This document shows, piece by piece, positions 1-64,000 of a stretch of DNA of 64,000 nucleotides. The stretch comes from Diphasiastrum complanatum. Taxonomy: Eukaryota; Streptophyta; Lycopodiopsida; Lycopodiales; Lycopodiaceae. Made by a program: the position numbers and the translations under genes. The notes under the pieces were generated by a model. The model was not told the origin of the DNA. It was given only the letters and a program-made list of their open reading frames with translations, and did not search any database. Where the stretch lies: NCBI GenBank assembly GCA_029204225.1, contig CM055104.1, positions 25,125,285 through 25,189,284 on the forward strand, written 5' to 3'. Position 1 is the first letter of the stretch. Each line of letters begins with the position of its first letter.

Positions 1-3000
1 ATATGACAATTTTTCAAAGTCATCATTTATGACATTTTTTTCTTTTATGATGACATAAAATGTGTAGATAAGTGGGCAAATAGAACTAGTTAGATGAATA
101 TAATAGTATAACACTCTTAAGTTGATATAAGTGTGTCATATACTTTTCGATACATGTCGATGATATGTATTCCAATGTATTAATATTGAATTCAATGGTA
201 TTGAACACGTGGCTAAGAATAATATGCGATATTGTATAACATTAAGGAGCTAAATATACACATAAATGAATGGATTATTGCATAATATGATAGATATATG
301 TGATCTAAACTTAAATCATCATTTCATGCAAACATCGGTGTGAATGATGGCCTAGAAAATTGTAAAAAAAAAATTCTTTATATGACAGCTTTTCAAAAGT
401 TGTCATTTATGCCAAAAACATGAACACGTTGATAGGTGTAATATCCCATGTATAACATAAGTAGCTAAATTTTCACCTAGATGAATACAAAAGATATATG
501 CTTAGATCATCATTTCATGCAAAAAAATTGGCATAAATGTCGGCCTTGAAAACTGTCATTTATTCTGGTTTATATTACACGTTTTCAAAAGCTATCATTT
601 GTGCCGAAAATTCTCTTTTTTTGAAGTTCTATGAATTAATGTGTAGATAAGTGGGCAAATAAAAGTAGTTAGATGGATATGACAATATAACACCCTTAAA
701 TTGTGTCATATGTTTTTTGATACACGTTGATGATATGTATTACAATGTATTAGTATTCAATCCGATGGTATTGAACACGTCGATAGATATAATATCCCAT
801 ATATAACATAAGTAGCTAAATTTACAGATGGATGAATACGATAGATATATGTGATACCTAGACTTAAATCATCATTTCATGCAAGAAACTGGCACAAATG
901 ATGGCCTAGAAAACTGTAGTTAATTTGTTTATATGACAGCTTTTGAAAAGCCATCATTTATGCCAAAATGACATTATCTTAGTATTGTGGCTTAAATGTG
1001 TAGATAAGGAGGTGCATAAAAGTAGTTGAATTGAGATAAAGATGTAACAATCTCAAGTTGATACAAGTGTCATATATTTTTTTGATACATGTCGATGTAT
1101 TGATATTGAATCCAATGGTATTGAACATGTGGATGGATATAATATCCCATGTATAACATAAGCAGGTAAAGTCACACATAAATGGATGGACTATTGCCTA
1201 TTCTGATAAATATATGTGATGCATAGACTTAAATATCAATTCATACAAAAAAATGGAATAAATGACGGTTTTTAAAAACCGTCATTTATTCTAGTTTATT
1301 TGACAGTTTTTCAGAAGCCTTAAAATTTTATGGCTTCATGTGTAGATAGTTGGGCAAATAAAAGTTGTTAGACGACTATGATAGTATAACATGCCTTTAA
1401 ATTGATATAAGCATGTCATATATTATTTGATACATGTCAATGATATGTATCAGTGTTGAACTGACAATATATAAATACATCGACAGTTATAATATCCCAT
1501 GGATTATTACCTATTATGATAAGTATATGTGATACCTAGACTTAAATATCAATTCATGCAAAAACTAGAATAAATGACAACCTAGAGACATCGTCATTTA
1601 TTCTGGTTTATATGACAGTTTTTCAGAAGCCGTCATTTATGCCAAAAATTACATTTTTTTTGAAGTTCTATGGCTTCATGTGTAAATAAGTGGGCAAATA
1701 AAAGTTGTAAGATGGATATGATAATATAAGATGCCTTTGAATTGATATAAGTGAATGTCATATATTGTTTGATACACGTCGACGATATGTATTGGTGTTG
1801 AACCGACAATATAGAACACGTCGATAGGTATAATATCTCATGTATAACCCAAGTAGATATATTTACACATGAATGGATGAATTATTGCTTATTATAATCA
1901 ATATATCTAATACATAGACTTAAATATCAATTCATGCAAAAAATGGAATAAATGACGGCCTAGAAAAATCGTCATTTATTCTGGTTTATATGACAGTTTT
2001 TTAGAAGATGTTAAATTACATTTTTTTTGAAGTTTTATGGCTTCATGTGTAAATAAGTGGGCAAATAAAAGTTGTAAAATGGATATGATAATATAACATG
2101 CCTTTAAATTGATATAAGTGTGTCATATATTGTTTGATACACATTGATGATATGTATACACGTCGATGATATATAGGTATAATATCTCATGTATAACCCA
2201 AGTAGGTATTTACACATGAATGGATGAATTATTGCTTATTATAATAAATATATCTAATACATAGACTTAAATATCAACTTATGCAAAAAATGGAATAAAT
2301 GACGGCCTAGAAAAATCGTCATTTATTCTAGTTTATATGACAGTTTTTCAAAAGCCGTCATTTTTGCCAAAAACTACATTTCTTTTTTAAGTTTTATAGC
2401 TTCATGTGTAGATGGTGGGCAAATAAAATTGTTAGATGGATATGTTAGTATAACATGCCTTTAAATCGATATAAGTGTGTCATATATTATTTGATACACG
2501 TCGATGATATAACCTGTGTTGAATCTGACAATATAGAATACATCGATGGGTCTAATATCCTATGTATAGCGCAGTAGATAAATTTACAAATGAATGGATG
2601 GATTACTGCCTATCATGATAAATATATGTGATCAATAGACTAATATATCAATTCACGTAAAAAATGGATTTAATGACAGCCTAGAGAAAGTGTCATTTAG
2701 TTTGGTCTATATGACAGTTTTCAGAAGCTGTCATTTATGCTAAAAATAATGTTTTTTAAGTTTTATGGCTTAATGGGTAGATAAGTGGGCAAATAAAAGT
2801 AGTTAGATGGATATGATAGTAGAACATGCCCTTAAATTGGTATAAGTGTGTCATATATTATTTGATACACCTCGATGATATGTGTTGGTGTTGAATCCGA
2901 CAATAAAGAACACGTTGATAGGTATAATATCCCATGTAAAACCCAAGTAGTGTTGAACTGAAAATATTATATACATCGATAGCTATAATATCCCATGTAA

Positions 3001-5821
3001 ACCCAAGTAGATAAATTTACACATGAATGGATGAATTACTGCCTATTATGATAAGTCTATGTGATACGTACACTTAAATATCAATTCATGCAAAAAATGC
3101 AATAGATGACGGCCTAAAAAACCATCATTTATTCTAGTTTATATGACAGTTTATCAGAAGCCGTCATTTATGCCAAAAATTATAGTTTTTTTGAAGTTTT
3201 ATAACTCCATGTGTAAATAAGTGGGCAAATAAAAATTGTTAGATGATATGTATTGGTGTTGAATCTGACAGTTTAGAACACGTGGATAGGTATAATATCC
3301 CATGCATAACCCAAGTAGGTAAATCTACTCATGAATGGATGGAGTACTATCTATTGTGATAAAGATATGTGATAAATAGACTTATATATCAATTCATGCA
3401 AAAAAATGGATTAAAGACGGCTTAGAAAAACCGTCATTTCTTCTGGTTTATATGACAGTGTTTCAGAAGCCATCATTTATGCCAAAAATAACGTTTCTTT
3501 AAGTTTTATGGCTTAATGGGTAGATAAGTTGGCAAATAAAAGTAGTTAGATGGATATAATAGTATAACATGCCCTTACATGGATATAAGTGTGTCATATA
3601 TTGTTTGATAAACAACAATGATATGTGTTAGTGTTGAATCCGACAATATAGAGCACATTGTATATATCAATTCATGCAAAAAAATGGATTAAACGACGGC
3701 CTAGAAAAACCGTCATTTAATTTAGTTTATATGACAGTTTTTGAAAAGTCGTCATTTATGACAAAAATAACGTTTTTTTTAAGCTTTATGGCTTAATGGG
3801 CAGATAAGTAGGCAAATAAAAGTAGTTAGATGGATATGATAGTATAACATGCCCTTAAATTGATATAAGTGTGTCATATATTGTTTGATACACGTCAATG
3901 ATATCTATTAGTGTTGAATCCGACAATATATATAACACAACGATAGGTCTAATATCCCATGTATAACCCAAGTAGGTAAATTTACACATGAATGGATGGA
4001 TTAATGCTTATTATGATAAGTATATGTGAGACATAGACTTAAATATCAATTCATGCAAAAAATCAAATAAATGATGGCCTAGAAAACCATCATTTCTGTT
4101 GCTTTTTATGATAGTTTTTCAGAAGCCGTCATTTATGCCAAAAATTACATTTTTTTTGAAGTTTTATGGCTTCATGGGTAGATAAGTGGGCAAATAAAAG
4201 CTGTTAGACGAATATGATAGTATAACATGCCTTTAAATCGATATAAGTGTGTCATATATTGTTTCATACACGTCGATGATATGTATTAGTGTTGAATCGA
4301 CAATATAGACACGTCGATAGGTATAATATCCCATGTATAACCCACGTAGGTATGTTCAAACATAAATGGATGAATTATTGCTTATTATAATACATATATT
4401 TGATACATAGACTTAAATATCAATTCATGCAAAAAATGGAGTAAATGACGGCTTAGAAAACCGTCATTTATTCTGACTTATATGACAGTTTTTCAGAAGC
4501 CGTCATTTATGCCAAAAATTACATTTTTTTGAAGTTTATAGCTTCATGTGTAGATGAGTGGCAAATAAAAATTATTAGATGGATATGTTAGTATAACATA
4601 CCTTTAAATTGATATAAGTGTGTCATATATTATTTGATACACGTCGATGATATGTACTGGTGTTGAATCCGACAATATAGAACCCGTCAATAGGTATAAT
4701 ATCCCATGTATAACCCAAGCAAAAATATTTACACATGGATGGATAAATAATTGCTTATTATGATAAATATATTTCATACATACACTTAAATATCAAAATA
4801 AATGATGGCCTAGAAAACCGTCATTTATTCTGGTTTATATGACAGTTTTTCAGAAGCCGTCATTTAAGCCAAAAATTATGTTCTTTAAAGTTTTATGGCT
4901 TAATGTGTAAATAAGTGGGCAAATAAAAGTAATTAGATGGATCCAATAGTATTATAACATGCCTTTAAATTGATATAAATGTGTCATATATTTTTTGATA
5001 CACATCGATGATATGTATTAGTGTTGAATCCAACAGTTTAGAACACGTCAATAGGTATAATATTCCATGTATAACCCAAGTAGGTAAATTTACACGTGAA
5101 TGGATAAATTATTGCCTATTATGATAACTATATGTGATACATAGACTTAAATATAAATTCAGGCAAAAAAGTGGAATAGATGACGGCCTAGAAAATCATC
5201 GTTTATTCTGGTTTATATGATAGTTTTTCAGAAGCCATCATTTATGCCAAGAAATAACATTTTTTTGAAATTTTATGGCTTCATGTGTAGACAAGTGGGC
5301 AAATTAAAATTGTTAGATGAATATGATAGTATAACATGCCTTTAAATTGATATAAGTGTGTCACATATTGTTTGATACACATCCATTATATGTATTGGTA
5401 TTGAATCTGACAGTTTAGAACACATGGATAGGTATATTATCCCATGCATAAGCCAAGTAGCTAAATTTACACATGAATGGAAGGATTACTACCTATTATG
5501 ATAAATAGACTTACGTATCAATTCATGCAAAAAAATGGATTAAGAGATGGCCTATAAAAACCGTCATTTATTCTGGTTTATATGACAGTTTTTCAAAAGC
5601 CGTCATTAATGCCAAAAATAATGTTTTTTTAAGTGTTATGGCTTAATGCGTAGATAAGTGGGCAAGTAAAAGTAACTAGATGGGGTGGTCATATATTGTT
5701 CCATACACGTCGATGATATGTATTAGTGTTGAATCGACAATATAGAACACGTCGATAGGTATAATATCCCATCTATAACCCAAGTAGGTATATTTACACA
5801 TGAATGGATGAATTATTGTTT

Positions 5822-5888
<67 letters not shown>

Positions 5889-7008
5889 ACATAGACTTAA
5901 ATATCAATTCATGCAAAAAATAAAATAAATGACGGCCTAGAACACCGTCACTTATTCTGGTTTATATGACAATTTTTCATAAGCCGTCATTTATGCCAAA
6001 AATTACATTTTTTTGAAGTTTATAGCTTCATGTGTAGGTGAGTGGGCAAATAAAAATTGTTAGATGGATATGATAGTATAACATGCCTTTAAATTGATAT
6101 AAGTATGTCATATATTGTTTGATACACGTCGATGATATGCACAAGTGTTGAATTCGACAATATAGAACATGTCCAACAAGTATAATAATTCATGTATAAC
6201 CCAAGTAGGTATATTTACACATGGATGGATGAATTATTGCTTATTAAGATAAATATATTTGATACATAGACTTAAATATCAATTCATGCAAAAAATGAAA
6301 TAGATGACGGCCTAGAAAACCGTCATTTATTTTGGTTTATATGACAGTTTTTTAGAAGCCGTCATTTAAGCCAAAAATTACGTACTTTAAAGTTTTATGA
6401 CCTAATGTGTAAATAAGTGGGCAAATAAAATCTAATAGTATAATATGCCTTTAAATTGATATAAATGTGTCATATATTGATTGATACACGTCGATAATAT
6501 GTATTAGTGTTGAATCCGACAATTTAGAATACGTCGATAGATATAATATCCCATATATAACCCAAGTAGGTAAATTTACACATGAATGGATAAATTATTG
6601 CCTATTATGATAACTATATGTGATACATAGACTCAAATATAAATTCATGCAAAAGGTGGAATAAATGACGGCCTAGAAAACTGTCATGTATTCTAGTTTA
6701 TATGCTAGTTTTTTCAAAAGCCGTCATTTATGCCAAAAGTTACATTTTTTTTAAAAGTTTTATGGCTTCATGTATAGATAAATGGGCAAATGAAAGTTTT
6801 TAGATAGATATGATAGTATAACATGCCCTTAAATTGATACAAGTGTGTTATATATTGTTTGATACATGTCGATGATATCTGTTAGTGTTGAAGTCGACAA
6901 CATAGAACACGTTGATAAGGTCTAATATCCCATCTATAACCCAAGTAGGTAAATTTACACATGAATGGATGGATTGCTGCCTATTATGATAAGTATATGT
7001 GAGACATA
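1..7008. repeat. CACTA-like palindromic tandem array, about 20 units
   Basis: About twenty diverged head-to-tail units fill this stretch, with spacing mostly near 365 bp (range about 290-430 because of internal deletions). Each unit has a core of two adjacent inverted repeats: ATGACGG-loop-CCGTCAT, followed after about 15 bp by ATGACAG or ATGACGG, a T-rich loop, and GCCGTCAT. Cores are visible near 345, 540, 900, 1265, 1575, 1950, 2300, 2680, 3110, 3415, 3695, 4070, 4445, 4805, 5180, 5540, 5930, 6305 and 6665. The rest of the unit is AT-rich and non-coding. Palindromes with GACGG/CCGTC arms are typical of subterminal regions of plant CACTA (En/Spm) transposons, where the element-encoded DNA-binding protein sits. 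That this array derives from a CACTA end is inference; no CACTA terminus was found. Confidence 0.8.
5828..5884. repeat. (TA)n microsatellite
   Basis: Uninterrupted TA dinucleotide run inside one unit of the tandem array, at the spot where other units read TTATTATAATAAATATAT. It is a local expansion of an already TA-rich segment. Confidence 0.95.
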
Positions 7009-7786
7009 TGTGAAAAATTGGAAAAAATCTAGCTTGGCAATTGCATGTTTTTTATATTTGTGAGTACATTTCACATGTATGGAGCATGTTCCCACATGTG
7101 TAAAATAGTTTATCTTAGTCTTAGGGGTTTCATAAAGTTTTTATGTCAAGCTTCTTTGTGTAGAGTTGTGATAGGACCAAAAATTGGCATAGATGGCAAA
7201 TTGGCAAAATGCACATGTAATGCCTCTATTGAGCCAAAAGTGAGTCATGATGCAATCTCGAGCTAGATAGGCACATGAATAGGGTTTTGACACTTGTAAG
7301 AAAGTAATTTGATGTGTGATAGAGTCAACAGTCGGTTTTGACCAAGGGGTGCAATCTTAGGAGAGTGCAAAAGTTCATGATATTTTGTGTTTCAATCTTA
7401 GGAGAGTGCAAAAGTTCATGATATTGTAGGTTGATCAGGTGTTGATCAAGTGTCATCAATTCTATGTGTTGAATTGGCTAGTTTTGTGCAACAAAGAGAT
7501 CTGAGAGGTTCCATATCTTTGTGATTTCTTCTTGGATTCATTTGTTGACTTTCAAGAGAGTGCTAAGTGCATTGGTATAGGTTGAAAGAAAAGATCGTAT
7601 CATTTCAACATGGCTACAAATGGAGGCTTCATGTTGGAGAGCAATGATAGGCTTACCTCAAGCAACTATTCATCTTGGAAGGTGAGAATGGAGTCTCTCC
7701 TTGAGATGAATGAGTTGATGGACATTGTTGTAGGTGTGGATGAGAGCTTTCTTTGGCCTCCTATCATACCTAAATTGTTCTTGGGC
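7009..7786 (+). mobile_element. Truncated copia element: LTR start, leader and gag N-terminus
   Basis: The start TGTGAAAAATTGG followed by ATCTAGCTTGGCAA matches LTR starts at 30942 (+) and 60423 (-). It interrupts an array unit after GAGACATA. The leader and the first gag codons (from 7610) resemble those of the copia element at 52.2-52.5 kb. Gag is cut after about 59 codons by the LTR-like sequence starting at 7787. A roughly 37-bp segment is directly duplicated at about 7350 and 7393. No clear primer-binding site remains; CATTGGTATAGG near 7570 may be its decayed form. Confidence 0.6.
7610..7786 (+). pseudogene. Copia gag N-terminal fragment
   Basis: This reading frame begins MATNGG and continues LESNDRLTSSNYSSWKVRM, the conserved start of plant copia gag polyproteins (the DUF4219/UBN2-type region with the Trp-Lys-x-Arg-Met motif). 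The gag proteins at 17571 (-), 31564 (+) and 52392 (+) share the arrangement. It runs for about 59 codons and then enters LTR-like sequence, so capsid, zinc knuckle and all pol domains are missing. It is the remains of a retrotransposon structural gene, not a host gene. Confidence 0.75.
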
Positions 7787-8490
7787 TGTTGAAATTTCAC
7801 AATTCTAGCTTGACCAATTTTGGTCACATGCATTGTAATTGGCAAAGTGGCCATGTAAGTAGATGCCACACGTGCCAAATCACATAGGATGCTTTCCAAA
7901 GACTTCATTCCTCATATTACACTATGATAGTATCTTTGAAATGAGGCCAAAATTTGTTAAGATAGGCTAGAGAAATTCTAGGATCTGAAAAAAGCACGTT
8001 TTACATTGTTTTTGGATCTTGAGATCTTGATCCCAAGTTAGGGTGGATCCAATGTCCTATTAGATTATATATTAGGGTTAGGGTATGATAAGTTCATAGG
8101 TGCCCTAATATGCTCAGATCTGAGCTTGAAAAGTATAAATGTATGATGGGATCTCCATCCAAATATGAAGAAAAATCGAGTTTTTTCACTTCTATCAACA
8201 TTGTCTTTGGGTGGCGAGTTCTAGCTATTGGATGTGAGTGTTTTTATGCACTAATTACTTGATTTGGAAGGTACTAAAATTTTTTTACAGGTCTGAGAAG
8301 TTTGCTGCACTTTACTTTAGTGTGTTTGATCAAATCTATGTGCCTATTGTGGAGTTAAATGCCAAATTAGCTAGTTTTGGTAACTAGTCTTGATTCTAGC
8401 TCATAGTTTGGATCTAGATATTTGATTTGTGCATCCTTCATCACTTTTAGGATTGATTGGGATCGAATTTTCTGAAATTTTGTCACCAAC
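7787..8490 (+). mobile_element. Probable solo copia LTR nested in gag
   Basis: It starts TGTTGAAATTTCACAATTCT and continues with stretches clearly related to the family A LTR read on its coding strand (TGTTAAAAATTCACAATTCT, then CTAGCTTGAC, then CACACGTGCCAAAT). It lies directly in the truncated gag. The right end is uncertain (about 8470-8500, near TTTTGTCACCAACA) and I could not find a matching 5-bp duplication. No coding sequence is seen in it. Confidence 0.5.
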
Positions 8491-8621
8491 AATCACACAA
8501 CATCAATGTAGAGAAGAGGGAAGAATAGAAGTAAAAAAACTCTTCCAAATATGGTCAAATGATAATGAAATCACAATGGTGGGTTGTCCACACATTACCT
8601 ACTAGATATATGCATGAGATA

Positions 8622-8623
<2 letters not shown>

Positions 8624-8654
<31 letters not shown>
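8624..8654. repeat. (CT)n microsatellite
   Basis: CT dinucleotide run between the LTR-like sequence and the resumed, diverged array unit. Confidence 0.95.
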
Positions 8655-8655
<1 letters not shown>

Positions 8656-8684
8656 GAGTTATATACCCTAGAATTGCAACTATG

Positions 8685-8958
8685 TCTCCTATCAATGTAT
8701 TAATGGATCAAAAGATATTGAACACATGTCAATAGTTATAACACCGAATGTATAAGATAATTAGCTACATGCACACATACATGGATTCATGTATAATATG
8801 ATACATCTATGTGACATGCACTATTAAATTATCATTTTACAAAACTGACATAAATGACAACCTAGAAAAGCCATCATTTATGCCAAGTTTGTGATTTTCT
8901 GTTTGTGGATTGATTTGTAGATAGGTGGGAACATAAAAGTAGATAAATGAATCTAATA
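8685..8958. repeat. Diverged array unit, left of gypsy insertion
   Basis: The order of landmarks matches the 1-7 kb units: ATTGAACACATGTCAATAG, then TATAACACCGAATGTATAA, then AATGACAACCTAGAAAAGCC, then ATCATTTATGCC. It stops at the GTACA that flanks the gypsy element and resumes at 22634. Confidence 0.7.
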
Positions 8959-8963
8959 GTACA
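8959..8963. repeat. Left target-site duplication of gypsy element (GTACA)
   Basis: GTACA precedes the element here and follows it at 22634-22638. Removing everything between the copies restores an array-like segment (AATAGTACAGAACTCT). Confidence 0.7.
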
Positions 8964-9479
8964 TAAAGCGTCCCCCAGGACTCCCAACCGAGATAGAGCT
9001 TCCTAGAACATCAAAGGGAGGATTGCAGTAGACGAAACCGTCCCAACCAAACCTAGACCATCTGATCTAGCCCCCGAGCAATCCAGGAGAAAGGCAAGCC
9101 ACAGGAAGAGCGCTTCACAGACTGATAGCATAATGGCCATAGACTCTTCTATGATCCTCATAGACAATGGTGAGGGTATATATAGAGATATAGGCAACCC
9201 CACCTGCCCATGCACTGAATCCACATGAAAGTACTCTAACTGATCATGCCAATCCCCCATGCATGTCCACTGCATGTAGGTACCCCTAACCCATAATAGT
9301 CAAGACCCATGCATAAGCACAGTGCACGTACATCCTATCCCATACTAGGATGCAACACACATACCTATACCGCATGCGGGTATGACCCCATGGTCCTACT
9401 CAACTACTATCCAGATTAGGCCTGGCCCCTACGTCCAAGTCAGCCCCTAATGGTACAAACCCCCCTTAGGGCCGTAACA
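8964..9479 (-). repeat. Gypsy 3' LTR
   Basis: 516 bp, highly similar to 21951-22633, including ACTCCCAACCGAGATAGAG and the AGGGCCGTAACA end. On the minus strand it follows the polypurine tract AAATAAGGGGGGAAGTA. Confidence 0.8.
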
Positions 9480-9549
9480 TACTTCCCCCCTTATTTTAGT
9501 TCTGTCCTCAGAACTCAAAGTCCGAGAAAATTAGATTACCTTCTAGTTC

Positions 9550-9759
9550 CTATGAAACCTCATCCTCAGAATATCCTTTCCAACGAACCAGATGCCCAAT
9601 AACCTCCCGATTACGCAATCGCTTGGATCTTGTATCAAGAATCTTTTCAGACTCTAAAGGAATCCTTTCAGATAAGTCTTCAAATGAATCTAAACTTTTA
9701 CCAGAACCAAGGTAATCCCTCACATGTGAACTCATCTCTAGACGATTAACATGGAACAT
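9550..9759 (-). pseudogene. Gypsy integrase C-terminal tail with chromodomain
   Basis: The minus-strand frame contains SERIPLESEKILDTRSKRL, then REVIGHLVRWKGYSEDE. The second stretch is the aromatic-cage/WKGY core of a chromodomain as found at the integrase C-terminus of chromovirus-type Ty3/gypsy elements, where it is thought to guide integration into heterochromatin. Directly upstream on the same strand is the rest of integrase (9804-10127), separated by frame disruption. The domain is only about 60 residues and the frame ends before the LTR. Confidence 0.8.
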
Positions 9760-9803
9760 GGAATGAGACTTGATTCCCTCTGATAATCCTATCTGGTAAA
9801 AGA

Positions 9804-10127
9804 TTATTCAAGATTTTGTATGGTCCACAATAACGAGCAGACAACTTGTAATGCTTTCCCAGTACTCATTACCTTAGAAGCCTTCAGAATTCTAAGATAC
9901 ACCCAATCTCCAACTTGAACCTCTCGAGGCGATCTTTTCATATTAGCAAAATGTCTTACCTGATCCTGGGCACTTAGAACATTTTTACGTGCTAACTGCA
10001 ACATTTCTTGCATTTCACACAAGAAATCCGCTACTTTTGGAACTTTAATCGACTCAGTTTCAACCGTTATCAGAGATCTAGGCTGAAATCCATACATAAG
10101 CATAAACATACTATATATAATAGCCAA
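9804..10127 (-). pseudogene. Gypsy integrase C-terminal region
   Basis: The minus-strand reading frame contains LMYGFQPRS, then a helical segment ending QVRHFANMKRSPREVQVGDW, then VYLRI. This is the usual order at the end of Ty3/gypsy integrase: the YG..P motif, the coiled K/R-rich helix, then the GDxVxL beta-strand (GPY/F-like module). It lies between the degenerate integrase core and the chromodomain. The frame is broken on both sides, so it cannot produce a complete integrase. Confidence 0.75.
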
Positions 10128-10129
10128 AT

Positions 10130-12907
10130 TCTTACAACTAATAACTCAATCAATGGAAGATACCTTATCCAACGAGATTGCCATAAGGAGACTGATGCAC
10201 AAATCATCCAACCTTATCACTCACATTACCCTCTCTTGAAAGTCAAATATAGACTGGAACCTGAACTATGATTCGTCAATCATTATTCACTGGATTCTTA
10301 TTCTATACTTGAAAATAAGAGAACGTGAATGTAACTACTCTTAAAGACATGAGAGTTTCTCCACAAAAATCCTTTCCACTAGAAAAGTTCCCGATTTATG
10401 CGAACCTAATCTCTATACAATGTCAATAAGTCAAAGTTCCATCCAGAATACATCTAGATCTCAATACTCTTAAGTTCTGATCTAATAACTTAAGATCAAT
10501 TAACTTCATTAATGAAGCCATGGGCTTTTGGTTCCACCAATTATCCAACTCCAATTGAGTTTCCAGGACAATTTATTTTCAAACAAAAATAATTAGAACC
10601 AAAAGTTTCTACATATCTTATGTAAATCACCCATTACCTGAGTCACAAAATAACTCATAATGGCTATGACTTACAGGCAATACAACTTATGTACAATATC
10701 AACAGATAAAGATTTTTTGTAGACTTGTCCCACAACTCAGACGCTTACACTATAGTCTTTACTGGAATAAACATAACCAATTTAGTTAACTGGTCAACTA
10801 TGACCCAAATTGCACCATTCTTGCTCATTCATTCACGGTAAACCAACTACAAAATCCATCAAGATACTATCCCATCATTTAATAGGTTTATCTAATGGAT
10901 GCAGTAGCCTACCAGCCTTCACGCAATCAGTATTACTCCACTGGCACTGTTATCAATTCAACACATAAGATTCTATGAAAGGTATTAACTTTGGCCAAAA
11001 GAAAATCCTCCATACCAAATCTATGCACCAAGAAAGAAATTGTCATAAGACACTTCTCAACAATATGTCTATGTTTCCTGACTAGTTTATGCATGCAAAT
11101 AAACTCAGTCCAATGATCTCATAGTGAATCCACAGGATTAAGAATTTGCGCAAAAACACATGATCCCACTATGAATCATTACATAGCATATCTCCACAGA
11201 CCATACCCAATCTGTATATATTAGATGCCTAACTGAGAATCATGTAACCCAGTTATCATGAGAGAGACTCTTTCTGAAAAGGTGCTTTTTCCTTGTATGA
11301 GAAACCAAAATCTCAATCAAAGATTTTTTCCCAAAACAATATATCATTTGCCAAAAAATTCTTTCTTTGCATCAACTCTTAGTTCTCACAACTCAAGTTG
11401 ATCAAACCAACAAGGAACCACCTAAACAACCCTTTCTTGTAATAGGATCACCTAATACCAACCTGACTGGTTCATAATTAGTGACTTCCTATTCATACAA
11501 GAATTACTTAAAAAACTTTCCCATATATCTTCTAACTTTTTCTTAACAATCCTTAGAAGATTCCAACAACATCCATAATATCCTATCAATTCTGATTCAA
11601 AACCAAGTCCTTCATCTATATACACACGGATTCAATCTAGAATCAATAACATAGATGTTTTTTCCAAGGCAACTTCCTATCAATTACTTTCCCCCCTTTT
11701 AACAGGAAACTCCACAAGTTTCTAATAAAAGTCATATCACACCAGATACAGTCTAGGAGAAGTCTTATTGAAGATCCCACTGAACCGGACAAGTCGATAG
11801 CAAATGTTGCATCAACTAACTCCAAGACAGTTAATGACCCAACATACTAGCGTAACAACTTATCCAAAGGTATTCTTCTTTGATAATAGAAACCATTACC
11901 TCTTGGGAAACTGACTTGAATAGATTAGAAAAGGATTCGCACATGGATCAACGAATTGTTCCTAATTAGTTATCCATGAATACCATTGTTAATCTATGAA
12001 AAATTATTTAACCTTTCATGCACTATCATCCAAGGAATTACATGGAATCAGGTTATTAGATTCAAAAACAAGAAATTTTCAAATATATAAGATAGCACTT
12101 AGGGTTCCCTATTTTGCGATTTGAGATATCCACAAAGGGGTCATGACCAATACCTCAACAATTCCTACAGAAAAACCCTCTTGTGACCCATAGCAATTGG
12201 CATCTCTCAAGTCATACAAGCTTTACTATGGTCACACTGATCAGTTAGTTTCAAATCATCTCTTTGGAATCGCCTGCGTCCCATACCACAGGTTCTTCCT
12301 CCAAGATGACCGTCCACTTTCCGATCAACAATCCAAAAATCAATTGATTTCATTGGAACTCACAAAACCTTCAGAGATTCTCACAATCTCAAGATTCAAT
12401 AAATGATTCAGGTAACTTAAGAATCCATTTACCGGTACTATGCCAAGTTTCCGGGAATTACTCAATTCCAACTTCATAGTACAAATTCCAACTTACGTCT
12501 CTTTCTCACTTTTCTGAATCTGTTAGTGACTCAAAAATCCGTTAAGTTGACAGATTTAGAAATTGGAAAGGACAAGCGGAAAACAATATCCATTCAAAAG
12601 AGAATTTACGGTTCTATTGTTCTTTTTTCAACTCATTCATTTGGACTTAAATTTATTCTAGAGCTTGGGCCTTTTTGACTGGACCTTGGTCAAATTTTCG
12701 TGAAAGTTTGGATCCTAGTCACTAATTCACGATTGCCCAAAAAAGCGATTGAAAAACAAATATTTACAGAGTATCCATTTGATGAATTGTTAACAATATA
12801 GCTATTTCCAATGGTTGTGGATGATCACCATCATATCGTTTCATTATGATGCAAACTACATGGCAAGTGCATGTGCGTGTTTGTGTTTTTAAATTGCATG
12901 TTGGTGT
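10130..12907 (-). pseudogene. Degenerate gypsy pol (integrase core and upstream)
   Basis: There is no long frame, but minus-strand translation of about 10780-10920 gives a recognisable integrase core: a Trp-Asp-Ser-Ile-Leu-Met-Asp-Phe-Val segment (first catalytic Asp), then GLP, then a stretch resembling the usual WVIVDRLTK region with stops. Further right only isolated fragments are readable, for example 11643-11825. RT and RNase H must once have been here, but I could not delimit them. The copia element inserts at 12908. Confidence 0.55.
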
Positions 12908-13589
12908 TGTAAAAATTACAGCAAATAAGGATCCTAAAACACTTGAAATGATGAGGGAAACAATAGATTATGATTTCATAAGATTAGCACAAGTTGAACC
13001 ATCAAAATCCATCAAAAATCTATGCTTGAACCTCACTAAATGGCCCAAATCCTTGAAGAAGGCTTCACACGTGTGAAAGTACGGCCTCCCACAGTCTGAG
13101 TACTGTACACCAGACCTACATTCAATCCTATAATCATTAGTAATCACAAGTACTCAAACAATTATGAACATAGAGAGCAATTGCACCATTATGAGAGAAA
13201 AAACATGAAATTGCTTGATTGATTTTGGTGAGATATCATCACCTATATATACATGATCCATCACGGTTTTGGGCAGGTGTGAGTAGCCCTAAACCTATCC
13301 CTAATGCTAATTTTGGTGGACCTTTTATCCCTACCAAGTTAGGGTTGGAATCTTGGAGATCCCTCAACAATGCAAAAATTACCAAAAATAGCTCCTATTT
13401 TTTCTCCCTTGTATCTAAGCATAATTTGGACTCATTACAAAGGTTCTAACACTTAGATCTACTTGAGAACATCCTTATGAATGGAATCCTATGCTATTTG
13501 GCACGTGTGACAAGCCACATCATGACCATCTAACTATTTACAAGTCATATGACCAAAACTAGTCAAGCTAGAATTGTGAATTTTTAACA
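12908..13589 (-). repeat. Copia A1 3' LTR
   Basis: 682 bp, starts TGTAAAAATTACAGC and ends GAATTTTTAACA on the plus strand. It is paired with 18383-19064 and with the two LTRs of copy 2. Confidence 0.95.
13242..13251 (-). promoter_or_regulatory. TATA box in copia A LTR
   Basis: The minus strand reads TATATATAGG within the LTR, and the same sequence lies at the equivalent place in the three other family A LTRs. Its position and orientation suit the element's Pol II promoter; the start site is not determined. In the 5' LTR the matching site is near 18717-18726. Confidence 0.55.
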
Positions 13590-13605
13590 CTCCTCCTCAC
13601 TATCT
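13590..13605 (-). promoter_or_regulatory. Copia A1 polypurine tract
   Basis: The minus strand reads GTGAGGAGGAGTG immediately before the 3' LTR, the expected plus-strand primer of reverse transcription. Copy 2 has the same tract at 47337. Confidence 0.8.
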
Positions 13606-16600
13606 AGCTTGGTTCAATCATTGCTTTACTAATCACTCCAAGTGATGATCTGAACTTCATAAAAGGTGTCTTTTGAAGTGGTTTAGTAAGTAGATCAGCT
13701 ACACATTCATTGCTTGGAACATGCTCCAAAGCAATCTCCTTGGCTTGCACCATTTCTCTCACAAAGTGATGGCATATCTCAATGTGCTTAGATCTTGCAT
13801 GGAAGATTGGGTTAGATGCAAGGTGTTGGGCTGATATATTGTCATTGTAGATGATTGGTGCCTCCTCTGAATCCATGATCTTTAGTTCCACCAATAATCT
13901 CTTGATCTAAAGTACCTCCTTTGTAGTGGTTGTCAAAGCTTTGTACTCGGCCTCGGTTGAAGATAGAGATATAGTTTCTTGCTTTTTTGAAAGCCATGAA
14001 ACCACACTTTCTCCTATGAAAGTTGAATAGGCACTTGTTGATTTCCTATCCCTCTTGTCCCCTGCAAAATCTGAATCACTAAATGCATGAAAGTTAATCA
14101 CATCTCCTCTATATAGAATCCCAAAATCCAATGTACCCGAGATGTATCTTAGAATCCTCTTAGCATTTTTCCAATGGATATTCAATGGCTTTTGCATGGA
14201 TTGGCTCAACCTACATACACTAAAGCTAAGATCTGGTCTAGTTATAGTGATCCACATTAAGGAACCTATAAGTTGCCTAAACAAAGTGATGTCCATGAAG
14301 GATCTTTCATCATCTTCATTTGGCACTTTTACATCTTGCTCCATTGGTGTGTCAACACTTTTGCATACTTCCATCTTAAACTTCTTCAAAAGACTTTGAG
14401 CATATTTTACTTGACTTATAAAGATAAAATCAGACCCTCTAAGTACTTCTATGCCTAAGATGAAGTGAAGACACCCTAGATCTACCATCTTGAACTCTAA
14501 GGATAGATCTATCTTGATTTTTTCAATACCATCAACACTATTTCCACTAATGATGATGTCATCTACATAAATGAGTAAAAGTACAATACCAACATCATCA
14601 AACTTAATGTAAAGAGTAGGATCATATTCACTTTGAACAAAAGAAAGTGAAATAAGATAGCAATGTAGTCTTGAATTCCAAGATCTCGAGGCTTGCTTCA
14701 AGCCATAGATGCTTCTTTGGAGATGGCATACTTTGTTCTCCATTCCATGCTTGATGAACCCTTGTGGCTGCTCCATATAGATATCCTCTTCCAAAAAACC
14801 ATTCAAGAAAGCATTAGAGACATCCATTTGACATAGAATCCATCCAAAATGTGATGCAAGTGCAATGATTAGTCTTATTGTGACCATCTTGGCCACGGGT
14901 ACAAAAGTTTCCTCATAGTCTATCCCTCTCTCTTGAGCATAACCTTTTGCAACTAATCTTGCTTTATGTTTGTTAACACTCCCATTTGCATTCAACTTAA
15001 GCTTGAAGACCCACTTGCATCCTATTACATTCCTTTGAGGTCTCTCAACAAGCAACCAAGTTTCATTCTCAATCAAGGCATCATACTCATCCAACATAGC
15101 TTTATACCATTCTTTGGAGTTCAATGCATCTTCAACATTAGACGGTTCTTCAAAACTAGATAAAGCATAAGAAGTGGATGAGATACCCTCAACTTGCTGT
15201 CCTTTGCCTTGATATGTGAGCCTTGATGGCTCCACTTTTGCCCTTGAAGATCTCCTTGGTGTGATAGGTGGGTTTGGTGCTTGCTCCTCCATGAGCTCCT
15301 CCTCAAAACCAAGATCTTGATCGTCGGCCATCTTCTTCTTGATTGTTGGAGCACTTGAGCCTTCTTCAAGCATATGAATATGATGTTCATCAAAGATGAC
15401 ATCCCTTGAAACAACAAATTTGTTTAAGGATGGGAGATAGACTTTGTAGCCCTTGCTTGAGCTTGCATATCCAAGCATGATCCCTCTTGTGGAAGATGGA
15501 TCCTCCTTGGTTCTTGTTTCCAATGGCACATGCACATAACATATACACCCAAAAACTTTCAAGTGATTAAGATTGGTTTTCTTTCCATACAACATCTCAT
15601 AAGGAGTTTTGCCTTCAATTGCTTTGCAAGACACCCTATTCATCAAGTAGTTTGCACATACAAGAGACTCACCCCAAAAGGATTTGGGCAAACAAGCATC
15701 TAATCTTAAAGCCTTAGAACATTCACATAATGTTCTATTCCTTCTTTCAGCAACTCCATTTTGTTGAGGAGTGTAAGGACAAGAAGTCTCTTTCTTGATC
15801 CCTTCCTCCTCACAAAAGGCCTTGAACTCATTGGAGATGAATTCTCCACCATTGTCACTTCTAAGAATCTTGATGCTATGATTATGATGCTTTTCCACAA
15901 ACAACTTGAACTTTACAAAAGTATCAAATACTTGAGACTTGAGAGAAAGTAAGAACACCCAACAATATCTTGAGTAGTCATCAATGAAGGTTAAAAACAT
16001 GGATGAACCTCCATTAGATTTGGTGCTAGCAATGTGCACATATGAGTGTATGAGTTCAAGAGGATGAGATGACTTTGTGAGGGAGTTAGGAAACACCTTC
16101 TTATGTGCCTTGGATAAGGCACAAGCTTCACAAACCTTGTCTTCCTTCCCAATAGACCTTGGTAGGCCTAAAGCATACTCCTCCTTGATCATAGCCTCCA
16201 TGGAACCCGAGTTGACATGTCCAAGTCTTTTGTGCCATAAAGTAAAGGTAGATATCTTGCTCTTCTCGGCCAACATGACAACATTAGTATCCACAAATGC
16301 ATCCAGCTTATAAAGTTTGCCAAGTCTAGTGCCCTTAGCCACTATCTTACCCTTCTTCTTGATGAAACATTCATTTGAAGCAAAGTCAACATTGAAACCA
16401 TTGTCTACCATTTGGCCAACACTTAGTAGATTCTTTGTTATTGTAGGAATGTACAAAACACCTTCTATGTTGATCTTTTTGGAAGATCCTAAGCAAAGGG
16501 GAATGCTACCAGCTCCTTCAATCTTACAAGCTTCATCATTTGCTGTATAGATAGAGTTTATAGGTCCATCATAAGATAAGAGAGAAGAGAAAAACTCCCT

Positions 16601-17571
16601 TTTACTAGTCATGTGTGAACTAGCACCCGAGTCAATCCACCAAGGATCTTCTCCTTTGAAGTTTGTTGAAGAAAATATGGACATCATGAGAGAGTCCTCA
16701 TGTGAACTCTTCTCCTCCTCCTCTTTGCTCATGTTGGCTTGGCTTTGATCTTGCTTCCTCTTGAAGCATTCCGAGGCATAATGCCCCATCTTGCTACAAT
16801 AGTAGCACTTCACCTTTGATTTGTCCTTCTTGACTTTGGTGGTTGATGGAGATGCCTTTGGGGGTCCTTCTTGATCCTCAAGCTTCATAGACTTCTTGAA
16901 TGTTGATCCTTTGCCTTTGGACTTGCCTTTGCCTTTGGTGAAGAGAGCTTGGTCATCTCCACCTTGGATGGAAAGCCTATCCATCCTCTCTTGCATTTGG
17001 CTCCTTCTTGATTCCTCGGCCATGAGTGTGCCTTGGAGTTCTTCAAGTATGGGTAGCTACCCATAATTGCATGTCCCTGAACCAAATTGTCAAATTCAAA
17101 GCTTAGTCCATTCAATATGAGTTGAACAAGCTCTTCATCCTTGATAGGGTCACGTATAAAGGCTAGCTCTTTGTTCAATTCCTTTATTCTTATTACAAAA
17201 GTATGTGCACTCTCTCCTTTCTTTTGATAGCTTCTATAGATTTGATTCTTCAAAGCTAACATTCTAGTTTGGTTCTTGGATTCATAGACCTTTTGCAAAG
17301 TCTCCCAAGCATCTTGAGCTGAAGTGCAATCTCCTACCTCTCTTGAGAGTTCATTTGCAACATTCATTTTTATGCAATGTAGTGCAACATTGCACCTCTT
17401 GATGTATTTGGCTTTTTCTTGAGGATGAATAGGTTCACCCTCCTTACCATTTACAATTTCCATCAGATCTTGCATGATCATGATAGATTCCATTCTAACT
17501 TTCCATATGGAATAGTTAGTTTTGTTGAGCCTTTCATTAGTATCCAAAAGATATGCATTTATAGATGCCAT
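13604..17571 (-). pseudogene. Copia A1 gag-pol polyprotein, one frameshift and one stop
   Basis: The gag start at 17571 begins MASINAYLL and has the copia LNKTNYSIWKVRM motif. After the frameshift near 17058 the frame continues through a CCHC zinc knuckle (CYYCSKMGHYASEC, about 16770-16805), protease with WIDSGASSHM (about 16640), and integrase with HKRLGH zinc-binding start, DDYSRYCW, RSDNGGEF and GVAERRNRTL. RT follows with LVAKGYAQ, DVSNAFLNG and YVDD, then RNase H with DSDFAGD and SSTEAEY. A TAG at 13907-13909 splits off the last 97 codons, and translation would end at 13604. The product would build virus-like particles and copy and integrate the element. Start choice: first Met before the conserved gag motif. 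Confidence 0.92.
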
Positions 17572-18369
17572 CTAGTCTCCTAATCAAGGACTTGACACAA
17601 ATGAAGGTTACTTCTATTGATTTGATTGAAGGTCTACCTTATCCCACTTCTTAGGGACCTGAAAAGATCAGTAATAGACTTCCTATAAAGATCTAAGAAT
17701 GATCTCTAACAAAATCAAATCATAGAATACTAGAAACAATGCACTTGCTTGATTGAAGTAGACAATACTAGTAGAATTGCCCCTCTTTCTATAAAGAACA
17801 TTAAAGCTTCCAAATGATCTGATAAAGAGTGAATTTCAGCAACCTAATATACTTCCAAAATAACTTGTAAAAGATCTAAATGGAACTTAATGAGGATGCA
17901 ACACAATCTACTATCCAATCACAAGCAAAACATGATCAAAATTGATGAAAAATTGATCTAATTTGGTGCATAAGTCAAGCAATGGTTGGACTGAACCTAA
18001 ATCACTTTAGGAGGTGCCTACTACACCTTAGAACAGCCTTGAAGAGTCCCCAAAACTCTGATCTTCCCTCTCCTTGAATGCTAGAAAGCCTTCTCTATGA
18101 AATCACCTCCAAAACTCGCTTAGAAATCAATGCTTGGAGCAAGCAAAACTTGCTATCTTGGTAATGTGAATTGAATTCAACTTTGCCTCTGGTTTTAGAC
18201 ACCTAAACACCTGCAAATGAAGTCACACAACACCAATCTCCAATGTATTTGAGTCACTTTGAGTTCTAGAATCAATACTAGATGCTAAGATCCAATCTAC
18301 ACAAGATTTAGATCAAAAATTGTGATCAAATTGAATGAAAACCAAGGATTTAGCTCATTTCAGCCTTTA

Positions 18370-18382
18370 GGCTCTGATACCA
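18370..18382 (-). promoter_or_regulatory. Copia A1 primer-binding site (tRNA-iMet)
   Basis: The minus strand reads TGGTATCAGAGCC directly after the 5' LTR, complementary to the 3' end of plant initiator methionine tRNA. Confidence 0.9.
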
Positions 18383-19064
18383 TGTAAAAATTACAGCAAA
18401 TAAGGATCCTAAAACACTTGAAATGATGAGGGAAACAATAGATTATGATTTCATAAGATTAGCACAAGTTGAACCATCAAAATCCATCAAAAATCTATGC
18501 TTGAACATCACTAAATGGCCCAAATCCTTGAAGAAGGCTTCACACGTGTGAAAGTACGGCCTCCCACAGTCTGAGTACTGTACACCAGACCTACATTCAA
18601 TCCTATAATCATTAGTAATCACAAGTACTCAAACAATTATGAACATAGAGAGCAATTGCACCATTATGAGAGAAAAAACATGAAATTGCTTGATTGATTT
18701 TGGTGAGATATCATCACCTATATATACATGATCCATCACGGTTTTGGGCAGGTATGAGTAGCCCTAAACCTATCCCTAATGCTAATTTTGGTGGATCTTT
18801 TATCCCTACCAAGTTAGGGTTGGAATCTTGGAGATCCCTCAACAATGCAAAAATTACCAAAAATAGCTCCTATTTTTTCTCCCTTGTATCTAAGCATAAT
18901 TTGGACTCATTCCAAAGGTTCTAACACTTAGATCTACTTGAGAACATCCTTATGAATGGAATCCTATGCTATTTGGCACGTGTGACAAGCCACATCATGA
19001 CCATCTAACTATTTACAAGTCATATGACCAAAACTAGTCAAGCTAGAATTGTGAATTTTTAACA
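18383..19064 (-). repeat. Copia A1 5' LTR
   Basis: 682 bp, identical in length to 12908-13589, with about four visible substitutions between them. Confidence 0.95.
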
Positions 19065-19201
19065 GGTGTTTATTTGAAAAATTTTAAGCTCTCTCTCTCT
19101 CATGATGATATTCATTAGCATGACATTTTTTCTAAAACAAGCTTCAATTCCAGAATCATTTATTAGTACAAAATATTTTCAAGCATTTGTGTATTATTTT
19201 C

Positions 19202-19203
<2 letters not shown>

Positions 19204-19258
<55 letters not shown>
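19204..19258. repeat. (CT)n microsatellite
   Basis: Uninterrupted CT run of 55 bp, followed by ACATATATATGG. Confidence 0.95.
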
Positions 19259-19261
<3 letters not shown>

Positions 19262-19810
19262 TATATATGGATGACAATGGCCTTTTTTTAAGATATATGT
19301 GGCATTTAGTTTGAACGGACATCTTGTATAGCATGATGCTCAAGAAACCATCCAGAATATATGATTCTATTGTCAAAGACCATCTCACATCTCTCCCTCA
19401 TCCTTGACAGAAAGTTTTGATCGTGTTTATGCATGAAGATGATATGATCCACTACTTATTTCTCATTTATGAATGTGAAATATAACACAAAGAAAATGTG
19501 TGATATGGTCATTCTATTTTTTTTCTCAAATTAAATGATTTTATTTAATTTCAATATGTAGTCATTTTCTCACCACATTCCAGCATAACTCATGCTAATG
19601 TTACCAGTTATTGGTTATGGTTATTAATCACCCTTTGACATTAGATCTTTAAGATTAATTTTTGTTTTATTCGATGATAATATTATTTGAATAATAATTT
19701 TTGTTGCTTAGAATGTACATATATTGTGGTCTATTTGATGGATTGTTAGTGTTTTGATTTCGATTGTCATGCAAACAATAATGTTGTGGTCATGGTTTTT
19801 ATATATTTCA

Positions 19811-20246
19811 GAGTTCTTCAAAGCTCAAAGAGAATGAAGTGAAAGAGCCACCAATACATGTTTCTGAGCTTGATCTAAACATTGATCTCACAAATATGGT
19901 TCAAAATGCATTTGAAACGATAGCCTCATTGGAATGTGAAAATCATATTGGTGAGGATTCATGCAATATTAATGAGGACAGTGAATATGGGAATCAAGCT
20001 ACAAGCGATAAGGTAGAAGGAAATGAAGATGTTGATGCCATAAAATTTTCTTCTCTAATGGAAGATGCAAAGAAGCCATTGTTTGAAGGATGCAAAAGAA
20101 GCAAATTATTTTCTATATTGTGTCTATATAATCAAAGGAAGCTGTCCCTTCTAGAAACAAGAGGACCGAAAAAATTTGTTTTATGTCCAGACCCATACCA
20201 GCGCACAAATTATAATACAGTCATTGAATTGCACTTAGTTAATTAG
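19811..20246 (+). pseudogene. CACTA TNP2-type transposase N-terminal fragment (one exon)
   Basis: An acceptor-like TATATATTTCAG precedes a frame reading KEPPIHVSELDLNID, then FSSLMEDAKKPLFEGCKRSKL, then FSILCLYNQR. The arrangement of an acidic linker, a short SLMEDA helix and a PL-x-x-GCK-x-SKL motif is that of the region upstream of the catalytic domain in plant CACTA (En/Spm, tnp2) transposases. There it is followed by a leucine-rich helix; here the match ends after about 10 more residues and the frame stops at 20246. No downstream catalytic part is visible. Orientation is opposite to the gypsy element that surrounds it. Family assignment is from motif memory. Confidence 0.6.
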
Positions 20247-21937
<1,691 letters not shown>

Positions 21938-21949
21938 GCTCTGATACCA
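21938..21949 (-). promoter_or_regulatory. Gypsy primer-binding site (tRNA-iMet)
   Basis: The minus strand reads TGGTATCAGAGC, one base inside the LTR boundary. Confidence 0.85.
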
Positions 21950-21950
21950 A

Positions 21951-22633
21951 TAAAATGTCCCCCAGGACTCCCAACCGAGATAGAGCTTCCTAGAACATCA
22001 AAGGGAGGATTGCAATAGATGAAACCATCCCAACCAAACCTAAACCATCCGATCTAGCCCCCGAGCAATCCAGGAGCAAGGCAAGCCACAGGAAGAGCGC
22101 TTCACAAACTGATAGCATAATGGCCACAGAATCTTCTATGATCCCCCAGGACTCCCAACCGAGATAGAGAAAAGGGAGGATTGTAGTAGACAAAACCGTC
22201 CCAACCAAACCTAGACCATCCGATCTAGCCCCCGAGCAATCCAGGAGAAAGGCAAGCCACAGGAAGAGCGCTTCACAGATTGATAGCATAATGGCCACAG
22301 ACTCTTCTATGATCCTCATAGACACTGGTGAGGGTATATATAGAGATATAGCCAACCCCACCTGCCCATGCACTGAATCCACATGGAAGTACTCTAACTG
22401 ATCATGCCAATCCCCCATGCATGTCCACTGCATATAGGTACCCCTAACCCATAATAGTCAAGACCCATGCATAAGCACAGTGCACGTACATCCTATCCCA
22501 TACAAGGATGCAACACAGATACCTATACCGCATGTATGACCCCATGGTCCTACTCAACTACTATCCAGATTAGGCCTGTCCCCTACGTCCAAGACATCCC
22601 CTAATGGTACAAACCCCCATTAGGGCTGTAATA
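21951..22633 (-). repeat. Gypsy 5' LTR with internal tandem duplication
   Basis: 683 bp against 516 bp for the partner. The extra length comes from a tandem duplication of about 167 bp: CCCCCAGGACTCCCAACCGA occurs at about 21958 and again near 22145, each followed by the GATCTAGCCCCCGAGCAATC block. Confidence 0.8.
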
Positions 22634-22840
22634 GTACAGAACTCTAAGGTTAATACAAATGTGCCTTGTATTTTTTTGGATGCATCTCGATAAGTATGTA
22701 CCAACACATTGATGTATTGAACAATATTAAATCTCTTAGGTATAATGGCCTTTCAATATGGTTATATAATGGCTTAGAAAACTACCATTTATTGTTGGTC
22801 TATATGAGAGCTTTTTAAAAGGCATGATTTATGCAAAAAA
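22634..22840. repeat. Array unit resumed after gypsy insertion
   Basis: AGAACTCTAAGGTTAATACA aligns with the ACACTCTTAAGTTGATATA part of the array unit. A diverged core follows: AATGGCTTAGAAAACTACC, then ATTTATTGTTGGTCTATATG. It is the continuation of the unit broken at 8963. Confidence 0.65.
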
Positions 22841-23990
22841 TATATTTTGAAATTAGTTTTTAGTATTTGGATTTATTTATGCTATAAGAAATTAATTTTT
22901 ACATTGCTCTTCGGAATTAGATTTTGGTAAAAAAATCTTTTTGCTCATTGATCTTGTCCCATCTTAAGCGCAAGTTTCTCATATAATATGTCAAATTCAT
23001 GGTCTAATCACTATTTGCATGTCCATGACATGGGATGCATATTCTAGTCACCTTCGTTTGATATAGCCAATTTGAACAATAAAAGAGGTGTTGAAGAAAA
23101 ATGAATCTGCCTCATATGTTAGTTGACTCAATGTGCCTCCATAAGATTACATATATTTTCATGATATAAACAAATAAATTCATTAGCAAGTTGATTGATG
23201 TACTTGAGGTCTATGGTTAACAATATACAATGTCAAATATATAATGGGTATCTACAAATTGTAAACTGAAATCTAATATCTCATATCCAAATGGATCTTA
23301 AGATAGGTGATCTGAGTAGCTTTCTCTGTTCCACAATTATATTAGATTTCAAACAAGCAAATCCACTCAAATCAAGCAAAATCACTCCCAAACTAACTCT
23401 AAAAGAAAATTTACCATTATTCATGCCACGACTAGATGCCTAATGAAAGCTAACCATCCAACAATCATGCTGCAAACTAAAAAATTGGCGTAGCTCCCCA
23501 GAAACGACGTCAAAATTGTAGTGGGTTTCTTTCCTTGCCTATCCTCAACCCAAGATCTAATCAATCTAGCATAAGGAGATCAAGTTAGTTGTCACGCATA
23601 GATTTGTTCCCATGAGAATGATAGCATAGTTCAGATTTCAGCATGAATGGAAGATTCACATCCAACTCTACCATCCACTAACCCTAAGCATTAACACTAC
23701 ATCCATTGACACTAGATCCACAATGAAGATAGCTTACTCTTTCTCTCTCTCCCTTTCTCTCTCATAAAAAGTATAAAAACATGCAATCCCAATAACAATC
23801 AGATCCAACAATTAGCAAAACACAATAAAAGCATGAGAGATGGAGGAAAAGTGATAGAGAGCAAGGAGATTCATAAATCCATTTCACAAGGGAACCAATC
23901 TACTTTCGGCAGTTGGTTTAGGCTTGTCTGCAACATCGGCATCGGTTTGCATTGATTGATTCCTCTATAATTGTCTGAAAATTGTATCAG
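22841..23990. other. AT-rich intergenic sequence
   Basis: I see no gene, LTR or tandem structure here, only a short CT-rich patch near 23740-23765. Confidence 0.5.
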
Positions 23991-24236
23991 TTTGGGTGGC
24001 CTTTTCCGATGTATTGATCCTACTGTTGGGCCAGTTCTTCTTCAGAAGTCTGGATCTGGCTTGAATCATACTTCGCCTCTTCCAGCTCATCTTTCAGCTT
24101 CTCGTACTCTGCCATCTGCGGCTGTAGATACTACAGCTGGAAGGATTGAAATTTTTTTTCTTGAATACCCTTCCAAGCCACTGGATCAATCCTATATCTC
24201 CTATGGGAAATGCAGGCTCCAAGCGTGACTTCGGTG

Positions 24237-24830
24237 TTAATTCGCCACAAAATGGCTTCCTCGGTATATTTTTTGTATATCATATTCCCCTACTTCAGCA
24301 CCTCTATGGAACTCTATTAATTGAAGAACATAGTGCTTTTGTCTAGCTTCGACATCCTTCAACTGATCTTTTAGCTCCTTATTGGTGGTTTGGAGGGCCG
24401 CCCGAGCATGTCTTTCTTCTTGTAATGAAGCTTGCAAGGTCTGGAGTTGTTGCCTGAGCAATGCATTTTCATTCTCGAATTGATTGGATTGATCTTGCAT
24501 CACCTCCAATGCCTCTAAAGTGGCATCAAATCTGTCTTAGGCTTCCTCTGGGGCTATGTCTTTCTTCGTCAGCTCAATTTGAGCTTCTTCGAGTTCCTTG
24601 TTCTTCTACAATAGACCTGACTTGGTTGTCTCCAGCTCTTCATCCCTCTGAATAAGGTGAGCTCGTATAGTGTCATACTTGCTTCCCAGCTTCCTTGAAA
24701 CCTTTTCCAGATTGACAAAGTGCTGGATGGATGCTTGGGTGTCTGGTAGCAGCGTCCCGAAGGTCTTTAAATAGAGTTCTTCATCAAGGACCGTTGGTTC
24801 GACATCATCATCTTGCTCTTGCTGGGTATC
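24237..24830 (-). pseudogene. Coiled-coil gag-like protein remnant
   Basis: The minus strand encodes an acidic start (TQQEQDDDVEPTVLDEELY near 24830), then a long heptad-rich segment (LEKVSRKLGSKYDTIRAHLI, then QRDEELETTKSG, a stop, then NKELEEAQIELTKKD). After another stop come ENENALLRQQLQTLQASL and NKELKDQLKDVEARQ. It ends TAA at 24237. Two in-frame stops (TAG near 24610 and TAA near 24538) break it. Long coiled coils of this composition occur in gag proteins of some plant gypsy-type elements, but no zinc knuckle or pol accompanies it. Similar heptad sequence seems to continue leftward to about 24050 after a frame change. A coiled-coil host protein is an alternative. Confidence 0.45.
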
Positions 24831-25013
24831 AGGAATTTTTCAGTTCTTCATATGTTGTTTCTGTTTGAATATTGACCTGCGTCGACAACATCTTCAGTAT
24901 CGGCTTCTACCTCTAGTTCTTGAACTTTATTGTTGTTGGAGACTGGCTTGTACTATGATGAGAGAGAAGACATTCCCACTGAACTTGCATTCTTCTATGT
25001 TGAAGATGAGGAT

Positions 25014-25120
25014 CACACACACACACACACACGCACGCGCGCGCGCACACACACACACACACGCACACACACACACACACATGCACACATGCGCGCGCAC
25101 ACACATGCACACATGCACAT
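25014..25120. repeat. (CA)n/(CG)n alternating purine-pyrimidine tract
   Basis: About 100 bp of CA repeats interrupted by two CGCGCGC stretches (about 25034-25046 and 25091-25098). Alternating purine-pyrimidine with CG blocks is the composition prone to left-handed DNA. Confidence 0.9.
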
Positions 25121-25544
25121 ACAACCTTGGAATGAGGATCTTGATATATGTTGTTGTGCAACAAGGGGCTGGAGCCATTGCAGCAACGAGTTGGGGCAAA
25201 GAGACTATAGCATCAACTATGTAAGGTATGAAGAAAAATAGTTGTATTTCTCCATGATCCTTTCCATAATGCTTTTAATCAATATAACATCTTTGTTCCT
25301 ATGTTGTTTGAGTAGATTGTTGAATCAAGAAAAAGAGATGGCTCGTTCCACCAAGCCATTCTTGCAAGACCAAGGCATGTTCCATTTTCCAAAAGATGCA
25401 ATAAAATAGCCAATAAAATCAGGCTTTAGTTGGTGTAGTATGAAACGATAACAATCTGAACAGTGACTACTTAGCCAAACAGACATAAAAGAAACACCCT
25501 GGTGCATTTATTCATAGAAAAAAGTAGTAGGTACATAGCTTTAC

Positions 25545-25570
25545 GGAACCAGACATTGGCGTCTGGTTCC
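25545..25570. repeat. Perfect 10-bp inverted repeat
   Basis: GGAACCAGAC, a 6-base loop ATTGGC, then GTCTGGTTCC. Next to it GGTTCCACCATGTCAT is repeated in tandem. A related GGCGCCTGGTTCCACC occurs near 30380, on the far side of the LINE. Confidence 0.8.
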
Positions 25571-26447
25571 ACCATGTCATGGTTCCACCATGTCATTCTG
25601 GTTGCAGGTATTATGCTTTCCGTAATTGTCATTCGTGAGCTTTTTAGTCATTTTTGGGGCGCATATTATTTTGCATAATATAGGGCCCCAATTTTTCTTT
25701 TCCAAAATGTTGCCTGAGAAATATATGTGCTGCCCGACAGAGACACGAGAGAAAGAGAGAGAGAGAAATTGACTGGCCGGGGCTATGAATGGTTTGAAGC
25801 TCGCCATTTGCAGCCTCCAGCGCACAATCTACAGCTACAGATTATCACCATACCCCTTGAAGATCTCACTCCGGAAGAACTGTCCCTCAAATTCGATGAA
25901 ACACTTGCAATCAACCGATCAAGTAGATGACAGTTCAACCTATGGATCAAACACAAAGCTATGTCCTAGAGACAGATCTTTGAAGCTGCTGCACGCTCTG
26001 AGCCCAGAATTGATGGTACTGAATGACAATAATATGGATGGATTGGCAAAGACAACCAGCATGAGCAATCAAAGCAGCACAGATATGAAGATCATCGTCA
26101 CTCTAAACAAAGATTCTCTGTATACGATGTTAGTTTCAGAATTTGTAGCAAATTTGTGTCCTCAGTGCTTAGCTACGGTACAGTTGCATTCCATTTCTCT
26201 TTCGGAAACACGTCATCTAGTACTCATTCCCGAAACGCACTCAAAATTTTGAGCCATTACAGCAAGGAAACCTCTCTGTCTCTCTATCTCTATGTCTTAT
26301 CTCACCAAAGGTAGAGAGAGACCTAGTTGCCCGCTAAAACAAAGAGACTGGCCTCCTTCTGCCCTCTGCCCGCCACAGCCCTCTGCTCGCCACAACTAGA
26401 GAGAGCCCTGTGCTCGCCACAACTAGAGAGAGAATGGCAATTACGTG
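25571..26447. other. Non-coding or unrecognised stretch upstream of the LINE
   Basis: Open frames exist on the plus strand (25727-25930 and 25785-26252), but the overlapping frames show no family motifs, no biased codon use and no repeats. It may include the LINE 5' untranslated region; the LINE start could not be fixed. Confidence 0.4.
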
Positions 26448-26561
26448 AGGTAATGTTCCATTGGTCGGACCATTACCATATATAATATGGTCCCCGGGCA
26501 GCTCGTGGCCTCCGCCACTCGCTGCCCGAGTCCCAAATTATTTATGGTAATGGATTACCTA
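26448..26561. repeat. Compound fold-back (MITE-like) at the LINE 5' side
   Basis: Three inverted repeats are nested in 114 bp. GGTAATG (26449) pairs with CATTACC (26471). CGGGCAGC (26495) pairs with GCTGCCCG (26521), with inner GTGG/CCAC arms. The outer AGGTAAT pairs with ATTACCT near 26555. The whole segment is nearly self-complementary, like a small fold-back DNA element. It overlaps the first possible start codon of the LINE. Confidence 0.6.
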
Positions 26562-29500
26562 CTACATTTTTTCTCTCTTTCTGTTTCTCAGCTTTCTCCT
26601 TCTTCCTCTTCTCGCCCCCGTGTTCCATGTGCAGGCTGTGGTCGCCTTTATGTGCAAGGTGCCGGTCTTTCTCGCCATCATAACGCTTGCTCTGCTTTTC
26701 GTCAACAACTCGCATTAACCAATGTCGACCTTGCACCTCATCCTGCTCCCACTTCGCCACCTGACTTGGCTTGGACCTGCATTCGCTCCCTTGATATTTT
26801 GACCGCTTTTCACTTGGGTTTTCCTCGTCCTCGTCTTTATGCACACATTCCCTTTGCCTTGCACTTAGACGTCCAAAGAGCTTTGTCCTTACCTTTGTCT
26901 CGTCTGGCTTCCAACCCTTCTGATATTGCAGCTTGGCATGCCTTTTTGCTTTTTCCTCTCCGGAGTTTGCCTCTGCCTCCTCGGGGTGGTGATGCTAGTC
27001 ATAGGGAAACTCGCAACAGGATTCGTCGCTTTATGTTAGGAGATTGGGAAAATCTGCAAGAAGAGCATTTCCTTCGCTGTCATGCGCTTGCTGCTCAGCG
27101 GGATTCGACTTCGGATGGTGTTTCTATACTCCCTGTTCATCGTCGGTTGTGTCGCTGTGTTTTACTTGGGCAAGTGGGTGAGTATTCTCGTGCAGCTCGT
27201 GCTCTAGCTCCTACAAGTCCAGCTACTCCTTCTGCTGCCACCCTTCAGGCTTTGGAGCTTCTTCACCCACCGACAAATGACTCCCTTCCTTCTTTTGTTG
27301 AGGACTTTGAACCTGATTCGGATTTGCAGCTCTCAGAACCTCATTTTCTTAATGCTTTTCTACGCAGCCCTCATTTGTCAACTGGGGGTCCTTCTGGTAT
27401 GGTTTTCGAGCATCTTCGTGACTATTTTTCTCCTGATGACTCTGCTAGCGGATTTGGTTTGCTCTTTCAAGTTTGCTCTTCCGTAGCATGTGGCCGTATT
27501 CCTCTTTCTATTGCTCGTATTCTTGGTGCTGCTCACTTGATAGCCTTGGATAAGCCTGGCGGTGGAGTGTCTCATTGCTGTTGGAGAGGTTTTATATAGA
27601 TTGGTTTCTAGGGCTCTTGGTTTTCAGCTTCGTGACAGTTTTTATGACCACCTATTTCCTCATCAGTTTGGTTGTGCTACTCCTGGTGGTTGCGAGACAG
27701 TCATACATGCTTTGCGTGCTACCTTGGATCTTCATCCAGATTGGGTTGTCCTTCAGGTGGATGTTAAAAATGCTTTCAATTCTGTTTCCCAAGGGGCCAT
27801 TTTCGAAGAACTTCGTGCGGCTCACGATCCTCTCGCTCAGCTCATCCCGTTTGTTCACTCTTTTTATTCCATGGATGCGCCTCTATATTTCAGTCATGCT
27901 TCTCGCTTAGGGGATGTTTCAGTTATCTCGTCTGCTGATGGTATCAGACAAGGTGATCCCTTGGGTGGTGTTCTTTTTGCTTTGACACACTTTCGGGCAT
28001 TGCGTGCTTCTTCTGCTGCTTTTCCTTCTTGTTTGTTTCCCTCCATTGCTGATGACACGCATATTGTGGGACCTGCTAATGACGTCTTTCCGGATTTCCT
28101 ACATTTCTCTCAGCAACTTTCGGCTTTGGGCCTCACTGTCAATCCCTCTAAGTGCATTGCTTGGTGTCCTCAGCGCCTCCTTCCTGAGCTCCCTTTACCT
28201 ACAAGTTTCAATACTCCGGTTGATGGGATTAGAGTGCTTGGTATTCCTATAGGTTTCTCGGATTTTGTGGCTTCCTCTTTGCGGGACACTTTGGATGCAC
28301 ATATTCGTCACGCTGATCTGCTACCAAAGGTTGGCAATGCTCAAGTTGCTCTAGGGATTCTCACTCAATGCTTCGCTCAATAGCCAAGTTATATTCTACG
28401 GTGTGTTCCTCCCTCTCCTGATGTTTTGGCTTTGCTACAAGATTTCAATAATACTTTATCAGATATTCTGGGTCGCTTGATGGATTCAGAATCCTTTTGT
28501 ATTCCCAATGGTTAGTTCGTTGAGCGACAAGTCTCTCTCCCCGCTTCGTCCGGAGGTGTTGGTCTTTCTTGCACAGCTTCTATTGCTCCAGCTGCTTTTA
28601 TGGGAAGTTGGGCCCTTGTTGCCTCTGCACTTATCTCTCGGTTTCAGCAGGACAACAAGCCCATTCTTCTCAATTCAGTAGCTCATGTGGGAACAGGCAT
28701 TCTTCCTTTCCAACAACATCTTCGTGCGGCCAAGGGTCTCATTCCTCCACCTGTGCGAGCTTCTTTGCCTCCCTTTGAGTCTTTGCTTAGCCATCAGCGT
28801 GCTTATTTTCAGAAGTATCTTTTGGAGCGCTTCCACTCTCATGCTTTCACTCAGCTTCTCATTGATTCACCTTCCGATGAGACTCGGGCTCGCCTTTTGT
28901 CTTGTGCAGGCCCAGGTGCTGGTGCTTGGCTTGTTGCGTGCCCTGTTGTTCCACACTTGCGCCTTTCTTCAGAGTTGTTTCTCACCGCTCTTCGGGTTAG
29001 GTTGGGTCTCCCTCATCCAGTGCTGGCAGGTTTGACAAAATGTTCATGTGGTCACCCTGTTGATCCTATTGGCACTCATCTCATGCGTTGCCCTTCTGGC
29101 GGAGAGCGTATTGCGACTCATGATTCCATTCGTGACGTATTGGCATCTATTGCTCATGAGTGCGGCTTTCATGTTGTTTGGGAGCAGACCCACATCTTGC
29201 CTGTGTCTGATTCACAGTCACCTCGGCGTCGAGTTGATCTTGTTCTTTCGCGCGAGGGGATTCGCATGCTTGGGGATGTTGTTGTTGCTGATCCTTCATG
29301 GCCTGACCTCCTTCGTCGTGCTTCAACTATTCAGGGTGCCGCTGCTTCTCATGCAACTCTAGATAAAGAGCAAGATTATTCACATCGCACTCTTGGAGAA
29401 GGCTTTATCCCTTTTGCTTTGGAAACATATGGGTGCCTGCATAAGAAATTCGATGATTTTCTATCATCCCGTGCAGGTTTTGCAGTGAAACTCCAAGGTC

Positions 29501-29675
29501 ATGGTGCCTCACCTTTATCTATCATTACGACTATTATCGTCAACGAGTTTCGATGACTTTACAATGCACTCAGGCACTTGCAATACTTCAACGTGCCGTA
29601 GTTGCAGGAACGGCTGCTTTACAGCTTCCTGCACTACCTAAACTTCCAACTGTCTTAACTAGCGACTTACACTAA
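26487..29675 (+). pseudogene. LINE ORF: zinc finger, RT, CCHC, restriction-like endonuclease
   Basis: The first segment (26487-27599) holds a zinc finger CAGCGRLYVQGAGLSRHHNAC-like motif (C-x2-C-x12-H-x4-C, about 26625-26690) and the RT entry motif LIALDKPGGGV. A one-base loss near 27570 shifts the frame; RT continues with AVGEVLYRL, HQFGCATPGGCE, LQVDVKNAFNSVS (catalytic Asp), GIRQGDPLGG and IADDTHIVGP (the YxDD equivalent). TAG codons at 28381 and 28513 replace probable CAG. The thumb leads to CSCGHPVDPIGTHLMRC (29042-29092, CCHC) and the endonuclease core RRRVDLVL...GDVVVADPSW (29224-29305). A second frameshift near 29510 moves the end to the frame reading QRVSMTLQCTQALAI, closing at TAA 29673-29675. 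The protein would nick DNA and prime reverse transcription there. The Met at 26487 lies in the fold-back; the Met at 26545-26555 may be the true start. Confidence 0.85.
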
Positions 29676-29822
29676 GCAGTAGGCTTTATGTAGATACTCT
29701 ACGAGATTGTTGCTTTGTTATACTTGTACAGTATCTCAATTCGCCTTATGGCCTTTACGCTTTTGACATGCATTCCTTTGTACTCTAATGGGTTTCCCCA
29801 TCTTTTATTAATAAAAACATGA
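26487..29822 (+). mobile_element. Non-LTR retrotransposon (LINE) with restriction-like endonuclease
   Basis: The order N-terminal zinc finger, reverse transcriptase, CCHC knuckle, PD-(D/E)xK-type endonuclease is that of R2/R4/NeSL-like LINEs; no apurinic-type endonuclease lies upstream. The 3' end after the coding region carries GGGTTTCCCCATC followed by TTTTATTAATAAAAACATG, ending near 29822. I found no target-site duplication and the 5' end is not fixed. The coding strand is strikingly pyrimidine-rich and richer in GC than all neighbours. Two frameshifts and two stops make it inactive. Confidence 0.8.
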
Positions 29823-29850
29823 AGTTCTCTCGATCTAGAAGAGAACTCCA

Positions 29851-29995
29851 AGCCTAATCTGATGAAGTCCAATTGCAAGTTCAGGACGCACCATATGACC
29901 TTATATCTAGAATAGTCCAGAGTCCAAACCCGATCTGATGAAGTCCAAGTTCAGGACGCACGCATATGACCAAATCTATTATGTCCAAAGAGCAT
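29851..29995. repeat. Diverged tandem duplication after the LINE
   Basis: Two units of about 70-76 bp share CTAATCTGATGAAGTCCAA (second copy CCGATCTGATGAAGTCCAA), AAGTTCAGGACGCA and CATATGACC. It directly follows the LINE 3' end. Confidence 0.75.
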
Positions 29996-30755
29996 ACCGG
30001 AACTTAAATTTGATCTAATTTAGATTGTCAGTCCCTTCTCTTTGCATTGAGGGTATTGGGCATAGTGATTGATGCAAGCAAGACACGTGTATTTGTATCA
30101 AGAAAAATATTTTTATATTTTGCTCACCTCATACACGTGTAAAGATTTTAGCAAAGACTTTCTCTCTTTAGATGCAAGTTAATGAAAACACTAAGTACAA
30201 TTTGCAATAGTTGGTTCTGACTTTATTTGGGCTAAGAATGTTGGCTCGATTAAGCTAGAACATATAAGCACTATTGTTGATACTTGGATAGCGAGACAAC
30301 ACACACTAACTGCTTGGCTTAAAGTGTTAGACCTTAAGATAACTTAAAGAATGAAAAATGACTTGGTGGAAGCAAATGTCGGCGCCTGGTTCCACCAAGC
30401 CATTCTAGTGAGGATAATTGAGCCATTTATGATTCTATTATGATGTCTTCACTTAGCTTAAATAAATTTTGTGGCTTTTGTGACATTTTTTGCTAGTGGT
30501 CTCATGTTATTCTTGAGCGAAAACTTAAACAAGCCTGTAGTAATTTTAAGAATAGATTATAGTTATCATTTTAGACTATTGCCATCTTTGGTCAGATCAT
30601 TGAAGGTGGTAATAGTGGGTGGTAAAAGCAGCTAACATCTACGATGCTTCTATTTGATCCCTTTTGGTGGTCTAAACTGTTAGTAAATTTTCTATTTTTT
30701 TGTTTTGTTGGCAACTTCAATGGGACAAATATTGTCTTTTTGTAGTTGTTTTGCA
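29996..30755. other. Intergenic sequence
   Basis: No gene is supported. It contains GGTGGAA...TTCCACC near 30366-30393, related to the inverted repeat at 25545. Confidence 0.45.
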
Positions 30756-30941
30756 ATGGTGAGGGCAAAAGCTGCAAGCAGTGGTCAAGGAGGTAAAAGG
30801 GGTGGTAGAGGTTCAAGGGGAAGAGGTCGAGGCAAGAAAAAAATTGATGACAAATTAGAGAACATAGAGACAAATGTTGTTCATGCCAATGATGAAATGC
30901 TTAATGAGGATGTAGAGATTTGTCAAGATCAAGAGGAGAAC
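30756..30941 (+). pseudogene. N-terminal fragment of an RGG-rich acidic protein, cut by an LTR
   Basis: The frame begins MVRAKAASSGQGGKRGGRGS, followed by a run of RGRGRG and KKKIDDKLE, then an acidic tail (NEDVEICQDQEENY). It then runs straight into the copia LTR starting at 30942, which supplies the last codons before the stop. An RGG-rich, basic N-terminus followed by an acidic segment is typical of nuclear or RNA/DNA-binding proteins and of some transposon proteins; nothing more specific can be said. The continuation is not recognisable beyond the nested elements at 40.8-41.0 kb. Confidence 0.45.
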
Positions 30942-32301
30942 TATGAAAAATTTGCAAAAATCTAGGTTGGCAATGTTGTTTTATGTTTGTGAGTACATTT
31001 CACACGTGTGGAGCATGTTCCCACTTATAATGTTGACTTTAGGGGTGTCAAGGTTAGATCCAAATTTGGTGCTAGATAGCTTGTTTGAAAGCTAGTTTTG
31101 TCTAGTTTTTGTAGTAATGGTGGAGCCAATCGAAAGTTATAAGCTTTTGAAGAGGGTTAGGTAGGGCATCTAAACCTATATGGACACATTTGGTTTGATC
31201 AAATCTTGCTACTTTGACCAAAAAATTTAAAAAGAGGCTTGCCAATGTCATCTATATGAGATCTAGTCATCATTTTGAGGTCAGAGCCACATCGTTTCTT
31301 ACAATTCCATTGTATTAGAGTGATTTGTAGATTATTTGAGTGTTTCACACGTGCCAAAAATAGTTTGACCCAAACTTTGCCTATACTCCATCAATTGATG
31401 AGAGGTTGATCTAGTTTGAGAGAGATTGGTAGAGCTAGTGAGATCCATCCCACATTTTGTTGCAAGATCTTGCATAGGAGTTGGTAGTACACCTTTCAAG
31501 TTTCTTATAGTGAGAGAGAAGAAAAATTTATTGTCTCATTATAAGAAGTCTTCACTAATTTTGATGGCATCCATGGGTTCCTATCTATTGGAATCTAGTG
31601 AAAGATTATCTACCTCCAACTATTCTATTTGGAAGGTTAGAATGGAGTCAATCTCGATACTCCAAGATGTGATGGACATTGTACTTGGAATTGAGGAGGA
31701 GCCTCAAGTACTTCAAGAAGTACAAAAGTATAAGAAGAGAACTAGGATGGCCCTCCATTATATCAAGATGAATGTCTCTAATGAGATTTTGAGAGAGATT
31801 GGTGCTTGTACTTCAGCCAAGGATGCTTGGGATACTCTCAAAGCAATCTATGAGGCCAAAAATACCTAGTCTAGGCTTATCACTCTTAGAAATCAAATAT
31901 TTCAAATTTGTCAAAAGAGTGATGAGAGTGCACTAATTATGTTTTAAGAGTGAAAGACATTCATAGGGAGCTTGTTTGTATTGGAGATTCCATCAAACAA
32001 AGTGAGCTAGTCCAAGTCATACTCAATGGAGGATGAATATGAGAATATTGTCCAATTATCAAGGAGGAGCTACCAACCTTTGAGGCTTTGCAAGGAGTCA
32101 AGGCATGAGAACAAGCTACTAAGGAAGGAAAAATTGTCACTTATTCATAATGGTGATGGTAGAGTTCTATCTGTCAAGCACAAAGAGAGGAGCAAAAAGC
32201 AACACCAACACTTCTCTAAGGACAAAGCAAAAGATCAAGATGAAGAGGAGGATGATTCTTTTCAAGATTCTACTTCAAATAAGAAGAAAAAATATGTTAA
32301 G
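30942..32301 (+). mobile_element. Copia family B: LTR start, leader and gag (5' piece)
   Basis: The LTR starts TATGAAAAATTTGCAAAAAT, a mutated form of the TGTGAAAAATTGG start seen at 7009 and 60423. It is followed by a leader and gag. The element is split at 32302 by copia C and continues at 35281. The LTR 3' boundary was not located. Confidence 0.65.
31564..32301 (+). pseudogene. Copia B gag, disrupted
   Basis: The start MASMGSYLLESSERL is followed by STSNYSIWKVRM and MALHYIKMNVSNEIL, then ACTSAKDAWDTLKAIYEA, the copia gag (UBN2-type) core. A TAG at about 31867 (CAG-like context) and frameshifts near 31935 and 32010 interrupt it. The C-terminal part is lysine-rich (KDKAKDQDEEEDDSF) and breaks off at KKKKYVKC, the first Cys of the zinc knuckle, where copia C is inserted. 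The knuckle resumes at 35286. Confidence 0.85.
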
Positions 32302-32972
32302 TGTGAAGGATTTCATATCATTCAAGATCCAAATCCATGTCCCTGATCTTTGGTTACAAAGAGAGCAAACCAACAATCCTGCCAACGTAGAAAAATCAGC
32401 ATCTACATACAAAATGAGATGCAAACTCTAAGAGATACTGATCAAACATGAACCAAAACATAAAATATAGTTGTTTTCCATACAATTACAGTACCCTACT
32501 ATATTTTACATGTGTGGAACCGAAAATAGCAATAAATAATCATTCTACACATAGAATTGCAAGATAACATCATGAGAGTGCACCAATGAGTAGTAGAACC
32601 CAAAGAGAGTGCACCAATGAGTAGTAGAACCCAAAGAGAACCATGTATAATGATGAAATGAGAGAGAGAAGAGAGAAAATACCTTTATCCATGAGTTACA
32701 ACAATATATAGTAGGTCCAAGCCCTACTTTGCCACTTGGCTTTCCCTCCAATATGAAAAACCCTACTATTTTGAGACTAGATTCAATGTACCCAAAGTTC
32801 AAATTTGAATTTCTCTCAATCTCGACTACCAACTTTCCCACACTCTCAAAAATTTATTGAATGTATTTTAAACTAATATAACTTCAAAAATTTTATCTCT
32901 AAGTCTAAAATGAGTTTTGGCCTCAATTGACAGTTTACCAAAATATGACTAAACTTGTTGAAATCTCTCACA
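32302..32972 (-). repeat. Copia C 3' LTR
   Basis: 671 bp. The polypurine-like GAAGAGAGAGTG precedes it on the minus strand. It contains a 33-bp tandem duplication (AGAGTGCACCAATGAGTAGT, then AGAACCCAA) at about 32574-32640. Confidence 0.75.
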
Positions 32973-35207
32973 CTCTCTCTTCAACTAGTTTTGGTAAACA
33001 TACTACTTTGATCCAACTTTAGAATAATGTCCATCCTAAGTATAGATCTCCTTTCTAAGGTTCTAAAGTATTTTCCATAATTGATATAGAGAATAGTGTC
33101 CAAATTGGCTGTTTCAATCTTACACATCAAGATTTAATTAGAACATGAAGAACCAAATAGAATGTGAATGAAATGATTCCTCCATGTTTCAAACTTTGAA
33201 CTCTCTAAACAAATCATAGCAACCAAACAACAAATGTGAGTGATGACCATTTGCTTGTTTGTCTCCTCCAACTTTGTCCTTTCTTGGTACGTCTCCACCA
33301 TAAAACTCCATGAATGAGCCTACATTTCCACCTTGCCACAAGATATCATCAGCACTTGATGAATTTTTCATGAATGAGTGACATAATGAACCTCCAATAG
33401 CTTCATTTCCATCAGTAAAACCAGCTAATAATGCTAGTACAACTCCAACAATAAGATATTGCAAGACAATGTAGCTAGTTTGTCCATATCTTGACAATTT
33501 GCACACATCCACATGAAATTGCTCAAACATGAGATAGAACAAGTAAAGTAAACTTGAACAAAACTTCTTTGCTGCTCCTTTGACCTGACTTGATTTTAAA
33601 GACTCTTGAAAAACAGATCCAAAACATCTTTGCCAAACAACTTTCCTTTGATGCTCTTGACTAGCTCCAAATGGCCACCTTTCCTTTTGTGTTGTTGAAG
33701 CCCTTTGGGACCAACCTCTTAATCTTCCTCTTGACCATCAAATTCATTGAACAAACTTTTTTTTTCAAATCCATTACTTCAATTTCATCATGAAAACCAT
33801 GAGAACCAATATTCAATTGCATAGTATCATCTACACAAGAAGATTCTCCAAAACATGTGAGTAAAGCAAAGTGAGTCACTTCCACTTGCTTACCTTTCTC
33901 TTGAACATCAAAGATATCAAAGATATAAATATCTTCAGACCTGAACCTCTGGAAATACTCCCTCTGAAACATATGATCTATATCCAACAAGAACTCATCA
34001 ATGCTTGATCTCGAATTTCCACAAAGATTAGTGAAAACAATGTCACCAATGTCACCATCATAAATCAAAAGATAGATTCCAAACTTTCCATCCAACATGA
34101 AGTAGAGTAGGTGAATATGAGTATCAAACCTAATAGATCTAGCCCTCTTGAGACCATAACAAACCTCAATAAGCTCACCAATGAGATCTCCCTTGACTTG
34201 AAGAAATTGCCCCTCGATTTGCTCCATGTAGTCTTCTCCAACCAACCTTTTGCCATCTTGATCATGAGTGATCATTTCACAATCATAGAATCCTTTGAGT
34301 TGATGATTGCATCATAAGAAATAGAAACATCAAAAACATTAGAATCCATGAAAAAATTGATTAGTACTTTCAACATAAGGATGATTGAAGTACTCTCTTT
34401 TTTCATACAAAAACTTCTACTCAATGTTTTAGGTAATGACTCTTGTGATCATGATTCTTCCTCACTATCATTCACAATGACATCATTCAAAGCACATCCT
34501 ACTTTGAACACTTCACATACTTCTCTTCTTCTTGAATTGTGACTATCTCCCTCACCAAGTCTCATGATAGAACCATTTGATCTACTCTCCTTATGAAGAC
34601 ATGTGGCTCCACTTGTTGCAAAAATGACTTTCTTGGACTTATCACAAAAGAATGTAGAAGAACCACCTCCTTCATGCATGCACCTAGCAACATCTTTTTT
34701 CATATGATCAAAGAAATCATTAGCAATAGTTATTTTTTAGGAAGAACCTTCACCTCCATTGATGAAGTTAGCTCTTTCCTTACCTTTTGCATGCTTGCAC
34801 TTTCCACGAAGAATCATTGAAACACCATCATTATCCTCAAGACTACCAAAGTAAGCACAAAGATGAACATCTCCAAGAAGCATATTAGATCTTGACCTAG
34901 ATCTAGCATAAGGAAGCTTGTTAGACTTTGCATAAGACCCACCAATCTTATTGATGCTAAAAGAGAACTTTGGAAAGTTGCGACCAATCTCCTTTTCCAT
35001 TCCATCATTTTTGTTAGCCATAAAAAAAGCATAAAGCTTGAAAAAAGTCCACCTTGTCTATTGCCCCTAGCACCCAAGAGTTCTTCCTTTGTAATGAAAC
35101 AAGCATCACCACCAAACTTTACCATGTATCCATTCTCTATCATTTGACCAACACTTATAAAATTCTTTGAAAGTGAAGGAATGTAAAGAACACCGTCATG
35201 TCTTGCT
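32973..35207 (-). pseudogene. Copia C internal remnants (protease and RT pieces)
   Basis: From right to left on the minus strand: MIENGYMVKFGGDACFITKE (about 35143-35080) is the protease/pre-integrase segment that follows SVGQ in copia proteins. Lysine- and serine-rich frames of unclear origin lie at 34449-35021. Then 33661-34275 has CYGLKRARSIRFDTHIHLL and YLLIYDGD, a decayed YGLKQAP...YVDD reverse transcriptase stretch. 33189-33542 is a minus frame with hydrophobic segments and no clear family. Integrase was not recognised. The pieces are out of frame with each other, so no product is expected. Confidence 0.55.
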
Positions 35208-35280
35208 TAAGCCTAAAATGAGTTTTGGCCTCAATTGACAATTTACCAAAATATGACTAAACTTGTTGAAATCTCTCACA

Positions 35281-35830
35281 TTAAGTGCTTCTAGTTTTGT
35301 GGCAAGAAAGGCCACTATGCCACCAATTTGTTCAAGAAGAAGATCCAATTCAAGCAAGCCAACATCTCTCATGAGAAAGAAGACTTTATTGCAAGTGATG
35401 GAGAATGCTCACTTATGGCATCAAGCTTCTCCTCTTCTACCAAGGATGACTCTTAGTATATTGATAGAGAAGTTCATATATATTTTAAGTGATCAAGAGT
35501 GCAAAATTGAAGGAGTAGGGACTATTCCCTTGAAGCTTACATCATCAAAAGTTCTATCTCTTCACAAGGTTCTTTTTTTTCCCAAGCTTACAAAGAATCT
35601 TTTAATTGCTGGCAAATTACTTGATGGTGGCCTTGATGTCAATTTCCATATTGACAATTGTGTGATCAAGAAGGATGGTGAGATCCTTGCTCATGGATCA
35701 AGATATGAGGGCATCTACAAATTGGATCCAAGAGAGAGTGCAAAATCTCTTGATGTTGCTTATGAATACAAGCTTTTAAAGGAGGATGATCACATTGTTG
35801 GATTTATCTCCTCTACTCTCCTAAATCCCA
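35281..35830 (+). pseudogene. Copia B zinc knuckle, protease and pre-integrase piece
   Basis: It starts inside the zinc knuckle (a frame reading FCGKKGHYAT). After a frameshift come CKIEGVGTIPLKLTSSKV, then LFFPKLTKNLLIAGKLLDGG, then INYK-like residues of the pre-integrase region (GSRYEGIYKLDP). These are the retropepsin C-terminal strands and the linker before the HHCC motif of copia integrase. The catalytic DSGAS stretch is not intact (a stop lies near 35455). The piece ends at NPM, where copia D begins; the integrase fragment at 40306 would be its continuation after a gap. Confidence 0.75.
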
Positions 35831-36635
35831 TGTTAATCTAGTTCCATTCATTACTGTGTATTTTGCTTGCATTGTCGCGCAGCTCAACTACTGAAGACGA
35901 GCAAGTGAAGATGACTAACATATCAGATTTGGATGAACTATCGAGATAGACTCATCCTGGACAACATATCAGGGAAGCCCGACTTATCGGCCTCCTTGTG
36001 CTCATCCTCTGTATTGTTGCGCAACCAACTTGACAATGACAACAACCATGATCTTCTTCCTGATGGCACAATAGCTCCACGCCATCTCTTGTACACTCAT
36101 CTGCATAAATGTAAGTAGCATATAGATCATTTTAATGATAAATCAATTGATCAACGATCAAGAATACGTATTATTGAATCCATAGAGATAGACATTGTAG
36201 ATGCTTTCATGCATCGATTCTTTCCTTCAAACGGATTGCTAGTATGAGCTCATAGCTTTTATAGATTGTAGTTAGCTTTGTGAGCACGCGGTTTCGCCCG
36301 CTATTGTCTTGTGCTCACCTGCATCACTGACTTGTATTTTGTTACAATTGATCTGAATAAAGTGTTGTCTAGTTCTGCGTTCAGATTCTATTAATATTTG
36401 CAATGCTTTCCGCTCTCTATCTGACTTTCTAATTGTTTGTCTGATTTTTTGCTCTTGCTTCTACTATCACCACACATCTAGCTCTAAACTTAATTTTATC
36501 ATTGTGTTCGCCTACTTAGTTATCAATAGTGCATGCACCAAGGGAATTCGTCGGACTCTGCTTCAAGTAGTAGTAGGATCATCCCAATCTGATTTGTCAT
36601 TTCTTTGTCAGTTCAGTTCTTACCATTCTCCAACA
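35831..36635 (+). repeat. Copia D 5' LTR
   Basis: 805 bp. Its last 430 bp match 39886-40305 (shared TGAGCTCATAGCTTTTATAG and GAATAAAGTGTTGTCTAG). AATAAAG is a likely polyadenylation signal. Confidence 0.75.
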
Positions 36636-36648
36636 TGGTATCAGGGCT
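36636..36648 (+). promoter_or_regulatory. Copia D primer-binding site
   Basis: TGGTATCAGGGCT directly follows the LTR. It matches the initiator tRNA-Met site with one change from TGGTATCAGAGCT. Confidence 0.8.
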
Positions 36649-36872
36649 ATAGGTTACTATTCTCTAATTATTTCTAGAGCTTTAATATCAGAATCCATTT
36701 GATTTTTCAAGCAGTTTTATGTCAGAGCTATTTCTATAGCCTTGATAAGCTTCTCACAAAACCTGATCCTACTAGCCAATATGATATTTGTTTTGTTGTT
36801 CTATAGATTTGCACTATATTTTCATACTTAAGTTATTGATAGTTGTTACTATCATCTAGACTAATCTTCCAC

Positions 36873-39800
36873 ATGGATTCCCAAGGGAAATCCAGTCCTA
36901 TCATGGAAAAGCTTGATGGAGCCAATTACCATCTATGGAAATTTAAGATGAAAATTGTGCTAATAGCTAAGGAGTTGTATGACATTGTTTCAGATACATA
37001 GGCAAGACCCAAGGCCGATGATGCTGCAATCTCCCAATGGAAACTGAATGATAGAAAGGCTTTTGCGATGATCATCCTCAATGTATCAGACATACAAATC
37101 GGCCATGTGTCTGAAGCTCAAACATTCAAGAAAGTTTGGAACATCTTGACCACATTATACGAAGTGTGGGATATAGCTTCCATGCTACATCTGAAGAAGA
37201 AATTTTACTCCCTCAAGATGACAAATGGTGATTCCCTACTTATCACATCAACCAGTTCAAGAGCTTGTTGAAGCAAATGGCTAATGTCAGATCTGTCATT
37301 GACGATCAAGATGCAGTAATGACACTGCTATCAAGCTGGCCAAGCTCATATGACAGCTGGGTGATGATCATCACGACACATCTTGTACTGACTCTTTCAA
37401 GAGTCATCACAATGCCATTGCAAGAATACTCTCGAAGGAACGAAACCTCTAGTTTCTCGACTATTGACTCTCATGCCCTATACACCAACAAAGGCTCGAC
37501 TAAGCAGAAGAAGAAAGGCCCAAAGTCATCAAAGAAAGATAAAAAACTGACACATCGTCACGAGCAATCGAATCAACTGACAAAGAAGAAGTTGTTCTAC
37601 AGATACTACAAGTGTTCCAACTACAAGATCCAAGACTATCGGATACTACAAGCCAAGAATAACAACAAGGAACAGTCGAATCAAATGGCAAATGTAGCTA
37701 CAGAACTATTCAAGAATCGGATCATGATTTGTTCATGACAAACCATCAAGAAGCGTCCACCAATGATAACTCTTTGTTTCTGGATTCCGGAGACACACAA
37801 CATATGACCAACCATATTGGCTGCTTCGCGTCCTATACGCCTTACAATACCAAGCAATATGTTCACCTTGGCGACAATAGCACTCAAACTATCAAAGGTG
37901 AAGGTACAATAAGATTAAGCTTTGCCAATGATCAAACGATAAGCTATTTTCAAATGTCCTTCATGTACCAAATCTGTCAACACACATGCTCTCTATTACC
38001 AGGATTACAGATCTAGGACATAAATTAAAATTTGAATCTGATCAATGTAAAGTAGTCGATAGGATAGGCAAGACCCTAGCGCTCAGAAAGAGACATGAAT
38101 ACCTGTACAGATTAAGTCATTGCTTTTCTGTCTCTAGTCAAGCACTTAGTACTTCTATTCAGATAAATAAAAATTTACTTTGGCATTATAGACTTGGTCA
38201 TTTGAATCATGTTTCTATATAGCATATGTCTAAGCAATCCACAGTTCTTGATCTTGACTATCCTAATAAGAAAGTCAAATTACCTATCTGTCAAGACTAC
38301 CGAGTCAGTAAACAGAGCAGAAAACCATTTAGATCAAGCCATCAACATATTGCTAGAGGATTACTAGATGTTGTACATATAGATATCTGTGGCCCAATGT
38401 AAAATCCTTCACTGAAGGATGCAAATAATTTTATAACTTTTATTGATGAATTTTCCAGAAGAACTATGGTGTATTTTATTAAGAACAAATCAGAAGTTTT
38501 TAGTTGCTTTAGAATCTTCAAGGAGCATGTAGAGAAAGAGATTGGTAAGACAATCAAAGCCTTGAGATCTGATAATGGTGGAAAGTACATCTCTACCGAA
38601 TTCATGATCAAGGAGTACTACCGGAGACAAGGCATTGAATAGCATTTTATCACTCCTTATTCGCCTCAGTCTAATGGCTTAGCCGAAAGAAAGAATTGTA
38701 CTCTAGTCGAGTCAGCCAAATGTATGATGGGACACTCATCTATGCCAAAGAACTTCTGGGATGAAGTTGTCTCCATTGTATCTTACATCTAGAACAGATG
38801 TTCGACCAAGGCCCTCTCAGGCAGGACACCCCATGAGGTGTGGACAGGCTCAAAGCCTTCAATGAAGAACCTATGAGTATTTGAATGCATCGCCTATGTG
38901 CAGATCCCAAAAGAGACAAGGAAGAAATTCGACTTCCAAGGTCTCAAGACAATCCTCATTGGATACACTTCATCTGACAACACCTACAAGTTGTACGACC
39001 TCGATACCCAACAGATCTTATTTAGTCGGGATACAGTCTTTAATGAGGACCAGTTCATCAACCTCAAAGGCAAAGGCATTGTTCCAAATGAATCTTCAAC
39101 ACCTTTTATTGACACGACTATTCGAGCCACTGGCTCAAGCGTGCCTATAGTTGATCCACTACATGACAACGAGTCAGAAAAAGATGATGTTGTCACTCAG
39201 CAACTACAAATCCAAGGATTAAATCATCAGCCGACACTTCCTCCAAGAAGATCAAGTTGAGTGCGCACATAGTCCACAAAGTATACTCCTGAGTCTGCTT
39301 GTCTTTTAATGTAGGAACCGACATCAGTCGATGAGGCACTTAGACAACCAGACTCCGATCTCTAGAGAGAAGCAATGGACAAAAAATATTCCTCTCTGAT
39401 CAAGAACCAAGCATGGTCACTAGTTGAAGCTCCTGTTGGCTGCAATCTCATCGATTGCAAATGGGTCTTCAAGATCAAATACAATGCCAAAGGAGCAATT
39501 GATTGAAGGAAGGCAAGACTAGTAGCACGAGGATTTGTTCAGATCCCCAACATCGACTACAATGAGACTTTTAGTCTAGTAGTCAAGCACTCATCGATTT
39601 GAGCCCTCCTATCGTATGTTGTAGCAGTCGAACTTGAAGTACATCAACTCGATGTATAGATAGCTTATCTGAATGGAGTCATTGAAGAAGACATCTACAT
39701 GCTATAGCCTGTAGGATACGTTCATGAATTTACAAAGCATCATATCTGCAAACTCCACAAGGCACTTTATGGTTTGTGTCAATTAGCCAGAGCTTGATTT

Positions 39801-39885
39801 CAGAGGATCAACACATTCCTCATCTGACAAGGCTTCCAACCAAGCGCGGCTGACAGTAACGTGTACTTCAAGTCAGTGCATCAAT
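36873..39885 (+). pseudogene. Copia D gag-pol, many nonsense codons
   Basis: gag starts MDSQGKSSPIMEKLDGANYH, then LWKFKMKIVL and the helical capsid core. The zinc knuckle region (about 37600) has lost its pattern. Protease has FLDSGDTQHMT (about 37775). Integrase has HYRLGHLN, FITFIDEFSR, ALRSDNGGKY and NGLAERKN. RT has WVFKIKYNAKG, LVARGF and LYGLCQLARA and ends at GFQPSAADSNVYFKS. At least ten in-frame TAG or TGA codons occur, nearly all one C-to-T or G-to-A step from CAG, CGA or TGG, with a frameshift near 37255 in gag. Confidence 0.85.
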
Positions 39886-40305
39886 CCACTATAGATGCTT
39901 TCATGTATCGATTCTTTCCTTCAGACGGATTATCAATATGAGCTCATAGCTTTTATAGATTGTAATTAGCTTTGTGAGCACCCGATTTCGTCCGCTATTG
40001 TATTTCGTTACAATTGATCTGAATAAAGTGTTGTCTAGTGCTGCATTCAGGTTCTATTATTATTTGCAATGTTTTCTGCTCTCTGTATGACTTTCTAATT
40101 GCTTTGTCTGATTGTCTGCTCTTGCTTTCGTTATCACTGCGCATCTAGCTCTAAAGTTAAATTTATCATTGTGTTTGCTACTTAATTATCAGTAGTGCAC
40201 GCACCAAGGGAATTTGTCCGACCCTGTTTCAAGCAGTAATAGGATCGTCCCAATCCGACTCACATCCATCTTCTTTGTCGGTTCAGTTCTTACCATTCCC
40301 CAACA
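39886..40305 (+). repeat. Copia D 3' LTR, 5'-truncated
   Basis: Matches 36190-36635. It ends CCCCAACA and is followed by copia B integrase sequence. Confidence 0.7.
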
Positions 40306-40745
40306 CACATAAGATGCACATGTTTATATCTTCTCTCTTCAAGATTTATGGTGCATGATTATTTCCTATTATTTAAAGCATATGTTGAGATGAAATTCTC
40401 ATTGAAGATCAAAGCTTTGAGGAGTGATGGAGCTCTTGGAGGAAATACACCATATGAAGTATTATTAAAAAAGAAGCCTAAGGTTGAATGGAAACAAGGA
40501 GGAAGGATGATCCAAGCTCATGGATCATGGTTGGATGCTTATCCACCAAGGAGGCCTATAAAGCCTTTATACTCTCCATTTAAAAGGTGATTGAGAGTAA
40601 AGATGTCATATTTTATGAAGATCTACATTTAACCTTGGAAGGGGCCGAGATCAAGGCATCGCAAGCATTAGAGAAAATATGGGCCCAAAGAGGGCCCTAT
40701 AAGAAGTTCCATATAGGAGAGAGAAAAATAACTACAGAGTAATTA
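40306..40745 (+). pseudogene. Copia B integrase and downstream fragment
   Basis: FLLFKAYVEMKFSLKIKALRSDG is the integrase stretch around the second catalytic Asp (normally followed by NGGE). It then jumps to GNTPYEVLLKKKP, the C-terminal integrase motif, so the catalytic Glu region is deleted. The remaining sequence (ESKDVIFYEDLHLTLEGAEI) resembles the copia linker between integrase and RT (normally SRDVIFDE). No RT follows, and the end of family B is not located. Confidence 0.65.
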
Positions 40746-41035
40746 TAATATTATTTTCTAAATTCTTTACGCATCTTCCCACACTACTTTCTATGTAAAT
40801 GAATGCACCTTAGTTTAGTCACATCAAACTTCACTAGTATTTAACCACAGTTAGAATATAATTTTTCAAGATGTTGAAATATTCTCTCCCAATAGTTGGG
40901 AACACTAAAAAATTTGAATTAGGAGTGACATTTCTGAAAAAAAACCTACGCCATCTCTATCTCCAGCAGAGTCATTAGCACCATCTCCAGCTTTGTTATT
41001 GTCATTGTGTTGTTTGTTACTAAACTACTGTACTG

Positions 41036-43812
41036 ATGACAAAGCTTTATCATCTTCATGTGGACCTATCAATAGAATATGCTCCGCTCAGGACCAGAGA
41101 TTCAAAGCAACCCAGATTGTCAACTTCTGATATGGTCCGATACAAGGAGGAAGAGATAAAACATGTAGATTTATGGTCATCAAGAACATTGTATCCTATT
41201 GATCCATGTTCATTGCAGCATTCAGATTTTCATTCGGTGAGTCAGTTAATAATCTATATGTGTCATGGTAAAAATGGCCTTTTGGGTTACTGTGAGAATT
41301 TGATGCTCTATGGGAATGCACATTCAATGCAAAGAATACATTATTTGGAAGAGGAATCAAGGAAAATATCAAAGGAGTGCGAAGAAAAATCTACAAAGAT
41401 GAAAACTTGTTTGGATGAAAATGAGATGCTCAAGGAGGAGATCCAAAGGCTGAAATCTTCTTTGCATCATTATACAACTAGTAATGATGAGATAAAAATT
41501 GCATTTCAATCCATGCGTATCTCATATTTGTCTCTTGTTAAAGATATGGAGGTGCTCAACAGAAAGGTCTGAAGCAACAAGAGAAAAAGACTGGTAAACA
41601 AGGATATATGTGATCTATGATCCAGAGGAGGTCATAGAAAAAGACGAATCCGTGCATTCAAGTAAGTTATAGCTTATTTGGTACTAAAAATTGCTTGAAC
41701 TTTTTGATTTATTCATAATCACTAATTTTGTTATTTATTCATTTCAACTTTCTGTTGACTTGTTTATTATATATTGTTGTGAATACTATGAGTGTCCTAA
41801 TTTCTACTGACATTTTCATAAACATCATGTCTGCAATGCAGATCAGCATTGGTTGTTGAAGACCATTTGGCCGATGAGATTTCAATTGGAAACTCACTAG
41901 GCTCTATCTTGACTTCTAAATCTATGAAACCAATGTTAAATAATAACAAAATGAAAAAGATTAAGACTTCAGTTACTGATAGCATTATGGATGAAGTTGG
42001 AAAAATATTAGACACTACATTGCTTCAGGGGGCATGTGACTTTTCTAGCATCAGTAGGGAAGCATATGCAACAATGTTTAAGATGATAAAGGAGGCATTT
42101 GCACAAGTAAATATTAAAAAGTTTCCAATCCCACGACCATTTCATCTTATAAAAAAAAAAAGGCATGTTAAACCATGGTATGCAGACAATAGTTGGTAAT
42201 CCATCTCATATCAATGAAGTGTATTGCTCGAAAAGAGAAAGTCTAACATATAACAATTCCAACAATTTATTTATTGACATTAATCAGCTATTAACATTCA
42301 TCATAAATTTTCACGGTATTACAAATGAGAATGTCAATAACAAGTTGATAGTTGTTCTCAAGTTAGATGAGTCTGAAATTATAAAAGGACAAAAAATGGA
42401 AAGAGTCAGTCTCACGATCATGAATGGAGCACTTTCAAATTCAGAAGACTCAGAAGGCCTCAATTTTAGTGTTCAATTAGAAAATGGTATTTGGTGGTTG
42501 GCAACATTTTAGGTAAAGCAATTCCTTTGCATAATAAATAGGGATAATCATTTGAATATGGATTTCATATCTAAAATCTTCTCTGTGTTAATATTATGAG
42601 GCTGATCACGTTTTTGTATTCTCTTATAGGTGCTGAAAGAAGACCATAACATTCTCTCATGGATATTTAATAGAATATCATATCCTGCCACCATAAAAAA
42701 TTACATGGAGGGAGTTCCACTCAATATTCCTGGAATTGGCACTTTCAACATTGAATGGCATTTAGCAGGAGATCTGAAGACATTAAAATGTATGTTCAAT
42801 GTATCTCATGGCGCTAACTCTAAACACCCTTGTTTGTACTACATGAAAACAGCAAAAGACATGACAAGGAGTACAGGAATATCAAGAGATCGAGAAGATT
42901 CTAATTGGAAACCTATACTACCGATTCCTCTATGAAATGTTCATATCTGTACATTGCATGCAGAGGTGCGTATTATAGAAAAAATAATATATCTTCACAT
43001 CTTGTTTGCATGGAATTCCGAGCCAGAGGCCTTTGCAAAGGAAGTTGTTTCCAAATTAGAGGATGTGTTGTCCAAAGCAGGCTTACATAAAGGCCACATT
43101 AAAATAAAAAAAGATGACAAGTTATCAGGTAAAACAGGAAATATTCCATGAAAGCCGAGCATTGTAGGATCTAAAGCTCGAAGATTTTTATCAAATTATT
43201 CTGGCAAACAATCTAAGATTCAATAGACGGTTTGGAAAGAAATTATTGCAGCAACTCAAGATTTTGAAGAAGAAAGTTCTACTCGTATACACAAAGTAGA
43301 AGTTTGGAAAAAGTTAGACAACACGGTGAAATACTTGAGAAAAGATAAATTTTCAAATATTGATGTTCAAATGATATAGAAAACAACTAATGAATTTGTG
43401 GATGCAGTTCAGAGTACATGGGATGTTGATCATATAACACATTACATGGTAAGATTTTGATTTTACACTACGATAGACAAATATGTGCAATTAAATTAGA
43501 TACTTTTGGTATTGATTTAGATTATGTTGTTATGACATGCGGCACATATTACGACGTCATTCGACATTTTTTGCAAGAAATAGTGGAAGTCTTATTATAT
43601 GGTCATCGCAAGGAATGGAAAAATCTCATTGGCAAGCAAGAGCGACATTTCATAAAAGTACACAACATGGCGGGACTAGCACAAAAAACAGCTATATACT
43701 ACAACTTTTCCAATGGTTTTACAAAAGAATCCAAATTCGTCATAATACAAAATCGACGGATTATAAAAAATTTCAAAAAGCATGCAAATTTATACAAGCC
43801 AGTAGGCTATAG
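41036..43812 (+). pseudogene. Gene X, copy A: unrecognised multi-exon protein
   Basis: I do not recognise the family by name. Exons, with GT-AG introns at 41662-41841, 42513-42629 and 43449-43542: (1) an N-terminal segment ending in a coiled coil (EESRKISKECEEKSTKMKTC, then ENEMLKEEIQRLKSSL); (2) 41842-42512; (3) 42630-43448 with EWHLAGDLKTLKCMFNVSHG, then HPCLYYMKTAKDM, then VHICTLHAEVRIIEKI and DDKLSGKTGN; (4) 43543-43812 with WSSQGMEKSHWQARA. The Asp-containing GDLKTL stretch beside HPC-x-x-(Y/C) and a later LHAE helix could be an RNase H-like transposase core, but this is inference. Damage: an extra A in an A11 run at 42151, stops at 42510, 42933, 43150 and others, and an AG-to-GG acceptor at 43541-43542. 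The start is not certain. Confidence 0.55.
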
Positions 43813-43872
43813 ACACACAATAAAATTTTGTAAATTAATTAAAAATATTTACAAAGTACAATTCAACAGTAT

Positions 43873-44999
43873 CTAATCTGCTTCCGATATTTTTTCCAAT
43901 GAAAGTTGCAACTTAGAATCATGCAATAATTTTCTTCTTTCGTATGGATCCAATAGCTCATAGTTTTCATGCTTACTCAGATCAACGTAAGTAGCACACA
44001 CTGCAAAATGAGATGATCTGAGCATGGAATTCACTGGTCCATATCCTAAAATTTTAACCGCAATAGTTTTCTTTACAAAAATTATTTTATGCACCTTATT
44101 AAAATTATGTCCTCCAAGAAAATGAGATAGTGTCTTGATTGTCATAATCATAGTTTCACCATGTTGATGAAACTTTGAATGGGCAACACTTATCTCATTA
44201 TTCTTGAAGGACTTTAGATAGTGTCCGAGTGCATGACCTCTTGAAAATTCTCCGCAGAAGATCTCTGCCCTCCTCGACGAATTGCGAAATCATCAAGGAA
44301 AATTGTTTCCTGAAATGATAAAAAACAAAGTAAGCTCCAATATATAATCTGACATAACAAATCTACTAGTACTTGATAAGAGACAAAAACTTATGCATTC
44401 GGCTTTGTCTTCTCTGATTACTGTCTCTCCATCAATATTATGTCCACCTTTTGATGTCAATATTGTTAGTGAATAGACAGTTGGCCGTGGAAAACCAAGT
44501 TGGCTTTGGATTGTAAGAAACTCCTCCTCATAAAGTAGATCATCTTCTTTGCGCATTTCCTCCACAGACATTTTCAAGCAATCTTTCCCTGAATAAAACT
44601 TATCATTATGTACATTGTCAACACCAGAGAGAAGATCATCAACATCAAAATCAATTATATCCAAAAATTTATCAAGCTCTTTGCTCAAAATGCAAAGAGT
44701 CTCAGCTTCAATGAAGTCAAAAAGATCCGATATATTTGATATTGTCTAAAAGGAATTATAATTTATAATATAAGTAGGCAAAGTGATCAAAGATTTATCA
44801 GAAGGAGAAATGGTAGTGGGTGTTCTAGGGCCTATAAAAGTAGCCCTATTTCGGACAGGATCAAAATCAGAACAATCATCTAAATGAACACTCGTGTCAA
44901 TAAAAAATGTATCTATATCTACAATCTATGACTTTTCAGACTTTGTACCACTAGAAGAAGTTGCTTCAGAAGTGGAGGGCACAGAGTCCGAATCGTCAG
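43873..44999 (-). pseudogene. Gene Y, copy 1: unrecognised two-exon protein
   Basis: Minus strand. Exon 1 (about 44999-44395) is Ser/Asp-rich at first, then has LCILSKELDKFLDIIDFDVD and EEEFLTIQSQLGFPRPTVYS. Exon 2 (44309-43873) has LDDFAIRRGG, a basic segment, NNEISVAHSKFHQHGE, KIIFVKKTIAVKILGYG and TYVDLSKHENYELLDPYERR, ending at TAA. The intron (44310-44394, 85 bp) begins ATAAGT where copy 2 has GTAAGT, so the donor is lost. In-frame stops also occur (near 44925 and 44747) and exon 2 needs a frameshift near 44235. No known family is recognised. It lies tail-to-tail with X copy A, with only 60 bp between stop codons. Confidence 0.55.
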
Positions 45000-45009
45000 T
45001 AATATTGAT

Positions 45010-45985
45010 GTAAATACTGATGTGCTCTGGGATTCTTTTATTGGCCAAAATACATCTACTGATGAATCGATCCCTATAGAGGAGTCTAAATGTCTTTTTA
45101 ATTTGTTTGTATATTATATAAATGACAATGTATATTCTACTACAGCTGATTTATGTCTGTTTTCTTACTATCGTGAAGATGAGATTCTATGTTTATTATC
45201 CGGCACAATTTCCGAATTCTCTGACTTTGTAGATTTTGAAACAGATGACCTTGTTGCTAGAATTGATTTTGATGATGAGGAGGGACTTATGATCGGTGAA
45301 GAGTGCTTGACTAAGACTTTATCAAATATTGTTGAGGATGGACGAGGCAGACCATCCGATGAAGAATTCGTGGCATTTCAATCCCAGATGGGCTTCTCTC
45401 GTCCATCATTAATGCATTTCAAGGATGATTCCACTTTAGTAGGTGGTCATTATATTGATCATTCTGATCTGGTTGCTGCTGATGATGAAGAATGTGTAAG
45501 TGTTTAAACTTCCTTGCATTAGAATGTTCTTAACTACTGAATGTATTTTTTTTTAACATATTTCTTATTGCAGGATGCTCTCATAATTGATGATTTTGCA
45601 GCGAGAAGAGGTGGTTTCAGACGACATGCATCCTCGTTCCAGAGGAATAGTGGACTTGGCCACCATCTTAGGCGTTTCCTGAAGAATGAGATCTATATTG
45701 CTCATTCGAAGCTAAGCCCAGTTGGGGAGAGTTTGATACTGGCAGTTAAAGCTTTAGGACATAAATTTGTTAAGACAAATAAGATCATTTTTGTCAAAAG
45801 ATCTTATGTTTTGAACATTTTAGGTTTTACTAATGGGAATGTTTCTTAAGAAGCTCCCATTATTCATTGTACTCTACTTATATTGAACTTAGTGGAAATA
45901 AGGATAATGCACATCTATTAGATGCATACTCTAGCAGAGAATTTCTTCATGAAAATACTGCCATGGAATTCGACACACAAGCTAA
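45010..45985 (+). pseudogene. Gene Y, copy 2: unrecognised two-exon protein, better preserved
   Basis: Exon 1 (to 45495) reads NVNTDVLWDSFIGQNTSTDE, then LCLLSGTISEFSDFVDFETD and DEEFVAFQSQMGFSRPSLMH, a clear paralogue of copy 1. The intron is 45496-45573 (GTAAGT...TTGCAG, 78 bp, phase 0). Exon 2 has DALIIDDFAARRGGFRRHAS, LGHHLRRFLKNEIYIAHSKL, GESLILAVKALGH and KIIFVKRSYVLNILGF. A TAA at 45847-45849 stops it, but another frame then continues with TYIELSGNKDNAHLLDAYSS, matching the copy 1 C-terminus, so a stop plus frameshift removed about 45 residues. Conserved motifs across both copies: DDFAxRRGG, IxxAHSK, KxxFVKxxxxxxILG. Function unknown. The first methionine in exon 1 is at 45022; upstream exons may exist. 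Confidence 0.55.
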
Positions 45986-46654
45986 TGATGAATAATGGAC
46001 ACTTTGTATTTTGTTATAATACAATCAATACATTTACATTGAGTATTTCTTCTCTCTTGTTCAATGAATTTGCAAGCAATTCTGAACATGTCATGATTTG
46101 ATGACAATGATGATTGAAGGTCTTTGTTATCTTCTGCTCAACAATCATCTAATTTTCTCTTCTTTTATGACTCTTACATGCTTTTCTAAACTTGATGTAT
46201 TGTGTGGACTTTGTTATATGTCGAATCTGAACTCTGTAGTAGAACCACAGAAACAATTGACAAATGTAGTTTCATTTTTTATTGGTTCCTCCATGTGGTG
46301 TATTTCGATGAAATGATGCTCGTGCTTGCCAATGTGACTTCTCCATCCCTTGTGATGACCATACACTCAAGCTTCCATATGTGTTTGCAAAAAATGTTGT
46401 CTGATCTCTTAGTATGTGCTGCATATGTCAAAACCATAACGTTAGTCTTATGTTTAGATCTAAATATATATGAAAAATTGAAAGCATCTTGAAGAATTTA
46501 TACTAACCATGTAATGAGTGATGTGATCTTCTCCCCAATGTTTTGATACTGCATTAACAAACTCGACACAAGTCCTTTGGACAGCTTTCTTATCAATATC
46601 AGAGTATTTATCTTTTCTTGAAATAGCAATCATACTATCAAGATTCTTCCATAC

Positions 46655-47336
46655 TGTAAAAATTACAGCAAATAAGGATCCTAAAACACTTGAAATGATG
46701 AGGGAAACAATAGATTATGATTTCATAAGATTAGCACAAGTTGAACCATCAAAATCCATCAAAAATCTATGCTTGAACCTCACTAAATGGCCCAAATCCT
46801 TGAAGAAGGCTTCACACGTGTGAAAGTACGGCCTCCCACAGTCTGAGTACTGTACACCAGACCTACATTCAATCCTATAATCATTAGAAATCACAAGTAC
46901 TCAAACAATTATGAACATAGAGAGCAATTGCACCATTATGAGAGAAAAAACATGAAATTGCTTGATTGATTTTGGTGAGATATCATCACCTATATATACA
47001 TGATCCATCACGGTTTTGGGCAGGTATGAGTAGCCCTAAACCTATCCCTAATGCTAATTTTGGTGGATCTTTCATCCCTACCAAGTTAGGGTTGGAATCT
47101 TGGAGATCCCTCAACAATGCAAAAATTACCAAAAATAGCTCCTATTTTTTCTCCCTTGTATCTAAGCATAATTTGGACTCATTCCAAAGGTTCTAACACT
47201 TAGGTCTACTTGAGAACATCCTTATGAATGGAATCCTATTCTATTTGGCACGTGTGACAAGCCACATCATGACCATCTAACTATTTACAAGTCATATGAC
47301 CAAAACTAGTCAAGCTAGAATTGTGAATTTTTAACA
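46655..47336 (-). repeat. Copia A2 3' LTR
   Basis: 682 bp, nearly identical to 12908-13589. Confidence 0.95.
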
Positions 47337-47350
47337 CTCCTCCTCACTAT

Positions 47351-48922
47351 CTAGCTTGGTTCAATCATTGCTTTACTAATCACTCCAAGTGATGATCTGA
47401 ACTTCATAAAAGGTGTCTTTTGAAGTGGTTTAGTAAGTAGATCAGCTACACATTCATTGCTTGGAACATGCTCCAAAGCAATCTCCTTGGCTTGCACCAT
47501 TTCTCTCACAAAGTGATGGCATATCTCAATGTGCTTAGATCTTGCATGGAAGATTGGGTTAGATGCAAGGTGTTGGGCTGATATATTGTCATTGTAGATG
47601 ATTGGTGCCTCCTCTGAATCCATGATCTTTAGTTCCACCAATAATCTCTTGATCCAAAGTACCTCCTTTGTAGTGGTTGTCAAAGCTTTGTACTCGGCCT
47701 CGGTTGAAGATAGAGATATAGTTTCTTGCTTTTTTGAAAGCCATGAAACCACACCTTCTCCTATGAAAGTTGAATAGGCACTTGTTGATTTCCTATCCCT
47801 CTTGTCCCCTGCAAAATCTGAATCACTAAATTCATGAAGGTTAATCACATCTCCTCTATATAGAATCCCAAAATCCAATGTACCCGAGATGTATCTTAGA
47901 ATCCTCTTAGCCTTTTTCCAATGGATATTCAATGGCTTTTGCATGGATTGGCTCAACCTACATACACTAAAGCTAAGATCTGGTCTAGTTATAGTGATCC
48001 ACATTAAGGAACCTATAAGTTGCCTAAACAAAGTGATGTCCATGAAGGATCTTTCATCATCTTCATTTGGCACTTTTACATCTTGCTCCATTGGTGTGTC
48101 AACACTTTTGCATACTTCCATCTTAAACTTCTTCAAAAGACTTTGAGCATAGTTTACTTGACTTATAAAGATAAAATCAGACCCTCTAAGTACTTCTATG
48201 CCTAAGATGAAGTGAAGACACCCTAGATCTACCATCTTGAACTCTAAGGATAGATCTATCTTGATTTTTTCAATACCATCAACACTATTTCCACTAATGA
48301 TGATGTCATCTACATAAATGAGTAAAAGTACAATACCAACATCATCAAACTTAATTTAAAGAGTGGGATCATATTCACTTTGAACAAAAGAAAGTGAAAT
48401 AAGATAGCAATGTAGTCTTGAATTCCAAGATCTCGAGGCTTGCTTCAAGCCATAGATGCTTCTTTGGAGATGGCATACTTTGTTCTCCATTCCATGCTTG
48501 ATGAACCCTTGTGGCTGCTCCATATAGATATCCTCTTCCAAAAAACCATTCAAGAAAGCATTAGAGACATCCATTTGACATAGAATCCATCCAAAATGTG
48601 ATGCAAGTGCAATGATTAGTCTTATTGTGACCATCTTGGCCACGGGTGCAAAAGTTTCCTCATAGTCTATCCCTCTCTCTTGAGCATAACCTTTTGCAAC
48701 TAATCTTGCTTTATGTTTGTTAACACTCCCATTTGCATTCAACTTAAGCTTGAAGACCCACTTGCATCCTATTACATTCCTTTGAGGTCTCTCAACAAGC
48801 AACCAAGTTTCATTCTCAATCAAGGCATCATACTCATCCAACATAGCTTTATACCATTCTTTGGAGTTCAATGCATCTTCAACATTAGACGGTTCTTCAA
48901 AACTAGATAAAGCATAAGAAGT
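47351..48922 (-). pseudogene. Copia A2 pol remainder: RT and RNase H
   Basis: Minus strand. RT begins near NSKEWYKAMLDEYDALIENE and runs through WVFKLKLNANGS, LVAKGYAQERGIDYEETFAP, DVSNAFLNG and YGLKQASRSWNS. At 48356-48358 a Tyr codon has become TAA (copy 1 reads TLYIKF here). The frame then continues with YVDD, DLGCLHFILGIEVLRG, RNase H DSDFAGD and SSTEAEYKAL, and the C-terminus at 47351. Unlike copy 1, the Trp codon of KEVLWIKRLL is intact. Protease and integrase are deleted at 48922. Confidence 0.9.
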
Positions 48923-49710
48923 GGCTCAAGATGCTTGGGAGACTTTGCAAAAGGTATATGAATCCAAGAACCAAACTAGAATGTTAGCTTTGAAGAATCA
49001 AATCTATAGAAGCTATCAAAAGAAAGGAGAGAGTGCACATACTTTTGTCCTAAGAGTAAAGGAATTGAACAAAGAGCTAGCCTTTATAGGTGACCCTATC
49101 AAGGATGAAGAGCTTGTTCAACTCATATTGAATGGACTAAGCTTTGAATTTGACAATTTGGTTCAGGGATATGCAATTATGGGTAAGCTACCCATACTTG
49201 AAGAACTCCAAGGCACGCTCATGGCCGAGGAATCAAGAAGGAGCCAAATGCAAGAGAGGATGGATAGGCTTTCCATCCAAGGTGGAGATGACCAAGCTCT
49301 CTTCACCAAAGGCAAAGGCAAGTCCAAAGGCAAAGGATCAACATTCAAGAAGTCTACAAAGCTTGAGGATCAAAAAGGACCCCCAAAGGCAACTCCATCA
49401 ACCACCAAAGTCAAGAAGGACAAATCAAAGGTGAAGTGCTACTATTGTAGCAAGATGGGGCATTATGCCTCGGAATGCTTCAAGAGGAAGCAAGATCAAA
49501 GCCAAGCCAACATGAGCAAAGAGGAGGAGGAGGAGAGTTCACATGAGGACTCTCTCATGATGTCCATATTTTCTTCAACAAGCTTCAAAGGAGAAGATCC
49601 TTGGTGGATTGACTCGGGTGCTAGTTCACACATGACTAGTAAAAGGGAGTTTTTCTCTTCTCTCTTATCTTATGATGGACCTATAAAGTCTATCTATACA
49701 GCAAATGATG
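48923..49710 (+). pseudogene. Copia A2 inverted gag-protease segment
   Basis: Plus strand. The frame reads AQDAWETLQKVYESKNQTRM, then KELAFIGDPIKDEELVQLIL, the zinc knuckle CYYCSKMGHYASEC and protease WIDSGASSHMT, up to YTANDA. It keeps the gag frame across the position where copy 1 has a one-base deletion (here ATGGGTAAGCTACCC). It is opposite in strand to the rest of the element and would be read antisense in element transcripts. The frame ends at 49730 just past the junction. Confidence 0.9.
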
Positions 49711-49955
49711 CAATCTCCTACCTCTCTTAAGAGTTCATTTGCAACATTCATTTTTATGCAATGTAGTGCAACATTGCACCTCTTGATGTATTTGGCTTTT
49801 TCTTGAGGATGAATAGGTTCACCCTCCTTACCATTTACAATTTCCATCAGATCTTGCATGATCATGATAGATTCCATTCTAACTTTCCATATGGAATAGT
49901 TAGTTTTGTTGAGCCTTTCATTAGTATCCAAAAGATATGCATTTATAGATGCCAT
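49711..49955 (-). pseudogene. Copia A2 gag N-terminus
   Basis: Minus strand, MASINAYLLDTNERLNKTNY through IKMNVANELLREVGDC, then the frame runs into the inversion junction. It is the same as copy 1 codons 1-80. It is the only gag piece in the element's own orientation. Confidence 0.9.
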
Positions 49956-50766
49956 CTAGTCTCCTAATCAAGGACTTGACACAAATGAAGGTTACTTCTA
50001 TTGATTTGATTGAAGGTCTACCTTATCCCACTTCTTAGGGACCTGAAAAGATCAGTAATAGACTTCCTATAAAGATCTAAGAATGATCTCTAACAAAATC
50101 AAATCATAGAATACTAGAAACAATGCACTTGCTTGATTGAAGTAGACAATACTAGTAGAATTGCCCCTCTTTCTATAAAGAACATTAAAGCTTCCAAATG
50201 ATCTGATAAAGAGTGAATTTCAGCAACCTAATATACTTCCAAAATCACTTGTAAAAGATCTAAATGGAACTTAATGAGGATGCAACACAATCTACTATCC
50301 AATCACAAGCAAAAAATGATCAAAATTGATGAAAAATTGATCTAATTTGGTGCATAAGTCAAGCAATGGTTGGACTGAACCTAAATCACTTTAGGAGGTG
50401 CCTACTACACCTTAGAACAGCCTTGAAGAGTCCCCAAAACTCTGATCTTCCCTCTCCTTGAATGCTAGAAAGCCTTCTCTATGAAATCACCTCCAAAACT
50501 CGCTTAGAAATCAATGCTTGGAGCAAGCAAAACTTGCTATCTTGGTAATGTGAATTGAATTCAACTTTGCCTCTGGTTTTAGACACCTAAACACCTGCAA
50601 ATGAAGTCACACAACACCAATCTCCAATGTATTTGACTCACTTTGAGTTCTAGAATCAATACTAGATGCTAAGATCCAATCTACACAAGATTTAGATCAA
50701 AAATTGTGATCAAATTGAATGAAAACCAAGGATTTAGCTCATTTCAGCCTTTAGGCTCTGATACCA

Positions 50767-51448
50767 TGTAAAAATTACAGCAAATAAGGATCCTAAAACA
50801 CTTGAAATGATGAGGGAAACAATAGATTATGATTTCATAAGATTAGCACAAGTTGAACCATCAAAATCCATCAAAAATCTATGCTTGAACCTCACTAAAT
50901 GGCCCAAATCCTTGAAGAAGGCTTCACACGTGTGAAAGTACGGCCTCCCACAGTCTGAGTACTGTACACCAGACCTACATTAAATCCTATAATCATTAGT
51001 AATCACAAGTACTCAAACAATTATGAACATAGAGAGCAATTGCACCATTATGAGAGAAAAAACATGAAATTGCTTGATTGATTTTGGTGAGATATCATCA
51101 CCTATATATACATGATCCATCACGGTTTTGGGCAGGTATGAGTAGCCCTAAACCTATCCCTAATGCTAATTTTGGTGGATCTTTCATCCCTACCAAGTTA
51201 GGGTTGGAATCTTGGAGATCCCTCAACAATGCAAAAATTACCAAAAATAGCTCCTATTTTTTCTCCCTTGTATCTAAGCATAATTTGGACTCATTCCAAA
51301 GGTTCTAACACTTAGGTCTACTTGAGAACATCCTTATGAATGGAATCCTATGCTATTTGGCACGTGTGACAAGCCACATCATGACCATCTAACTATTTAC
51401 AAGTCATATGACCAAAACTAGTCAAGCTAGAATTGTGAATTTTTAACA
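50767..51448 (-). repeat. Copia A2 5' LTR
   Basis: 682 bp. On the minus strand TGGTATCAGAGCC (50754-50766) follows it as primer-binding site. Confidence 0.95.
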
Positions 51449-51621
51449 CATACATCAACTTTTAGTACTCTGGTTTTGCCATCTTTCTCAAAATCCCGAG
51501 TGGAAACAATAATATCTGTCCAAACTGAGTGTTGAATATTAGAAACCTTACCAGTATGATTTGATAGGAAACGATGTGCTTTTGCTCCTCCTATGCTTGG
51601 GTCCTCTATCCATCGGTGCAC

Positions 51622-52200
51622 TATAATCTTACAATCTTGTGTGCAGATTGCTTATTTTATGTTATTTTTGGATCTGAACGTGTGAAATATAGTAGCTTAC
51701 TATTTTTTTACAGACGGAAACTTCATCATATCATATGTTTGATGTTTGATCAGGTTCTTATTGAGTTTGTATCTCTTTCATTAAGTAGATGTTGATTTTT
51801 CTACATTGGCAACATTGGTAGAGTTGATCTATTTCTAACCAAAGATCAGGTTATGGAGGAGATATCAATGCTAGAGCATGCTAGATTGACTTCTACTCAA
51901 AAATCGAGTTTATGGCATATGTAGATTGGATTTTTTGTAGGTCAAAACTCAATTTAGGTCAATGAACTTGAGGAATTCTGATTTCACACCATACTTACTT
52001 GAAATAGCCAATTTCTGATGCATTAGGAAGGTCTCACTTGAGGCAACAAGATTCTATCAATTGTTTAGCAATTGCATGTAGAATTTAAAATATTCAAGTT
52101 TTTTGTGATTTTGTCAAAACCCTAATCTTGATTGGATCTCTATTTTGTGAGGTTACTAATCTTCATTAGTGTTCCAATCTTAGATTGTGGAAAAATTCAT
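51622..52200. other. Transition to copia E; no gene seen
   Basis: No motif continues gene X here. Part of it is probably the LTR or leader of copia E, since from about 52210 it resembles the leader at 7430-7600. Confidence 0.4.
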
Positions 52201-52391
52201 TAGATTGAGAATAGATCATAGGTTGATCAAGGCTTCTACATTCTATGTGTTGATTTGCCAGATATAAGTGTTAGAAGACAACTGAGAAGTTCCATATCTT
52301 TGTGATTTCTTTGTGGAATTATTTGTTGTATTTCAAATGAGTGCTTTGTGCATTGAAACAGTTTGAAACAGAAGGATCAAGTCATTGCAAC

Positions 52392-53244
52392 ATGGCTACA
52401 TCAAGTTGGAAGGCAATGATAGGCTTACCTCAAGCAACTATTCATTGTGGAAAGTGATGATGGTATCACTTCTTGAGATGAATGATGTTTCGGATATTGT
52501 TGTAGGTTTTCAGCAACACAACAAGAACAATTGAGGTATGACAAGAGAGCTAAAAGAGCTCTACACATGATAAAGATGAATGCCAACCAATGAACTTCTT
52601 AAGGAAGTTGGTAAGAGTACTTCATCAAAGGATGCTTGGGATTTATTAAAGAAGCTTTAAGAATCCAAGTCTGCTTCTAGAGTGTTGACTCTAAGAAGAC
52701 AAATCTTTTAAAGTTTGCAAAAGAATGAAGAGAATCCAAATATTTTTATTTTGAGAGTGAAGGCTTTGAATAATGAGTTATCTTGCATTGATGAAAGCAT
52801 TAAGAAAGGAGAGCTTGTTCAAGTTATTCTTAATGGTTTGTTGATGCTCATGCTAACATTGTACAAAGTCCTGCCATTTAAAGAACTTTGCCAAGTTTGA
52901 TTGATCTTCAAGAGATCTTGATCAATGAAGAATATAGGCTTCAAGCAAGAGGTGGATCTACGTCAACATCTCAAGTTGGAAAGGAGGCTATGTTCATCAC
53001 GGGCAAATTCAAGAGCAAAAGCAAAAGTAAGTGGCCTAAAGGGAAACATCAAGGGGAGGCTTCTTCAAATGGCAAAAATAAAGATAGATCAAAGCTAAAG
53101 TGCTTCTATTGTGGCATCAAAGGACACTTTGCAAGTGAGTGCTACAAGAAGAAGAGAGATCAAGGAGACAAGCAGGGTGATCTTACTCATGATGAAGATG
53201 GTTTGGAAGATCAAAAGGAAGGATGTCTTGATTGCAAAAGGTGA
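52392..53244 (+). pseudogene. Copia E gag
   Basis: The start codon is followed, after a frame change, by LEGNDRLTSSNYSLWKVMM, then IKMNA and SKDAWDLLKK, then RVKALNNELSCIDESIKKGE (52715-52900) and the basic region with CFYCGIKGHFASECYKKK (zinc knuckle, about 53101-53155). Several frameshifts and stops separate these blocks. Protease is missing: the next copia block (53244 on) is already the pre-integrase linker GKLFKLDACV. Confidence 0.85.
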
Positions 53245-55685
53245 AAGGAAAGGGAAGTTGTTCAAACTAGATGCGTGTGTTATTGCTAACCAATTTGGAT
53301 GTATGGCAAGTGAGCAAATACCTATTCAAGAGTTTTGGCATAAAAGGATGGGCACCTCAACTTCAAGTCATTGGAGGTAATGGCTAAGAAGCAAGTTGTG
53401 ATTGGTCTTCCAAGATCCTTAACTAGAATTAGTCATGTTTGTGAGTCTTGTGCTTTGTCAAAGTCACATAGACTACCTTATACTAGATCTACATCAGGAT
53501 CTACAAAGCCTTTTTAAGTTGTACATTGAGATATTCATGGAATTACTACAACTAGAAATAGTGGAGCTAATATGTATGTAATTTTCATTGATGATTTTAC
53601 TAGATTTTGTTGGATCTATCTATTAAAGATCAATGATGAAGTGTATGATGTCTTTGTGAAGTTCAAGAATGCAAGGGAGAACCAATTTTCCACAAAGATT
53701 AAGTGCTTGAGGAGTGACAATGGTGGAGAGTACATATCTACCAAGCTCAAGGCTTTTTGTGATGAGCATGGGATCAAGAAGGAGTACACAACTTCAAGGA
53801 CACCACAACAAAATGTAGTGACCAAGGGGGAGAATAGAACTTTATGTGAAAGTGCCAAAGCCATGAGGTTAGGTGCTAATCTTCCAAAACCATTTTGGGA
53901 TCAAGCTTTGTTGTGTGCTAACTTTCTATGCAATAGGTAGCCGAGTGCTATATTGGATAGAAGAACACCTTTTGAGATGCTATTCAAGAGGAGGCCGAGG
54001 GTCAACTTTCTTAAAACTTTCGGATGTACTTGATATGTCAATATAACTCTTTATGATAGGACAAAGGAGTATCCATCTTCAAGGAAAAGTATATTTGTTG
54101 GATATAGTGAGGTGAGTAATGCCTACAAGGTTTACATTCCTATTACTAATAAGGTGATTATTGGTAGAAATGTCATTTTTGATGAGGGGAATATTTAAAA
54201 GGTGTCTTCAAGTGATGATGGTGTGGATGAATCTAGCGTTATTGATGTTGATGTGATGGATCCTACTTTAGATGGTGATGACGAAGGACCTTCATCAAGT
54301 TAAAAGCCAAGGAGAACATCAAGGGAAAGGCAAATGCCTTCAAGGCTCACATATGATGAGAAAGGTAAGCAAGTTGTTGGAGGTAAACACTTTGCTTTCC
54401 TAACCTCTTTTGATGAACCTACTTGTGTAGATGAAGCAAGGAACAAAGAGGAGTGGATCCAAGCAAGGATCTTGAGTATCAAGCTCTTATGAAGAATGAA
54501 ACATGGAGAAGACAAACCAAGATGGATCTATCAATAACCATAAGCCAAGGTTGGTGGCAAAAGGATATGCTCAAGAACATGGTATTGACTATGATGAAAC
54601 GATTGCAACCGTGGCAAAGATGGTAAGCATTCGGGTCAATATCTCTCTTGCTACTCTTTATGGATGGATTCTATGGCAGTTGGATATTACAAATGCTTTT
54701 TTGAATGGTGATCTTGAGGAGGAACTGTACATGGAGAAACCCAAGAGCTACAATTCACATACAAAGCCAAATCATGTGTGTCTTTTACAAAAGAGTTTGT
54801 ATGGCCCTAAGCAAGCAACAAGGTTGGTATGTTAAGCTTAACATTTTCTTACTCTCTCAAGGCTTTGTTATGAGTGAGTATGATCATTCACTTTATTATA
54901 GGTCTGCTGGAAATGGTGTTACCATTTTGCTTGGTCATTTGCTTTAGGAATAGAAGTGATTAGATATTCTCAATCTACTTTCATTTGTCAAGATAAGTAT
55001 GGTAATTCTATTTTAGAAAGATTTTGTATGGTAGATGCAAAGTCTTGTGATACACCTATGGAGTCAAATAAAGCTAACTATAAGAGGTAATGAAAAATCC
55101 TTCAAGGACATTACTCTCGATAGGAAGCTAGCTGGTTCACTCATTTATCTAACCATCACAAGACCAGATCTGAGCTATTGTGTACGGTAGATTGAGACAC
55201 TTTATACAAGATCCTAGTGAAGAGCATTGGAAGCTAGGAAAACGGGTTTTGAGATACATCATGGGAACTTGCGATTTTGGCATATTATATGAGGGATCAT
55301 CACCTAACTTGTTTGGATTTTCAGATTTGGACTTTGTTGGAGATAAAATGGATAGGAAATTCATTAGTTCTCATTGTATTTTCATAGGTGATGGAGCTAT
55401 ATGATATATGTCGAAGAAACAAGCCACTATCTCATTGTCATCTAGTAAGGCCGAGTACAAAGCACTTACACATTGCACAAAGGAGATGGTATGGATCAAG
55501 AGGATGATCAAGGATATTCACTTGCTGGATTTTTCAAAGAGCCAAATCATATTTTGTGACAACCTATCAGCCCAAAATTTGGCAACCAATCCTATCTTTC
55601 ATACTAGGATCAAGAATATTGAGGTGGCATATCACTTTGTGAGGGAGCAAGTCTTGGCAAAGGAGGTGGACTTAGAATTTGCTTA
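53245..55685 (+). pseudogene. Copia E integrase, RT and RNase H
   Basis: Integrase: EFWHKRMG (HHCC start), CESCALSKSHRL, MYVIFIDDFTRFCWIYLL, LRSDNGGEY, then QQNVVTKGENRTL where GVAERRNRTL is usual, so the Glu-containing helix is altered. RT: LVAKGYAQEHGIDYDETIAT, QLDITNAFLNGDLEEELYM, SLYGPKQATR; the YVDD segment is lost near 54930. RNase H: DLDFVGDKMDRKFISS, SSSKAEYKALTHCTKE, FCDNLSAQNLATNPIFHTRI, ending EVDLEFA. The block is broken by about six stops or frameshifts. Confidence 0.88.
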
Positions 55686-55810
55686 GAACAGGAACAAGGA
55701 TCATGCTACACAGTAACACAGACAGAAAACACTCTCCACAACAAGCTCACATGGCAATTGTATTTCACAAAATGAAATTACACTATACATATAGTTGTTC
55801 ACTCAGGCAA

Positions 55811-56306
55811 CCCATGTGTTGTAAAGCTACCTTTACAAGCTTTACTTTCGGCGCCATCGGCGCCAGCTATGTCCCTGGCGCCAGCAGCGCCCCTGCTGCT
55901 CCCGGCGCCAACGGCGTCGGTGCCACTGTGACCAGAATCCAGCCGGCGCCAAGTTCTTATGGCTGAAAATCTTTGATCGGTTCTAGCGGAGTCCAGAGAG
56001 TTCAGATCGATGTGCAATCACCTCACATGATCTAGGCATGATTAAAGGAAGCCTGGTGTTGTAAAGCTACATTTACAAGCTTTACTTTCGGCGCCATCGG
56101 CGCCGGCTATGTCCCCGGCGCCAGTAGCGCCCCTGCTGCTCTCGGCCACAATGGCGCCAGCGCCGCTCCCGGCGCCACTGTGACCAGAATCCAGCCGGCG
56201 CCAAGTTTCTATGGCTGAAAATGTTTGATCGGTTCTAGCGAAGTCCAGAGAGCTCAGATCGATGTGCAATCACCTCACACGATCTAGGCATGATTAAAGG
56301 AAGCCT
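55811..56306. repeat. GC-rich 240-bp tandem duplication with repeated GGCGCC
   Basis: Unit 1 is 55811-56050 and unit 2 is 56051-56306, both starting at TGTTGTAAAGCTAC and ending at GATCTAGGCATGATTAAAGG. Each contains a roughly 110-bp core packed with GGCGCC and CGGCGCC palindromes, far richer in GC and CpG than anything nearby. Sequence from 56307 to 56817 is also GC-rich and includes ATCAATAAAGTGGG, a possible polyadenylation signal; no gene is seen there. Confidence 0.85.
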
Positions 56307-56817
56307 AGGGATCAATAAAATCTAGAGAGAGAAAATGACTTTCTAGAAAGAGAAAATCCTAGAGAGAGAAAAACGTGCTTTACCAGCTTGGGTAGAGTGC
56401 TTGGTATGAGGGGGGGTGCCGAATCACACCAATACTATAGGGGAGTGCGGGTTGCGACTCAGGGCGAGCACCAACCAAGTCTCAGCCTCCCTTGCTGGAA
56501 TGTTGTCATGGCTCTCGCCTTGGCATGCTAGCGTCCCGGAGACTAGGGTCGGTCACACACTTGAAATGTAACCTTCTCAGATCTATCAATAAAGTGGGAT
56601 TTTTCTCAAACTGACTCTGATTACCTTCTGGGTTTCAGTGTTCGGTAAAAGCGCCAGTTGTAAGGCCGCTTTCAAAATTTTTAACTTGGCACATAGCTGA
56701 GGGTCGTATCCCGGGACGCCAGCGGTATGCCGTCGGGACCATTCGGTCCGTGGCGCCAGCGGTATGCTGTCCAGGAACTGGTTGTTTCCATATCTGTCGT
56801 AGCTTGTGGTTCTGAGT

Positions 56818-57752
56818 GTTCCTTGCATGAAAATGAATGGGTTAAGCTCTTGGGGAACGGGCTCTAACCTGTCGGCTGAGTTGGATGGCTTGCTTGGGTG
56901 GACGTTACCTGGTTATGGCTATCCAGTCTGGCATGGCGCCAGGTTGGCTTCTAGCGCTCATGACGAAGCTTTCAGTTGGTTAAGTCTGATGTAAGTCAGA
57001 CCGCTTGCTTGGAATGGATGTTACTCGTTTGTAACGAAGCTTCGAGTTGGTTAAGTTTGATGTATGTCGGGCGGCTTGCTTGGAGGGAAGTCACCCACAT
57101 CGGGACCCCCAATCTGGCATGGCGCCAGGTTGGATCTCAATGTTGGTTTTCGGAACTTCAAGTTGGTTAAGTCTGATCCTTGTTGGTGAGTTGGCTGCTT
57201 GTATGTCAAGTGGGTTTGGATGGCAAGTGTTGAAGGCTGGAAAGCTAAGTCGTGGTTCCCTGCTCCCTTTGGGATGCCTGCGCTACAGTTCCTTGCATGA
57301 ACGTGAATGGGTTAAGATCTTGGGGAATGGGCTCTAACCTGTCGGCTGAGTTGGATGGCTTGCTTGGGTGGAAGTTACCTGTTTATGGCTGTCCAGTCTG
57401 GCGTGGTGTCAGGTTGGCTTCCAGCGCTTGTGATGAAGCTTTCATTTGGTTAAGTCTGATGTAAGTCAGACTGCTTGCTTGGAATGGATGTTACTCGTTT
57501 GTAACGAAGCTTCGAGTTGGTTTGATGTATGTCCGGCGGCTTGCTTGGAGGGAAGTCACCCACATCGAGACCCCCAATCTGGCATGGCACTAGGTTGGAT
57601 CTCAATGTTAATTTTTGGAACTTCAAGTGGGTTAAGTCTGATCGTTGTTGGTGAGTTGGCTGCTTGTATGTCAAGTGGGTTTGGATGGCAAGAGTTGAAG
57701 GCTAGGAAGCTAAGTCGTGGTTCCCGGATCCCTTTGGGATGCCTGCGCTACA
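56818..57752. repeat. 470-bp tandem duplication
   Basis: Unit 1 is 56818-57287 and unit 2 is 57288-57752, about 90 percent alike by eye (shared GTTCCTTGCATGAA, GGGCTCTAACCTGTCGGCTG, CAAGTGGGTTTGGATGGCAA). Within each unit the phrase GTTGGTTAAGTCTGATGTA recurs in shorter sub-repeats. The small open frames here are shared by both units and show no family motif. Confidence 0.85.
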
Positions 57753-57938
57753 CCATGCATGACCCAGGTTGTCGTTGGCGGGACGCGTGTCCCGTTGACG
57801 TGCCTTGTGGCAAGGCCAACTGATTCTTATCAACTGATAGGACCCATAGTACAGTAGCACAATGATTCTACTTTAATTCTAATTCTCTCCCTTAAAGTAG
57901 AGTCTACTTTTTATACAGTCATATACATAGCTTTAAAG

Positions 57939-59090
57939 TCAACAAACTTTAAGTATAGAAAGCTTTGATCTAAACTTATCAAACTTTTCTCCAACAAGTG
58001 GCTTAGTGAAAATATCAGCTAGTTGTTCTTCTGTGCTACAATGAACAACATGAATTTCACAACTCAGCAACCTCTCACGTATAAAGTGATACTGAATCTC
58101 AAGGTGTTTAGTTTTTGCATGGAACATTGGATTCTTTGCTAGCTGAATGCCACTCTGACTGTCGCTATGTAATGTCGTGGAATTTTTCTGCTTTATGCCA
58201 ACTTCTTCCAAGATTTGTCTCAACCATATAGCTTTTTGTGCTGCACTACACATTGCCTTATACTCTGCTTCTATGGTGGAAAGAGCAATTGTACTTTGCT
58301 TTTTACTAGACCAGGAAAAGCAACTACCACAAAACTGGAATACATACCCTCCTGTGGTGGATTTACGATCATCATAGTCACCTCCCCAATCTGCATCCAC
58401 ATAGCCACACAACTCAGGTAACCCATCATGCTTCTTGTAAATCAAGCCATAATCTGAAGTGCCTTTCATATAACGCAAAATGCGTTTAGCTGCCTTCCAA
58501 TGTGTTTCTGTAGGTGCTGCCATGAACTGACTTACAATGCCAACAACATAGCATATATCTGGTCTAGTCGTGGTAAGGTAAATCAAGCTCCCTACTAATT
58601 GCCTATACAACATAGCATCAAATGACTGTGACTCATCAAGCTTAGAAAGTTCAATAGGAGTATTCACTAGTTTGCAATCCTGCAACCTAAACATGCGCAG
58701 CAACTCTTTGACATACTTCACCTGTGTTAAACCCACTTCGTGTCCTTTTTGCCACACCTCTACTCCAAGGCAATAATGCATCAGGCTGAGATCTATCATC
58801 TCGAATTGTTACATGAGGTCTTTCTTGATCATGTCTATTATCTCTTGATTATTTCCTGTAATAATCAAGTCATCAACATAAAGAGCAATCAAAGCATAAG
58901 ACATATAGATTTGGATCAGAATGTGTTCTCACCATCCCCTTTGAACAAAAGTAGGCATCAATCCTGCTATACCACGCATGTGGTGCCTACTTGAGACCAT
59001 AAAGCGCTTTATTCAAGCGACATACTTTATTTTCCTGTCCCTTTGCTACAAAGCCTTCATGTTGAAGCTAGATAACTTTGAATACTACTT
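57939..59090 (-). pseudogene. Copia family F: RT and RNase H remnant
   Basis: Minus strand, right to left. RT fingers/palm NKVCRLNKALYGLK, stop, APHAWYSRIDAYF (59040-58960), a frameshift, then YVDDLIITGNNQEIIDMIKK (about 58880), one stop, then MIDLSLMHYCLGVEVWQKGH (58799). RNase H follows with CGYVDADWGGDYDDRKSTTG, STIEAEYKAM and LADIFTKPLVGEKFDKFRSK, ending at TAA 57939. It is distinct from families A-E: ADWGGD and TTGG replace the SDFAGD and TSAY of family A. The last 287 codons are uninterrupted. A purine tract (AAGGGAGAGAA) lies at about 57886-57897, so a 3' LTR probably starts to its left, but I could not bound it. Confidence 0.88.
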
Positions 59091-59109
59091 AATGCACATA
59101 GATAAGATG

Positions 59110-59760
59110 TCTCAGCAGAGCTTGAGTCAATGGGTAACAAGAATTCTTGTCCATTTTTGCTCTTTTTGTCTATACATCTCCAATTTTTTTCTCTCATCTT
59201 CAGTCAATTTTAATAAAAACATCCTCATCATACTTGCACATAATAGTGCATGTGCTGAATAAGTAGTCCTTCAAATTGGTTTTTATGATAGCATGCTCAT
59301 TCATCCTACTCAAACAACATTGATCAATATTAACATATAAATAGCAAAACATGTTATTGCCATACTAGCTATGCATGTATGGTGATAAAGCAATAGAAAA
59401 CAAAATGCATTTGTGATTGTGAAACCAAAAATACTTACAAATTAAAGCATTGCAAAGCAGTGCATTATGTGATCTCACTCTCATGTTTGGGGTCTATAAA
59501 TCTTGCCAGAACTCTTATATGAAATGCGGCCCTTGTGGAGTACTCCTCATGAACCAACTCTAACCAAGCGGCTGTTCGATGATTTTCTTCCCAAACATAG
59601 AACATCAATTTTGAAAGAAAATGCCACTCAGGCATATGGGCAATCTTCATTTCAAACTCATCATCTACAACCTACCATAATGGATCCCAGCTTTATTTTA
59701 TTTCATCTGACACTTCCACATGCTGGCCACCTAGTAGATTAGTCAACAATATAAATTATC
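59110..59760 (-). pseudogene. Gene W: unrecognised exons with an ENHR motif
   Basis: Minus strand. One exon-like frame (59740-59416) reads EMKIAHMPEWHFLSKLMFYV, then WEENHRTAAWLELVHEEYST, then AAFHIRVLARFIDPKHESEI and a TAA, with a donor-like TTTGTAAGT about 25 bp further. A second block (59300-59110) has NLKDYLFSTCTIMCKYDED, then a frame change to TEDERKKLEMYRQKEQKWTR. W-(D/E)-x-NHR-x-x-AW resembles the substrate-binding NHR signature of ParB/sulfiredoxin-like folds, but that link is a guess from a short motif. No family is assigned; it looks like decayed exons. Confidence 0.35.
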
Positions 59761-59764
59761 TTTT

Positions 59765-60570
59765 TTTAGGTATATAACCTTCTCTCCCAAGTGCACTCTT
59801 CAAAGGCTCCTTGTCTATGAGAAGGTCCACTTTTGTGTTGATCATACATCTAATCAATGGTTTTCGAGGAGGTGATTTCCACTTGCACTAACTCTGATGT
59901 GAACCAAAATATCACCACCACTCCTGTCTATCCCCTCTGGCATTTCTTGTTCTCCCATATCCTCCAACTCTTCCAACTCATCATTGTCCATATTCACCTC
60001 TCCCAAGTTCTTGTGAAATTTCACACATGTGGGATTGCCCTAATGTGTGAGAATGATCTCCTGAAGTAAAGCTTATGCACTTTAGATCTTCTATTGATTG
60101 AAATCCAAGATCAATTGATGAAATCTAAGGCAAAGAGACAAAGTTGCATGCATACATTCATAACCAAAGTAGTTTCACACGTGTGGAAGCTCATCATGAA
60201 AGCTCTTCTCCTTGGGTAGAGAGAATATACCAATTGAACTCAAGTAGAGAGAGAAAGTTAAATACACACAAAATTGAGAGATCTTCAAATTGACTCAAAA
60301 ACTCAGATTAGATTATGATAGAAATGAAGAGTTACACATGTGAGAACATGCTCCACACGTGTGAAATGTACTCACAAACATAAACATAAAATTGCCAAGC
60401 TAGATTTTTGCCAATTTTTCACACTCCTCAAAAAATAGCTTGGTAAGGTACTAAATCAACCAAGGAGTTTGTAAAACTTTTTAAGTGGATCCTTTGGTAT
60501 GCATGTGAAGTGAAGATCAGCCAAGGGATCCATCATAGCAGCACCCTCACCATATCCATGATAAGATTTC
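59765..60570 (-). mobile_element. Copia B-type 3' end: LTR plus RNase H C-terminus
   Basis: The minus-strand LTR start is at 60423 (TGTGAAAAATTGGCAAAAAT), matching 7009 and 30942. A polypurine tract (TTTTTTGAGGAGTG) lies immediately upstream, then the copia C-terminal motif MDPLADLHFTCIPKDPLKKF, YKLLG, stop (about 60540-60440). The left limit of the LTR, near 59765, is estimated. Confidence 0.65.
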
Positions 60571-61863
60571 TTTGGTAGAAATCATTTGCCAACATCTTTG
60601 AAGAGCATTCCACCAATTTGCCACTATATCCAAGTGCTTCCTCCATGCTTGATGATGATCTTTGATTTGAAAGTACCACTTGCATGAAGATGGCTACACC
60701 ATGATGAAAATCAGAGGCTTCCATGCCTCATAAATATCACAAATATCATAGAGATCAAGATCGTAAGATGAGCAAAAATGTTGATCATCAAGATTAAGCA
60801 TTCTAGCTTGACTAGTTCACATACTATGAACTTTATCCATGATGGATCTAATATTGAAATTAAAAGCAAATATTGATATTCTTGAGGCTAAATACTTGCT
60901 CAAAGATGTAAGTGTCCTCTTTGGATGCCTCACTTAATCTCAAGAGAAATTTACAAAATGCCTTATAACATGTACAAACATGAATTTTCAAACTATGAGT
61001 ATCAAACTCATTCTTTCTCTTACAAGATCCAAGAGCATACTTTTGATAACACAATACCTTGCTTTCAAAATGTTCTAAAAACATATCTAAGCCATCAATA
61101 ACAAAAAGTATGTCCATACAATAGCCATAATCCAAAACTAGAATTGCCTTACATGAACTTTGAGATGTAAAATCTCAATAAAGCAAGATAGTACATCAAG
61201 TAATGGAAGAAAAGTGTAAATGAGGATGCTGGAGTGGATACCACCTAAAACTTGCCTCCCTTCACCACGAAAAATGAGCCATAAAAACTCGGCCATCCAT
61301 CTTGAAGTTACTTTTGAATCCATGTGTTGAGGATTCTCCTCCTCAAACCTTGACCCCATCACATCTTGATAGTCTATAGATATGATTTGAGATGCATCAT
61401 TAGAGTAACTTAGAGCCCGACGAGGGCCTTTGAAAAAGATGTTTTTTTATTTATTTTTCTTATTTTCGTTGCCATGTGGACCAATTGAAACCTTAGCTTT
61501 GGGGTTCTACGTAACGTAGAATTTTTCAAATATAAATAAAATAAAAACTTTTAAATATACTGTTGTTTCGTCGAGCAGCATGTGGAAATGCTATTGGTTG
61601 ATGAGGCCTGCCCTTCCAGCTCATCACTGCCTGAAGAGACCCAAAAATATTGAAAATGAATCTGACAAATGGTTGAGATGAGAAAATCGATGTACCATTA
61701 ATGTATATGCATTGTCAAACCATGGTTAACAGGGATAACCAGAGGTAATTTGTGGTGCCAAATAGATCAGTATTTCAAATTTTCGCCAACACTTTTTCTC
61801 AGATTCTACGCAAATTTTCAGATTCATAGTTCATTGTTTCAGATTTTTGCATGCAAATTACGA
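60571..61863. other. Unassigned sequence between copia end and gene Z
   Basis: Minus-strand frames at 60860-61135 and 61138-61362 are readable but show no motifs, and they may be further decayed copia internal sequence. From 61380 to 61740 it is AT-rich with no feature. Confidence 0.4.
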
Positions 61864-63254
61864 ATGGCGCCATCAAGAAAGCTGTGCTCCTCAACCGACT
61901 TTGTGCTTCTATTCAACGAGACAGGTGATAATGGATTATGGGTGCCAAGAAAATATTCAAAAAACTCTTGGGTTTTGATGCATCCATCATCAAGAGGAGC
62001 ATTTCGAAAAAGGAAAAGGTCAAAACTATCATTTCGATCTTATTGGAAGGCCAAAATTTTGGATTTCAGAACATCATCAGGAGGAAAATCTATTTCTGAA
62101 ATTCTAGTCCAACATGTATATATGCATTCAGAGATAAATGTGCAAGGATTCAACCGTCAAGATCACAAAAAAAGCAACTGTGAGTATTGATATTTTTTAT
62201 ACTTTGATTTTTGTCATTCATAAATATCTAATAGTAAACTTGCCAATCTGATCATTTTTCTCTTGCAGATTTATATCCATCCAACATAAATGAATGGGAA
62301 CCGAGGGGATCTTTAGCAGGTGTGTTAGATGTTATTCGCACTGATATTGGACAACTGCAATATCGAGGTAGAACTGCAAAAGATCTAGTTGATGGTGGAA
62401 TTTATTTTTATGAATCAATGTACATTTTTTATACAAAAGAAAATTTTGGACAAATAGTAGCAATTCCATTACCTAGCTTTGAAAGTGATGAATGGATTGC
62501 ACCAGATGCTACAATTTCAAAATCACTTCGTTGCAAGATATATAATGATGTAAGACATTCATTAAAAATGAACACGAGATCAAAAACAATCAAATTGAGT
62601 TGGTTTATTTCCTTGAATATATTTGTGGATTTCTTTTCAAGAGTCATTGTACACAAAATCCCAACGATGTTTGTATGCAAAAATTTATCAGATAGTTTAT
62701 TATCTGAACTTATGGATGAAGGCTGGGACAAAAGATCAGATGGAGAAATAGAATGCAGAATTAAAATGTCTTCCATGTGCTTCCATTATCAAATTGAAAA
62801 ACAAATGTTGAGCTTATGCTTCCATTATCAAAGATGGAAAAAAAATAAAGGTAAATGGGTGCCACTCGATCAAGACTTGGAAGCCAGTGGACATTCAAAA
62901 TGAAAAAATATTGAAATTATATACAATGATGTCGTTTTGACATGAGTTGAGGTGGAAGAAGATTGGAGTCTAAACTACATCCGGCGGGAACTATTGCTCC
63001 TACAAGATGATGTACTTTCAAACTTCAGATTCATTTTCAAAGGTAAACTCGTAAGTAACTGTAAACACTCGATCTTTTATGAATAGTTTCAATAAAAAAT
63101 TTCTAATACAAACTCTGTACTAATTCTAACTAACTTTGTATCTTATTACAAAGAGATTGATACATATACAAGTAAAGGTCCCCTTTGCATGGGCGATGGA
63201 ATTAAAATTGTTTGTACAAATGCATCATCAGGCAACGGTCGGTCGCCCTCGGTA
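61864..63254 (+). pseudogene. Gene Z: unrecognised three-exon gene remnant
   Basis: I do not recognise this family. Exon 1 (61864-62179) starts MAPSRKLCSSTDFVLLFNET and is basic (FRKRKRSKLSFRSYWKAK). Intron 1 is 62180-62268 (GTGAGT...TTGCAG, 89 bp). Exon 2 (62269-63050) continues in phase with LYPSNINEWEPRGSLAGVLD, GQLQYRGRTAKDLVDGGIYF, an Ile/Leu-rich middle, and SELMDEGWDKRSDGEIECRI. TGA codons at 62901 and 62943 interrupt it, but the frame goes on with EVEEDWSLNYIRRELLLLQD. Intron 2 is about 63051-63153 (GTAAGT...AAAG), and exon 3 reads RLIHIQVKVPFAWAMELK before a stop at about 63252. A small internal duplication repeats C-FHYQ (62774 and 62818). The open first 345 codons and good splice sites suggest recent decay. 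Confidence 0.5.
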
Positions 63255-63439
63255 GTCTTTGATGGAGAAATGGGTGGTGTGGGAGGAACAAAAGTAAAAA
63301 CAGGGATGGGGACAGTTTGTCCAAATGAGAGAATGGATGGAATAGAGGGGAACTACAGGGTGGTGTTGAGGATGAAAGGAGAAGATGGGGCAAAAGTGGT
63401 GTGGCATTCGCCTTGTGGTTGCGAATATCAACATCCACT

Positions 63440-64000
63440 GTAGCTATAGCTTCTGCGGGCAAATTTAGTATCAATGGCCGACGACTACCCTCAACTGTAG
63501 GACCATATCCGAATGTGAGAGAAGAAGGAAAGATATACCATAAGGTCCACCATTGGATACAGAAAGCATAAGAAGAGAAAGCTGCTAAAGCATGAGAAGC
63601 TCCTGCTAAACCTCAACCTATGGAAGAACCAGCACCACCAGCGGCCTCCCCAGTGCGAACGGATCAAAATGATTGCTTACATCATTACAAACTGTTGTTC
63701 TATATTGAAGTGCGAGAGGTCCCACAAACAAGTGTAGTCACTAGTTTATTGTCTAGCCACATAAACTTATCTCTTGGTGAGTTACTACGAATCACACCTC
63801 AAGCCAAGAGCATCCTAGTTGAATGGGCCAAAGCAGGACCAGAAACATCAGTGAAAGAGTCCTTATACTGTGCGGGCTACGAAGGAACGAGCAATGTCTT
63901 CCATATTGGGGCAGCATGGGACAGTGAAGAACACAACATCACCTTGCCAATCCACCACAAGAGGTTTGAGGACAAAGCAATAGTGGTAGATGGAGGATCG
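63440..64000 (+). pseudogene. Ty3/gypsy gag-protease junction, 3' end beyond window
   Basis: Plus-strand frame (codons starting at 63653 and multiples of 3 from it): SAGKFSINGRRLPSTVGPYP, two stops (63569 and 63593), then PAKPQPMEEPAPPAASPVRT, VTSLLSSHINLSLGELLRIT, PQAKSILVEWAKAG and NITLPIHHKRFEDKAIVVDG, then GS at the window edge. A Leu/Gly ELLRI-x-P segment, then a beta-strand leading to V-x-DGGS, is how a plant gypsy retropepsin begins; the final Asp would be catalytic. gag proper is not readable. A host aspartic-protease-like protein is less likely given the context. Confidence 0.6.

Follow-up and report, generated by a model that had tools for sequence, protein, structure and literature searches.

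We identified, in a window of 64,000 nucleotides (the whole stretch of DNA analysed), what are very probably the degraded remains of two related members of a highly abundant DNA-transposon family that encodes a predicted RAG1 relative (X), a likely partner protein (Y) and its own histone (H). The element is bounded by terminal inverted repeats (TIRs), carries several genes at dN/dS below 1, is present at high copy number and, at all four sites where the insertion could be checked, left a target duplication of 0 bp.

An earlier note on this DNA had described two genes that converge tail-to-tail with 60 bp between their stops and recur in mirror orientation. The first pair is as described (X1 stop, 43810–43812; Y1 stop, 43873–43875), and self-BLAST of the window recovers the mirror image as inverted similarities of 43338–43798 to 46618–46162 and of 43155–43306 to 51600–51449 (both 67.8%), with 43772–46086 matching its own inverse at 56.6%. 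In the second pair the stops of Y2 (45995) and X2 (46149) are about 150 bp apart. The motifs said to be shared are indeed common to both copies (WSSQGMEKSHWQARA in X1 and X2; DDFAxRRGG, I-x-x-AHSK and KIIFVK in Y1 and Y2), as is the intron position of Y1 and Y2 (approximately 45496–45573 in Y2). X1 (41037–43812, forward strand), delimited from open reading frames, translations, homologues and genomic relatives with 87–96% amino-acid identity over 91 residues, is a decayed gene for a transposase of predicted RAG1/Transib fold, with several exons and internal stops; Y1 (43873–44745, reverse strand) has two exons, the second of them frameshifted close to its start; Y2 (45003–45995, forward strand) is truncated at its 5' end and frameshifted in exon 2; and the 3' part of X2 (46149–46654, reverse strand) has an internal stop. 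All four carry stops or frameshifts and are therefore fragments rather than four working genes.

X2 proved not to be a continuous gene. It is split by a copia-like long terminal repeat (LTR) retrotransposon (46655–51448, reverse strand; LTRs 46655–47336 and 50767–51448, 99.6% identical) that is flanked by CATAC on both sides (46650–46654 and 51449–51453), such that the 5' part of X2 (51449–51600, reverse strand) begins with this repeat and is truncated at 51600. A second copy of the LTR element, approximately 98–99.5% identical in pieces, lies at 12908–19064, and the middle of the first copy (48924–49710) is inverted relative to it. One fetched locus, L025, matches much of the LTR element at approximately 99%. 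Elsewhere in the window, at 3690–7008, a 361-bp unit is repeated in tandem approximately nine times, with 76% matches.

The two arms of the mirrored layout differ in their relationship to copies fetched from the genome. The left arm (X1 and Y1, 41017–44940; subfamily B) has approximately 58–64% DNA identity to these copies, and the right arm (Y2 and X2, 45003–46654 plus 51449–51600; subfamily A) approximately 83–90%. Similarity to the subfamily B fragment stops at 44797–44940 and the subfamily A fragment begins at approximately 45003, which places the junction at 44941–45002. Because the arms differ in subfamily and all genes are broken, the layout is most simply read, from sequence comparison, as two old fragments side by side, B on the left and A on the right, rather than as a single inverted unit. 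That X1Y1–Y2X2 is a functional composite unit is very improbable: both arms stop at nearly one place in Y (44797–44940 and 45003), which would suit a composite, but the arms come from subfamilies whose identity to those fetched copies is approximately 60% and 88%, every gene is broken and no alignment spans the junction in 18 loci, all picked by their match to Y2. The break of the Y1 and Y2 fragments at nearly one gene position (44797–45003) may be coincidence or reflect a shared break mechanism.

The genome searched was that of the window itself (1.74 Gb, 5,176 contigs). With a 91-residue piece of Y2, all 150 of the best 150 of 5,906 first-look candidates matched at 88–100% identity, and with a 91-residue piece of X1 the best 150 of 7,446 did so at 87–100% (150/150); first-look candidates are not counted copies, and scoring covered the best 150 only. 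We fetched 20 neighbourhoods around the best Y matches and found X tail-to-tail with Y in 18 of them, with no X match in L011 or L018. As L012 aligns with L013 and L016 with L017 at 100%, and L021 and L022 show identical match figures, these pairs look duplicated, leaving approximately 17 independent neighbourhoods.

Copies of subfamily A share exact ends. Similarity stops at a single base, ...CTCTAATG, in all ten right ends compared, which include two pairs of duplicates, and both ends are present in three copies, L024 (7,634 bp), L023 (8,594 bp) and L019 (6,812 bp), with TIRs of approximately 35 bp that start CATTAGA; the termini read CATTAG...CTAATG. A 31-base end, with at most one mismatch, occurs 1,791 times in the genome (881 forward and 910 reverse), and its reversed control 0 times. 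Some ends are paired at distances of 2.6 and 5.4 kb, which points to non-autonomous derivatives. No ends were found for subfamily B, where a search by pattern in L011 gave no clear result, so the evidence from ends and empty sites concerns subfamily A only. In L015, two left ends with the same 20-bp flank lie 438 bp apart (positions 717 and 1155), probably through a tandem duplication that took in both the flank and the end.

Comparison with uninserted sites indicates how the element was placed. The flanks of L024 abut in the uninserted L018, those of L023 in an uninserted relative within the window (31737/31738) and those of L019 in other copies of the transposon family itself, each with no base gained or lost; across the L019 insertion point, seven of ten copies align cleanly, two stop short and one is gapped nearby. 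A fourth copy (C1:48368841–48378291) is seemingly flanked by TCA/TCA. When joined, the two flanks match genomic places that have no insertion, and the ten best rows all cross the join, six at equal length and four differing by 1–2 bases; one equal-length match is C10:39099693–39099892 (200 for 200 bases, 96%). A 3-bp duplication was rejected here, as the empty sites already contain TCATCA, which therefore predates the insertion. The same kind of comparison rules out 2-bp duplications (CT/CT in L023 and AG/AG in L019), such that the duplication is 0 bp in 4/4 insertions with empty sites. Three further end pairs, for which flanks alone were compared, have no flank in common. One pair of ends 32 kb apart (L054/L055) is not a single element because its flanks mirror each other, and so is either an extensive inverted duplication or an artefact of the assembly.

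The earlier note had offered two readings of X and Y, as the coding content of a DNA transposon or as an expanded host gene family, and had proposed looking for their convergence elsewhere and for flanking TIRs. Convergence in 18 of 20 fetched copies, exact common inverted ends (subfamily A), empty sites and high copy number bear out the first reading. Expansion of host genes through ordinary duplication alone, without a mobile element, is scarcely credible. It would accommodate the X homologues in other plants and algae (among them Klebsormidium and Adiantum) and the resemblance of some copies to segmental duplicates, but it is contradicted by the shared exact termini, by the 1,791 matches to the end sequence, where the control has 0, by thousands of first-look candidates and by precise empty sites, which refute it for subfamily A.

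The transposon has four genes rather than the two first proposed. TIR-bounded copies carry these genes in the order Z (+), H (−), Y (+), X (−); in element coordinates of L023, Z spans 467–1592, H 3759–2766, Y 4587–6095 and X 8067–6217. L019 is a complete copy without H, and L026 has H on the opposite strand. H was matched in 13 of 18 assembled loci and Z in 7 of 18, many loci having been fetched too short for either. All 16 H–Y pairs less than 5 kb apart are divergent and 13 are spaced 2.2–2.33 kb, an illustration rather than a census, as they were drawn from 60 H and 22 Y places picked with pairs in view. In L011, Z and a diverged H, at 51% in its fold, keep their relative arrangement, and H and Z are therefore probably older than the subfamily split.

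The suggestion that X is transposase-like is upheld by structure prediction, which gives a RAG1/Transib fold with RAG1 as the best structural match. The model is of moderate quality (pLDDT 72.6, pTM 0.56), with residues 758–812, which contain the last motif, below 50. Across 39 alignment rows, D411, D508, C528/C531 and H591 are nearly invariant. The column of H761 has H in 2 of 32 rows, that of H766 in 3 of 21 and that of E785 has E in 4 of 4; few rows extend to this last motif, in our reading because an intron shortens most predicted proteins. The H(4)H and E are present in the homologue P0002 and in window X1 (HILRRH ... QGMEKSHWQAR), and window X2 reads HILRDQ, with Q in place of the second H. 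By sequence, searches of PDB with X gave nothing useful, its profile recovering neither RAG1 nor Transib; the Pfam RAG1 profile had no match in the genome at E ≤ 10, where no control gave a signal; and four X relatives (P0001, P0002, P0003 and P0072) matched no Pfam transposase family at E ≤ 10 in a search without positive control, by a program (HMMER) that drops most weak matches. None of 24 pattern stretches in viral contigs encodes an X relative. In Adiantum nelumboides, protein P0077 joins a DUF7794 domain (33–272) to a C-terminal X-type stretch, either a fusion or a gene-model artefact. For three parts of X, dN/dS is 0.90 (Xa, 8 copies, 2 stop-free), 0.57 (10 copies, 4 stop-free) and 0.46 (13 copies, 9 stop-free), and selection on part of X is therefore weak or masked by decay; here and for Y, pairs with dS ≤ 0.02 were dropped, stop codons were skipped and no neutral control was used. 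We infer that X is the transposase of the element and would act on its TIR-ended DNA.

Could this be a true RAG-like (ProtoRAG) transposon, with X as RAG1L and Y as RAG2L? The predicted RAG1-type core of X and the convergent gene pair inside inverted repeats are what such an element would have, yet we consider this improbable. RAG-like transposons have convergent genes within inverted repeats and 5-bp duplications, and those of protostomes have the TIR heptamer consensus CACTWMC (PMC7204232), whereas the element has 0-bp duplications and a CATTAGA terminus that lacks a heptamer-like CAC start; Y shows neither a recognised match to RAG2, with its kelch propeller and PHD finger, nor any Pfam match, the RAG1 profile found nothing, with no control giving a signal, and there are two extra genes, one a histone. 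RAG1 and Transib may also just be the solved structures within a wider group. Transib, represented by the HzTransib structure, differs likewise in its 5-bp duplications (PMC7204232), in the extra genes of the element and in the lack of a sequence-level match to X. Transib-like proteins have been reported from plants (PMC9435367), so the presence in plants of a transposase of RAG1/Transib type is no novelty in its own right.

In the preferred reading, as a transposon family with a predicted RAG1-type transposase, the element also departs from other groups. Spy is the name of the 0-bp group of PIF/Harbinger relatives. These relatives are DDE-type DNA transposons with reported 0-bp duplications (PMC12730594) and are like the element in this respect, but differ in transposase group, as X matches RAG1/Transib. 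The CMCT clade (CACTA/EnSpm–Mirage–Chapaev–Transib, including Plavaka, ESTA and Lanisha) has a signature, 5'-CA..TG-3' ends and 2–5 bp duplications (PMC12730594). The element shares the CA..TG ends, but X relatives have no Pfam transposase match and, because all four insertions show 0 bp, we do not file it under CMCT although it is built like a member. CACTA/EnSpm itself has CAC..GTG ends and a 3-bp duplication (PMC12730594), compared with CAT..ATG and 0 bp here.

Y is intact in L016, where two exons encode 479 residues. A search of 5.8 billion proteins that requires shared 5-residue words gave no relative at E ≤ 10, and Y has no Pfam match at E ≤ 10 and only weak matches, none useful, to PDB sequences; the one model, built on two fragments from the window, is too poor to use (pLDDT 44). 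Exon 2 of Y has a dN/dS of 0.22 (18 copies, 14 stop-free) and exon 1 has 0.46 (12 copies, 6 stop-free). The role of partner to X proposed for Y in the earlier note is likely, and Y would act together with X. Z has no recognisable domain in Pfam or PDB sequences, with dN/dS values of 0.22 (5 copies) and 0.37 (4 copies).

By its sequence, H contains the histone fold of H3 (composite against PDB H3, E = 6.4e-21), followed by an extension of approximately 206 residues. Part of the L023 H matches Pfam Histone at E = 2.8e-5 (24.8 bits, under the curated cut-off of 26.4), and a full-length search found five proteins at E ≤ 1e-15 that cover 27–37% of H, approximately the histone part. By a narrow margin, H is nearer to H3.1 (47/85 identities) than to Arabidopsis CENH3 (43/85). 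All of the best 150 of 6,524 candidates match at 83–100%, and dN/dS is 0.22 in the fold (10 copies, 5 stop-free) and 0.55 in the extension (5 copies). Transposons do capture host genes, and H could be a passenger, a host H3 gene captured once and without a role for the element; the complete L019 without H and the stops in 5 of 10 H-fold copies fit this. We regard it as rather unlikely given the dN/dS of 0.22 over ten copies, the stop-free frame of 330–347 codons that at least 15 of those best 150 matches retain and the unchanged arrangement of diverged H and Z in L011. We favour H as a chromatin component that would serve the element.

Transposon-borne genes that act on chromatin or silencing have parallels in the TET/JBP genes of fungal transposons and the anti-silencing proteins of plant VANDAL (PMC12730594); the cargo here differs in being a core histone variant. 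Among the literature matches listed for a transposon-encoded histone, a lycophyte RAG1-like element and a TIR transposon without duplication, none is alike, with most subscription papers and Repbase outside the scope. We tentatively propose, as a possibility that falls short of an even chance, that land plants have RAG1-type transposons with a new partner protein and a self-encoded H3 variant that packages or marks their own DNA to evade silencing or steer insertion, and that both strands are joined at one point, hence the 0-bp duplication. Exact transposon ends cluster at C1:64.97–66.68 Mb and C1:95.0–100.6 Mb; 28 of the 99 listed on C1 lie within one 2-Mb stretch, compared with at most 10 in 300 uniform shuffles. 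These clusters could be a centromere or segmental duplication, and are of interest as the element encodes an H3 variant.

The recombinase of antibody genes is thought to stem from a transposon in which a RAG1-like gene was convergent with a partner gene. A RAG-like layout in a plant element whose partner gene is not recognised would point to repeated origins of the convergent two-gene design, or to an origin earlier than RAG2. Insertion with 0-bp duplication by a transposase of predicted RAG1 fold would bear on the distance required between the two strand transfers, and a high-copy family with its own core histone variant would allow a direct test of whether mobile DNA writes its own chromatin.
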